Shown: positions 1 to 45,142 of the stretch, in pieces
Layout of the letters: every line of letters starts with the position of its first letter
How positions within the stretch are numbered: the stretch's first letter is position 1
Assembly: GCF_002287235.1 (NCBI RefSeq)
Contig: NZ_LMVP01000101.1
Location: forward strand, 1-45,142
Reading direction: 5' to 3'
Source of the DNA: Methanosarcina spelaei
GTDB taxonomy: Archaea; Halobacteriota; Methanosarcinia; Methanosarcinales; Methanosarcinaceae
DNA: 45,142 nt
The notes under the pieces: model-generated
Database searches by the model: none
What the model saw: the letters and a program-made list of their open reading frames with translations, nothing else
What the model was told of the DNA's origin: nothing
Position numbers and translations under genes: made by a program

Positions 1-943
1 TTTCTAGCTTCAATTTATATCTAAATCGGTTAAATTCCTTTTTTGCCTTTATACTCCATTCTTGATGCTTTTCTTCATTCATAATTACGTTAAGTTCTTC
101 AGATAGAATTTTTTCCAGGAATTTAATCTCATTTTCACGATTGTAAAATATATTCAATAACCTGTATTTTAATAGTTCCTGTTCAATTGTTGTTTTCTTC
201 GGAAAATCGCTAACTATAAGCTTGTTTAAGTGCATCAAACAGTATTGATGCACTAACTTATCCCCAAAAACTTCCTTTAAAATATCTGGGTATCTCTTAT
301 CAAAATCCGTAACAATAAACACAGGTTCTGATGTATCTAGATTTTTTCGTAGAAACGTTTTGATGGTTTCTGAACTTTTATCCTCAAAAAGTTCATCTGC
401 TATTGTTCTTTGAGTTTTTGCATCCAGTAATGTTAAACGGTATTTCTGACAACGTCCCTCTTTTGGATGCTGTTCGTCATAGTGCACCATATGTACATTT
501 TCTAAAATTGGAACATTTTCCTGTTCCATTTCTTTGTTGAATGTTCTAAAAATAGTGCTTCTTGATCTTGGAAATATGAAGCTCATTATATCAGAAATTC
601 CATCATAAGAAACTTTATGGTATCTGAGCACCTGGAAAAAATTATTAAATGAATCAAAAAGTAAAGTTTTCAGACCTTCCCAAAAACTATGATCTTCTTC
701 GTCTGTACTACCACAATTTTGGCATTTGTATCGACCAATGCTGATTTTTCCAAGACCTTTTTTGATGTATAGATTATAGCCGTTATGAACCATAGGAGCA
801 CTGCAAATAGGGCAGGCTGGAGGAATTTTTCTACGAAAAATTCCTCTTGTGGTATATTCGTAATCATTGCTATAACTATCAAAAAGGTATGAGAGAGCAG
901 GGAGTTCCGATAAGTTATTAAGAGTAAGATTTATAATTACCAT
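1..943 (-). CDS. DDE-type transposase with N-terminal zinc ribbon (C-terminus beyond window)
   Basis: An open frame of 314 codons runs from an ATG at 943 off the left window edge without a stop, so the protein is partial. Residues 44-77 hold two CxxC pairs (C44/C47 and C74/C77), a zinc ribbon typical of transposase N-termini. Downstream are an acidic residue in a HYDEQH context (D156), and VTDFDKRYP (D213/D215) followed by a CLMHLNK segment. This is the layout of DDE transposases of the MULE/IS256-like or IS66-like kind, where DNA is cut and joined by three acidic residues. The third acidic residue would lie past the window. I cannot assign the IS family with confidence. An inverted repeat lies just upstream of the start. 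A short frame at 670-882 on the same strand is only a shadow of this gene. Confidence 0.85.
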   Translation of the reverse strand, partial: MVIINLTLNNLSELPALSYLFDSYSNDYEYTTRGIFRRKIPPACPICSAPMVHNGYNLYIKKGLGKISIGRYKCQNCGSTDEEDHSFWEGLKTLLFDSFNNFFQVLRYHKVSYDGISDIMSFIFPRSRSTIFRTFNKEMEQENVPILENVHMVHYDEQHPKEGRCQKYRLTLLDAKTQRTIADELFEDKSSETIKTFLRKNLDTSEPVFIVTDFDKRYPDILKEVFGDKLVHQYCLMHLNKLIVSDFPKKTTIEQELLKYRLLNIFYNRENEIKFLEKILSEELNVIMNEEKHQEWSIKAKKEFNRFRYKLKLE

Positions 944-953
944 TGTTTTTGCC

Positions 954-1003
954 GTAACATCATTACATAATTAGAGAATTATAACTTTATGTAGTGATGT
1001 TAC
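954..1003. repeat. 17-bp inverted repeat upstream of the transposase
   Basis: The arms at 954-970 and 987-1003 match at 16 of 17 positions as inverted copies, separated by a 16-nt AT-rich loop. They sit directly upstream of the transposase start at 943. They may form a hairpin in the leader, an operator, or part of the subterminal end of the insertion sequence. Confidence 0.6.
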
Positions 1004-1015
1004 ACTTACTTTCAT

Positions 1016-1036
1016 CACTAGATTTTGGAACTGAGT
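1016..1036. repeat. 21-bp motif shared with 40987-41007, candidate insertion-sequence end
   Basis: This 21-bp block reads cactagattttggaactgag plus one t. It recurs perfectly in reverse orientation at 40987-41007, inside a separate 141-bp element with terminal inverted repeats. It lies on the outer side of the transposase gene, where an insertion-sequence end is expected. The exact terminus cannot be placed without the other end. Confidence 0.5.
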
Positions 1037-1079
1037 CGAAAATTCAGGAGAATAATTTTTACTAAACGCTGGTGATTTT

Positions 1080-1370
1080 TTGACAATACGTGTGGTTGCA
1101 AAAAGTTATGTCAAACCTGAGAAGACTCAGGAATTTTTAGGATTATGCAGAAAACTTGTTGAAGCATCATTAAAGGATGAAGGCTGCATCGATTATGGGC
1201 TGTACCAGGAACTTGAAAACTCAGGAAACCTGACATTTTTAGAAGAATGGAAAGATGAAAAAAGCCTTGATCAGCATTTAAATTCCAGTTATTTTAAAGA
1301 AATATTTCCATTGCTTTCGGAATATCTTGAAAAAGAAACTGAGGTTAATGTCTATAGAAAAACACTGTAA
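1080..1370 (+). CDS. ABM-domain (YgiN-like) small monooxygenase-fold protein
   Basis: This 96-residue protein has the whole antibiotic-biosynthesis-monooxygenase fold: an N-terminal strand IRVVAKSYVKPEK, a helix, then GCIDYGLYQE, FLEEWKDEKSLDQHLNS and a final strand. The length matches single-domain family members, which form ferredoxin-like dimers that oxidise quinones or act as small ligand-binding proteins. No substrate can be named from sequence. The start is TTG at 1080: a stop at 1053 excludes any earlier in-frame start, and GGTGAT lies 3 nt ahead. The gene begins only about 45 bp from the presumed insertion-sequence end, so the element may have replaced its original promoter. It has no operon partners. 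Confidence 0.75.
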   Translation: MTIRVVAKSYVKPEKTQEFLGLCRKLVEASLKDEGCIDYGLYQELENSGNLTFLEEWKDEKSLDQHLNSSYFKEIFPLLSEYLEKETEVNVYRKTL

Positions 1371-1643
1371 TATTTCAGGTGTGTTTCATCTGTTTAATTT
1401 TTAACCTATTCTCGAACAATTTTGGGAAATCAATACCGAATTAATGCAGTAGTAAGTAAATTAAAAAGAAGAAAGTAGATATGGCAGAGAAAAATAAAGA
1501 TCAATAACAATATTCTTCTGTTCCAGACAAGAACCCTTTTGAGGGTAAAATATGAGATGTGTCTTGAAAGTGATTTTGCTACAAATAGTAAATTCATAAT
1601 ATGAGTCAATAAAGTATAATGTTTACTATTTTATGTAGAGTTT

Positions 1644-1928
1644 TCACTTTTCATTTTCATTCCACAGCTCTTCAATTACTATCTCTTCTTCAGGACTTGC
1701 ATTCTCAAGCAAGTGCTCAAGATCCTTCATCTCAGAATCAAACTCCTGAATTTCAACCTCCGTAAGTCCCGCTTCGAGATCTTCATCCGGTTCGCCATTT
1801 TTCATCTCATCAACGTCTGGGTCTGCCTTTGATTCTTTTACTTCAGATGTACTATCCCCGACACAAACGGATACTGCAAGCCAGACAATTAAAGCTGACA
1901 GTACGAGCAGGTGAGCAAATTTGACCAT
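1644..1928 (-). CDS. Small acidic exported protein, function unknown
   Basis: About 94 residues. The first 28 form a signal peptide or membrane anchor (MVKFAHLLVLSALIVWLAVS, then VCVGD), and the rest is strongly acidic with about 25 Asp/Glu, such as DVDEMKNGEPDEDLEAG. I chose the ATG at 1928 because GAGGAGG lies 6 nt before it. The longer TTG-started frame from 1943 would place that ribosome-binding site inside the coding region. The gene starts 11 nt after the stop of the upstream small exported protein, so the two form an operon. I do not recognise a family. A charged extracellular chaperone-like or metal-binding role is possible but unsupported. Confidence 0.6.
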   Translation of the reverse strand: MVKFAHLLVLSALIVWLAVSVCVGDSTSEVKESKADPDVDEMKNGEPDEDLEAGLTEVEIQEFDSEMKDLEHLLENASPEEEIVIEELWNENEK

Positions 1929-1939
1929 TTTCTGCCTCC

Positions 1940-2218
1940 TCAATTATTTGGTTTTTTTTCTTGCTTGTAGTCTGAGGTTCTGTTCCTATCTTTTACACTG
2001 GAATTGATCTGAAGCCTTTCCTTATCTATCGCAGAATCACCAGCGTCACCTGTGTTATTATTAGATAGATTGCGGACACCTTCGCTTATATACTTATTTT
2101 GGTTGCCTTTTCCGCGTTCAGAGCAATCTTTGGTAGCGAAGGAGACTTCTGGAATTATGCTAAATAATATTAACATTGTAACAAAAGCCATAAATAGAAA
2201 AATTTTTGATTCTTTCAT
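1940..2218 (-). CDS. Small exported Asn-rich protein, function unknown
   Basis: About 92 residues from the ATG at 2218, which has a very strong GGGGGGAT ribosome-binding site. An in-frame start further upstream would give a 127-residue product but would place that site inside the gene. Residues 1-27 are a classic signal peptide (MKESKIFLFMAFVTMLILFS, then IIPEVSFA) with a likely cleavage after SFA. The mature part is short and hydrophilic (NLSNNNTGDAGDS, KEKK-type tail) with one Cys. It is the first gene of a two-gene operon. A TATA box and a tandem 21-bp direct repeat precede it. No family is recognised. Confidence 0.6.
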   Translation of the reverse strand: MKESKIFLFMAFVTMLILFSIIPEVSFATKDCSERGKGNQNKYISEGVRNLSNNNTGDAGDSAIDKERLQINSSVKDRNRTSDYKQEKKPNN

Positions 2219-2268
2219 CTGATCCCCCCTTTCAGTTGAAAGTTTGTTATATTGTTTATGGACTAAGG

Positions 2269-2324
2269 TAAATATAAACATTCTTTTCAGAGAATTTATC
2301 AACTTTTTCAGAGAGATTATCAAC
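2269..2324 (-). promoter_or_regulatory. TATA box and tandem 21-bp operator for the small exported-protein operon
   Basis: On the minus strand TTTATATTTA (2278-2269) lies about 50 nt ahead of the ATG at 2218, a normal archaeal TATA position giving a leader near 25-30 nt. Immediately upstream are two adjacent 21-bp direct copies, at 2283-2303 and 2304-2324, matching at 18 of 21 positions (core TTTTCAGAGA..TTATCAAC on the plus strand). Spacing of two helical turns beside the TATA/BRE region suggests a site for an activator or repressor binding cooperatively. The role is inferred. Confidence 0.55.
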
Positions 2325-2643
2325 CATGTATCTCTGATGACGAAATATGTATTTCTAATAAGGGGGTTAACTCTAGCGGATATCCACTAAAAAACATATT
2401 TTTCATGTAAAATATTCGGGTTTCGAGATATAAAGATTAAAAAAATTTAAATGTTAGGCATGCTTAAGAGTTAATTACCTATAAATCTGAGTATAAATAA
2501 TTAATATGTTTAAATAGAAATAACGCCCTGGTTATATTCCATTGAGGAATATATTACTGGATTGAAAGCAACTATGCTAGTTCTGCCTGAAAAATAGAGA
2601 AAAGCCTGAAAGGAGATCAATTCGAAAAAAGGAAGAGGAAACA
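2325..2643. other. Intergenic AT-rich region between divergent genes
   Basis: This stretch separates the minus-strand exported-protein operon from the plus-strand flavoprotein. I see no credible gene, RNA or hairpin terminator in it. The minus-strand open frames here continue into the adjacent heptanucleotide repeat and reflect its periodicity, not coding. Confidence 0.5.
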
Positions 2644-2825
2644 GAGAATAAGAGTAGAGAATAGAAAGTAGAGAATAGAGAGTAGAGAATAGAGAGTAGA
2701 GAATAGAGAGTAGAGAATAGAGAGTAGAGAGTAGAGAATAGAGAGTAGAGAGTAGAGAATAGAGAGTAGAGAATAGAGAGTAGAGAGTAGAGAGTAGAGA
2801 ATAGAGAGTAGAGCATAGAGAGTAG
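2644..2825. repeat. Heptanucleotide tandem repeat (gagaata/gagagta)
   Basis: About 26 tandem copies of a 7-bp unit, alternating irregularly between gagaata and gagagta, with a few variants (gaaagta, gagcata) at the ends. Purines make up nearly all of one strand apart from the T. It ends 26 bp before the start codon of the iron-sulfur flavoprotein, so it lies in that gene's promoter or leader. It is long and homogeneous enough to change length by replication slippage. Confidence 0.9.
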
Positions 2826-2851
2826 AAACAGTCCAGTGGAGGAATAAAGAA

Positions 2852-3436
2852 ATGAAAGTTGTTGCGTTTAACGGAAGTCCGAGAAAGGAAGGAAATACGG
2901 CTTCCCTTATAAAGTATGTCCTTGCAGAACTTGAAAAGGAAGGAATAGAAACCGAAGTTATGCAGGTGGGAGGAAAAAAAATTCACGGCTGCACAGCTTG
3001 CGGGAAATGCTACGAAAAAATGGATAAGAAATGTATAAATGACAAGGATATAGTCAACGAATGCATAGAAAAAATGATTGAAGCCGACGGCATAATTCTA
3101 GCTTCGCCTACTTATTTTGCAGACTTAACTCCCGAACTTAAAGCTTTAATTGACAGGGCAGGTTTTGTTGCTAAAGCCAACAGCGAAATGTTCAAGCATA
3201 AAGCCGGAGCTGCAGTTGTTGCAGTGAGAAGAGCAGGCTCAATTCACGTTTTTGACTCAATCAACCATTTCTTCACAATTTCACAGATGATAATCCCGGG
3301 ATCAAGCTACTGGAATGTGGGAATAGGGCTTGCCGAAGGGGACGTTGAAAAAGATGAAGAGGGCATTCAAACAATGCAGACTCTGGGCCAGAACATGGCA
3401 TGGCTTTTGAAGAAGCTTAATGCCAAGCCTTTTTAA
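2852..3436 (+). CDS. Iron-sulfur flavoprotein, NADPH-dependent FMN reductase family (Isf-like)
   Basis: A 194-residue flavodoxin-fold protein. The N-terminus VAFNGSPRKEGNTASL (residues 4-19) is the FMN-phosphate loop. Cysteines at 47, 50, 53 and 61 form the compact C-x2-C-x2-C-x7-C motif that binds a 4Fe-4S cluster in Methanosarcina iron-sulfur flavoproteins (Isf). ASPTYFADLTPELKALIDRAG (about 86-106) is the second flavin-binding loop. Isf proteins pass electrons from reduced ferredoxin and can reduce oxygen or peroxide, so a role in oxidative-stress or ferredoxin-linked electron transfer is likely. The start ATG follows GGAGG by 8 nt. The gene is monocistronic, and its upstream region is a heptanucleotide repeat that may affect expression. 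Confidence 0.88.
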   Translation: MKVVAFNGSPRKEGNTASLIKYVLAELEKEGIETEVMQVGGKKIHGCTACGKCYEKMDKKCINDKDIVNECIEKMIEADGIILASPTYFADLTPELKALIDRAGFVAKANSEMFKHKAGAAVVAVRRAGSIHVFDSINHFFTISQMIIPGSSYWNVGIGLAEGDVEKDEEGIQTMQTLGQNMAWLLKKLNAKPF

Positions 3437-3485
3437 AAAATGCTTGAGCGAAAACCCCCTTTCAGCGAAGCAAACTTGAAACGAA

Positions 3486-4286
3486 TTAAAATTTTACCCG
3501 CCATTCGCTGGCGAAGATGAGCATGGATTCTTTTCTAAGCTGGCCTATTAGGCATACGTTTGCTTTTTTTGCGGCTTCAACACCTGAGTCGAAGGGCATG
3601 GATTTGGTGGCTATAAGAGGGATCCCTGCTCGAGCGGCTTTTATGACCATATAGGCAGGCTGCCGACCTGTCGAGAGCATGTAATGTTGTGAGAGGTCAA
3701 GACCTTTGAGAAAGGCAGCCCCTACGGCTTTGTCTACGGCATTATGCCGTCCGACGTCAACTATTTGCACCGCAAGTTTTCCGCTTCGGTCTATCAGGGC
3801 TGCCAGATGGGTTCCTCTGGTAAGTTTGTATGTGTCAGATTCAAGGTATTCTGTACCTGCAAAAACGACTTGCGATTCAAATATAGAGTCAGAATCTACA
3901 AAAATATCTCTGCTGGCCTTTTCTTTTTTTCCGGCTTTTCCGACTTCTTCAACTTCTCCAACTTCTTCGGCTTCTCCGGCTTCTCCGACTTCTCCGAAGG
4001 TTTCTGCATAGATCTCCTGGCTCTCCTTTCGAGTCCAGACATGAACAGTACTGCCTTCTACCTCAATATTTTCGATTTCCCTGAAACTGACAATGCCTTC
4101 TGTAATCAGATGGCCGACAGCAAGCTCTTTAAGTTCGAGCGGGGAGGCAAAAAGTGTCGTAAAGAGTTTTCCATTGAGAAAAAGTTTAACAGGGCATTCC
4201 TTTGCAAGCAGCACTTTAATATCTTCAGATCTGCCGTCTGAGTATATTCTTTTTGCAGGATAAGGAGTGGTATATTTTTCGGGCAT
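3486..4286 (-). CDS. fdhD: FdhD-family sulfurtransferase/formate dehydrogenase accessory protein
   Basis: A 266-residue FdhD homologue. FdhD moves sulfur from a cysteine desulfurase to the Mo/W-bis-pterin cofactor of formate dehydrogenases. Family hallmarks are SPLELKELAVGHLITEGIV (48-66), TRGTHLAAL (157-164), VDVGRHNAVDKAVG (176-189), STGRQPAYMVIKAARAGIP (about 205-223) and SMPFDSGVEAAKKANVCLIG. The region where E. coli FdhD has the catalytic CxxC is replaced by a Gly/Glu/Val/Ala repeat (about 98-123) encoded by a near-microsatellite, so the catalytic cysteines are missing. It may still handle cofactor insertion for formylmethanofuran dehydrogenase or formate dehydrogenase; this is inference. 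No formate dehydrogenase gene is nearby. Only a weak ribosome-binding site precedes the ATG. Confidence 0.88.
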   Translation of the reverse strand: MPEKYTTPYPAKRIYSDGRSEDIKVLLAKECPVKLFLNGKLFTTLFASPLELKELAVGHLITEGIVSFREIENIEVEGSTVHVWTRKESQEIYAETFGEVGEAGEAEEVGEVEEVGKAGKKEKASRDIFVDSDSIFESQVVFAGTEYLESDTYKLTRGTHLAALIDRSGKLAVQIVDVGRHNAVDKAVGAAFLKGLDLSQHYMLSTGRQPAYMVIKAARAGIPLIATKSMPFDSGVEAAKKANVCLIGQLRKESMLIFASEWRVKF

Positions 4287-4354
4287 ATGAATCGGTTTTC
4301 TCGCTTTTTGAGTATATGGAAAACATATGTATCCATATGCTTTTTTCTTTTCCG

Positions 4355-5863
4355 TTAGCTAAGAGAGACTGCAAGGTAATCGATATAGAATGTACCCTGT
4401 TCGTTATTGTCAGTACTAACTTTCAAGTTAAGTACGAGGTCTGAAGGCGAAGCTGATGATACTGAAAGTGTACTACTGTAAAGACTCCAGTTACCCGCAG
4501 GTAGATGATTTATTGAAGGAGTACTTTTTCCTGAAAGCAACATTTCCATTTTTGGCCCACTATAATTAAGGTCATCTGCATGATACTTATAAATTATCAC
4601 AACTGTTGCCTGGGATGGACTGAAATCAAAACTACTGTAATTGTTAAATCTGAATGTTAATTCAACATTACTATTATTATTTAGATGCTGTGAGAACTCA
4701 TTTTGAGGGCTATAAGGAGTTAAATCTACACCTGGGGAGTTTCCTAATGGAAATGGAGACTTTGAAGGGTCATAATCTTTAAGAATTGAAGAATTAGGAG
4801 ACGGAGATAACGCTATACTATTATGCATTCCAGTAAATGTGTCAAAACAGTACCGTTGATTTAGCTTCATCAAATTAGAATTGAAATTATTTCCTTCTCC
4901 AAGTTCTGCACCTATTGTCGTTTTACTTATATAGAGCCTTTCGAGGTTTTTGGTGCTATTGGGTAGGAAAGAGAAGCGCACATGGCCAGAGCCCTTCAAG
5001 TGTTGAACAGTATAATCTTTTTCATATTTAAATCCTTTATCTTGTGCCGTTTCGTTAAAGTATTCAATCCACGCATCAGGGTACCTCGTGGCAATTGTCA
5101 GGTTAAATGCGTTGATAGATGTACTTGTGTTTTTGTAGTCATTACTATCAAGTACAGGCTCTGTTTTATATCCTGTTAGTTGAAGAGGAACGATAGTATT
5201 TGAGGATGTAAAATCGCGCTTCCCTGAAAGTTGAACTGTCTGAATCGTGACTGTGTAGTTATTTTCGTTAGTCTTATTTTCGATAGTTATTGAAGGCGGT
5301 TGTCTCATTACGGAACTTTTACCATTTGCAAGAATCAAAGCTCCGTTTTCATACCTGATGACCTGGTCAGGATACTGCTTGTTTTCAGAGTAGCAGGTGA
5401 TTCCTCCACACTCAAAAGTAATGTTGTCAGGTGTTATTTTTTGAGAAGGATTGCGCATTACTACTGTCATTGCATATCTTTCAGTATTCACCTCAAGTTT
5501 TCCATTCGATTTTAAAGGTTCTAAAAAAGGGATTTCTCCTCCCCCAAGATCTATAGGAGCAGTTACCGAAATGTTATTACTTGCAGTATTGTTTAATTCC
5601 ATGAGTCTGGAGAGTACATCAATATTAGTTTTTACTACCCACATATCGTTCAATATATCATACATGTAGTCCTGCTCAGCATCGTTTTTCCACTCTGGAA
5701 CGTATTCAAGCCTGACTACAGTAACTATTGTGAATATTAGTCCCAATAATAGTATTGCTATAACAGCTGTTGCAGCAGCTGACTCAGATTTTGAAAAACG
5801 GAAAAATAGCCCTACTTTTCCCTCTTCTGTCCCTTTTCTTTTAGTGGAGGCATTCGGGAGCAT
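4355..5863 (-). CDS. Large pilin-like surface protein, paralogue of its upstream neighbour
   Basis: 502 residues. An N-terminal hydrophilic segment is followed by one hydrophobic helix (about 30-50, TAVIAILLLGLIFTIVTVV) and a long extracellular domain rich in Asn/Ser/Thr with many N-glycosylation sequons. Directly after the helix comes VPEWKNDAEQDYMYD, then PIDLGGGEIPFLEPLKSNGKLEVN. The same landmarks (PEWKNDAE, F/D-x-GGG-D/E-x-P, S.G.L.VN) occur in the next gene upstream, so the two are paralogues. The helix resembles the assembly helix of archaeal type IV pilins, although no clean class III signal-peptidase site is obvious. The last 150 residues look like an added beta-rich domain. It is the third gene of an operon and starts 57 nt after its neighbour ends. 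Confidence 0.65.
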   Translation of the reverse strand: MLPNASTKRKGTEEGKVGLFFRFSKSESAAATAVIAILLLGLIFTIVTVVRLEYVPEWKNDAEQDYMYDILNDMWVVKTNIDVLSRLMELNNTASNNISVTAPIDLGGGEIPFLEPLKSNGKLEVNTERYAMTVVMRNPSQKITPDNITFECGGITCYSENKQYPDQVIRYENGALILANGKSSVMRQPPSITIENKTNENNYTVTIQTVQLSGKRDFTSSNTIVPLQLTGYKTEPVLDSNDYKNTSTSINAFNLTIATRYPDAWIEYFNETAQDKGFKYEKDYTVQHLKGSGHVRFSFLPNSTKNLERLYISKTTIGAELGEGNNFNSNLMKLNQRYCFDTFTGMHNSIALSPSPNSSILKDYDPSKSPFPLGNSPGVDLTPYSPQNEFSQHLNNNSNVELTFRFNNYSSFDFSPSQATVVIIYKYHADDLNYSGPKMEMLLSGKSTPSINHLPAGNWSLYSSTLSVSSASPSDLVLNLKVSTDNNEQGTFYIDYLAVSLS

Positions 5864-5920
5864 TTTCGAAACCTTAAGTTTGAATTTTGATATTTTTTAA
5901 ATATTTTCCTTGCTTTCTTT

Positions 5921-6970
5921 TCAATTCAAGCCAATTCCAGGTTCAGCCTTGATCACAGTTTCACTAACGTATAATCCTTTCAAACCCTTCGTGTTTGTTT
6001 GGGGAAACGTCAAACGTACGAATGGGACTTCAGGAGGACATTCAAGGTCATAATCTAAGGAATCTATGTTTGCATCCTTAGTTATTTTCTTAAAATACTG
6101 TTCCCAAGCTGCAGGATGTTCCGTCCAAACCGTTAGTTCCAATCTCGTTAAATTTTCTCCAACTGTTTCGTTGATTTCATACAAAGATCTATAGTCTCTA
6201 TAATTAATTCCTATAAGGCGAAGAGAGCATCCTCTATTTGAGGAAATAACTTTTGGGGGAACATAAGGTTGGAATGTTCTAATATTGTTTATAGTGAAAT
6301 TGTATTTAGTTGCTGCAGAATTGTCATCTAGTGCCTTGGAAATACGAATTGAAGGATAGAGCATCATAACTGACTGGTCTTCCTGTCCAGGAACTTGATT
6401 CTGGTTAAGAATTATAGCTCCGTTTTCGTAACTGAAAGCCTGATCCACATAGTAATTATTCTGAGAATTGTAAGTAATAGTGCCACAGTTGATTAACTGA
6501 GAACGACTGGTAGAACCGTTAGGTGTTACCACTGTTGCTACTATGCCTATTTTACAATTATCTTTATTTACAGCAAGAGTTCCGCTCGATTTTATAGGAC
6601 CTACAAGTGGGAGGTCTCCACCACCCATATTGAAAGGCACACTCATGATTAACTGAGGAGCTGAAGAGCTAGGGTTCAAAGAGTTAGAATAGGAAGAATC
6701 TGGATTTGAAGCCAGGATGATTGACATCATATCTATTTTTGACTTAACTTCTGCCATATCTTCACATACATCCCCCATATGAGAGTATTCAGCATCGTTT
6801 TTCCACTCAGGAATACAGCCTACATATACGATAGTTAATGCCGAAGATATGATTCCCAGCAACAGTACTGCCCCAATAACAGTTGATGTTGCAAATTCCG
6901 AATGGGAAAAAAACTTTTTTTCGAATCCGATTTTGTCCGAATTATCTTTTTGCATTTTTTCAGCCCCCAT
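5921..6970 (-). CDS. Pilin-like surface protein
   Basis: 349 residues. The hydrophobic N-terminal helix (about 27-50, FATSTVIGAVLLLGIISSAL) resembles archaeal pilin helices of the SPVIGVILM type. It is followed by IPEWKNDAEYSHMGDVCEDMAEVKSKIDMM and a beta-rich extracellular domain with PFNMGGGDLPLVGPIKSSG. It shares these landmarks with the longer gene downstream but ends earlier, lacking that protein's C-terminal domain. AGGGG precedes the ATG at 6970. It sits 24 nt after the upstream gene, so co-transcription is likely. The probable role is a minor pilin or adhesin; no enzyme motif is visible. Confidence 0.65.
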   Translation of the reverse strand: MGAEKMQKDNSDKIGFEKKFFSHSEFATSTVIGAVLLLGIISSALTIVYVGCIPEWKNDAEYSHMGDVCEDMAEVKSKIDMMSIILASNPDSSYSNSLNPSSSAPQLIMSVPFNMGGGDLPLVGPIKSSGTLAVNKDNCKIGIVATVVTPNGSTSRSQLINCGTITYNSQNNYYVDQAFSYENGAIILNQNQVPGQEDQSVMMLYPSIRISKALDDNSAATKYNFTINNIRTFQPYVPPKVISSNRGCSLRLIGINYRDYRSLYEINETVGENLTRLELTVWTEHPAAWEQYFKKITKDANIDSLDYDLECPPEVPFVRLTFPQTNTKGLKGLYVSETVIKAEPGIGLN

Positions 6971-6994
6971 GCATTATTCCCCTGGACTTTTACA

Positions 6995-8026
6995 TTAAAA
7001 GTCCACATTAATTCCTATGAAGTCAACGCAATAATATTTATCAGTGGATACGTTTCCAGTGGATACGTTTCCAGTGGCTGTGTTTCCAGTGGCTGAAAAT
7101 CTGACTACCAATTTTTCGAGTTTCTCAGTAGTATTGACATAATACGGTGCTAAATTTATATCAAAGACAGTCTCACCGTCAGCCTCGCATTGTGAAAAAT
7201 CATAATTTTCTTTCATAGTATAATTTATTCTCACCCAGTCAGAACCGTTGTACAGAGAAAGTGGAAACTCATTCGGGCTACAATCATGAGATTCATAAAT
7301 TATTTTTAACTGAACCTGACTTAAAGGATCTGAAATCTCCATTTCATCCGTATCTATCCCAAATTGGAACTCCTGATATACAAGTTGGTCTTTTGGAACT
7401 GAATCTTTTGTATAAATACCATCATTGATGGCATCAACCATCTCGGTAGGCTGCCATCCCCCGTTCTCTGTGGAGTTACTGTAAACACTCCCATAAGGGT
7501 GTGGAGTTATCCACTCAGGAACTTTCCAGGAACCTCTCTGGAGTACTGCCCTCTGGATTACCTGATCGGATGGCTTATCGATAAAGAATATATCTATGTC
7601 TTCTCCTGCCTTGAGTTCCATGCTCTCGGTATTGATTTCTATACAATCACCAAGAGTGAAAACATCGTCACTGGAAGCAGTTCCATTGGGGTTTTTAACA
7701 GTAAAGTTGTCACTATTACTATCAAATTCCCCCCTTTTCTCCCCATTGACATTAACAATTATTTTGATAGCAGACTCATCAATGGCTTCCCCTCCGCGAT
7801 GGATGATCTGTAAGGTATTGGTACTTCTATTGAAATTCTCTTGCAGATCGGTATTCGGAGTATGTTCCGGTTTTACAACTCCCCCATCGGAAAATACGGC
7901 CAGCCCTATCGTAGAAAAAGCCAGAACTACTATACTCATCATGAGCAATTGCCCATATACTTCTGAAACTCCCTGGCAGTCCTGGTAAAGTACACAGCGC
8001 TTTTTGCCCTCCACGATAAAAACCAC
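6995..8026 (-). CDS. Archaeal type IV pilin N-terminal domain protein
   Basis: 343 residues. The N-terminus CQGVSEVYGQLLMMSIVVLA matches the archaeal pilin pattern (short basic leader, then GVSEV-x-G-x-L and a hydrophobic helix), which a class III signal peptidase would cut near the QG/V boundary. The exported domain is rich in Asp/Asn/Thr. It contains stretches such as GGEAIDESAIKIIVNVNGEK and an FTLGDCIEINTE segment like the beta-sandwich of other archaeal pilins. The frame opens with GTG at 8026; a second GTG at 8014 has a better-spaced GGAAGTGG before it and may be the true start. It is the first gene of the three-gene operon and is divergent from the small type IV pilin. It carries a C-terminal near-repeat (ATGNTATGNVSTGNVSTDK). 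Confidence 0.65.
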   Translation of the reverse strand: MVFIVEGKKRCVLYQDCQGVSEVYGQLLMMSIVVLAFSTIGLAVFSDGGVVKPEHTPNTDLQENFNRSTNTLQIIHRGGEAIDESAIKIIVNVNGEKRGEFDSNSDNFTVKNPNGTASSDDVFTLGDCIEINTESMELKAGEDIDIFFIDKPSDQVIQRAVLQRGSWKVPEWITPHPYGSVYSNSTENGGWQPTEMVDAINDGIYTKDSVPKDQLVYQEFQFGIDTDEMEISDPLSQVQLKIIYESHDCSPNEFPLSLYNGSDWVRINYTMKENYDFSQCEADGETVFDINLAPYYVNTTEKLEKLVVRFSATGNTATGNVSTGNVSTDKYYCVDFIGINVDF

Positions 8027-8320
8027 TTCCTAAAAATTTAGTTACCAATTTTCTAAAGTGTATTTAATGGAATATTAACTTGACTGTCTGAGAAAATTTA
8101 TTAAGGTGGAGTTGCTTATAGATATCTTGCTGAAATATTTTACTATGATAACATAGTTTATTCTTTGTTACGCCCAGCAAAAGTTTAAATATATATAAGA
8201 AGTTGAGTACAACAGTCAAAATAAAAAAGTATTGTTAATTTTATTATCAGGTGTTAAAGGTATCTGGCAGTCTGTCAGTCTGTTACTGTCCGAATACGTT
8301 TAACCAGGAGGGAGAAACAT
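8027..8320. promoter_or_regulatory. Divergent promoter region of the pilin locus
   Basis: This 294-bp region lies between the divergent pilin genes. A strong plus-strand TATA element, tttaaatatatataag at 8184-8199, implies transcription starting near 8220 and a leader of about 100 nt before the small pilin. The leader contains iterated cagtctgt units (8265-8285). No equally clear minus-strand TATA box is seen; a weak attaaatac near 8060-8068 (reverse strand) is the best candidate. Confidence 0.5.
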
Positions 8321-8836
8321 ATGGATTTCAAGAAATTATTTAGAAAAGATGACAAAGCAGTTTCCCCGGTTATCGGTGTCATTTTGATGGTTGCAATAAC
8401 TGTCATCCTCGCCGCTGCAATCGGTTCTTCAGTGTTTGGTATGGGACCTGCCAAGTCTGCACCACAGGCGAATCTTGAGATTAGAGCAGCTGGAATTTCT
8501 GGTAGTGGTACTAATGCAGCAATAGCATCTGTAAAAATCGAACACCTAGGAGGAGACATAATTCATTTCGAAGACGCTGAAAAAACAAAAGTTACTGCGT
8601 CCCTCGAAAACGGTCAGTCTTACACAATAAAAGTTGCTAACAATGATCCTGCAGCTAGCTCTTATCCAGGTCTTGGCGCCTTAGATGTGGGTTCTGTAAA
8701 GACTCTCAAATTAATAGATACAACTGGAGCAAACATTTTTACAGGAGTCGAACCTAAGGCTGGTAATATTGTTCATATCAAAATCATCGATGTCCAGACC
8801 AATCAGCTTATCTGTATCAAGGATGTAAGACTTTAA
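8321..8836 (+). CDS. Type IV pilin (archaeal Pilin_N/DUF1628 type)
   Basis: 171 residues. A short charged leader MDFKKLFRKDDKA is followed by VSPVIGVILMVAITVILAAA, the textbook archaeal type IV pilin N-terminus, with processing expected just before VSPVIG. The helix mediates pilus assembly. The rest is a small beta domain (ANLEIRAAGISGSG, IEHLGGDIIHFED, VKTLKLIDTTGANIF) typical of the family. AGGAGG lies 9 nt upstream of the ATG, giving strong translation. It is monocistronic, with its own TATA box and a hairpin terminator. Its size and clean leader suggest it is the major pilin, with the divergent operon supplying minor pilins or tip proteins. No assembly ATPase or membrane core protein lies in the window, so it must use machinery encoded elsewhere. 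Confidence 0.85.
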   Translation: MDFKKLFRKDDKAVSPVIGVILMVAITVILAAAIGSSVFGMGPAKSAPQANLEIRAAGISGSGTNAAIASVKIEHLGGDIIHFEDAEKTKVTASLENGQSYTIKVANNDPAASSYPGLGALDVGSVKTLKLIDTTGANIFTGVEPKAGNIVHIKIIDVQTNQLICIKDVRL

Positions 8837-8848
8837 AAATAAGGTTAG

Positions 8849-8878
8849 GCACCTCAAACAGGCGCTTTTTCCTTTTTT
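8849..8878 (+). terminator. Hairpin-poly(T) terminator after the type IV pilin
   Basis: GCACCT (8849-8854) can pair with AGGCGC (8860-8865) across a 5-nt loop with one mismatch, followed by TTTTTCCTTTTTT. It begins 13 nt after the pilin stop codon. The T-rich tract alone would suffice for archaeal termination. Confidence 0.55.
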
Positions 8879-9045
8879 ACTTATTTTGTTTTAATCTGAA
8901 ACTCATTTTTCATTTTCAGTTTTTTCATATGGCATTTACCTGCTTTAACTTGATACGACTTAGGAATATACTGATAGAGCTTATCCCTAAACTAATTTTA
9001 TTTTCATGTTCTTCTTCAAAAAGAGCATCAAACAAAAAGAAAAAA

Positions 9046-9118
9046 GAATCGAAAGGGGAACTCTAATCCTCAACCTGCTAATTACGAGTCAACCTCTATA
9101 CCGCTAAACTACGACGGC
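9046..9118 (-). pseudogene. Decayed tRNA-Thr(CGT) copy
   Basis: The reverse strand aligns along its whole length with the intact tRNA-Thr at 10211-10282. The D-arm is nearly intact, and the anticodon stem still pairs around a loop with CGT anticodon. The 3' acceptor strand (TTTCGAT) no longer pairs with GCCGTCG, and the T-loop C56 is changed, so it is probably non-functional. About 40 bp of upstream flank is also shared with the intact gene, so a segment was duplicated. Confidence 0.7.
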
Positions 9119-9227
9119 AAAATTACAGGGAAAATAAGAAGACTTAAAACACCGACTAAAAGTTCTTATTTCATTCCTAGGGGCTTTATTTGTAATTTAA
9201 AGACTCTAAATATTCTTGTACTGGCTA

Positions 9228-9530
9228 TCAGTTTTTGTTCCCTTCATTACAAGTGTTCCATCTGTTATAGGGGATATATGACTTACATTCAGTGTTACAT
9301 CCTCCTGTAGCAAGAAGTCCAAAAGTGCACCTGTCAATTTGAATATGTTTAGGTCTACTGTTATCGTTGTTCACAGGCTCATACCAGTACTTGTGATAAA
9401 TACAATCACTCTTTATGTGACTTTGTATCATTTTTTGGGTTTTTGGTTGATTGAAGCCGTTAAATGCAGAAAATGATGATAACGTTTGAGAATTCAAAAA
9501 AATATTAGAAATTAGTCTTTTTATAGTCAT
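9228..9530 (-). CDS. Small Cys-containing protein, function unknown
   Basis: 100 residues. The ATG at 9530 is preceded by GGGGG at a 6-8 nt distance, a convincing Methanosarcina-style ribosome-binding site, which argues for a real gene. The first 35 residues are variable. The C-terminal half has a compact pattern (DCIYHKYWYEPVNNDNSRP, then RCTFGLLATGGCNTECKSY, then WNTC) with five cysteines, which could be a metal-binding or disulfide-bonded domain. No hydrophobic signal peptide is present. It lies between the decayed and the intact tRNA-Thr. I do not recognise the family. Confidence 0.5.
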   Translation of the reverse strand: MTIKRLISNIFLNSQTLSSFSAFNGFNQPKTQKMIQSHIKSDCIYHKYWYEPVNNDNSRPKHIQIDRCTFGLLATGGCNTECKSYIPYNRWNTCNEGNKN

Positions 9531-9721
9531 TATATACCCCCTTTTAATCTAAGAATCTTCACATATAAAAAAATTGCTATATGTCACTTGTAGGAAAAAT
9601 ATACGTTCTACTCCCAAACTAAGAACATTATTTTACGCCATCAATTACTGTAGAAAATGCAAACATTCAAGTCTTAAATTAAATCTAGAATCGGATTCAA
9701 ATTGTAGCTAGATCTGCAGTC

Positions 9722-10062
9722 TCAAAAGCGTATCTCATTCCAAACCCTCAAAGATAGTCCTAAAAAACTCCTGCTTCTCCGATGAGCATGGCTCCGTTTT
9801 CGTCATAATAGTTTTTTCTCATTTCAAAGTGTCCATAACCAGCGAATTTTTTGCCGGAAGACAGTTTTTTCACCAAGAAAATTTGAAAAATACTCTATCG
9901 TGTTTTGAAGAAACTCTTCTGACCGAGAAACATCTTTTCATCCGTAGATGGTCGCAAGTGTTCCATGTCCATTTTTAACTAAAAGATAGGAGTAGAACCT
10001 TTTAGCTATATCTTTACTAAAAGCCATGTAATAGCCGCTTATACCTGTTCCCAGAATATTTA
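9722..10062 (-). pseudogene. Remnant of an unidentified protein-coding gene
   Basis: Reading the minus strand, coding-like segments appear in sequence but in broken frames. First comes GTGISGYYMAFSKDIAKRFY followed by LLVKNGHGTLATIYG and an in-frame TGA. Then come KDVSRSEEFLQNTIEYFSNF and LGEKTVF. After a frame change there is KKFAGYGHFEMRKNYYDENG followed by AMLIGEAGVF, with further stops. The composition looks like formerly coding sequence. No start codon or ribosome-binding site is evident and I cannot name the parent family. Confidence 0.45.
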
Positions 10063-10210
10063 TCGGTTATTTATAAAAATTAATAAAAAGTGGATTTCAA
10101 CAATATTTAAAATTTGCTTTTTTAAGTTTTTGTCTAAAAATCGAAAACTTAAAGACCTACACTTTCTGTCAATTACTGAAAAAAAGCTTTGATCATGAAA
10201 AATAAAAAAG

Positions 10211-10282
10211 AGCCGCCGGGGGGACTTGAACCCTCGACCTGCTGATTACGAATCAGCCGCTATACCGCTAAGCCACGACGGC
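10211..10282 (-). tRNA. tRNA-Thr(CGT)
   Basis: A 72-nt cloverleaf on the minus strand. The acceptor GCCGTCG pairs with CGGCGGC (wobble included), and the discriminator base is T. Anticodon stem GCTGA/TCAGC encloses TTCGTAA, anticodon CGT, which reads ACG threonine codons. The T-loop is TTCAAGT. The T-stem GAGGG/CCCCC has one A-C mismatch at the second pair. No intron is present and CCA is not encoded. Confidence 0.93.
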
Positions 10283-10587
10283 AAATGCACAGAAGAATAA
10301 GCAGACTTAATACATAGATCAAGAATTTAATTATTTCGCTCGGGGGGAGCTATTTGCTTTTACAACGACTGAATAAACCTGACATTCTTTAAATAGTCAA
10401 GTTGCCTTTATAATACCTTCTTTTCATTAAATAATTGTGTAGTACGTTTAAGGATCTGTTTATACATTAAATATTCATCTTAGCTATTAAATAATTAGTA
10501 TATAGATAAAATAATTAGAGTACAGACAAAATAATTATATTATACAGTTAATAGTCCCATTTTCCGTTTAACGATTCCTTGATCCCT
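10283..10587. other. AT-rich intergenic region
   Basis: This roughly 300-bp region lies between tRNA-Thr and the 3' end of trm5. The right part holds loose repeats of attaaataatta and ataaaataatta (about 10480-10545). The left part is tRNA upstream sequence shared with the decayed tRNA copy. No gene is supported. Confidence 0.5.
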
Positions 10588-11598
10588 TTAAACAATCCTG
10601 GCCTCTATACAGATATTATACTGATGAGGAGCATACGAACGGACTACCCTTTTATCCAGAACCTCGATTTTTCTTCCTGCTTTTTCCGCAGCTTTCCTTA
10701 TGAGTTCTATAGAGCTTTCGAAGAGGTCGTCTTCAGGAGTTATTCCATAATAATGGATTATTCCACCGGGTTTTGTCAGGAGAACTGCAGAATCCAGGAA
10801 TTCAAAGGCGCTATGAGGCAAATTCATAATCACATGATCGGCACTGCCTGCAAACTTTTTTGCTTCTTCCCTGGCATCACCCTCGACTGCTTCAATGTTT
10901 TTTACAGAATTGAGAATTATATTTTCTCTAAGATAACGCACAGCATCCGGATTTTTATCGATTGCCAGGACTTTTGAAGGCTTTTTGCTCTTTGCGATCA
11001 GAATACTGTAAGGTCCGACGCCTGCAAACATATCGACAACAGTATCACCTTCCTTAATCCAGGAAAGGATTCTTGAGCGCTCGGTTGAAAGGCGGGGAGT
11101 AAAATAAGCCCGTGCAAGGTCGACTTTGTAGCGGCAGCCGTATTCCCTATGAATGGTTTCGGTTCTCATCTCGCCTGCAATAACCTCAAATTCTCTAACC
11201 CGGAATTCTCCGGTAACAGGAGTAAGAGGCTTGAGCACAGTTTTTATATTCGGCTGAGTCTGAAGTAGGGCATTGGCAATTCTTGAGGCTTTCTGCTTAT
11301 CAAGCTCAGGATCTTCCAGCAGGGCGATGTCCCCTATAACTTCATAAGCAGGGCTGAAACCAAGCAGGTTTTCCGGAACAGGTTTCTTTTCCTGGAGCTT
11401 GAAATCGAACTCGATAAACTCAATTTCTTCGGGAAAATTTTCAAGCTCATCAGGAACAGGTTCTCTGCTCAGGGGAAGGTAAAGAAATGCTTCATCTGAA
11501 CCTATTTTTACGGAATTATCCAGAATTTCAAGCTCAAGGAGTATTCTTCGAACAGTTTCTCCTTTCTTTTTAGGAACTTTTATGCACTGCCGTTTCAT
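10588..11598 (-). CDS. trm5b: tRNA (guanine(37)-N1)-methyltransferase, archaeal Trm5
   Basis: 336 residues. aTrm5 uses S-adenosylmethionine to methylate N1 of G37 next to the anticodon, which prevents frameshifting and is also the first step of wyosine synthesis. Order: an N-terminal D1 domain, then a linker region (NLLGFSPAYEVIGDIALL, EFRVREFEVIAGEMRTETIH), then a Rossmann-like catalytic domain with VDMFAGVGPYSI (about 190-201, SAM loop), VLAIDKNPDAVRYLREN, and the NLPHSAFEFLD motif corresponding to the NPP/Y catalytic loop. The C-terminal VRSYAPHQYNICIEARI is characteristic. Length fits the single-domain-D1 Trm5b/c types. The ATG at 11598 follows AAAGGCGAT. It is monocistronic and faces away from the next gene. 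Confidence 0.93.
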   Translation of the reverse strand: MKRQCIKVPKKKGETVRRILLELEILDNSVKIGSDEAFLYLPLSREPVPDELENFPEEIEFIEFDFKLQEKKPVPENLLGFSPAYEVIGDIALLEDPELDKQKASRIANALLQTQPNIKTVLKPLTPVTGEFRVREFEVIAGEMRTETIHREYGCRYKVDLARAYFTPRLSTERSRILSWIKEGDTVVDMFAGVGPYSILIAKSKKPSKVLAIDKNPDAVRYLRENIILNSVKNIEAVEGDAREEAKKFAGSADHVIMNLPHSAFEFLDSAVLLTKPGGIIHYYGITPEDDLFESSIELIRKAAEKAGRKIEVLDKRVVRSYAPHQYNICIEARIV

Positions 11599-11848
11599 GG
11601 AAAATCGCCTTTCGGAAGCCTAAGGCTATCCTTCTATTAATAAACTACCTCAAACTCTGTCTTCTTCGGTTACTTATCCGGTTATTTGTCCGATTTTACG
11701 TTTTAAACAAGCCTGAAAAGGTATGAGTAAATTTTCGGAAAAGGAAAATGCCTCAGAAACTTTGTTTCCAAAGGGATCTTTAATCCTGAGATTTATTTGA
11801 AAATAAGGTGAAAAACTCAACTTGACTTTAGGGGTGCTAAGATTGGTA

Positions 11849-12271
11849 ATGGGAGTAAGCATTAACCAGATCAGGAAAATCTCGCTTGGACTGCAGGTTT
11901 CGACCCTACTAACCTATATGTTTGGATTTACTGCGCTGAAGCTAAGCGGTTCAAAAAAAGAAGGAATCCAGAGACACGGGAAGATAAACACTTTAGGATA
12001 CACCCTGGGAGCCTTATCTTTACTGTATATGATGTACTCCGGATTAAGGCTCATAATTGCTAGGGCAGCTCCTGCAATGATGTATATTCACGGCATCTTT
12101 GGGCTTATAACTCTGGCTCTTAGCTCCTTATTCGTAGCTAACAGATGGAGCTGGAAAACTATCAAGAACATGAGGACTCTTGTAGTTTTGTTTCTGTCGA
12201 CTTTCAGCGGAGGAGTATACATGTTTTCACGGCTCTATAAACAAAGAACACCTGCAGAAAAGAGTGAGTAA
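11849..12271 (+). CDS. Four-helix membrane protein, function unknown
   Basis: About 140 residues with four predicted transmembrane helices. The segments are LQVSTLLTYMFGFTALKL, TLGYTLGALSLLYMMYSGLR, MMYIHGIFGLITLALSSLF and MRTLVVLFLSTFSGGVYMFS. Two histidines, in RHGKINTLG and YIHGIFG, sit near helix starts, a pattern also seen in small haem-binding or cytochrome-b561-like membrane proteins, but no family can be assigned. The start is uncertain: ATG at 11849 gives MGVSINQ; TTG at 11843 is better spaced (6 nt) from GGGGTG; the frame is open back to TTG at 11822. It is monocistronic and convergent with the LysE gene downstream. Confidence 0.6.
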   Translation: MGVSINQIRKISLGLQVSTLLTYMFGFTALKLSGSKKEGIQRHGKINTLGYTLGALSLLYMMYSGLRLIIARAAPAMMYIHGIFGLITLALSSLFVANRWSWKTIKNMRTLVVLFLSTFSGGVYMFSRLYKQRTPAEKSE

Positions 12272-12557
12272 AAAGAAATTACACCATCAGCGAATTTATA
12301 CCTAAAAATCGTTTACAGGCAATTACGAGTTTGCTGATAATTACTAAGCTGAAGAAGACCATCTATATTGAATTTTTACAAGATTTCTGAGTAAGTGGTC
12401 GCAGATAGTAACCAAAAATCCCAGAATAACTGATTAATCTGAGGAAAAATAATTTGGGACAACTAACCTGAGTACAGGTGAACTTTCGGGATAGTCGAAC
12501 TTAACTTTCAGAATAACCGAAGTTTCAGGGTATCTTAGCTTTCAGGAAAGCTGAAGC

Positions 12558-13214
12558 TCAGGATAAGTGAATCGAGTTATTGTAGTTAAGCATGAAGTAC
12601 AACCCAAAAATTACCAGGAATACCCCACAGGTATAAAGAATACATCTATGCATTTTTTGGGAAAGCAAGGTTTTACCATGGCAGAATGATCCGGATACGA
12701 CAGTAAACCATCCCAGGTCTGCAGTCCAGTGTCCGATCATATAAGCTATTGCAATTATAACTCCTAATTCATACTCCTTAAGTACAAGTGCACCACCAGC
12801 AGTCAGCCACCAGATCCAGAAGTATGGGTTAGAAACCGAAGTAACAAGACCAATCAAGCCAGGATTAGAAAAAAGCTTCAAGCCTGGAGATTCCTTAGAG
12901 GTTTTCACATATGAAGATGTAGATCTTGCTTCCTTTAAAGTAAGAAGCCCAAATACCAGAAGTGAAAGCCCTCCTAGAAGGAAAATTAAAGAAATCATGT
13001 CACTATCGACAAGCGAAGCAGCCCCTAAAAGAATCAACACATAGAGCACAGCTTCCACGAGCATATGCCCGAGTACCACCTGTGGGCCTGCAAGCCAGCC
13101 TTTCTTTAACGAAATCTCTATAGTTGCAAAAAGCATCGGGCCAGGAACGAGTGCGCCTGTAAGACCTACAGAGAAACCTAAAAGAAGAGCTTCCAAAACT
13201 TCAATTGTTAGCAT
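12558..13214 (-). CDS. LysE/RhtB-family exporter
   Basis: 218 residues with about six transmembrane helices. The family signature is near the N-terminus: LLLGFSVGLTGALVPGPMLF followed by ATIEISLKKGWLAGPQVVLGH, where the PGP turn and the GxxxGH motif are typical of LysE/RhtB amino-acid and related exporters. Later SVSNPYFWIWWLTAGG (about 125-140) is the second conserved repeat motif. These proteins export amino acids or analogues by proton-motive force; the substrate cannot be predicted. The ATG at 13214 has no strong ribosome-binding site. The gene stands alone downstream of the tfb terminator. Confidence 0.88.
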   Translation of the reverse strand: MLTIEVLEALLLGFSVGLTGALVPGPMLFATIEISLKKGWLAGPQVVLGHMLVEAVLYVLILLGAASLVDSDMISLIFLLGGLSLLVFGLLTLKEARSTSSYVKTSKESPGLKLFSNPGLIGLVTSVSNPYFWIWWLTAGGALVLKEYELGVIIAIAYMIGHWTADLGWFTVVSGSFCHGKTLLSQKMHRCILYTCGVFLVIFGLYFMLNYNNSIHLS

Positions 13215-13446
13215 TATGGATCAAGAACTTAAAGTGTCTAAAATTCTCTTTTGAAAATAAACCTCCGCAAGCAGGAAGATCCAGATAAATGTCTTGAATA
13301 AACAAACCAGTAAAAAATAGGGAATCTCTATTTTACAGAGAAAACCTACTGGCAAAAAAACAGGAAATTTAGAAACAATTTCAGTATCTCTTTCGATTAA
13401 CTTTTTAAAATTTGCATTGCGCAAATTAATCATGCTGCAACTCGGG

Positions 13447-13469
13447 TTTTTTCAAGCCTTTTGAAAAAA
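13447..13469 (-). terminator. Palindromic terminator after tfb
   Basis: Perfect inverted arms TTTTTTCAA (13447-13455) and TTGAAAAAA (13461-13469) with a 5-nt loop lie 9 nt beyond the tfb stop codon, with T-rich flanks on the transcribed strand. Confidence 0.6.
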
Positions 13470-13477
13470 GGTTTGAT

Positions 13478-14491
13478 TTAGAGAATAATCTCAATATCCA
13501 GTTCTTCTGCAAGCTCTTTATACCTGTTTCGGATAGTGACTTCCGTAACCCCGGCTACATCCGCAACTTCCCGCTGAGTTCTCCGCTCACCACAGAGAAT
13601 GGACGCAATATAAATTGCAGCAGCAGCAACTCCTGTAGGACCTCTCCCGCTTGTGAGCTCCTTTTCGGAAGCCTGCCTCAGAATCTCAACACTCTTGGAC
13701 TGGACTTCTCCTTTAAGGTTAAGGCCTGAACAGAACCTTGGAACGTAGTCGATCGGAGATGTGGGCATGAGCTTTAGTGCAAGTTCTCTGGAAATAAAGC
13801 GGTAAGTTCTTCCGATTTCTTTCCTGCTGACCCTTGACACTTCTTCAATTTCATCAAGAGTTCTGGGAACGCTGCACTGACGACAAGCAGCATAAAGAGC
13901 TGCTGCGGCAACACCTTCAATGCTTCTTCCACGAATAAGGTTCTTGTCCACAGCTTTTCTGTAAACAACAGCTGCCGTTTCCCTCACAGTTCTCGGAAGA
14001 CCGAGAGCAGAAGCCATTCTGTCCAGTTCAGATAGTGCAAATGCAAGGTTTCTTTCAGTTGCGTTACTTACACGAATTCTACGCTGCCATTTTCTTAAAC
14101 GATAGAGTTGAGCACGATTTTTTGAAGAGATTGACTTCCCATAGGAGTCGCGATTCCTCCAGTCAATCATTGTGGAAAGCCCTTTGTCGTGGATTGTGTA
14201 TGTCATAGGCGCACCCACACGGGAACGCTTCATACGTTGATCATGATCGAAAGCTCGCCATTCAGGGCCTTCATCCACAAAATCGGCGTCAATGACAAGT
14301 CCGCAGTCCCCACACACGAGCTCGGCTCGCTCATAGTCGTGGACGAGGTTTCTGCTGCCGCATTCTGGACACACGGCCTTTTCGTTCTCAAAACTTTGCT
14401 CCTTTTGCTTCTCTTTGCGAGCTTTGATCATGGCACGTATTTTTTCTCTTTCAAGAGTGTCCGAATAGCGAACTCTTTCGACTTCTACCAT
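13478..14491 (-). CDS. tfb: Transcription initiation factor B (TFB)
   Basis: 337 residues, full length. TFB bridges TBP/TATA and RNA polymerase and reads the BRE element. Zinc ribbon cysteines C41, C44, C60 and C63 ([19 protein letters not shown]) are followed by the B-finger/linker [19 protein letters not shown] and then two cyclin-like repeats. The second repeat ends with the helix-turn-helix segment [21 protein letters not shown]. The ATG at 14491 follows AAGGTGAT. It lies just downstream of gar1 in the same direction (about 190 bp gap), so it may have its own promoter. The N-terminus has a lysine/glutamate-rich extension of about 40 residues before the ribbon. Confidence 0.97.
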
Positions 14492-14682
14492 ATCATATCA
14501 CCTTACAAACTAAAACAATCATATGTTTATATTTACGGTATTTTTGACTGCACCACTGAAATTACAGTAGATATCTAAAAGGCAGGATAAGAAAAATCAC
14601 GGCTGTAACTAGCAAAAAATATATAACCTAGTTAATGTTTAACCATAATATAGAATTCAAATGCGCATTCATGTCAGAGCTT

Positions 14683-14952
14683 TCACCGAATATAGACTCT
14701 TTCATTAATAAGAGCTCGAAATTCTGAATCCGAAGTTCGTTTAAAGCCCTTCACTAAAAAATATGGATGGCCTACAGGTCCGAAAACACTTACAATCGTG
14801 CCAATCCGATTCAGGGCCTTATCTACAACGACCGAATTCAATTTAGGAAAACCATCTGAGACATTCTCGGGTTTTACCTCATCCCCTCTAATAATCAGGT
14901 TTTTAACACCTGTTCTGTGCAGCACTTTACCGAGTCGTTTCATATCAGCCAC
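14683..14952 (-). CDS. gar1: H/ACA RNA-protein complex subunit Gar1
   Basis: 89 residues with the Gar1 beta-barrel: MKRLGKVLHRTGVKNLII, then VVDKALNRIGTIVSVFGPVG and HPYFLVKGF. Gar1 binds Cbf5 in H/ACA ribonucleoproteins and helps pseudouridylation of rRNA turn over. Length and motif order fit archaeal Gar1. The frame starts with GTG at 14952; an ATG at 14943 (MKRLG) is an equally plausible start, as family members often begin there. No strong ribosome-binding site is seen, so a short-leader or leaderless message is possible. It precedes tfb on the same strand. Confidence 0.9.
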   Translation of the reverse strand: MADMKRLGKVLHRTGVKNLIIRGDEVKPENVSDGFPKLNSVVVDKALNRIGTIVSVFGPVGHPYFLVKGFKRTSDSEFRALINERVYIR

Positions 14953-15290
14953 GAATAGTTAATAGCTATTCTCTCTAGCTCAGGGTATTTTTTTCCAGCT
15001 CAGGGCAAAAATCTCCTGGCTTTGAGCATGTTTTTCTGTCAGCCATAAATAAGATTATATATTATAGACTGAAAAGCATATGTAGTCTACGTTCATTTTA
15101 TATAAAGATATCGCAAGAACTATATTATATGTTAGTCCTGACTAATTTAATATAGTAGAGTATAAGAACTAGAAGAGGGAAACCACAACCTTATATATTA
15201 AATGGACATTGTTGGCAGCAATCAGACCATAATTATGGTCATTACAGTCACTAACTCCGATTAATGATCTCATTCTAAGGAGGAGACTCA
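14953..15290. promoter_or_regulatory. Divergent promoter region between gar1 and ppdK
   Basis: The 338-bp region is very AT-rich. For ppdK the best TATA box is ttatatatta at 15191-15200, giving a leader of about 65 nt; ttttatataaag near 15096-15107 is a second candidate. AGGAGG at 15279-15284 is the ribosome-binding site. Multiple TATA-like blocks suggest a strong or multi-start promoter. Confidence 0.5.
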
Positions 15291-17936
15291 TTGTCCAAGT
15301 TCGTATATTTTTTTGGAAAGGATGTAACTGATGGCAAAGGTAGTATGAGAGACTTACTTGGAGGTAAGGGCGCAGGCCTTGCTGAAATGGCAAACCTTGG
15401 AATTCCCGTACCGCCAGGTTTTACGATTACAACCGAAGTTTGTGTACTTTATCTGAAGAACAAGAAGTATTCTGAAGAAGTACTCAAACAGGTTGAAGAA
15501 GCGATCGATAAGCTCGAGACTTTAAACAACAAAAAACTGGGAGACACAGAAGATCCGCTGCTTGTTTCTGTAAGGTCCGGTGCCAGGGTGTCCATGCCGG
15601 GGATGATGGATACTGTCCTTAACCTTGGACTCACGGACAAATCTGTTCTCGGACTCGCAAATAAAGTCAACGACGAAAGGTTCGCTTACGATTGTTACCG
15701 CAGATTTATCTCTATGTTTGGAGATGTGGTTCTGGGAATTGACTTCGACAAGTTCGAGTCCCTTATTGAGGACAAGAAAAAAGAACTTAAAGTCGAATCT
15801 GACACCGATCTCGATGCAAAAGCACTGAAAAATCTGGCTGAAAGGTTCAAGGGAGTAATTAAACTCGAAAAAGGATTTGATTTCCCCCAGGATCCGAAAG
15901 TCCAGCTTCAGATGGCAATTGATGCTGTTTTTGAGTCCTGGAACAACCCAAGGGCCATCACTTACAGAAAGCTTAACGAAATCGATGACAGTTGGGGCAC
16001 AGCTGTCAATGTACAGACCATGGTTTACGGGAACAGAGGAAATACCTCAGGCACAGGAGTTGCTTTTACAAGAAATCCGTCTACAGGGGAAAGAAAATTC
16101 TTTGGAGAGTACCTTATTAATGCACAGGGCGAAGATGTTGTTGCAGGCATCCGAACTCCAGATTTTATTGATACTCTTGGAAACAAGATCCCTGAAGCCT
16201 ACAACCAGCTTGTTGACATATGTCAGAAGCTCGAAGCCCATTTCAAAGACATGCAGGATATAGAGTTTACTATCCAAGAAGGAAAACTCTACATGCTGCA
16301 GACCAGAACTGGGAAGCGTACAGCTGCTTCAGCCGTAAAATTAGCAACTGACATGGTAGCAGAAGGGCTGATTGATAAGGAAACTGCAGTTACAAGGGTT
16401 AAAGCCGAACATATAGACCTTCTCCTGCACCCGAGAATTGATCCCAATGCAAGACTGGAAGTAATCGCAAAAGGACTTCCGGCATCACCCGGAGCTGCTG
16501 TAGGAAAGGTTGTATTTACTGCCGAAGCAGCCGAGGAAATGGCTGAAAAAGGAGAAAAGACAATTCTCGTCCGAACCGAAACTTCCCCTGAAGATATCGG
16601 AGGAATGGCAGCTGCCCAGGGTGTCCTTACAGTGCGCGGTGGAATGACCTCTCATGCCGCAGTCGTTGGAAGAGGCATGGGTAAGCCCTGTGTTGTAGGT
16701 TGCGGAGAGATCTCAATCGACATCAAGAGCCGCCTCTTCATGGTAAACGGTCACACTATCAAAGAACATCAATATGTTACCATTGACGGAAGCACAGGCA
16801 GCGTAATTATCGGGAAAGTAGAGCTGATTGATGCCGAAATTAGTGATGATCTGAAGAAGATTCTTCTCTGGGCCGACGATATCAGGACTCTCGGAGTGAG
16901 AACAAACGCAGATAACCCTGCAGACGCAGGCCTTGCCCGTGAACTTGGGGCTGAAGGCATAGGACTTTGCAGAACTGAGCATATGTTCTTCGGAGAAGAC
17001 AGGATCCCTGCAGTAAGGGAAATGATCATGGCCGAAGACGAAAAGTCCAGGAAGAAAGCCCTCAAAAAATTACTTCCTATGCAGAAAGAAGACTTCCTTG
17101 GAATCTTCCGCAGCATGGAAGGCCTGCCTGTTACTATCAGACTGCTTGATCCTCCTCTCCACGAGTTCCTTCCTGACAAAGAAGAGCTCGATGCAAAGCT
17201 CAGGGAGCTCGAAGCCTCAGGAGACTGCGGAAAGATCGATGAGGTAAAGAATATCATCAAGAGAGTTGTTTCCCTCAAGGAACTCAACCCTATGCTCGGC
17301 CACAGGGGATGCAGGCTCGGAATAACCTATCCGGAAATCTATGATATGCAGGTACGCGCAATCATGGAAGCAGCCTGTGAACTTGCAAACGAGGGTATGC
17401 AGATCGTTCCTGAAATCATGATTCCACTCGTGGGCCTTGTAAAAGAGCTTTCCATTACAAGGGAAGAAGTCTGCAAGATGGCAGAGACAGTAATGGCTGA
17501 GAAAGGCGTAAAGATCGATTACAAAGTAGGAACAATGATCGAACTGCCCAGAGCCGCAATTGTCGCAGACCAGATTGCCCAGGAAGCCGATTTCTTCTCC
17601 TTTGGGACAAATGACCTGACTCAGACAACCTTCGGGTTCAGCCGCGATGACGTGTCCAAGTTCGTGCCTATCTACCAGAAAGCAGGAATTCTTGAGCACG
17701 ATCCGTTTGCAGTCCTGGACCAGGAAGGCGTTGGCGAGATCATGAAAATCGGTATATCAAAAGGTCGCTCTGTCAAACCCGAACTTAAAATGGGTATCTG
17801 CGGAGAACATGGCGGAGAGCCAAAATCCATTCACTTCGCCCATGCAATTGGCCTTAATTATGTAAGCTGTTCTCCTTACAGAGTTCCGATTGCAAGGCTC
17901 GTAGCTGCACAGAGCACAATTGAGTCAAGAAAGTAA
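15291..17936 (+). CDS. ppdK: Pyruvate, phosphate dikinase
   Basis: 881 residues. It interconverts pyruvate + ATP + Pi and phosphoenolpyruvate + AMP + PPi, in gluconeogenesis from pyruvate made by methanogens. The N-terminal ATP-grasp half starts MSKFVYFFGKDVTDGKGSMR and contains GGKGAGLAEM, SVRSGARVSMPGMMDTVLNLG and MLQTRTGKRT. The phosphohistidine is H455 in GGMTSHAAVVGRGMGKPCVVG. The C-terminal PEP barrel has GLCRTEHMF, GHRGCRLG, FSFGTNDLTQTTFG and the catalytic Cys near 837 in GICGEHGG. All key residues are intact and length is normal. The TTG start has AGGAGG 6 nt upstream. It is monocistronic with a hairpin terminator. Confidence 0.98.
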   Translation: MSKFVYFFGKDVTDGKGSMRDLLGGKGAGLAEMANLGIPVPPGFTITTEVCVLYLKNKKYSEEVLKQVEEAIDKLETLNNKKLGDTEDPLLVSVRSGARVSMPGMMDTVLNLGLTDKSVLGLANKVNDERFAYDCYRRFISMFGDVVLGIDFDKFESLIEDKKKELKVESDTDLDAKALKNLAERFKGVIKLEKGFDFPQDPKVQLQMAIDAVFESWNNPRAITYRKLNEIDDSWGTAVNVQTMVYGNRGNTSGTGVAFTRNPSTGERKFFGEYLINAQGEDVVAGIRTPDFIDTLGNKIPEAYNQLVDICQKLEAHFKDMQDIEFTIQEGKLYMLQTRTGKRTAASAVKLATDMVAEGLIDKETAVTRVKAEHIDLLLHPRIDPNARLEVIAKGLPASPGAAVGKVVFTAEAAEEMAEKGEKTILVRTETSPEDIGGMAAAQGVLTVRGGMTSHAAVVGRGMGKPCVVGCGEISIDIKSRLFMVNGHTIKEHQYVTIDGSTGSVIIGKVELIDAEISDDLKKILLWADDIRTLGVRTNADNPADAGLARELGAEGIGLCRTEHMFFGEDRIPAVREMIMAEDEKSRKKALKKLLPMQKEDFLGIFRSMEGLPVTIRLLDPPLHEFLPDKEELDAKLRELEASGDCGKIDEVKNIIKRVVSLKELNPMLGHRGCRLGITYPEIYDMQVRAIMEAACELANEGMQIVPEIMIPLVGLVKELSITREEVCKMAETVMAEKGVKIDYKVGTMIELPRAAIVADQIAQEADFFSFGTNDLTQTTFGFSRDDVSKFVPIYQKAGILEHDPFAVLDQEGVGEIMKIGISKGRSVKPELKMGICGEHGGEPKSIHFAHAIGLNYVSCSPYRVPIARLVAAQSTIESRK

Positions 17937-17968
17937 AGTCCTTGAAGTTAAAGACTTATTTAAAATGA

Positions 17969-17986
17969 AGCAGGATTTATCCTGCT
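17969..17986 (+). terminator. Hairpin terminator after ppdK
   Basis: Perfect 8-bp arms AGCAGGAT (17969-17976) and ATCCTGCT (17979-17986) with a 2-nt TT loop, about 30 nt after the ppdK stop. They are followed by a T-rich tract (acttttttgg). Confidence 0.7.
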
Positions 17987-18215
17987 CATATTACTTTTTT
18001 GGAACCTTTTTTTGGAAGCCTTTTTTGAAACTATTTTTTAGAAACTATAACTGCGTTTAGCAGTTTGAAATTTGAACAGGCTGAAACTCTGATAGGTCTG
18101 AAAAAAATTTGGTCTGGCAATCCTATCCATAAAAATATTTCCGTAAAAATATAATGATTTGCCCCGTTTTCAAGGGTTAATGCTGTCATTTTACATCGAG
18201 CTTCATGCAGACTCC

Positions 18216-18356
18216 TCATCCAAAAATCATTATTGAATCGAGCCTTGCAGTACCTACTTTTGTCCAGTACTTGCAAACACTACAGTACTGGATCTCGCCG
18301 TCTGAGCGCAGTTTTAAGTTAGCGTGACATTTTGGACATATTTTTAGATGTTTCAT
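18216..18356 (-). CDS. 46-residue zinc-ribbon protein
   Basis: The ATG at 18356, preceded by AAAGGAG at a 7-nt spacing, opens a 46-codon frame ending in TGA at 18216. The product begins MKHLKICPKCHANLKLRSDG and continues EIQYCSVCKYWTKVGTA. C7/C10 and C25/C28 form two CxxC knuckles about 15 residues apart, a standard zinc ribbon with the YCxxC pattern. The strong ribosome-binding site, complete ribbon and codon use support a genuine microprotein. It has no close neighbours on its strand. Such mini zinc ribbons often bind nucleic acid or RNA polymerase; the function here is unknown. Confidence 0.65.
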   Translation of the reverse strand: MKHLKICPKCHANLKLRSDGEIQYCSVCKYWTKVGTARLDSIMIFG

Positions 18357-18498
18357 GAATAAAACTCCTTTAATTTTATTTCAATTTTGAGCTCATTACA
18401 AAACTCAGAACTTGTTCCCTGAGCCTTGAGTTTTGAACAATCAATTAAGTTTTGTAACGAGCTTAAGCATTTGTTTAAATATTTAGAGATCTTTGGAG
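18357..18498. other. Upstream region of the zinc-ribbon gene
   Basis: AT-rich sequence with an inverted pair: gagctcattacaaaactcag (18390s) and the reverse-like ttttgtaacgagcttaag (18450s) can form an imperfect long hairpin. This could be a regulatory or terminator structure. No coding sequence is supported. Confidence 0.35.
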
Positions 18499-18640
18499 GT
18501 TGTTTGATATATTGGTTTAAAGTTGTTTGATATGTTGGTTTTAGGTTGTTTGATATGTTGGTTTTAGTTGTTTGAGATTTTTGGAGGTTTATCTGAGGTC
18601 TTTAAAGTTGTTTGAGATCTTGGAGGTTATCTAACATGTT
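18499..18640. repeat. 23-bp minisatellite (gttgtttgatat.ttggttt)
   Basis: Three clear copies of a 23-bp unit start at 18499, 18522 and 18545, and degenerate copies follow from 18567 to about 18640 (gtttgagat.ttggaggtt). It lies in noncoding sequence upstream of the zinc-ribbon gene. Confidence 0.75.
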
Positions 18641-19118
18641 GGTCGACTATTGAGAGGTTAGTTTACTCTTTCTGCGTTTATTCTTCTCCCATTTCTTTTC
18701 TAAAACTGATATAATCCCTTTCTACGTCTTCAAGTTCGTATTCCATTTTATACACCATTTTGTGGTTTCTCGATCTTCAAGTTGGCTTTTATTAATATGC
18801 AGATAATTTTCTGGAGATTGTCTAAAGATTGTTAGTTAGTAAATTTTTAGCATGTGGCCCTTTTCCAATTTGTTTTTAAGTTTAGATTAATATTGCATGA
18901 ATGGCCCCAACATCTTGTGTAAATTTCCTCAGAGGTTAAAAGCATCCCATTCCCAAACAAAGATCCTTGTGAAATTTGCTTTGAAAGCTTCTTCTCTGTC
19001 ATTTTATTCATCTACTGGTTCTCCTTTGTTCTAAGTTTTATCCCTATTTCTTTAGAGGAATACGGATTCCTATTTCCTCTTTATTGTATAAATAATTTAT
19101 GATCCGGAGGTAGATAAA
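18641..19118. other. Long intergenic region with one possible 26-codon frame
   Basis: On the minus strand an ATG at 18758 opens a 26-codon frame to TAA at 18678 (MVYKMEYELEDVERDYISFR, then KEMGEE). Its composition is helix-like and acidic, but there is no good ribosome-binding site, so it is noted and not called. The remainder holds no recognisable gene or RNA. Confidence 0.35.
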
Positions 19119-19329
19119 TTGAATAAAAATTCCCATGTCATAAAGATTAATTATCAAGGTTGTAAAAAGTTACATAAAGATCCAAGTAAAAATTTTTGGT
19201 AAAAAGGCTGTTCTCGAATTTGATCAAGAATCTTTTGAGCATATAATGCAAGAAGAAGCCCGGAGGTGCTGTATCTACTGTATTCCCCAACACAGTTTCT
19301 CTGAATTTATGCTCCCCCAAGCACATTGA
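19119..19329 (+). pseudogene. Frameshifted small ORF with intact ribosome-binding site
   Basis: A TTG at 19119 with GGAGG 8 nt upstream opens a 27-codon frame (MNKNSHVIKINYQG...). A second frame overlaps and continues it: IIKVVKSYIKIQVKIFGKKA, then VLEFDQESFEHIMQEEARRC, ending HSFSEFMLPQAH at 19329. A single one-base shift near 19150 would join them into one protein of about 70 residues with a Cys-rich IYC..P segment. It is therefore either a recent frameshift pseudogene or a candidate for programmed frameshifting. The family is unknown. Confidence 0.4.
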
Positions 19330-19793
19330 TTCGAAGAAGAGTCAGCAACCTCCAGGCGGTTCTTTTCTTTTTGATGATACCCCAGCTCTATTCCTCAACT
19401 CCATCACATAGTAAGATCATAAATTATATTAAATAAATCATATCAAAAATTAAACTCAAACAAAAAATTGTTTGACGTAAAAGATTTCAAGTCTATCATG
19501 GAGTATTTTTAAGTAAAACTCACATTACTAGAATGGAATCCATTCTCAGCAAGACTTAGTACTGGAACTGAAAAACAGTAACATTAAGTCATCATATGTC
19601 TAAATTGCTTCTTAAAATCCTGCATTCCGAATAGTCAATCAATTTTCGGACTATAAAAGATAATTCTGAAACTTTATGATTTTAAACGTAAAACTAGCTC
19701 TGGAATGAGCTCGGCAACAAAAAATTATGAAAATATAGGTTATTGCGGCCTCAATTAGCCGCAAACTTCCCTGAACTTCCTATCTTGATGATT
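19330..19793. other. Intergenic region downstream of idsA
   Basis: This 460-bp AT-rich stretch sits between the frameshifted ORF and the 3' end of the prenyl transferase gene. No gene, tRNA or clear terminator is seen. The idsA transcript would end in the T-rich minus-strand sequence here. Confidence 0.4.
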
Positions 19794-20759
19794 TCAGTAT
19801 TTCCTTGAGATCATATAATCGGCAATCTGAAGGAGAAGTTCTTTCTCAGGACAGTCCTGCAGGGCGTCCAGTTTTGCTTTACCTTCGTTGATATATGAAA
19901 TTGCAAGGTTCTTTACATAATCAATTGATCCGCATTCGGTTAAAGTCCGGACAGCTTCATCGGTTTCTTCCTGAGTAGCTTCCCCTTTTCCGAAAATGTC
20001 AAGTTTCACGCCTTTTTCAAAAGCATCGATTATGATAAGGGTGTGTTTTCCTTCCATAAGGTCACTGCCTCTTACCTTACCGAGCACTTCCTGAGGAGTG
20101 ACCATATCCAGAACGTCGTCATACATCTGGAACCCAATCCCTATAAGGCGTCCATACTCGGATAAGGCTTCAGCAGTCTCATCAGAAGCACCTCCAAGAA
20201 GAGCCCCGATCTTGGCTGCAGCTGCATAAAGGACTGATGTCTTCTTTTCCACCATCTCAATATATTCAGCTTTACTAACCTTTTCCCTCTTTTCAAAATC
20301 CATGTCAAGCCACTGGCCTTCACAAATTTCGGTACAGGTTTTTGAAAGGATATCCATACATTTCAAAATCCTTGAAGGCTCGTTTTGGACTTTTGACAGA
20401 ATCGAAAAGGCTTTGGAATAAAGTGTATCACCTGCAAGAATTGCTCCGGCTTCACCCCATATCATATGGACTGCAGGTCTCCCTCTGCGGACATCATCCT
20501 TGTCCATTATGTCATCATGGATCAGAGTGAAATTATGTACAAGCTCCACGGCCACAGCTGCAGGTAAAACCGATTTAAGGTCAGAGCCCGTTGCTTCGGC
20601 TACCAGAATGAGAACGGCAGGACGGAGACGCTTTCCTCCTGCATCTACCAGGTAGCGAGAGGCTTTATATAATTCCTCTGGATGAGCTACCGGAAGCAGT
20701 TCATCAATTGCGGCGTCAACATGGACACTTCTTTTTTTGATCTCATCAACTAACGTCAT
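19794..20759 (-). CDS. idsA: Polyprenyl (geranylgeranyl/farnesyl) diphosphate synthase
   Basis: About 321 residues. It condenses isopentenyl diphosphate with allylic diphosphates to build the C15/C20 chains of archaeal ether lipids. The first aspartate-rich motif is LIHDDIMDKDDVRRGRP (D82-D86 core DDIMD), and the second is GFQMYDDVLDM. GGKRLRPAVLIL and KTSVLYAAAAKIGALLGG are also family motifs. The residues before DDIMD (F and L at the chain-length positions) are consistent with short-chain products, but chain length cannot be fixed by eye. I chose the ATG at 20759 over an upstream GTG at 20768 because GTGAT then acts as the ribosome-binding site. It follows rnj by about 35 nt and is the last gene of the isoprenoid cluster. 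Confidence 0.95.
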   Translation of the reverse strand: MTLVDEIKKRSVHVDAAIDELLPVAHPEELYKASRYLVDAGGKRLRPAVLILVAEATGSDLKSVLPAAVAVELVHNFTLIHDDIMDKDDVRRGRPAVHMIWGEAGAILAGDTLYSKAFSILSKVQNEPSRILKCMDILSKTCTEICEGQWLDMDFEKREKVSKAEYIEMVEKKTSVLYAAAAKIGALLGGASDETAEALSEYGRLIGIGFQMYDDVLDMVTPQEVLGKVRGSDLMEGKHTLIIIDAFEKGVKLDIFGKGEATQEETDEAVRTLTECGSIDYVKNLAISYINEGKAKLDALQDCPEKELLLQIADYMISRKY

Positions 20760-20794
20760 AAATATCACGAGGTAAGGATAGATTTCCTATACGG

Positions 20795-22138
20795 TTATTC
20801 TTCTATATATAACACTTCACCGTTTCTGAGGAGGTGTACTGTGTCTCCAAGTACATACCCGGCATCTTCCGCCATCTCGATGTAGTGTCCGTGCATCTCC
20901 ATATCTCCATGGGCAGGGATTACGTGCTCAGGATTTACCATACGCAGGAGTTCCCAATGATCTTCCCTGTATGCGTGCCCTGATACGTGCACATTGTCAT
21001 AAATCCTGGCACCCCGCATTTTGAGCTTGGTCTCAAGGGCATAGCGGTTAGCCTGAGTCATTGGGCTCGGGATCACATTTGCAGAGAAAATAACCTTGTC
21101 TCCTGGCTCAATTGTATACGGAGTTTCCCCGTTTGCAACGCGCACAAGTATGGAGCCTGGCTCCCCCTGGTGCCCGGTGACGATTGGGAGGTACTTGTTC
21201 TTTCCTTCCTGGATAATGCGTTTGAAGGCCCTATCTACATCCTTCCTCTGGCCGTGCATCTCCACATTGGAAGGCAGTTCCATATAGCCAAGGTCTCTCG
21301 CAGCCCCTACGTAGCGTTCCATTGAGCGCCCCAAAAGCACAGGAATCCTGCCCATTTCCCCAGCCGCTTCAATAATTGCTTTTAGTCTGGGAATATGGGA
21401 TGCAAAGGTGGTAATAATCATCCCTACTTCGGACTCTTCTGTTCCAAGGAGCACGTCTCTGACCATATCCTTTGCAATCTGTTCAGACGGAGTTTTTCCT
21501 GAACGTCCGGCATTCGTGCTTTCTACAATCATTGCGACAACTCCTTCCTTCCCGAGGGCTTTGAGGCGCTCGAAATCGGGAGCTTCACCCATTGTCGGAG
21601 TGCGGTCCAGCTTAAAGTCGCAGGCGTAAAGGACCGCTCCAACTGGAGTGTGAACTACTGCAAGCACACAGTCAATAATACTATGCTGGACATTGATGAA
21701 CTCGATGGAAATATCTTCCGTAACCTGGTAAGTTCCACCTGCATTCAGCGGAATAACCCTGTTGCAAACCTCAAACTTGCGTTCAGCCTCGATCTGCTGT
21801 TTGATAAGGGCCGATGTATATGGTGTAGCGATAATTGGGGCGTTATACCTGTGGGCAAGTTTCGGAATCGCACCTATATGGTCAAGGTGCCCGTGAGTGC
21901 AGACAATTGCCCGGACAGTTCCATTTATTTCTTTCATAATAGTATCATCAGGAATCGCTCCCATCTCAATAAGTTCGAGAGAATGCATTTTATCGATTTC
22001 AACATCCTCATGGATCTGAACTCTATCGAGCCGAAGCCCCATATCCAGAATGATTATATCTTCACCTATAATAACCGCAGTCATGTTGCGGCCCATCTCA
22101 TTGTAACCGCCGACTGCAACAATTCCTATTTCAGTCAT
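20795..22138 (-). CDS. rnj: Archaeal RNase J (beta-CASP metallo-beta-lactamase ribonuclease)
   Basis: 447 residues. aRNase J is a 5'-to-3' exoribonuclease of euryarchaea involved in mRNA decay. The metallo-beta-lactamase core has the THGHLDHIGAIPKL zinc motif (about 80-93), YACDFKLDRTP with the metal Asp, and later HVSGHAYREDH and PAHGDMEMHGHY. The beta-CASP insert lies between (IVESTNAGRSGKTPSEQ, TTFASHIPRLKAII, GRSMERYVGAARDLG). Length is typical. The ATG at 22138 follows GAGGT. It is directly upstream of idsA, so an RNA-decay enzyme is co-transcribed with isoprenoid genes. A TATA-like tctatattat on the minus strand (22250-22241) suggests its own promoter with a leader of about 80 nt. Confidence 0.95.
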   Translation of the reverse strand: MTEIGIVAVGGYNEMGRNMTAVIIGEDIIILDMGLRLDRVQIHEDVEIDKMHSLELIEMGAIPDDTIMKEINGTVRAIVCTHGHLDHIGAIPKLAHRYNAPIIATPYTSALIKQQIEAERKFEVCNRVIPLNAGGTYQVTEDISIEFINVQHSIIDCVLAVVHTPVGAVLYACDFKLDRTPTMGEAPDFERLKALGKEGVVAMIVESTNAGRSGKTPSEQIAKDMVRDVLLGTEESEVGMIITTFASHIPRLKAIIEAAGEMGRIPVLLGRSMERYVGAARDLGYMELPSNVEMHGQRKDVDRAFKRIIQEGKNKYLPIVTGHQGEPGSILVRVANGETPYTIEPGDKVIFSANVIPSPMTQANRYALETKLKMRGARIYDNVHVSGHAYREDHWELLRMVNPEHVIPAHGDMEMHGHYIEMAEDAGYVLGDTVHLLRNGEVLYIEE

Positions 22139-23481
22139 ATTTTTACCTCTTATTTATTTTTTATCCTTGTGAACCCCAATCCTCAGAAAATGGATCAGGT
22201 GATGACCTTAAAATGATAGCTGCGATGTGAATGGTACAGCATAATATAGAGCCTAGCACAGAATAGCCTTAGAGTAGCCATACTCAGCCCTGTTAGGAAG
22301 AACTCCACCCCCGATGAGACGAACCAGGCTACATCTCTTGCAGAAGAATTCTACTTTAATTTCTCTGTTTCAGTATACAAATTCAAACGGCTGTCAAGTA
22401 CATTCCAGAATTGCTCCAGTTGTTCAGTTTCCAGAAACTCCAGATTGCTCCAAAATTGCTTCAGAATTACCTTTAGATCTTCTCTTCTTTAGATATGCGT
22501 TTCTTCAAAGGTTCTACCGTTCAGATCCTAACGAATTCTGTTATTACTTTAATTAACAGGAAGCCTTTACGTACTCTTTACTTACTGGCTAGTTGGCTAG
22601 TATTTCTTAAGAACCTGGTTTCTGATCAATTCTGTAAAGTAAGATTTTATACTTTTAAAATGCTTTGAAAACATCCAGTTTTCTATTCTAGCCGATTCTT
22701 TTAGAGCTTATTCAGCAACCTGCGTTGTTATACTGGGGTTTTTATTCCTGATTTTATTCCTGGATTTATTCAGGCTTATTCTAACTTATTCTGGTTTACG
22801 TCCGGCTTACTCTAGCTTATTCTGGTTTACGTCCAGCTTATTCTAATTTATTATAATTTACTTTCGTTCTATATCCCTGCTGCTTCTCATTAATCCGTTA
22901 TATATCTGGCTTATTCAAGCGGTAACTTCACCAGATAACTCTAATATCACAGGCGATTCCTAGTCAACAATTATCATAATAACTTCTATTCCAATAATGA
23001 AATCCGTTAATACTAAGTAATTTTAGTTTAAATAATTGTGAAATGAACTATTATATTAAATGATTTTACGTAATTTTATGAAAACTATTCCTTAACTTAA
23101 TCGGCTTTTATTAGTTTTACGAAATTAAATCCTAAATTTCATTGACTTTACCGTAACTGTTTACAGTAACTGATATCTGGTTATGAACCTGAAGCAGATC
23201 TCTATGGTGTACTTGTACTAACATTAGAGAACTAAGGTTCAATCCAATGCTTACTCGTATAATTCGGAATCAGTTTTCCAGGATTCGGAATTGCAAGACC
23301 ACTGTTCATATTAACGATTTATTTCCGAACATTACTTTCATGTTATGTATAAATATTGTTATGGAATGAATCTTCTAATTAACATATCTGCTATTATATC
23401 TTACCGGTATAAAACAAATTTTAATACAGATTGAATTTTAGTACAGATTACAGGTAAAGTTAACCGACCTCTATGCCAGAT
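22139..23481. other. 1.3-kb gap between fni and rnj
   Basis: This long AT-rich region interrupts the isoprenoid cluster. It carries the probable rnj promoter (tctatattat, 22241-22250 on the reverse strand) and a 31-bp minisatellite. Loosely iterated pieces such as cagaattgctccag/cagattgctcca occur at 22410-22470. No open frame here has a ribosome-binding site or recognisable product, and no RNA gene was recognised. Confidence 0.5.
22773..22865. repeat. 31-bp minisatellite (ggcttattctaacttattct...)
   Basis: Copies start at 22773, 22804 and 22835, and the third is degraded. The unit contains ttattctggtttacgtcc. It is located inside the gap between fni and rnj. Confidence 0.7.
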
Positions 23482-24579
23482 TCAGAAAGAGTCTCCTGCT
23501 ATGGCATAGTCTTTTACGTTAAAGCCACGCTGGCCCAGGTACTCAAGAGTCCGACCAGTAACAACTACAGGTGCGTTACGCAGGTCCTGTATGTTTGCAC
23601 AGCCGCAGAGAAACATCGCAATCCTGAGTTCATCAAGCATGCGGGAAAGGACTTTGACAACAGATTCTTTTCCTTCAAGAGCAGGACCTACAAAAGGCAG
23701 GGCTGCACTTGCCGCACTGGCTCCAAGAGCAATGGATTTTGCGATATCTATTCCTGTCCTGATCCCCCCGGTTGCGATAATTGGAAGAGAAACCCTGGAC
23801 TCGATAATGCTGGCGACTGTCGGAATTCCAAAGTCCCAGAGCAGTTCCCCAAGGTATTCGGAAGCAGAATCTCCACTTTTCCTTGCTCGGTATACCTCGA
23901 CGCCTGCCCAACTTGTGCCTCCCGCACCTCCGACATCAATTGCAGACACACCTGCCTTCTGAAGGAGAAGGGCATCTTCTCTTGAGATCCCGGCTCCTGT
24001 TTCTTTAACAATTACTGGCGTGTTCAGTACTGAGCAGATCTCTTTTATCATATCAAGGCAGCCAGTGGCATCCCTATCCCCTTCTGGCTGGATGGCTTCC
24101 TGTAAGAAGTTAAGGTGGATGGCAAGAGCATCGGCATCGATCATATCTATAAGTTTCTCAACACCATCAACCCCATACTGACGAATCTGGGCAGCACCCA
24201 CATTTGCGTATACAAAAGTATTCGGGGCTTTTTCCCTGACAACTCTGAAAGAATCTTCCTGAGAAGGATCATCAAATGCAGCTCTCTGGCTTCCAACTCC
24301 GATTCCTAGTCCCAGCTCTTCAGCCGCAGCGGCAAGTGAAGCATTTACAGGAATAGTGTCAGGGTGACCTCCAGTAATTGAAGCGATCAAAAAGGGAGCT
24401 TGCAGGCGTTTCCCAAGAAGGTCTATAGACAGGTTCAGTTTATCCATATTGAGTTCCGGAAGCGCCCTGTGGATCAAGGTCACGTCCTCAAAGCCAGCAC
24501 TGACTTTTCGGGACTCAACCGGGCTTTCAGCACATAATTTCAGATGTTCAATCTTTCGCTTTGAGGTCGTGTTAATCAT
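23482..24579 (-). CDS. fni: Type 2 isopentenyl-diphosphate delta-isomerase (FMN-dependent)
   Basis: 365 residues. It interconverts isopentenyl and dimethylallyl diphosphate using reduced FMN. Motifs: RKIEHLKLC at the N-terminus, ASITGGHPDT (67-76), GIGVGSQRAAF, ANVGAAQI, HLNFLQEAIQPEGDRD (substrate and Mg binding, Q and E), KETGAGIS, DVGGAGGTSWAGVE, and ATGGIRTGIDIAKSIALGA (phosphate loop of the TIM barrel). Length is normal. The ATG at 24579 is 3 nt after the ipk stop, so translation is coupled. It ends the mvk-ipk-fni block before a long gap. Confidence 0.97.
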   Translation of the reverse strand: MINTTSKRKIEHLKLCAESPVESRKVSAGFEDVTLIHRALPELNMDKLNLSIDLLGKRLQAPFLIASITGGHPDTIPVNASLAAAAEELGLGIGVGSQRAAFDDPSQEDSFRVVREKAPNTFVYANVGAAQIRQYGVDGVEKLIDMIDADALAIHLNFLQEAIQPEGDRDATGCLDMIKEICSVLNTPVIVKETGAGISREDALLLQKAGVSAIDVGGAGGTSWAGVEVYRARKSGDSASEYLGELLWDFGIPTVASIIESRVSLPIIATGGIRTGIDIAKSIALGASAASAALPFVGPALEGKESVVKVLSRMLDELRIAMFLCGCANIQDLRNAPVVVTGRTLEYLGQRGFNVKDYAIAGDSF

Positions 24580-24582
24580 ATT

Positions 24583-25365
24583 TCATACCCTTTTGTCCGG
24601 ACTGATTGTGGTTCCCATAGGCTCCCCGTTTAAGAACCGATATATAGTATCATCTTTTCCGGCATTGAATATATACGATGTGATACAAGACGTTTTGCTG
24701 AGTTCCAGAAGTTCCTGAACTTTCCCTAGCATACCGCCGGTAACATCGGTACTTCCTGACCCCCTTATGTAATGCTTGAAATTTTCAAAAGTTTTTGGGG
24801 TAATTTCAGGTACGGTTTTTCCGTCATTATCAAGCACTCCATCCTCCGCCGAGCCTAACCCGAGACGGGTAATTTTGAGTTCTTTTGCAAGATAAGGGAC
24901 TATCTGGTCTCCTGAGAGTACGCACGCTCTGAGTTCAAGATCCATAACAACATCTCCGTGCAAAACCGGAACAAGCCCATTCTCAAGCATGAGCTTTATG
25001 TTGTCAAGGTACATACTCTCGATTCGCCCGTTTCTGCAAACCGTACAGCACATCGGATGTACAGCTATAGCCCGGACTCCATGCTCATTTAGAGTGTCTA
25101 CCACTCTGGATGCAAGTTTCTTGACAGACTCATGTGTTACAATTGCTCCTTCAGGATCAAAAACTTTGCCAAGCTGATATTTTTTAGCGTAGGTGTGCCC
25201 AAAAGAACCTGCACCGTGTACAATAATCATTTTTCCCCGGTATTCGGAAACTTCCTTTGCAATTCTCTGAAGGGAATCCTCTCTTACAACCCCTTGATCT
25301 GCAGCTTTATCAGTAATGACACTGCCCCCAAGTTTCAGGATAACAGGTTCGGTTGAGACATTCAT
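24583..25365 (-). CDS. ipk: Isopentenyl phosphate kinase
   Basis: 260 residues, amino-acid-kinase fold. It phosphorylates isopentenyl phosphate to isopentenyl diphosphate, the last step of the archaeal (modified) mevalonate route. Motifs: ILKLGGSVITDK (9-20, phosphate-binding), IIVHGAGSFGHTYAKKY with the catalytic His H57, LHGDVVMD, VLSGDQIVPYLAKEL, and STDVTGGMLGKV near the C-terminus. Length is as expected. GTGAT lies 5 nt before the ATG. It is the middle gene of mvk-ipk-fni. Confidence 0.96.
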   Translation of the reverse strand: MNVSTEPVILKLGGSVITDKAADQGVVREDSLQRIAKEVSEYRGKMIIVHGAGSFGHTYAKKYQLGKVFDPEGAIVTHESVKKLASRVVDTLNEHGVRAIAVHPMCCTVCRNGRIESMYLDNIKLMLENGLVPVLHGDVVMDLELRACVLSGDQIVPYLAKELKITRLGLGSAEDGVLDNDGKTVPEITPKTFENFKHYIRGSGSTDVTGGMLGKVQELLELSKTSCITSYIFNAGKDDTIYRFLNGEPMGTTISPDKRV

Positions 25366-25462
25366 GCAATATCACTCAATACCTTTTTTAAAATTTCCAG
25401 CTTCCTTTATGAATAGCACGAAATTAAGGAATAAAACTCTAAAGAGCTCAGGTTTAAACTAC

Positions 25463-26368
25463 TCATTCTAACCTTAAACCCTGTTCCGTGGGCTTTGTTA
25501 TGATTGCTTTACCCCCTGCATCTATAATGGCTTCAGCTACTTGTGTACATTTATCAGGTGCTGTAAGGGCAACCATACATCCCCCGCCTCCACCTCCTGT
25601 ACTCTTTGCTCCGAATGCTCCAGCTCCCCGAGAGGAGTATATTAATTTAGAGAGCTCAAAAGTATTTACACCAAGTGCATCCAGAAGGCCCTGGTTCACA
25701 TTCATAAGTTTGCCAATTGAAGAGTAATCTCCTGCAAGGAAAAAGGGTTCTGCGGTCTTGGAAATTCTTCCAATGACAACCATTAAAGGCTCTATAAGAT
25801 GTGGATAACTTTCACGGAGTTTTCTCACATTTATTACAAGCTCTTTTGTAGAAGCGAAAACTCCTGTATCCCCGATAACTATCCCGCAATCAGGCGTCTT
25901 CAGCTTCTTCCTATCGGGAACGGTCACGATTCCTCCGAATGTAGAGACATAAGTGTCAGTAGGACTCGCGGCTCCTTGTACCTGAATTTCGATTTCATGT
26001 CCCATTTTAGCAATTTCTTCGAGAGAGAGGCCACAGCCAAACATTTCATTGAGCGCACCTATACTTGCAATCGTAACAGCAGCAGATGAACTAAGTCCCG
26101 AGCCCACAGGAATCTCAGAATCAACTTTTAGATGAACGCCGTTTATTGACACCATTTCCCTCATTTTCTCAATGACTGCGGAGATATAAGGATGTTTATC
26201 AAAATCAATCCCTGTTCGGCCAATTTCCGACTGAATTATTATTGAGTCACATAATTCCACCCTCACATGGGTCCTTAATTCAATTGCACATCCTATTGCA
26301 GGTTCTCCGTAGACAACTGCATGTTCTCCGAAAAGATATATTTTCCCGGGGGCAGAACACGAAATCAT
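25463..26368 (-). CDS. mvk: Mevalonate kinase
   Basis: 301 residues, GHMP kinase family. It phosphorylates mevalonate at C5. Motif 1 is SAPGKIYLFGEHAVVYG (5-21), motif 2 (ATP loop) PVGSGLSSSAAVTIASIGA (88-106), then GAASPTDTYVSTFGG, and motif 3 KSTGGGGGGCMVAL near the C-terminus. Length matches archaeal enzymes. The ATG at 26368 has GAGGAG 5 nt upstream. It opens the isoprenoid operon, with ipk 97 nt downstream. A TATA box lies about 100 nt ahead. Confidence 0.97.
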   Translation of the reverse strand: MISCSAPGKIYLFGEHAVVYGEPAIGCAIELRTHVRVELCDSIIIQSEIGRTGIDFDKHPYISAVIEKMREMVSINGVHLKVDSEIPVGSGLSSSAAVTIASIGALNEMFGCGLSLEEIAKMGHEIEIQVQGAASPTDTYVSTFGGIVTVPDRKKLKTPDCGIVIGDTGVFASTKELVINVRKLRESYPHLIEPLMVVIGRISKTAEPFFLAGDYSSIGKLMNVNQGLLDALGVNTFELSKLIYSSRGAGAFGAKSTGGGGGGCMVALTAPDKCTQVAEAIIDAGGKAIITKPTEQGLRLE

Positions 26369-26801
26369 ATTACTCCTCTGAAAGTTACAAATTTGATTGA
26401 AGCAGGTAAGAAATGAATTTACTCTTGAAGATGGAATGTTAACTTATTTGAGTGAATAGTAAATTTTTATAAACACATCATCACTTTGTTTCCAAATGCT
26501 AAAAATACTTTGTTTTGATGTTTAATCTGTTTTACAAACCTATAATAAGTAGATAACGGTAAAAACCATAAAAAATTTACTTGGGGATTCGTAACTCTCC
26601 CTGTACCTTTTAATTAAAAACGAGTATACTTCGTTTTCCGCAGAGTTTTTTTCTACTGCCTGGTGTCCTGGAAGCAATTAAACTTAGCATAATCTTAAAC
26701 TGAGCAAAATCTTGTAGTTTTTCATCGGAATACAACGATTTTGAGCTTATAAGACTATCAATAACTGAATTTTCATGATACTGGCAATTGCGGGATTTCT
26801 C
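26369..26801. promoter_or_regulatory. Gap with probable mvk promoter
   Basis: Minus-strand TTTATAAA at about 26474-26465 is a good TATA box placed about 100 nt before the mvk start, implying a leader near 70 nt. It makes the isoprenoid block a transcription unit separate from the upstream ribosomal/MEMO cluster. The rest of the 433-bp gap shows no gene. Confidence 0.5.
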
Positions 26802-27599
26802 TTACTCCACAACAATTGCGGCATATCCTACAACTGCATCCATATCTCCGGAAACCTCTCCGCTATTTGAGTATTTAAGCAGTTCAGCCCGAGTTGCACC
26901 AAGCTTCTTTGAGGCTGTTAGCATCGCAGAAATAGGGCCGTATCCGCATACGGATGCATTTCTTCTATACAACCTTTCATAGATCCCTGAAACATCCAGA
27001 TTAAGGATAGCTTCTATAATTTCTTCATCCGTTTCCCTTGCAAGGTTTGCAGGCTGATAATGAGTAAAATCGCTGGATGCAATAAAGGTTACTTTCTTCC
27101 CACTTTTTGAAACAAGGTTAGCAATAAGGGATCCCACTTCAGTTGCGGTCTCTTCATCCTGCATACCCAGGCAAATAGGAAGAATCCTGAAATCCTGATC
27201 GAAGCGGTATTGAAGGAAAGGAAGCTGAACTTCGATCGAATGCTCGTATCGGTGTCCAAGCTCATCCATATCAATAATACTTCCGGATAGTCCTTCTGCA
27301 AGTTCTCGATCAACCTCGAGAGATCCCAGAGGAGTTTTCCAAGTATCTATGGATACTGATACCGGAGAACCATATCCCGTATGATTGGGACCAAAAAGGA
27401 CATATGTGTCGGCTTTGGAAAGAGCTGCATAAACGTGTGCAGCAACTCTCCCTGAATAGACATATCCTGCATGCGGGCAAACTGCTCCCAGGATATCCCT
27501 TTCCCGGATCTCCAGACCTTCAAAACATTGCTTAAGTTCTTTCTCCAGATTTTCAGGACGCAGGGGGTAGAACTGCCCTGCAACTGCTGGCTGTCTCAT
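26802..27599 (-). CDS. MEMO1 family protein
   Basis: 265 residues. It is homologous to the MEMO family, related in fold to non-haem-iron extradiol dioxygenases. Motifs are MRQPAVAGQFYPLRPENLEKEL at the N-terminus, CPHAGYVYSGRVAAHVY (about 41-57), LFGPNHTGYGSPVSVS (metal-site histidine in PNH), HSIEVQLPFLQYRF, and SSDFTHYQPAN (second histidine). The biochemical role in archaea is unresolved. In archaea the gene is commonly next to rpsB and mvk, as seen here. The ATG follows GGGTGATC. It is 70 nt downstream of rpsB and probably in its operon. Confidence 0.95.
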   Translation of the reverse strand: MRQPAVAGQFYPLRPENLEKELKQCFEGLEIRERDILGAVCPHAGYVYSGRVAAHVYAALSKADTYVLFGPNHTGYGSPVSVSIDTWKTPLGSLEVDRELAEGLSGSIIDMDELGHRYEHSIEVQLPFLQYRFDQDFRILPICLGMQDEETATEVGSLIANLVSKSGKKVTFIASSDFTHYQPANLARETDEEIIEAILNLDVSGIYERLYRRNASVCGYGPISAMLTASKKLGATRAELLKYSNSGEVSGDMDAVVGYAAIVVE

Positions 27600-27669
27600 T
27601 TATGATCACCCATATAAGATACGGGCTATTTTTATAAATCCTTGCAGTCTGCAGGGTCGCCTTTCGGAA

Positions 27670-28422
<753 letters not shown>

Positions 28423-28480
28423 TCATAATATAGAATCAACAATAAAACACATTCAATATCTGATGTATCCCACTGCGTTT

Positions 28481-28663
28481 TTAACTGGTTTTACGTTTGA
28501 CCGTTATAGGAATAACTCCGGCCTTCAACTCTTCAATAGCAAGATTAAGAGGGTCCAGCCGCCCGTCATCTTCAACAAGGACAGGGGCTCCCATTGCAAT
28601 TTGCAATGCTCTTGCACCTATGATCCGTGCACGCTCGAACCGGGTATATTTTTCCTTGACCAA
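28481..28663 (-). CDS. rpoK: DNA-directed RNA polymerase subunit K (Rpo6, omega homologue)
   Basis: 60 residues. The segment [20 protein letters not shown], followed by [20 protein letters not shown], is the complete RpoK/Rpb6/omega core that clamps the large subunit. The start is TTG at 28663, with GGGTGAT just upstream. It lies between tRNA-Pro and rpsB on the same strand, so the tRNA is embedded in the operon. Confidence 0.96.
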
Positions 28664-28776
28664 CTGATCACCCTGAAATTTAAAAACGCTCCGATGAATT
28701 CCGATAATTGAGAATCATGATAATTTTAATATTTTACATTACGTGCCTTAAAACCAGCACCCTGGAAATAGGGAAA

Positions 28777-28851
28777 TGGGACCGCTGAGATTCGAACTCA
28801 GGTTCCGGCGTCCCGAACGCCGAAGGATGGACCAAGCTACCCTACGGTCCC
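28777..28851 (-). tRNA. tRNA-Pro(CGG)
   Basis: A 75-nt cloverleaf on the minus strand. The acceptor GGGACCG pairs perfectly with CGGTCCC, with an A discriminator. Anticodon stem CGGCG/CGCCG encloses TTCGGGA, anticodon CGG, reading CCG proline codons. T-arm CTGAG-TTCGAAT-CTCAG is perfect. No intron and no encoded CCA. The 5' end abuts the rpoN stop codon with no gap, so the tRNA must be cut from a polycistronic message or have a promoter inside rpoN. Confidence 0.97.
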
Positions 28852-29040
28852 TTACTGGTATGGCGAAAGCACATCAACGAGTTCAACATGACTTAACAAC
28901 ATTCTGCGACAGCAGTAACGGGTGATCCCAAGATCATCCAGCACTGCAGCAGCGTTTTCGCCATCATTGACACGTCTTTTGTACTCATCCCAATAGTTTG
29001 AGATTACTTTTCCACATGAGAAACATCGGACTGGGATCAT
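28852..29040 (-). CDS. rpoN: DNA-directed RNA polymerase subunit N (Rpo10)
   Basis: 62 residues. [20 protein letters not shown] and the later [18 protein letters not shown] contain the CxxC...CC zinc-bundle of archaeal RpoN/Rpb10. The start at 29040 is set by the invariant [11 protein letters not shown]-terminus and an AGGTAAG site. The same frame is open 48 nt further upstream into rpsI but that part is not coding for this protein. Its start lies 4 nt after the rpsI stop, and its stop touches tRNA-Pro. Confidence 0.97.
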
Positions 29041-29044
29041 AGTC

Positions 29045-29455
<411 letters not shown>

Positions 29456-29462
29456 TCACCCT

Positions 29463-29885
29463 TTAGAATTTTGAACCCATTTTCTGGCTCACTTCACCAA
29501 GCTCAATATATTTACTGGAGCTTAGAAGCCTCATATCGGCATCTGCAATTGTGATTGTTTCAGCGCCCTTGAGTTCAGAGGGAACGCCTACATAGACTTT
29601 GAGCCTGGACATTGCGTCCCTGCCTCTTGCTCTCTTATAGGGCAACATGCCACGGATAGTCCTCTTAAGGATGCGTTCCGGACGTTTCGGGAAGTAAGGT
29701 CCGAATTCGGTAGCACCTCTTTCCCGGGTTTCCCGGTATTCTTTGAGGGTGGTCGCCCTTGAGCCAGAAATTACTGCTTTTTCAGCGTTTACAATATATA
29801 TCTCTTCGTCTCCTGAAAGCAACTGTTTTGCAACTGTACTTGCAAGACGTCCTAGAATTAACCCATTTGCATCGATAACCGTCAT
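29463..29885 (-). CDS. rplM: Large ribosomal subunit protein uL13
   Basis: About 140 residues. Conserved elements are [71 protein letters not shown] and LKVYVGVP. The ATG at 29885 is chosen because GAGGTG lies 6 nt before it; that site overlaps the TGA stop of rpl18e. A GTG at 29894 would overlap that signal. Confidence 0.96.
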
Positions 29886-29895
29886 CTTCGACACC

Positions 29896-30825
<930 letters not shown>

Positions 30826-32454
30826 ATGCCAACAGTTATTCAATACCTTCTGGACAGATTAAAGCAACTGGGAATAAGGGATGTTTTCGGCGTGCCAGGA
30901 GACTTTGCATTTCCTATCAACAACGCCATATGTGACGATAAAGAGCTCCACTGGATAGGCTGCTGCAATGAACTGAATGCTGCTTATGCCGCTGATGGGT
31001 ATGCTCGTATTAAAGGTATGTCAGCACTATCTACTACTTTTGGCGTAGGTGAACTTTCCACGCTATGCGGTATAGCAGGCTCTTACGCGGAGTACGATCT
31101 CATATTCCACATTGTCGGAATGCCTAAAATGCAGGCACAGAAGAGACACGATATAGTACATCACTCGCTTGGCGACGGAGAATCCAGCGTATTTATGGAG
31201 ATGGCTGCGCCAGTAGTATGTGCGAGTACAATGCTTACTCCGGAAAACTGCGTTCAAGAAGTAGAGCGCGTTATCGAAACAGGCCTGGAGAACCGCCGTC
31301 CTGTTTATATTGCAATACCTCACGACTATGTGAACGCAAAAATCTCATCATTTAATGCGCCTGCAAGAAAACCTGTAAAAAGCGATCCTGCAACTCTTGA
31401 AGAAGTAGTCTCGATTATTGAAGGTAAACTATCTAATTCAAAGCAAGCCTGTATTATGCCGGGTTTTCTTGTTGACCGTTTTGGCATCAAGGATCTGGCT
31501 ATGGCTGTTATTAATGTATCGGGATTGCCTTATGTTACTATGGCGCTGGATAAATCCGTGCTTGACGAGACTAATCCCTCCTACCTGGGATTATATATGG
31601 GACAACTTATCAATCCTGAAATCCGGGAGTTTGTGGAGTCCTGCGACTGTATACTTGCCATAGGTACTATCCCTTCTGATGTTAACATGGGAATGTTCAC
31701 AGCAAAGCTGGATAAATCCCGAATTATCAATATCATGCCTTCCAGTGTTCATATAGGGCGTACTGATTACATCAATGTGAAAATGCTTGATGTACTGGAG
31801 GAACTTACCAGAAGGCTTAACAAGCGTACCGATATCAGAGGACCTTTGGCCAGACGTCCCGCAATTCCACGGGTAAATGCTGAGGACCCAATAACAGCTG
31901 ACTATTTATACTCTAAATACGCCGAGTTTTTTAAGCCCGATGACATAATCGTGGCTGACTCAACCTCATCCTTTTACGGGTTACTGCCTTTATTTTTGCC
32001 GAAAGGAGTTAAGTTCCAAAACCAGATACTCTGGGGAGCAATTGGCTGGGCTACTCCCGCTTCCTTTGGCACTGCACTGGCTGCACCTGACCGGCGAGTA
32101 ATTCTTATAACTGGCGAAGGATCACATCAGATGACTGCTCAGGAAATAAGCCAATTTTACCGCTATGGTCTAAAGCCTATTATCTTCGTGCTGAATAATC
32201 AAGGCTACCTGATCGAAAAAATGCTATCTAAAAAATTAGATTACTGCTACAATGACCTTGCAGAGTGGCAATATTATAAATTGCCAGAAGTATTAGGTCG
32301 CAATGAGTGGATTACAAAAAAGGTTACTACCTGTGAGGAACTTGATAAGGTCATGAAAGAGCTGGATAATGCTAAAACGGGTGCATACATAGAAGTAGTT
32401 ACACCGAAATTATCGGCTCCTCCGCTTATGGAAACGATCCACAAAAATTTATAA
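30826..32454 (+). CDS. Thiamine-diphosphate 2-oxo-acid decarboxylase (pyruvate/indolepyruvate decarboxylase family)
   Basis: About 542 residues, normal for the family. It would convert a 2-oxo acid such as pyruvate, indolepyruvate or a branched-chain oxo acid to an aldehyde and CO2. Catalytic features known from pyruvate decarboxylase are all present: D26 in FGVPGDF, E49 in CCNELNAAYAADGYAR, the His pair in KRHDIVHHSLGDG, and C-terminal GEGSHQMTAQEISQF...VLNNQGYLIE holding the Mg/ThDP motif (G-E-G-S ... N-N) and the active-site Glu. I chose the ATG at 30826, since GGTGAT lies 6 nt before it; the frame is open from 30805. Such enzymes are rare in methanogens, so acquisition by transfer is possible. 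No aldehyde or alcohol dehydrogenase is adjacent. Substrate cannot be fixed by eye. Confidence 0.9.
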   Translation: MPTVIQYLLDRLKQLGIRDVFGVPGDFAFPINNAICDDKELHWIGCCNELNAAYAADGYARIKGMSALSTTFGVGELSTLCGIAGSYAEYDLIFHIVGMPKMQAQKRHDIVHHSLGDGESSVFMEMAAPVVCASTMLTPENCVQEVERVIETGLENRRPVYIAIPHDYVNAKISSFNAPARKPVKSDPATLEEVVSIIEGKLSNSKQACIMPGFLVDRFGIKDLAMAVINVSGLPYVTMALDKSVLDETNPSYLGLYMGQLINPEIREFVESCDCILAIGTIPSDVNMGMFTAKLDKSRIINIMPSSVHIGRTDYINVKMLDVLEELTRRLNKRTDIRGPLARRPAIPRVNAEDPITADYLYSKYAEFFKPDDIIVADSTSSFYGLLPLFLPKGVKFQNQILWGAIGWATPASFGTALAAPDRRVILITGEGSHQMTAQEISQFYRYGLKPIIFVLNNQGYLIEKMLSKKLDYCYNDLAEWQYYKLPEVLGRNEWITKKVTTCEELDKVMKELDNAKTGAYIEVVTPKLSAPPLMETIHKNL

Positions 32455-32562
32455 AAAAGTATAATTTAATTTTATTAAAAAGTTATAAGAAGTTGTTCTC
32501 TCAGGTAACCCTTCTTCGATATGTTTGAATAAAATAGAACTTCTTGAAAGAACTGCGACTTC

Positions 32563-32650
32563 TCTTCTTTATAAGCAGTTGCAGATATCTATTCTTCTTT
32601 ATAAGTAGTTGCAGATATCTGTTCTTTTTATAAGTAGTTGTGGAAATCCA
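32563..32650. repeat. 30-bp minisatellite (tcttctttataagtagttgcagatatctgt)
   Basis: Copies start at 32563, 32593 and 32623. The first two are nearly identical; the third diverges after ttgtgg and runs into the 3' end of the convergent gene at 32651. It lies between two convergent genes, the region where both transcripts end. Confidence 0.8.
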
Positions 32651-33154
32651 TTAGTAAGATATACTAAGTACTGACCTCGAAACTCTGTCATAAATTACCG
32701 AAATATCGCATCCGAATTTTTTTGCTACAATAAGTGCCACAACTCTAATGTCCACAAGGTAGGAAAGCCGGTCCTGCATGAAATTAATCTCTGAAACCAA
32801 CTTTTGCCGGTTTACCTCAATATCTGCAGAGACAAATTCCAGAACCTGCTCGAAGGAAATTTCTTCTTTTATCGGCACTTTTTCTCCAGAACTGCCCGGA
32901 TTTTCAAGAAAATTCTCCGACGGCTTGAAAGCATGCGGAAGCCGAATACTTTCCACATCAAAACCAGGCACAAGAACCCCATCTTTAAACACGAGAAGAC
33001 CTGCTTCAAGGGCTTTTTCCTTTACTTTTGAGGCAATTTTCGGGGGAAACCACTTCAGGTCAAAAGCCAGGGAATACTCAAAATCCTTCTCCGAAAGAGA
33101 AGCTGCAAGAGTTTTTTTAAAAGGAACGGAGACTACACGTTTAAGTTCTTCCAT
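32651..33154 (-). CDS. DUF2240-like archaeal protein, function unknown
   Basis: About 167 residues. An N-terminal winged-helix-like part (MEELKRVVSVPFKKTLAASL, then FDLKWFPPKIASKVKEKALE and AGLLVFKDGVLVPGFD) is followed by a charged linker. A C-terminal helical part follows (NRQKLVSEINFMQDRLSYLV, DIRVVALIVAKKFGCDISVI). The arrangement resembles archaeal DUF2240 proteins, which have no known function; the assignment is from memory of the pattern. The ATG at 33154 is chosen because GGGTG is 6 nt upstream; the frame is open to 33184. It may bind nucleic acid through the winged-helix part, which is inference. Confidence 0.7.
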   Translation of the reverse strand: MEELKRVVSVPFKKTLAASLSEKDFEYSLAFDLKWFPPKIASKVKEKALEAGLLVFKDGVLVPGFDVESIRLPHAFKPSENFLENPGSSGEKVPIKEEISFEQVLEFVSADIEVNRQKLVSEINFMQDRLSYLVDIRVVALIVAKKFGCDISVIYDRVSRSVLSISY

Positions 33155-33424
33155 TAACTGCACCCATAAAAATTGATCTGGCAAGGAGAGTGTAATAATA
33201 TTGAGAGTATAATGTTTTAAGTGTATAATATTGTTGAAGGTATACTATCATTGAGGGAATAATGTTGAAAATATAATATTATTGTGAATGTAATGAAAAG
33301 TTTAACGTAAAGAAGTATACAGAATCAAGAAATTCGAAATAAATACTCAAAAATTTAAAGTCTCCGGCCCAGGATTTTCTATCCTGAACTTCTGCCGGAG
33401 TAAAGTCTTCCTGATAATGGAAGT

Positions 33425-34996
33425 TTAGAGTGTCACAAGTTTGGCATCAAGGATTCCATCGACTTTCCGGACTTCCTCAAGGATTGGGTTAGAGACTTCA
33501 GAATCTACGTTCAGAACCATCATGGTCACGCCCCCAATTTCGGACCTGCCAACCTGCATACCTGAGATATTGATATTGTTTTTACCGAGCACCAGACAGC
33601 ATGGTCCGATAACATTGGGCCTGTTGATATGTTTGGCAAAAATCATATGGCCTGCAGGGAAGATATCTACTCTATCGTCATCGACTACGACGATCTTTGG
33701 TTCGTCTCCGACAACAGTGCCTGCAACCAGCTTTGTCTGGCCGTTGCTGCTAAGTTTGATACTGATAGTTGAAGAGTATTCCTCAGAAGATTCGGATTTG
33801 CTTTCCACGACTGCAATCATTCTGGATTTTGCAAGGATAGGAGCATTGACATAGTTGACTCCGGAACCGAGCGCCATCTCAAGCAGCCCTTTAAGAGCCG
33901 AGACTGTAAGAGGCCGTGTGTCCTTTCCTGAAATCTCTCCGTTGTATCCGATTTCGACTTTTTCATAGTTTCCGTCTACGAGCTGCCCTGCAATCTTGCC
34001 CATAATCTCCGAAAGCCTGATGTAAGGGGCAAGAACTGCCATAGCTTCCGGCTTTACTGAGGGTATATTGATTGCGTTCTTTGCAGGCCCACCTGTTAGG
34101 ACGGATGTTACTTCCTTTGCAATGTCTACTGCCACATTGACCTGAGCTTCCTGTGTGGAGGCACCAAGATGAGGAGTTGTTATAACGTTGTCATAATTAA
34201 GGAGAGGACTGTTAAAAGGAGGCTCCTCGACGAAAACGTCTATTGCTGCGCCGCCCACTTTTCCGCTTTCAAGAGCTTTTGCCAGGGCTTCTTCGCTGAT
34301 AATGCCGCCGCGGGCGCAGTTAATAATTCTGACGCCGGGTTTCATCAGGGCAAACTGCTCCTCATCAAGAATATTTTTGGTTTCTTTAATAAGAGGCGTG
34401 TGCACTGTGATATAATCAGCTGCTTTTGCGATTTCGTTAACTGTAGCGAGCTTGACTCCAAGCTCGACAGCCCGCTTTTCGGAAATAAAAGGATCATACC
34501 CCATAAGGTTCATCTCAAGCCCTGAAGCCCTTTTTGCGACTTCGGAACCGATTCTTCCGAGACCTATAATTCCCAGGGTCTTGCCTTTGACCTCAACCCC
34601 AGTGAACTTATTGCGTTTCCACTCCCTGGCTTTCAGGGAAGCATTTGCCTGGGGGATGTTCCTGGACATTGACATCATCATGGCAATTGTGTGCTCTGCT
34701 GCCGAAATCATATTGCCTTCGGGAGAGTTAGCCACAATAATGCCTTTCTTTGTAGCTGCATCCACATCAACATTGTCAATTCCGACCCCGGCTCTCCCGA
34801 TGATTTTCAGGTTGTCGGCAGCTTCGATAATCTTCTGGGTGACCTGGGTGCCGCTGCGTATTACAAGAGCATCGTAATCCTTAATTTTTTTCACCAGCTC
34901 CTCTTCGGAAAGCCCGGTGGAAACATCAACCGTAAAGTGTTCTTTTAGAATCTCCAAACCTTCATTGGAGAGTGAGTCGCTGACCAATACTTTCAT
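33425..34996 (-). CDS. serA: D-3-phosphoglycerate dehydrogenase
   Basis: 523 residues. It oxidises 3-phosphoglycerate to 3-phosphohydroxypyruvate, the first step of serine synthesis. Substrate/NAD domains: MKVLVSDSLSNEGLEILKEH, LVIRSGTQVTQKII, GRAGVGIDNVDVDAATKKG, GKTLGIIGLGRIGSEVAKRA (Rossmann loop), NCARGGIISEEAL, EEPPFNSPLL and TTPHLGAST with the catalytic His. After about residue 320 come the intervening substrate-binding domain and a C-terminal ACT domain (NVIGPCCLVLGKNNINISGM), the regulatory serine-binding type of long SerA. The ATG at 34996 follows GGAG by 8 nt; an open extension to 35026 is unlikely. TATA-like aaaatttaatatc precedes it. Confidence 0.97.
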   Translation of the reverse strand: MKVLVSDSLSNEGLEILKEHFTVDVSTGLSEEELVKKIKDYDALVIRSGTQVTQKIIEAADNLKIIGRAGVGIDNVDVDAATKKGIIVANSPEGNMISAAEHTIAMMMSMSRNIPQANASLKAREWKRNKFTGVEVKGKTLGIIGLGRIGSEVAKRASGLEMNLMGYDPFISEKRAVELGVKLATVNEIAKAADYITVHTPLIKETKNILDEEQFALMKPGVRIINCARGGIISEEALAKALESGKVGGAAIDVFVEEPPFNSPLLNYDNVITTPHLGASTQEAQVNVAVDIAKEVTSVLTGGPAKNAINIPSVKPEAMAVLAPYIRLSEIMGKIAGQLVDGNYEKVEIGYNGEISGKDTRPLTVSALKGLLEMALGSGVNYVNAPILAKSRMIAVVESKSESSEEYSSTISIKLSSNGQTKLVAGTVVGDEPKIVVVDDDRVDIFPAGHMIFAKHINRPNVIGPCCLVLGKNNINISGMQVGRSEIGGVTMMVLNVDSEVSNPILEEVRKVDGILDAKLVTL

Positions 34997-35194
34997 GTCA
35001 ATTTCTCCAAGTAATACAATAAACATGAGATATTAAATTTTAACAGAGAATACCAATTAACCTAATTGCACTTAAGCGTTATCACACACATAAAGAGCTA
35101 ATCCCTTCTAATTTCATCTATACTACAAGTTTTCTTCCCTGCACTATTTCCTACAAGTCTTATTATTTTTGATCTTTGGTTACCTTACAAATCT

Positions 35195-35343
35195 TATTAT
35201 TCCTATCTTAAATTACCCTACCAGTCATATTATTCCTATCTTAAATTACCCTACCAGTCATATTATTCCTATCTTAAATTACCCTACCAGTCATATTATT
35301 CCTATCTTAAATTACCCTACCAGTCTTATTATTCCTATCTTAG
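35195..35343. repeat. 33-bp minisatellite derived from the 3' end of the RPA-associated gene
   Basis: About 4.5 copies of a 33-bp unit beginning tattattcctatcttaaat, with exact 33-nt spacing (35195, 35228, 35261, 35294, 35327). The last copy overlaps the final codons and stop of the RPA-associated gene (35312), so the array consists of repeated copies of that gene's tail plus stop codon. There are no spacers, so it is not CRISPR. Confidence 0.9.
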
Positions 35344-36181
35344 GTTCGTAACACTGCCCGCCTGCAAGCAGGAAGCGAATAACCTCTTCTACAACCTGCT
35401 CAGAAATTCCCCGGGAGGCTGCAGCATCCATAAAAGCTGCGTAATCGATTCCTTTGGTCCCACCCATTTCCCTGAGCAATTCGAGCACGAATTCTTTCTG
35501 GTCAGCTTTAGCATCAGCACTATCTTCTGAGTCCAAATCCAGAGTTTTGAGGCCTTCCCTGATGGAATACTTAAGTAGTTTTGCAAACTCATCAGGAGAG
35601 CGTTCCCGTTCAAGCGCAATTACAATCCCTTCCGTAAGCTCGGAAGAAATGCCTTTCTCCAGAAGGTATTCCCGAAGTTTCTCCCCATGATATCCACTGG
35701 TCAGAGCATCCGAGAAAGCTTCAAGCCTTTCAACGGTCTGTTCTGCGGTATCCACAACCCATCTGTTGCGGATTTCCTCATCCACTATATTTACCTCTTC
35801 AGCCCGAATAGAAATAAAAACCGATCCGGGTTCGGGTTCGTAGGTTCTGGCTTTTCCTGTAAGGGCAATGAAAGCAGGAACCTGTACCGTTGAAAAGAAG
35901 ATCGAAGCCTCAGACTGGTATTGCCCTGCGTATACCGTAAAAGCCCCTGTGGGATCAACTATTCTCGCCTTCCACATCTCACTCTGGGTTCCGATATTAT
36001 CAAGTTCTGTGACTACTCCAACTACAAAAACACGATTGAGAATGAGTCCCACAGGGCTAATAAGCAGGTTTGGAGTTTTTGAATCTGCCGCTTCCGAGTC
36101 CGAACGCTCGAGTTTTTCAAGTTCTCTGCAGGCTTCGAATTCTCTTGCAAAAACTCTTTTTGCAACCTCTCGTTTAAGCAA
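35312..36181 (-). CDS. RPA-associated protein (archaeal RPA41/COG3390-type subunit)
   Basis: About 289 residues, co-operonic with the large RPA gene. It has an OB-fold-like central part (LLISPVGLILNRVFVVGVVT, MWKARIVDPTGAFTVYAGQY, VPAFIALTGKARTYEPEPGS) and two C-terminal winged-helix-like segments. The order corresponds to archaeal RPA-associated subunits that bind single-stranded DNA with RPA during replication and repair. The start is uncertain. TTG at 36181 has GGGGGG 8 nt upstream and gives LLKREVAKRVFAREF; it overlaps the upstream stop by 8 nt. ATG at 36235 and a further start at 36262 are possible. The 3' end is the source of the adjacent 33-bp minisatellite. Confidence 0.8.
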   Translation of the reverse strand: MLKREVAKRVFAREFEACRELEKLERSDSEAADSKTPNLLISPVGLILNRVFVVGVVTELDNIGTQSEMWKARIVDPTGAFTVYAGQYQSEASIFFSTVQVPAFIALTGKARTYEPEPGSVFISIRAEEVNIVDEEIRNRWVVDTAEQTVERLEAFSDALTSGYHGEKLREYLLEKGISSELTEGIVIALERERSPDEFAKLLKYSIREGLKTLDLDSEDSADAKADQKEFVLELLREMGGTKGIDYAAFMDAAASRGISEQVVEEVIRFLLAGGQCYEPKIGIIRLVG

Positions 36182-37544
36182 GTTCAATTCCCCCCCCGGA
36201 AACCTGTGAATTTTTATCCTGCCCGTCCTCTTCATCCTGCCCGAGCCTGCGAAGGAGGTCAACTACCCTCACCGCAAGGTCCTCTTCAGGTACCCAGGCG
36301 TTTTCAGCTACAAAAGAAATCCCAAATTCACTTCTTGAAGAGTTTCCGCGTACTGCAAGATAGCGGCCTGTAAGAAAACGCCTTAAATCTTCATAGACTG
36401 CATCTTTAGAGACATCCGAGAACATTAGCTGTTCGGCTTCTTCAAGAGTTTTTCCATAGATAATTTCCGCAAGCTCCCTTGGAAACATAACTGACACGGA
36501 ACCTGTTCCGTCATCCAGTACGGCTTTGATCCGCATGTCCCATATGCCTTCTACCTTCCCGTGCACCCTGCAGTTTCCTTTCTGAATTACACGGCTGCAC
36601 TCAGGGCAACGGGAGATAATGCCTGAACCGGGCCTTATTGAAACCAGATTGCCTGCTACGGACACGTCAAACACGCTGTCTCTCGAATTTATCTCTTCGA
36701 TTTTGATTGGGACAGGATCTTTTGCTGCGGATTCGAAGGTGAATGCAAGTTTTCCGGCTTCTTCCGACCCTACTGAAGAAATTTTTGTGCCACTCAGGAT
36801 ACTTACCGACGGCATTCCCCTGAACATTCGCACCTGAGCTCCCTCAATTCGAATAATGCTCCCAATATCAATGCCAACCAGCTCAATCCAGGCCGTAAAA
36901 GGCAGCCTGCCGGTCTCGTCCGCAAACACGCCTGAGATCACTCTGGACTGGTGCCCCTTTGTAAGGACTTCCCTGTAGGAAAGCTGAAGCACGCAGGCTA
37001 CAGTATCTACGGAAAAATCCGCAGTCCCTATGTCAGTTAACTTTTTTTTCTGGCTTGCTGAAAGTTCGGACATGGGAGGAAGCGAAGAGTCCAAAATTTT
37101 CGACACAGGAGACTGTTCCCCTATAGAAAGCCTGATCCGGTTTTGCCAGATCCGGACATAGGCGTTTTTGATGTTGATCACATCCCCAATAGAACCTGGC
37201 AGCTCTCTCCAGGAAGAAAACAGGACAGAACCGGTTTCGTCTGCAAGAACTCCGGTATAAAGCCTGGAAGGTTTTTCCTGAGTCCCTGCCTGCTGGCGGA
37301 TTGGTTTTTCCCCAAGGTCCAGAATCCTGCCAGTAAGCTCAAAGTTCTTAATATTAGCAGACAGATCCTTTACTTTCAAAGTTTTTCTTTTTCCTCCGAA
37401 CTTGCGGAGGATGCTCTCTTTTGCGACATCAGGCGGGACACGAAAAGCAATGAGTTTCTCAAACTCTGCCCTTATGCCAGTTTTTTCAAGGTCTCCAAGC
37501 GCCCTGGTTAACTCTTCAAGGAGGAGCGCAATCTTCTCATCCAT
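36174..37544 (-). CDS. Replication factor A, OB-fold single-stranded-DNA-binding protein with zinc finger
   Basis: 456 residues. At least two OB folds are visible: NFELTGRILDLGEKPIRQQA followed by YTGVLADETGSVLFSSWREL (about 67-145) and VACVLQLSYREVLTKGHQSR followed by ISGVFADETGRLPFTAWIEL (about 180-250). A C-terminal region carries CPECSRVIQKGNCRVHG, a zinc finger, and a third OB-like stretch AVLDDGTGSVSVMFPRELAE. This matches the multi-OB, zinc-finger RPAs described in Methanosarcina. It coats single-stranded DNA during replication and repair. The ATG at 37544 is the only clear start. Its last 8 nt overlap the downstream RPA-associated gene. Confidence 0.92.
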   Translation of the reverse strand: MDEKIALLLEELTRALGDLEKTGIRAEFEKLIAFRVPPDVAKESILRKFGGKRKTLKVKDLSANIKNFELTGRILDLGEKPIRQQAGTQEKPSRLYTGVLADETGSVLFSSWRELPGSIGDVINIKNAYVRIWQNRIRLSIGEQSPVSKILDSSLPPMSELSASQKKKLTDIGTADFSVDTVACVLQLSYREVLTKGHQSRVISGVFADETGRLPFTAWIELVGIDIGSIIRIEGAQVRMFRGMPSVSILSGTKISSVGSEEAGKLAFTFESAAKDPVPIKIEEINSRDSVFDVSVAGNLVSIRPGSGIISRCPECSRVIQKGNCRVHGKVEGIWDMRIKAVLDDGTGSVSVMFPRELAEIIYGKTLEEAEQLMFSDVSKDAVYEDLRRFLTGRYLAVRGNSSRSEFGISFVAENAWVPEEDLAVRVVDLLRRLGQDEEDGQDKNSQVSGGGIELA

Positions 37545-37918
37545 TTTTAGGCCTCCGTTCGAGACGATAATAAAACAATAAAATTTCAGTGTAATATCGG
37601 GTTCTACAGTATTTAAGGCTTTAACTGAAGATAAGGCTTTGACTGAAGATAAGGCTTTAACTGAAGATAAGGCTTTGACTGAAGATTAATTTCCTTTATC
37701 GTAGAGGATATTGAACTATTATTTAAGGATAGCTGTTTATAATTTTTGATTTCCAAAGATATATTAATTTCAGGATAAAATTACTTTCCTGGCGAGTATT
37801 GAGAAAATTTTTACTAAAAACCAGTAAAAAACCTAAAAAAGGAAGGCTTTCCTTTTTCTAAAGAGTTGAACCCTGACTAAAGAAAACGGAAGCTTCAAAA
37901 TGTAAAGGAAGAACCAGT
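37545..37918. other. Intergenic region upstream of the RPA operon and beta-helix gene
   Basis: A divergent region of 374 bp. It contains the 18-bp minisatellite at 37615-37686, which lies in the promoter zone of the RPA operon. The right half is AT-rich leader sequence of the beta-helix gene, whose ribosome-binding site is AAGGAAG near 37904. No other gene is seen. Confidence 0.5.
37615..37686. repeat. 18-bp minisatellite (aaggcttt[aa/ga]ctgaagat)
   Basis: Four perfect-length copies of an 18-bp unit, alternating between AAC and GAC at positions 9-11, so it behaves as a 36-bp higher-order unit present twice. It lies 71-142 bp upstream of the RPA start, where promoter or operator elements are expected. 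Confidence 0.9.
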
Positions 37919-39046
37919 ATGAGAAAAATAAACAGACAGAATTTCAGAACTTTTAAGCTGACGGCGCTTGCGATTACTCTGGCAGTTCTCTGTACCTGCT
38001 CTACCTCCTCGGCCTCGACTTTAAGAGTAAGTTCGACAAATGAAGGAGACTATATTTCGATACAAGCCGCAATTGATGAAGCAGAAGTCGGAGACACTAT
38101 TTATGTAAGCCCTGGAACCTATGTTGAAAATCTCAAAATAAATAAGCAAGTCCAGATCTGGTCGGAGTCAAGAAAGCCAGAAGACACAGTGATAAGGGAA
38201 GCTGATCCTACGAAAAACACTATTGAAATCAGCGTAGATAGAGCATCTTTTAGCGGGTTTGCCATTGAGGGTTCGGAAAAAGCAGGGATCTTGCTTACAG
38301 GAGTCAAAAGCTGCTATATTAACAACAACAGAGTTCAGGGAGCCAAAGATGGCATTCTTCTCAAAGGTTCTGGCAGCAATACCATAAGCAATAATCTCGT
38401 TACCCTTGACGAGAAAGGAATAAGGCTCGAAAGCTCAAACTCAAATGACATTGTCGACAATATAATTGCCTATAATTATGGTCCGGGAATCGCTCTTGAG
38501 TTAAGCAGCAAGAACTATATATACAACAATTACTTCAAAAACGACGAAAATGTCGAAGAAAAAGTCGTAAATGCTGAAAATATCTGGCAAAGCCCCCTCA
38601 AAATAAGAGAGAATATCATCCGGGGTCCTTACATCGGAGGGAATTTCTGGGCCGACCTTGAAGGTAAAGGTTACAGCGAAACCGGTGTGGACGAAAATAG
38701 CAATGGAATTTGCGATACCTCATATAACATCACAGGCGGAGGAACCGATAATTACCCACTATCCCCAAAAGTCCCAAATGCTGTTAAAGCCATTGAAAGC
38801 AATCTGAACGCCAGTGCTTATGAGCAGGGCCTGGCCGACAGGGAGAAAGCAACCAGTTCAGGAATTACTGTAAATAAAACCGAAGAAGCTACAGAAACGT
38901 CAGTCGAAAATGCCACCTATGAAAACACTACTGACGAAAATGCTACCAATGAAGAGGATTCAGAAGAAAAAGAATCACCTGGACCTGGACCTGGAGTTTT
39001 GGGGCTAGCTATAGGAGCAGCCTATTTCCTGAGGCGAAACAGATGA
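37919..39046 (+). CDS. Secreted right-handed beta-helix (NosD-like) protein with C-terminal sorting signal
   Basis: 375 residues. The N-terminal signal is RTFKLTALAITLAVLCTCST with cleavage near SAS. Then comes a parallel beta-helix: DYISIQAAIDEAEVGDTIYVSPGTYVENLKI, and repeated NN-rich rungs such as YINNNRVQGAKDGILLKGSG and NTISNNLV (CASH/NosD type). The conserved GPYIGGNFWADLEGKG and SNGICDTSYNITGGGTDNYP close the helix. After an acidic Glu/Asn/Thr linker the C-terminus PGPGPGVLGLAIGAAYFLRR matches a PGF-CTERM-like archaeosortase sorting motif: a Pro/Gly box, a hydrophobic segment and basic end. It is therefore likely anchored to the S-layer surface. It shares the GGNFWG block with the gene at 42342-43991. 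Confidence 0.85.
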   Translation: MRKINRQNFRTFKLTALAITLAVLCTCSTSSASTLRVSSTNEGDYISIQAAIDEAEVGDTIYVSPGTYVENLKINKQVQIWSESRKPEDTVIREADPTKNTIEISVDRASFSGFAIEGSEKAGILLTGVKSCYINNNRVQGAKDGILLKGSGSNTISNNLVTLDEKGIRLESSNSNDIVDNIIAYNYGPGIALELSSKNYIYNNYFKNDENVEEKVVNAENIWQSPLKIRENIIRGPYIGGNFWADLEGKGYSETGVDENSNGICDTSYNITGGGTDNYPLSPKVPNAVKAIESNLNASAYEQGLADREKATSSGITVNKTEEATETSVENATYENTTDENATNEEDSEEKESPGPGPGVLGLAIGAAYFLRRNR

Positions 39047-39171
39047 AGAAGAGAGAAAGCTAAGATATAAAATAGAGAGATATGAGAAAATAAGAGTAAT
39101 GAAAAAAACTGAACATTTAACAGTTTACGCGTGAGATTCAGGGGGTTAAGAAGGTTCTGTTCACAAAACTC

Positions 39172-39233
39172 TATTTTCACTTAGTTTGTGTTCCTGTACT
39201 CTTGTCAATAAAAACGACATTTATTGGTGTTTT
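39172..39233 (-). pseudogene. Decayed second PKD segment after the YVTN protein
   Basis: In the same frame as the YVTN gene, the codons after its TGA stop (39234-39236) read KTPINVVFIDKSTGTQTK, close to the start of a PKD domain, then another stop. The ancestral protein therefore had a second PKD domain, and the TGA corresponds to a GGA codon (GK) in intact domains. Confidence 0.55.
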
Positions 39234-40523
39234 TCATGAGGGAGATTTTGCAGAGATTGCAGCAGTCGGTTTTTCTATTATTTTTATATAGTTTGTATTT
39301 GTTACCGTACTACTGCCTGCAGCATTCGTTACTGTTAAGGTTACAGTATATGTTCCTGCTTTTGAATACTTATGAATGGGATTCTGCTGGGTTGAAGTTG
39401 TCCCGTCTCCAAAATTCCATTTCCATTTGGTAGGTGTTCCTGTGCTTGTATCAGTGAAGACGATATTTATTGGTGCTTTTCCTGATGTAACACTACTGGT
39501 GAAACTTGCAACAGGAAGTACTGGGACAGAACCTATAAACTGCCCGAACGCAACAGGCTCTTTTCCTACTTTTACTATATTTGTAACCTTATTTGTGGCT
39601 GTATTAATTACGGAAACAGCGCCGCTTGCTTCTTTCGCCACATATACGTTAGTTCCGTCTGGGCTGAAAGCAATTCCTAAAGGATAACTTCCTACATTCA
39701 CTGTTGCTGTAACCTTGTTTGTGACTGTATCAATCACAGAAAAAGTACCATCTCCATAGTTTGTCACATATGCTTTTGTTCCTGCTGGATTTACTGCAAC
39801 TCCCCATGGATATTTTCCTACAGTCACCGTGGCAGCAACCTTATTTTTTGCGGTATCAATTACAGAGACGTCGTGTTCGTTTGTCACATATACCTTTGTT
39901 CCTGCTGGATTAATTGCAACTCCGGTAGGGAGATTTCCTACAGTTATCGTGGCTGTAACCTTGTTTGTTGCTGTGTCAATAACAGAGACAGTGTTATCGA
40001 GAGTGTTCGCCACATATACTTTTGTTCCAGCCGGATTTACTGCAACTCCACAAGAATAATTTCCTACTTTTACTGTAGCTGTAACCTTGTCGCTTGCAGT
40101 GTCAATTACCGAGACACTTCTGCTACCTTCGTTTGCCACATATACCTTTGTTCCGGCCGGGTTAATTGCAACTCCCCATGGATGCTTCCCTACATGTATT
40201 GTGGCTGTAACCTTGTTTGTTTTGGTGTCAATTACCGAGATAACGCCGCTTACTTCTTTTGACACATACACTTTTGTTCCGGCAGGATTGATTGCAACTC
40301 CGTAAGGATATTTTCCTACACTTACCGTAGCTGTAACCTTGTTTATTGCAAGGTCAATTACAGAGACAGTGGTGCTGCCGCTATTTGTAACGTAGGCGTA
40401 TCCAGCCGTGTTAGAAGTAATTTGTGCAGTAGCTGCCGATGTAATAGATAATGTTAAAATTAAAAATAAAACAATAGTTGTTGAAGCTAAAGCTACTGAA
40501 CACAGTTTTTTGTTCATTTTCAT
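39234..40523 (-). CDS. Exported seven-bladed YVTN beta-propeller protein with one PKD domain
   Basis: 429 residues. A signal peptide spans LCSVALASTTIVLFLILTLS through about residue 33. There are seven repeats of about 42 residues of the form VSVIDTATNKVTATVxVGxYPxGVAxNPAGTKVYVxN, enough for a complete seven-bladed YVTN propeller. A PKD domain follows (about 350-415; INIVFTDTSTGTPTKWKWNF, then HKYSKAGTYTVTLTVTN). The tail KPTAAISAKSPS is the opening of a second PKD domain cut short by TGA. Related surface-layer and adhesin proteins of Methanosarcina have the same modules. It is likely anchored or cell-associated through PKD contacts; no C-terminal anchor remains. Repeat units are near-identical in DNA, so copy number may vary. 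Confidence 0.88.
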   Translation of the reverse strand: MKMNKKLCSVALASTTIVLFLILTLSITSAATAQITSNTAGYAYVTNSGSTTVSVIDLAINKVTATVSVGKYPYGVAINPAGTKVYVSKEVSGVISVIDTKTNKVTATIHVGKHPWGVAINPAGTKVYVANEGSRSVSVIDTASDKVTATVKVGNYSCGVAVNPAGTKVYVANTLDNTVSVIDTATNKVTATITVGNLPTGVAINPAGTKVYVTNEHDVSVIDTAKNKVAATVTVGKYPWGVAVNPAGTKAYVTNYGDGTFSVIDTVTNKVTATVNVGSYPLGIAFSPDGTNVYVAKEASGAVSVINTATNKVTNIVKVGKEPVAFGQFIGSVPVLPVASFTSSVTSGKAPINIVFTDTSTGTPTKWKWNFGDGTTSTQQNPIHKYSKAGTYTVTLTVTNAAGSSTVTNTNYIKIIEKPTAAISAKSPS

Positions 40524-40947
40524 TGTCTTACTCCTTGTGTTTTATCCTACATCCAGCAGGTAAATTGTTTTGCAAGTTTTCTCATGGATAGCATTTTTGT
40601 GGAAATTTGCATTCAATCTCATCCAAAAGACTGCAAAAGTGGCCTGTCACTCCTTTTTATTGTGATGATTGGGCAATATGTTAACACATGTTAAATACAG
40701 GACGAATTAATAGGGGCGTTTGAAAAGCACTATCCTGACATCCTCTTCATTTAAGGGAAAATATTCTAACCAAAAACTTAGAATAATTTTTCACATATTT
40801 TGAAAGTTAAACTGATTTCTTAATGTATTTTTAGTCTTAATGCATTTTTATACTCGAGTAAATTTTTAAACTTTCAATAAATATATGAGATCTACTTTTT
40901 CCCTTACAGTTTGAGTAGGATACCTATCCTGAAAAATACCCAAATAT
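40524..40947. other. AT-rich intergenic region upstream of the YVTN gene
   Basis: A roughly 420-bp noncoding stretch leading up to the 141-bp element. It should contain the YVTN gene promoter on the minus strand. No ORF with a ribosome-binding site was seen. Confidence 0.4.
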
Positions 40948-41088
40948 TAGTGTCGACCTGTCGAATACAGGTTTTATTGCTCTAAAACTCAGTTCCAAAA
41001 TCTAGTGCCGAGTCAATCATCAAGAATTCAACGATTCCGAAGAATTCCCATCGGTTTTATATGACATTTTACGGTTGACGCGACACTA
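40948..41088. repeat. 141-bp element with TAGTGTCG terminal inverted repeats (MITE-like)
   Basis: The left end is tagtgtcg (40948-40955) and the right end is its inverse cgacacta (41081-41088). A third related tagtgccg lies inside at 41004-41011, and a small hairpin cctg-tcgaata-cagg is near the left end. It contains a perfect 21-bp copy (40987-41007) of a sequence next to the transposase at the left window edge. No coding capacity. The pattern fits a non-autonomous element or relic moved by a related transposase. Confidence 0.5.
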
Positions 41089-42059
41089 GTAGTTTCTTCA
41101 TTTTTGATTTTGTAGAAGACCTATCTAAATAAGTTTCAATAGGTTCTGAAATAAATATGTAAAAGTATGTCAGCTAGTTCAGTTTAAACAACTGGAGATT
41201 CTTAACTTCAGAAGATTTCTACATAACCATATTTTTAATTAACAGATTGAACTGGAGTTCATAAACTCATGAAAATCGGGATGTAGCTATAGGTAATTTG
41301 CAGATTTAGTATAAAATTTCTTAAATGACAAATCTCTTTAGTTCAATTTTAATAGCATTCTGTCTTAGTTAGTCAACCGTCGGTACTTATATCGTTTCCA
41401 CATTCTCTATACAAAAGAAACATTATAGGGATTCTTGTTATATCGATTGTAGGTTAGATCTTGCATAGTAGGAGCTTAGTTATTTTGTTCCATAATTATA
41501 AATTCATTCTATATTTAGATTTTTTATATTAAAAAGTTTCCAATCCATGTCCAAAAACTTCTTTTTTGGTTACAATTTTTGTTTGATGTTGCATGACGTA
41601 GTTTTATACCATAAAATTAAAAGTCCGGCTTAATTTGCAAGAAAAACCTGATTTTTGGTCCATTCAACTAATTGTAAATCAAATGTAACTTTAATAGGGT
41701 CCTTTTAAGTTCATTAAAGAAGAAAAATGAAATATAGAAATTTTTAGCTGGATAGAGCCATGTAAGAAAGCATTTACAAGATGTAAGATAAAAAATATCT
41801 TAATGGAGTTGTAATCTTAGAAGCAATAATGAGGTTAAGTGAAGTTTTGGGATAGCCTCTATAATAAACTCAGTATCCTTATCTCTTTTTAACTCGACTG
41901 CTTCGGGTATATTAAAAAATAAAGGAGTTTTGAGAAATATAGCAACATTTTAACTAGTTCGTGAGTTTACTATGTTTCCTCAATTGATTCATGAGTTTAT
42001 TATATTGTTTACTTACGATAATATATTCAAAAATCGTTTTAGTATTAACTGCCTTTAGC
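41089..42059. other. Long AT-rich noncoding region
   Basis: About 970 bp between the TIR element and the decayed PKD segment. It has several TATA-like blocks and near-repeats such as gttcatgagtttattat (41960-42005). No gene, tRNA or structured RNA was recognised. Confidence 0.4.
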
Positions 42060-42341
42060 ATTCTTTACTGTTAAGCTGACAGTATATTTTCCTGCTTTAC
42101 TGTATTTATGTGCAGGACTCTTAGATGTTGAATAGGTTCCGTCTCCAAAGCTCCATTTCCATGAAGTTGGACTATTGCTGCTTTTGTCAGTAAACTCAGG
42201 ACTCTTAGATGTTGAATAGGTTCCGTCTCCAAAGCTCCATTTCCATGAAGTTGGACTATTGCTGCTTTTGTCAGTAAACTACACATTCAGTAGAGCTTTT
42301 CCTGAGAGTGGGAAACCCAAGAAATATGTAACAGAAGCCTG
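42060..42341 (-). pseudogene. Decayed fourth PKD domain of the adjacent surface-protein gene
   Basis: In frame with the upstream gene but after its TAA, the sequence reads ASVTYFLGFPLSGKALLNV, a TAG stop, FTDKSSNSPTSWKWSFGDGT, a duplicated copy of that segment, then AHKYSKAGKYTVSLTVKNAK, GS and stop. It is a recognisable PKD domain with two in-frame stops (TAA and TAG). The TAG stands where the domains in the intact gene have a Lys codon. An exact 84-bp tandem duplication lies inside it. Confidence 0.7.
42114..42281. repeat. Exact 84-bp tandem duplication
   Basis: Two adjacent 84-bp copies, 42114-42197 and 42198-42281, appear identical across the unit and preserve the PKD reading frame (28 codons). 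Identity implies a recent duplication within a degenerating PKD segment. Confidence 0.9.
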
Positions 42342-43991
42342 TTAAGTTCCTGTCACTGTGATATAACTTGATTTTGTTGCCGTGTTGCTGCCTGCAGAAT
42401 TGGTTACTGTCAGTGTTACCGTGTATTTTCCTGCAGCTGAATACTTATGTGTTGGGTTCTGCAAGGTTGAACTTGTTCCGTCTCCAAAAGTCCATTTCCA
42501 TTTAACTGGTGCTCCTGTGCTTGTATCAGTAAATTTAACGTTTAATGGAACTTTTCCTGAGGTAGGAGATGCAGAAAATGCAGCAACTGGTTTTACTATG
42601 ACTTTTATATATTCAGTTTTTGTTACTGTATTGCTGCCTGTAGCACCGCTTACCGTAAGTACAACCGTATAACTTCCTGCGGCTGAATACTTATGAGTCG
42701 GGTTCTGTTGGGTTGAACTTGTTCCGTCTCCAAAACTCCATTTCCATTTGGTCGGTGCTCCTGTGCTTGTGTCAGTAAAAGTAACAGTTAAAGGTGCTTT
42801 TCCTGAGGTAGGTTTCGCAGAGAAGTTTGCAACCGGTTTTGTTACCACTTTTATATAATCTGATTTTGTTAATGTATTACTACCTGCTGAATTAGTTACT
42901 ATAAGTACAACTGCATAATTTCCGGCTTTAGAATACTTATGCGTTGGATTCTGCAAGGTTGAGGAGGTCCCATCTCCAAAAGTCCATTTCCATTTAGTTG
43001 GTGTTCCTGTGCTTGTGTCATTAAATCTGACACTCAAAGGTGCGGTTCCTGAGGTTGGAGATGCAGAAAATGCAGCAACAGGCTCTATCGATCCGGGTTT
43101 ATAGACAACTAGAGAAAGGTCGTCAGAATAGATACTGCCTGTTATGCTTTTATAAGCTGAGTCCGAGATTCCGTCCCTGTTTACATCTGTTGCGGTATTG
43201 GAAAATCCTGTACCATCAGGTTTTCCCCAGAAGTTGCCTCCTATATATGGTCCGCCTACAATGTTAGTACCTGCGGTTTTTTTGGTGTTATAGACATTTC
43301 CGATTCCGTTTGTAATAGTCATATTAGTGTCATTGAAGTAATTATTGTAAATCTGATTATTGTCGCTTCTGGGACAGACATAAAGCCCATAAACACTATT
43401 ATCTTCAATAGTATTGTCTGAGAATGTGTTGCCGTCAGAGTTGCCAATATGAGTACCGCGACCGTTACCAAAAGCCGTATTTCCTGAAAGGATATTGTCC
43501 ATTGCAGTTCCAAGCACAATTCCAAAATCTGTGTTGCTTATAGCCATATTCTTTGAAAATTTATTCCCTGTAGAACGCAGGAAATAGATTCCATAACAGT
43601 TGTTCATAAGTTTGTTGTTCTCAATTATGCAGTTGCTGCATGAAGACAGACGGATTCCTGCATAACCGGATCTTGCTCCCATAATCTTAAACCCAGTTAC
43701 TTTTATGTTGCTTCCCTGCAGGAGGAACACATCGACTCCTGAACGTTTGACCATAATAGTTGTATCATCAGGGTTTCCGGATTCTGACCGGATTGTAAGA
43801 TTATTTTTATTTACGTTGATATTTTCGGCATAGGTTCCGGGTTTTACAGTAATTATATCGCCTGAAGACGAATTATTTACAGCTTTTTGAATAGAATCTC
43901 CTGGCTGCACTATAATCTCAGCTGCAGCTCCGAGACCGGATATAAACAGTAAAATTAAAAAAGTAACTACCAGAGAGGTTAACGTTTTTAT
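42342..43991 (-). CDS. Secreted beta-helix/PKD surface protein; start codon probably mutated to ATA
   Basis: About 549 residues if translation begins at ATA (43991). No ATG, GTG or TTG lies in frame between the upstream TAA and GTG at 43910, yet the codons from 43991 encode a signal peptide (KTLTSLVVTFLILLFISGLG, then AAA) that a GTG start would remove. GGAGG lies 7 nt before the ATA, where an ATG is expected. Order: signal peptide; right-handed beta-helix (SSGDIITVKPGTYAENINVN, NN-rich rungs, GPYIGGNFWGKPDGTG); then three PKD domains (each with FGDGTSST, LQNPTHKYS or QQNPTHKYS). A fourth PKD domain is decayed after the TAA. It is similar to the gene at 37919. The gene may be a pseudogene or use a non-canonical start. 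Confidence 0.75.
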   Translation of the reverse strand: MKTLTSLVVTFLILLFISGLGAAAEIIVQPGDSIQKAVNNSSSGDIITVKPGTYAENINVNKNNLTIRSESGNPDDTTIMVKRSGVDVFLLQGSNIKVTGFKIMGARSGYAGIRLSSCSNCIIENNKLMNNCYGIYFLRSTGNKFSKNMAISNTDFGIVLGTAMDNILSGNTAFGNGRGTHIGNSDGNTFSDNTIEDNSVYGLYVCPRSDNNQIYNNYFNDTNMTITNGIGNVYNTKKTAGTNIVGGPYIGGNFWGKPDGTGFSNTATDVNRDGISDSAYKSITGSIYSDDLSLVVYKPGSIEPVAAFSASPTSGTAPLSVRFNDTSTGTPTKWKWTFGDGTSSTLQNPTHKYSKAGNYAVVLIVTNSAGSNTLTKSDYIKVVTKPVANFSAKPTSGKAPLTVTFTDTSTGAPTKWKWSFGDGTSSTQQNPTHKYSAAGSYTVVLTVSGATGSNTVTKTEYIKVIVKPVAAFSASPTSGKVPLNVKFTDTSTGAPVKWKWTFGDGTSSTLQNPTHKYSAAGKYTVTLTVTNSAGSNTATKSSYITVTGT

Positions 43992-44475
43992 TCCAATTCC
44001 TCCATTTACTAAAAAAGTCTTAAATAAAATTTATATTGTAACTAAGCAAATGTTTACAATGAGCGCTCATTTGAATACACGAATGTAGAGTATGCTTTTA
44101 TTCAAAGAATTAATCTACCTGATCCAAAATTTTTCAGATAAAATCACTTTAGCTTGAAGAAAATGAACATAGATTAATATAAATATTCTCATTATCTTTT
44201 ATTTTTTAAAAAAGTTGTGAACAATCAAAAACTTTCTTAGTTTTAATTTACTTTTAAGACATTATTTCAGCTATACACTACAATTAAACATTCAATTTTA
44301 GTTTAATTCATGCATTTTTTGTCTGGGAATTTCAGCTTAATTTACAAGATAGATAGTAAATTAGTCTCAAATAATCTCAGAAGCAAGTATTAATTTCGAA
44401 GTACAGTTCAAAATTAGGAGTAAAAATAAGTTAAGAGAAACTGGATATAAGAATTTAATTAAAGAAATCAAAGTT
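43992..44475. other. AT-rich region between the surface-protein gene and the IS200-type element
   Basis: About 480 bp upstream of the beta-helix/PKD gene, which should hold its promoter. TATA-like atataaattttat lies just ahead of the gene on the minus strand (about 44035-44023). No gene is seen. Confidence 0.4.
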
Positions 44476-44523
44476 GCGCTGGCGCACCCCGCTGCAAGCA
44501 ACGGGGTATGTCCGCGCCAGCGC
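44476..44523. repeat. Right-end palindrome of the IS200-type element
   Basis: Perfect 10-bp arms gcgctggcgc (44476-44485) and gcgccagcgc (44514-44523) enclose a second stem ccccg/cgggg around ctgcaagcaa. Subterminal hairpins of this kind are the recognition sites of Y1 transposases on single-stranded DNA. The inner stem-loop resembles the one at 45056-45076 beyond the other end of the gene. Confidence 0.75.
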
Positions 44524-44540
44524 TCTGGTTGTAATGGTTA

Positions 44541-44987
44541 CTAAAAATCGATTATTTTCATTTGCTGGTATGCTTCTTTTTCTTCTTGGTTTCCCTGATT
44601 TTTAATATAGCTTTTGATTACATCGGAAGTTGTTCCATCTCCTACGGTTCCAATATATCCTCCATCACTCCACAATTCTCCACCCCAAAGCTGTTTTTTA
44701 ATTTCAGGATACTTTTTGAAGATTTGTCTTGCTGTAATGCTTTTTATAATTTGCATTACTCTTGAAGGAGAATATTTTGGCTCAGCACCAACAAAAAGAT
44801 GGATGTGATCACCATCAGTACCAATTGCATCAAACTCAAAACAGTATCTTTCACCAATCTCAAAGCATATGGTTTTCAAAAAGCTAACGATTTCAGTATC
44901 TAAAAGAATTTTTTTCCGATATTTCATACAAAAAACCATGTGATATCTAATTTTAAAGACACAGTGGTTTGCATACCTGAGTTCCAT
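44541..44987 (-). CDS. tnpA: IS200/IS605 transposase TnpA (HUH Y1)
   Basis: 148 residues. TnpA moves the element as single-stranded DNA. The HUH metal motif is H61-x-H63 (GDHIHLFVG), and the catalytic Tyr is Y127, followed by Q131 (YIKNQGNQE), in the standard spacing. KIRYHMVFCMKYRKKIL is the usual N-terminus and length is normal, so the enzyme looks intact. The ATG at 44987 has no ribosome-binding site. A minus-strand TATA box CTTTATATTTTT (45018-45007) lies about 26 nt upstream, so the message is probably leaderless. The promoter falls in a 96-bp tandemly duplicated segment. Confidence 0.93.
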   Translation of the reverse strand: MELRYANHCVFKIRYHMVFCMKYRKKILLDTEIVSFLKTICFEIGERYCFEFDAIGTDGDHIHLFVGAEPKYSPSRVMQIIKSITARQIFKKYPEIKKQLWGGELWSDGGYIGTVGDGTTSDVIKSYIKNQGNQEEKEAYQQMKIIDF

Positions 44988-44993
44988 TTACAG

Positions 44994-45142
44994 TAAAAAT
45001 GCAGTTAAAAATATAAAGCAATTATTTAACAACGGTTACCGGGGAAGTTTTCCATCCCCGCAGCAAGCTAGCGGGGTATTCGACTGAAATAAAAATGCAG
45101 TTAAAAATATAAAGCAATTATTTAACAACGGTTACCGGGGAG
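44994..45142. repeat. 96-bp tandem duplication at the IS left end, running off the window
   Basis: The segment beginning taaaaatgcagttaaaaata at 44994 recurs at 45090 with an exact 96-nt offset and stays identical to the window edge. Each unit carries the tnpA TATA box, a gggga...tcccc stem and the ccccgcagcaagctagcgggg hairpin. How many copies follow cannot be seen. Confidence 0.85.

Follow-up and report, generated by a model that had tools for sequence, protein, structure and literature searches.

In characterized ThDP enzymes, the Asp of the GDG motif binds Mg2+, and within the 2-oxo-acid decarboxylase (KDC) family, pocket residues are poor predictors of substrate. For indolepyruvate decarboxylase (IPDC), PMC9045302 reports that E468 is essential and Ala387 important for substrate selectivity, and considers a substitution at position 542 an improbable reason for strong activity toward aromatic compounds. 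For one KDC from Proteus mirabilis strain JN458, a broad range has been reported, with 4-methyl-2-oxopentanoate as the best substrate and with pyruvate, phenylpyruvate, indolepyruvate, and branched-chain oxo acids also accepted (PMC10418658). The decarboxylation of keto acids to aldehydes is not commonly counted among the abilities of Methanosarcina, and our literature search, in which the locus tags tried were guesses, found no published account of a KDC from this genus. Here, we analyze a KDC gene in a 45,142-nucleotide stretch of DNA from Methanosarcina spelaei (contig NZ_LMVP01000101.1; hereafter, the window), which an earlier note had described from its sequence.

Family assignment and translation start

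The TPP_enzyme N, M, and C domains all score above their Pfam cut-offs and jointly cover the full window protein (Table 1), and a phmmer comparison with the indolepyruvate decarboxylase 1ovm gave 385 bits over residues 4-540. The closest solved structures are headed by 1ovm and also include KdcA-type enzymes and yeast pyruvate decarboxylases. The top NCBIfam model is likewise that of indolepyruvate decarboxylase (TIGR03393), with a score of 471 bits that does not reach the equivalog cut-off of 946. In our tree, the protein groups with the PDC/IPDC/KDC family, apart from acetolactate synthases. By its sequence, then, the gene is a genuine member of the ThDP 2-oxo-acid decarboxylase family and very likely has decarboxylase activity; the three domains and the 1ovm alignment bear out the earlier note, which had proposed a full-length PDC/IPDC-family enzyme in a Methanosarcina chromosome. 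It is the only KDC of its source genome, which also carries three distant acetolactate-synthase-like genes.

We place the translation start at 30826, since this ATG occupies a position that is common across the genus and is preceded by a GGTGAT/GGTGGT-like site. A second ATG, at 30805, was considered as an alternative start and rejected, as it is not common to the relatives. Scans for sigma-70 promoters and terminators gave matches no better than chance. About 110 bp past the stop codon, at 32563-32640, lies a 30-bp tandem repeat of 2.6 copies (TCTTCTTTATAAGTAGTTGCAGATATCTAT). An AlphaFold2 model built with seven related sequences had a mean pLDDT of 59 and a pTM of 0.48, and this low quality makes it unfit for a fold search.

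Table 1. Features of the KDC gene and its flanks (window coordinates; residues numbered in the window protein)
Feature	Position	Strand	Remarks
Ribosomal protein L18e ORF	29896..30495	-	Left flank of conserved site; true start inside ORF
TTTATA, possible archaeal TATA box	30751..30756	+	Putative; only close relatives have it
GGTGAT, Shine-Dalgarno-like	30814..30819	+	6 nt before ATG; GGTGAT/GGTGGT-like in most relatives
KDC coding sequence, 542 aa	30826..32454	+	Stop codon included; intact complete ORF
D26, catalytic Asp	30901..30903	+	Within subfamily motif GDFAFP; other KDCs mostly GDYNLxFLD; alignment
E49, Glu activating ThDP N1'	30970..30972	+	Alignment
H112-H113, HH motif	31159..31164	+	Alignment
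F383-Y384, substrate-pocket residues	31972..31977	+	Aligned with A387-F388 of 1ovm
G430-E431-G432, GDG Mg2+/ThDP motif	32113..32121	+	Glu replacing Asp; alignment
N457-N458 of Mg2+/ThDP motif	32194..32199	+	Alignment
E464, active-site Glu (E468 in IPDC)	32215..32217	+	Alignment; E468 role from PMC9045302
Conserved hypothetical protein (presumably DUF2240)	32651..33184	-	Right flank of site
serA, phosphoglycerate dehydrogenase	33425..35026	-	TIGR01327, 690 bits vs cut-off 454

Catalytic residues and the substrate pocket

To compare residues, we used an alignment of 49 KDCs, in which D26, E49, H112-H113, N457, and E464 match the catalytic positions of the family. The earlier claim that all catalytic residues are intact holds for these and for the NN pair, but its GEGS is noncanonical: the Mg2+/ThDP motif keeps NN while GDG becomes GEG, a conservative change that aligns E431 with D435 of 1ovm. 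GEG occurs in 22/22 sampled members of one subfamily, namely, the window protein, 18 other Methanosarcina sequences, Proteus L063, Streptomyces L064, and the viral contig L114, whereas the remaining 27 KDCs all have GDG. The same 22 sequences have in common AFP after GD(F/Y) and, close to the catalytic Glu, GYLIE. The Glu of GEG could itself be a Mg2+ ligand, and it might reduce cofactor affinity.

In the pocket, the IPDC triad T290-A387-L542 is replaced by V286-F383-I538. The Phe at the Ala387 position is found in all 19 Methanosarcina sequences, as well as in KdcA (6vgs), and the bacterial sister sequences have Ser. Given the part played by this position in IPDC (PMC9045302), the Phe mildly favors aliphatic or branched-chain acids over indolepyruvate. 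The indole-acetaldehyde route that had been suggested for this gene thereby becomes less likely.

Distribution and genomic site

A KDC of this type is present in 20 of the 31 Methanosarcina genomes at 74-93% identity, with 19 copies full length and one split across two contigs. Across the family's 13 remaining genera, we found only distant ThDP enzymes and no KDC of the window type. In a wider search of 393 genomes drawn from the phylum, 23 have a KDC, with scores of 224-329 bits in the 11 that are not Methanosarcina, and the phylum's other KDCs (L052-L060) are 30-32% identical to the window protein. Among the named controls of this search, M. acetivorans C2A has a homologue. The description of such enzymes as uncommon in methanogens therefore fails inside Methanosarcina and stands outside it.

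In KDC-positive genomes, the gene almost always lies between rpl18e and DUF2240/serA, and the order idi2-ipk-mvk-memo-rps2-rps9-rpl13-rpl18e-KDC-DUF2240-serA-RPA is held wherever there is enough flank; in KDC-negative genomes, rpl18e is followed directly by DUF2240. In two relatives, DUF2240 and serA are separated by an additional 2.4-2.5 kb, in the same place beside the KDC (L074, about 11255-13723; L076, about 11228-13696). One exception to the site is the G092 genome (contig C58, L082:9210-10850), in which the KDC has methyltransferase-like and tetratricopeptide-repeat genes in its vicinity; at least one relocation must therefore have taken place. Reading this second neighborhood for a partner gene revealed none that was obvious.

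Ancestry, losses, and selection

The Methanosarcina KDCs form a clade with 100/100 support, which groups at equal support with the Proteus, Streptomyces, and L114 sequences (50-53% identity), and the whole group is nested among the bacterial and fungal members in the family tree. Bacterial sampling here consisted of plasmid-collection records and one viral contig. Constraining all archaeal KDCs to a single clade costs 255 log-likelihood units and is rejected (p-AU 1e-41). The earlier note had named in advance, as a result that would speak against it, a placement with vertically inherited archaeal ThDP enzymes that have a different function; the protein instead stands beside bacterial sequences inside the KDC family. 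Matches in the phage collection are more distant than those to Proteus and Streptomyces. The viral-collection contig itself, apparently actinobacterial-phage-like and carrying cell-wall hydrolase-type genes, encodes a GEG-subfamily KDC (L114:568-2232) that is 61% identical to Streptomyces L064.

When mapped onto a tree built from eight concatenated neighboring genes, KDC presence and absence require five changes, four of which are forced by well-supported branches. The bacterial grouping, the rejected archaeal clade, and the distribution within the genus point to an old transfer from bacteria followed by several losses. Since both deep clades of Methanosarcina share one insertion site, the simplest reading is that the gene would have been gained once at the rpl18e-DUF2240 site, no later than the early diversification of the genus, and then lost several times; homologous recombination within the genus may also have spread it. 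Between the window KDC and 17 relatives, dN/dS is 0.11-0.16, which indicates that retained copies are under purifying selection.

Partner enzymes

No alcohol or aldehyde dehydrogenase was found among the genes near the window KDC, and the adjacent serA is a phosphoglycerate dehydrogenase, in agreement with the earlier note that no partner dehydrogenase lies nearby. Elsewhere in the genomes, aldehyde dehydrogenase genes occur in 31/31 Methanosarcina genomes and AOR-type genes in 29/31. The AOR profile across genomes showed no link with KDC, nor, by inspection, was there an obvious link for Zn-ADH.

An iron alcohol dehydrogenase (Fe-ADH; PF00465, about 386 aa), nearest to lactaldehyde-reductase and L-threonine-dehydrogenase models but below their cut-offs, is present in 14/17 genomes with the KDC versus 2/8 without it in the species-tree set (Fisher p 0.01). 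In an independent-pairs test, two to three of four pairs were concordant and none discordant, which is not significant, and several families were examined. As such, Fe-ADH as the KDC partner is a lead only.

In the G000 genome (contig C97), a ThDP enzyme (L131:2237-3871) that scores above the cut-off for acetolactate synthase NF006187 is closely preceded by an aldehyde dehydrogenase (L131:553-1956; nearest the NADP succinic-semialdehyde dehydrogenase model, below cut-off). These two make a more obvious pair than anything near the KDC.

Possible functions of the enzyme

The resemblance to IPDC suggests a dedicated indolepyruvate or phenylpyruvate decarboxylase yielding indole-acetaldehyde or phenylacetaldehyde, and both the top NCBIfam and PDB matches, together with the small Ser that the bacterial sisters have in place of Ala387, fit such a role. 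However, the TIGR03393 score is far under its cut-off, the Methanosarcina sequences uniformly carry Phe at a position that matters for selectivity (PMC9045302), and neither an aromatic aminotransferase nor an aldehyde dehydrogenase is linked to the gene, so that we regard this role as unlikely. We are equally doubtful of a pyruvate decarboxylase whose acetaldehyde would go on to ethanol or acetate. The bulky Phe/Tyr/Ile of the pocket and the co-occurrence with Fe-ADH are consistent with it, as is the pyruvate-linked setting of the close Proteus homologue, beside a CidR-like LysR regulator and a D-lactate dehydrogenase; but that homologue lacks the Phe/Tyr pair, and therefore its gene context may not carry over. 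In addition, the Methanosarcina KDCs lack the pocket Trp and Tyr of the Gluconobacter/Granulicella PDC clade and are far from it in the tree.

The GEG motif, found in all 22 sampled subfamily members along with the AFP and GYL changes, could instead mark a changed function, such as altered metal use, carboligation, or a non-catalytic role. Since Glu is also able to bind metal and all other catalytic residues are retained, this is highly improbable. A related proposal keeps the decarboxylase activity and makes the enzyme a distinct type, in which the Glu ligand and the changed pocket would reflect an undescribed substrate or metal preference within a lineage-specific aldehyde pathway, with the unlinked Fe-ADH as partner; we think this quite unlikely. 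As for a ThDP enzyme with another function that was inherited vertically within the archaea, the occurrence of other KDCs in the phylum speaks in its favor, but these form a separate clade, a single archaeal clade is rejected, and the gene is absent from the 13 other genera of the family, which leaves this origin with almost no probability.

Our preferred reading, to which we assign a probability of roughly 0.55, is a functional ThDP/Mg2+ decarboxylase of bacterial ancestry, broad in range and leaning toward aliphatic and branched-chain substrates, that would hand its aldehyde to unlinked enzymes. In this functional decarboxylase, ThDP would lie between the PYR and PP domains and be activated by E49; the C2 carbanion would add to the 2-oxo acid, CO2 would leave, and the D26/HH/E464 set would protonate the intermediate, leading to aldehyde release. 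The choice of substrate is the weakest step: we infer aliphatic or branched-chain acids, 2-oxoisocaproate and 2-oxoisovalerate among them, within a broad range that may extend to some pyruvate and phenylpyruvate activity. The Phe in common with KdcA and the preference reported for the JN458 enzyme (PMC10418658) speak for this choice. The enzyme could serve as an overflow or Ehrlich-type outlet, its aldehyde being either reduced by the unlinked iron alcohol dehydrogenase or oxidized by general aldehyde dehydrogenases or aldehyde:ferredoxin oxidoreductase.

A decarboxylase that is under selection and conserved in two thirds of the genus would imply an aldehyde flow that metabolic models may miss. 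Close species with and without the gene allow a direct physiological comparison, and the enzyme offers a natural test case for Glu as the metal ligand of a ThDP enzyme.

Comparison with known systems

The window protein resembles 1ovm (TIGR03393) in its full-length alignment, its D/E/HH/E residues, and its three domains, at about 37-39% identity, and differs from it in having GEG rather than GDG, V-F-I rather than the T-A-L triad, and AFP rather than NLQF, as well as in scoring below the equivalog cut-off. With the KdcA-type branched-chain decarboxylase 6vgs (about 36% identity), it has in common the catalytic set and the Phe at the pocket-limiting position; 6vgs, however, has GDG, KdcA/KivD form a separate clade, and at the 383 position of this comparison 6vgs has Gln and the window enzyme Ser.

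Gluconobacter/Zymomonas-type pyruvate decarboxylases are alike in predicted reaction type and catalytic residues, but are only 28% identical and form a clade, with pocket Trp and Tyr and with GDG, outside which the window protein falls. The phylum's other KDCs (L052-L060) belong to the same superfamily and have the HH motif, but they too have GDG, along with other pocket residues. P. mirabilis has two KDC genes, L063, which is 53% identical to the window protein, and the divergent L117 (32%). L063, which may be the PmKDC that was assayed from strain JN458, belongs to the sister group in the tree and carries the GEGSHQ, AFP, and GYLIE signatures, and it differs from the window enzyme in having Ser-Met rather than Phe-Tyr in its pocket and in being encoded divergently from a LysR regulator gene.
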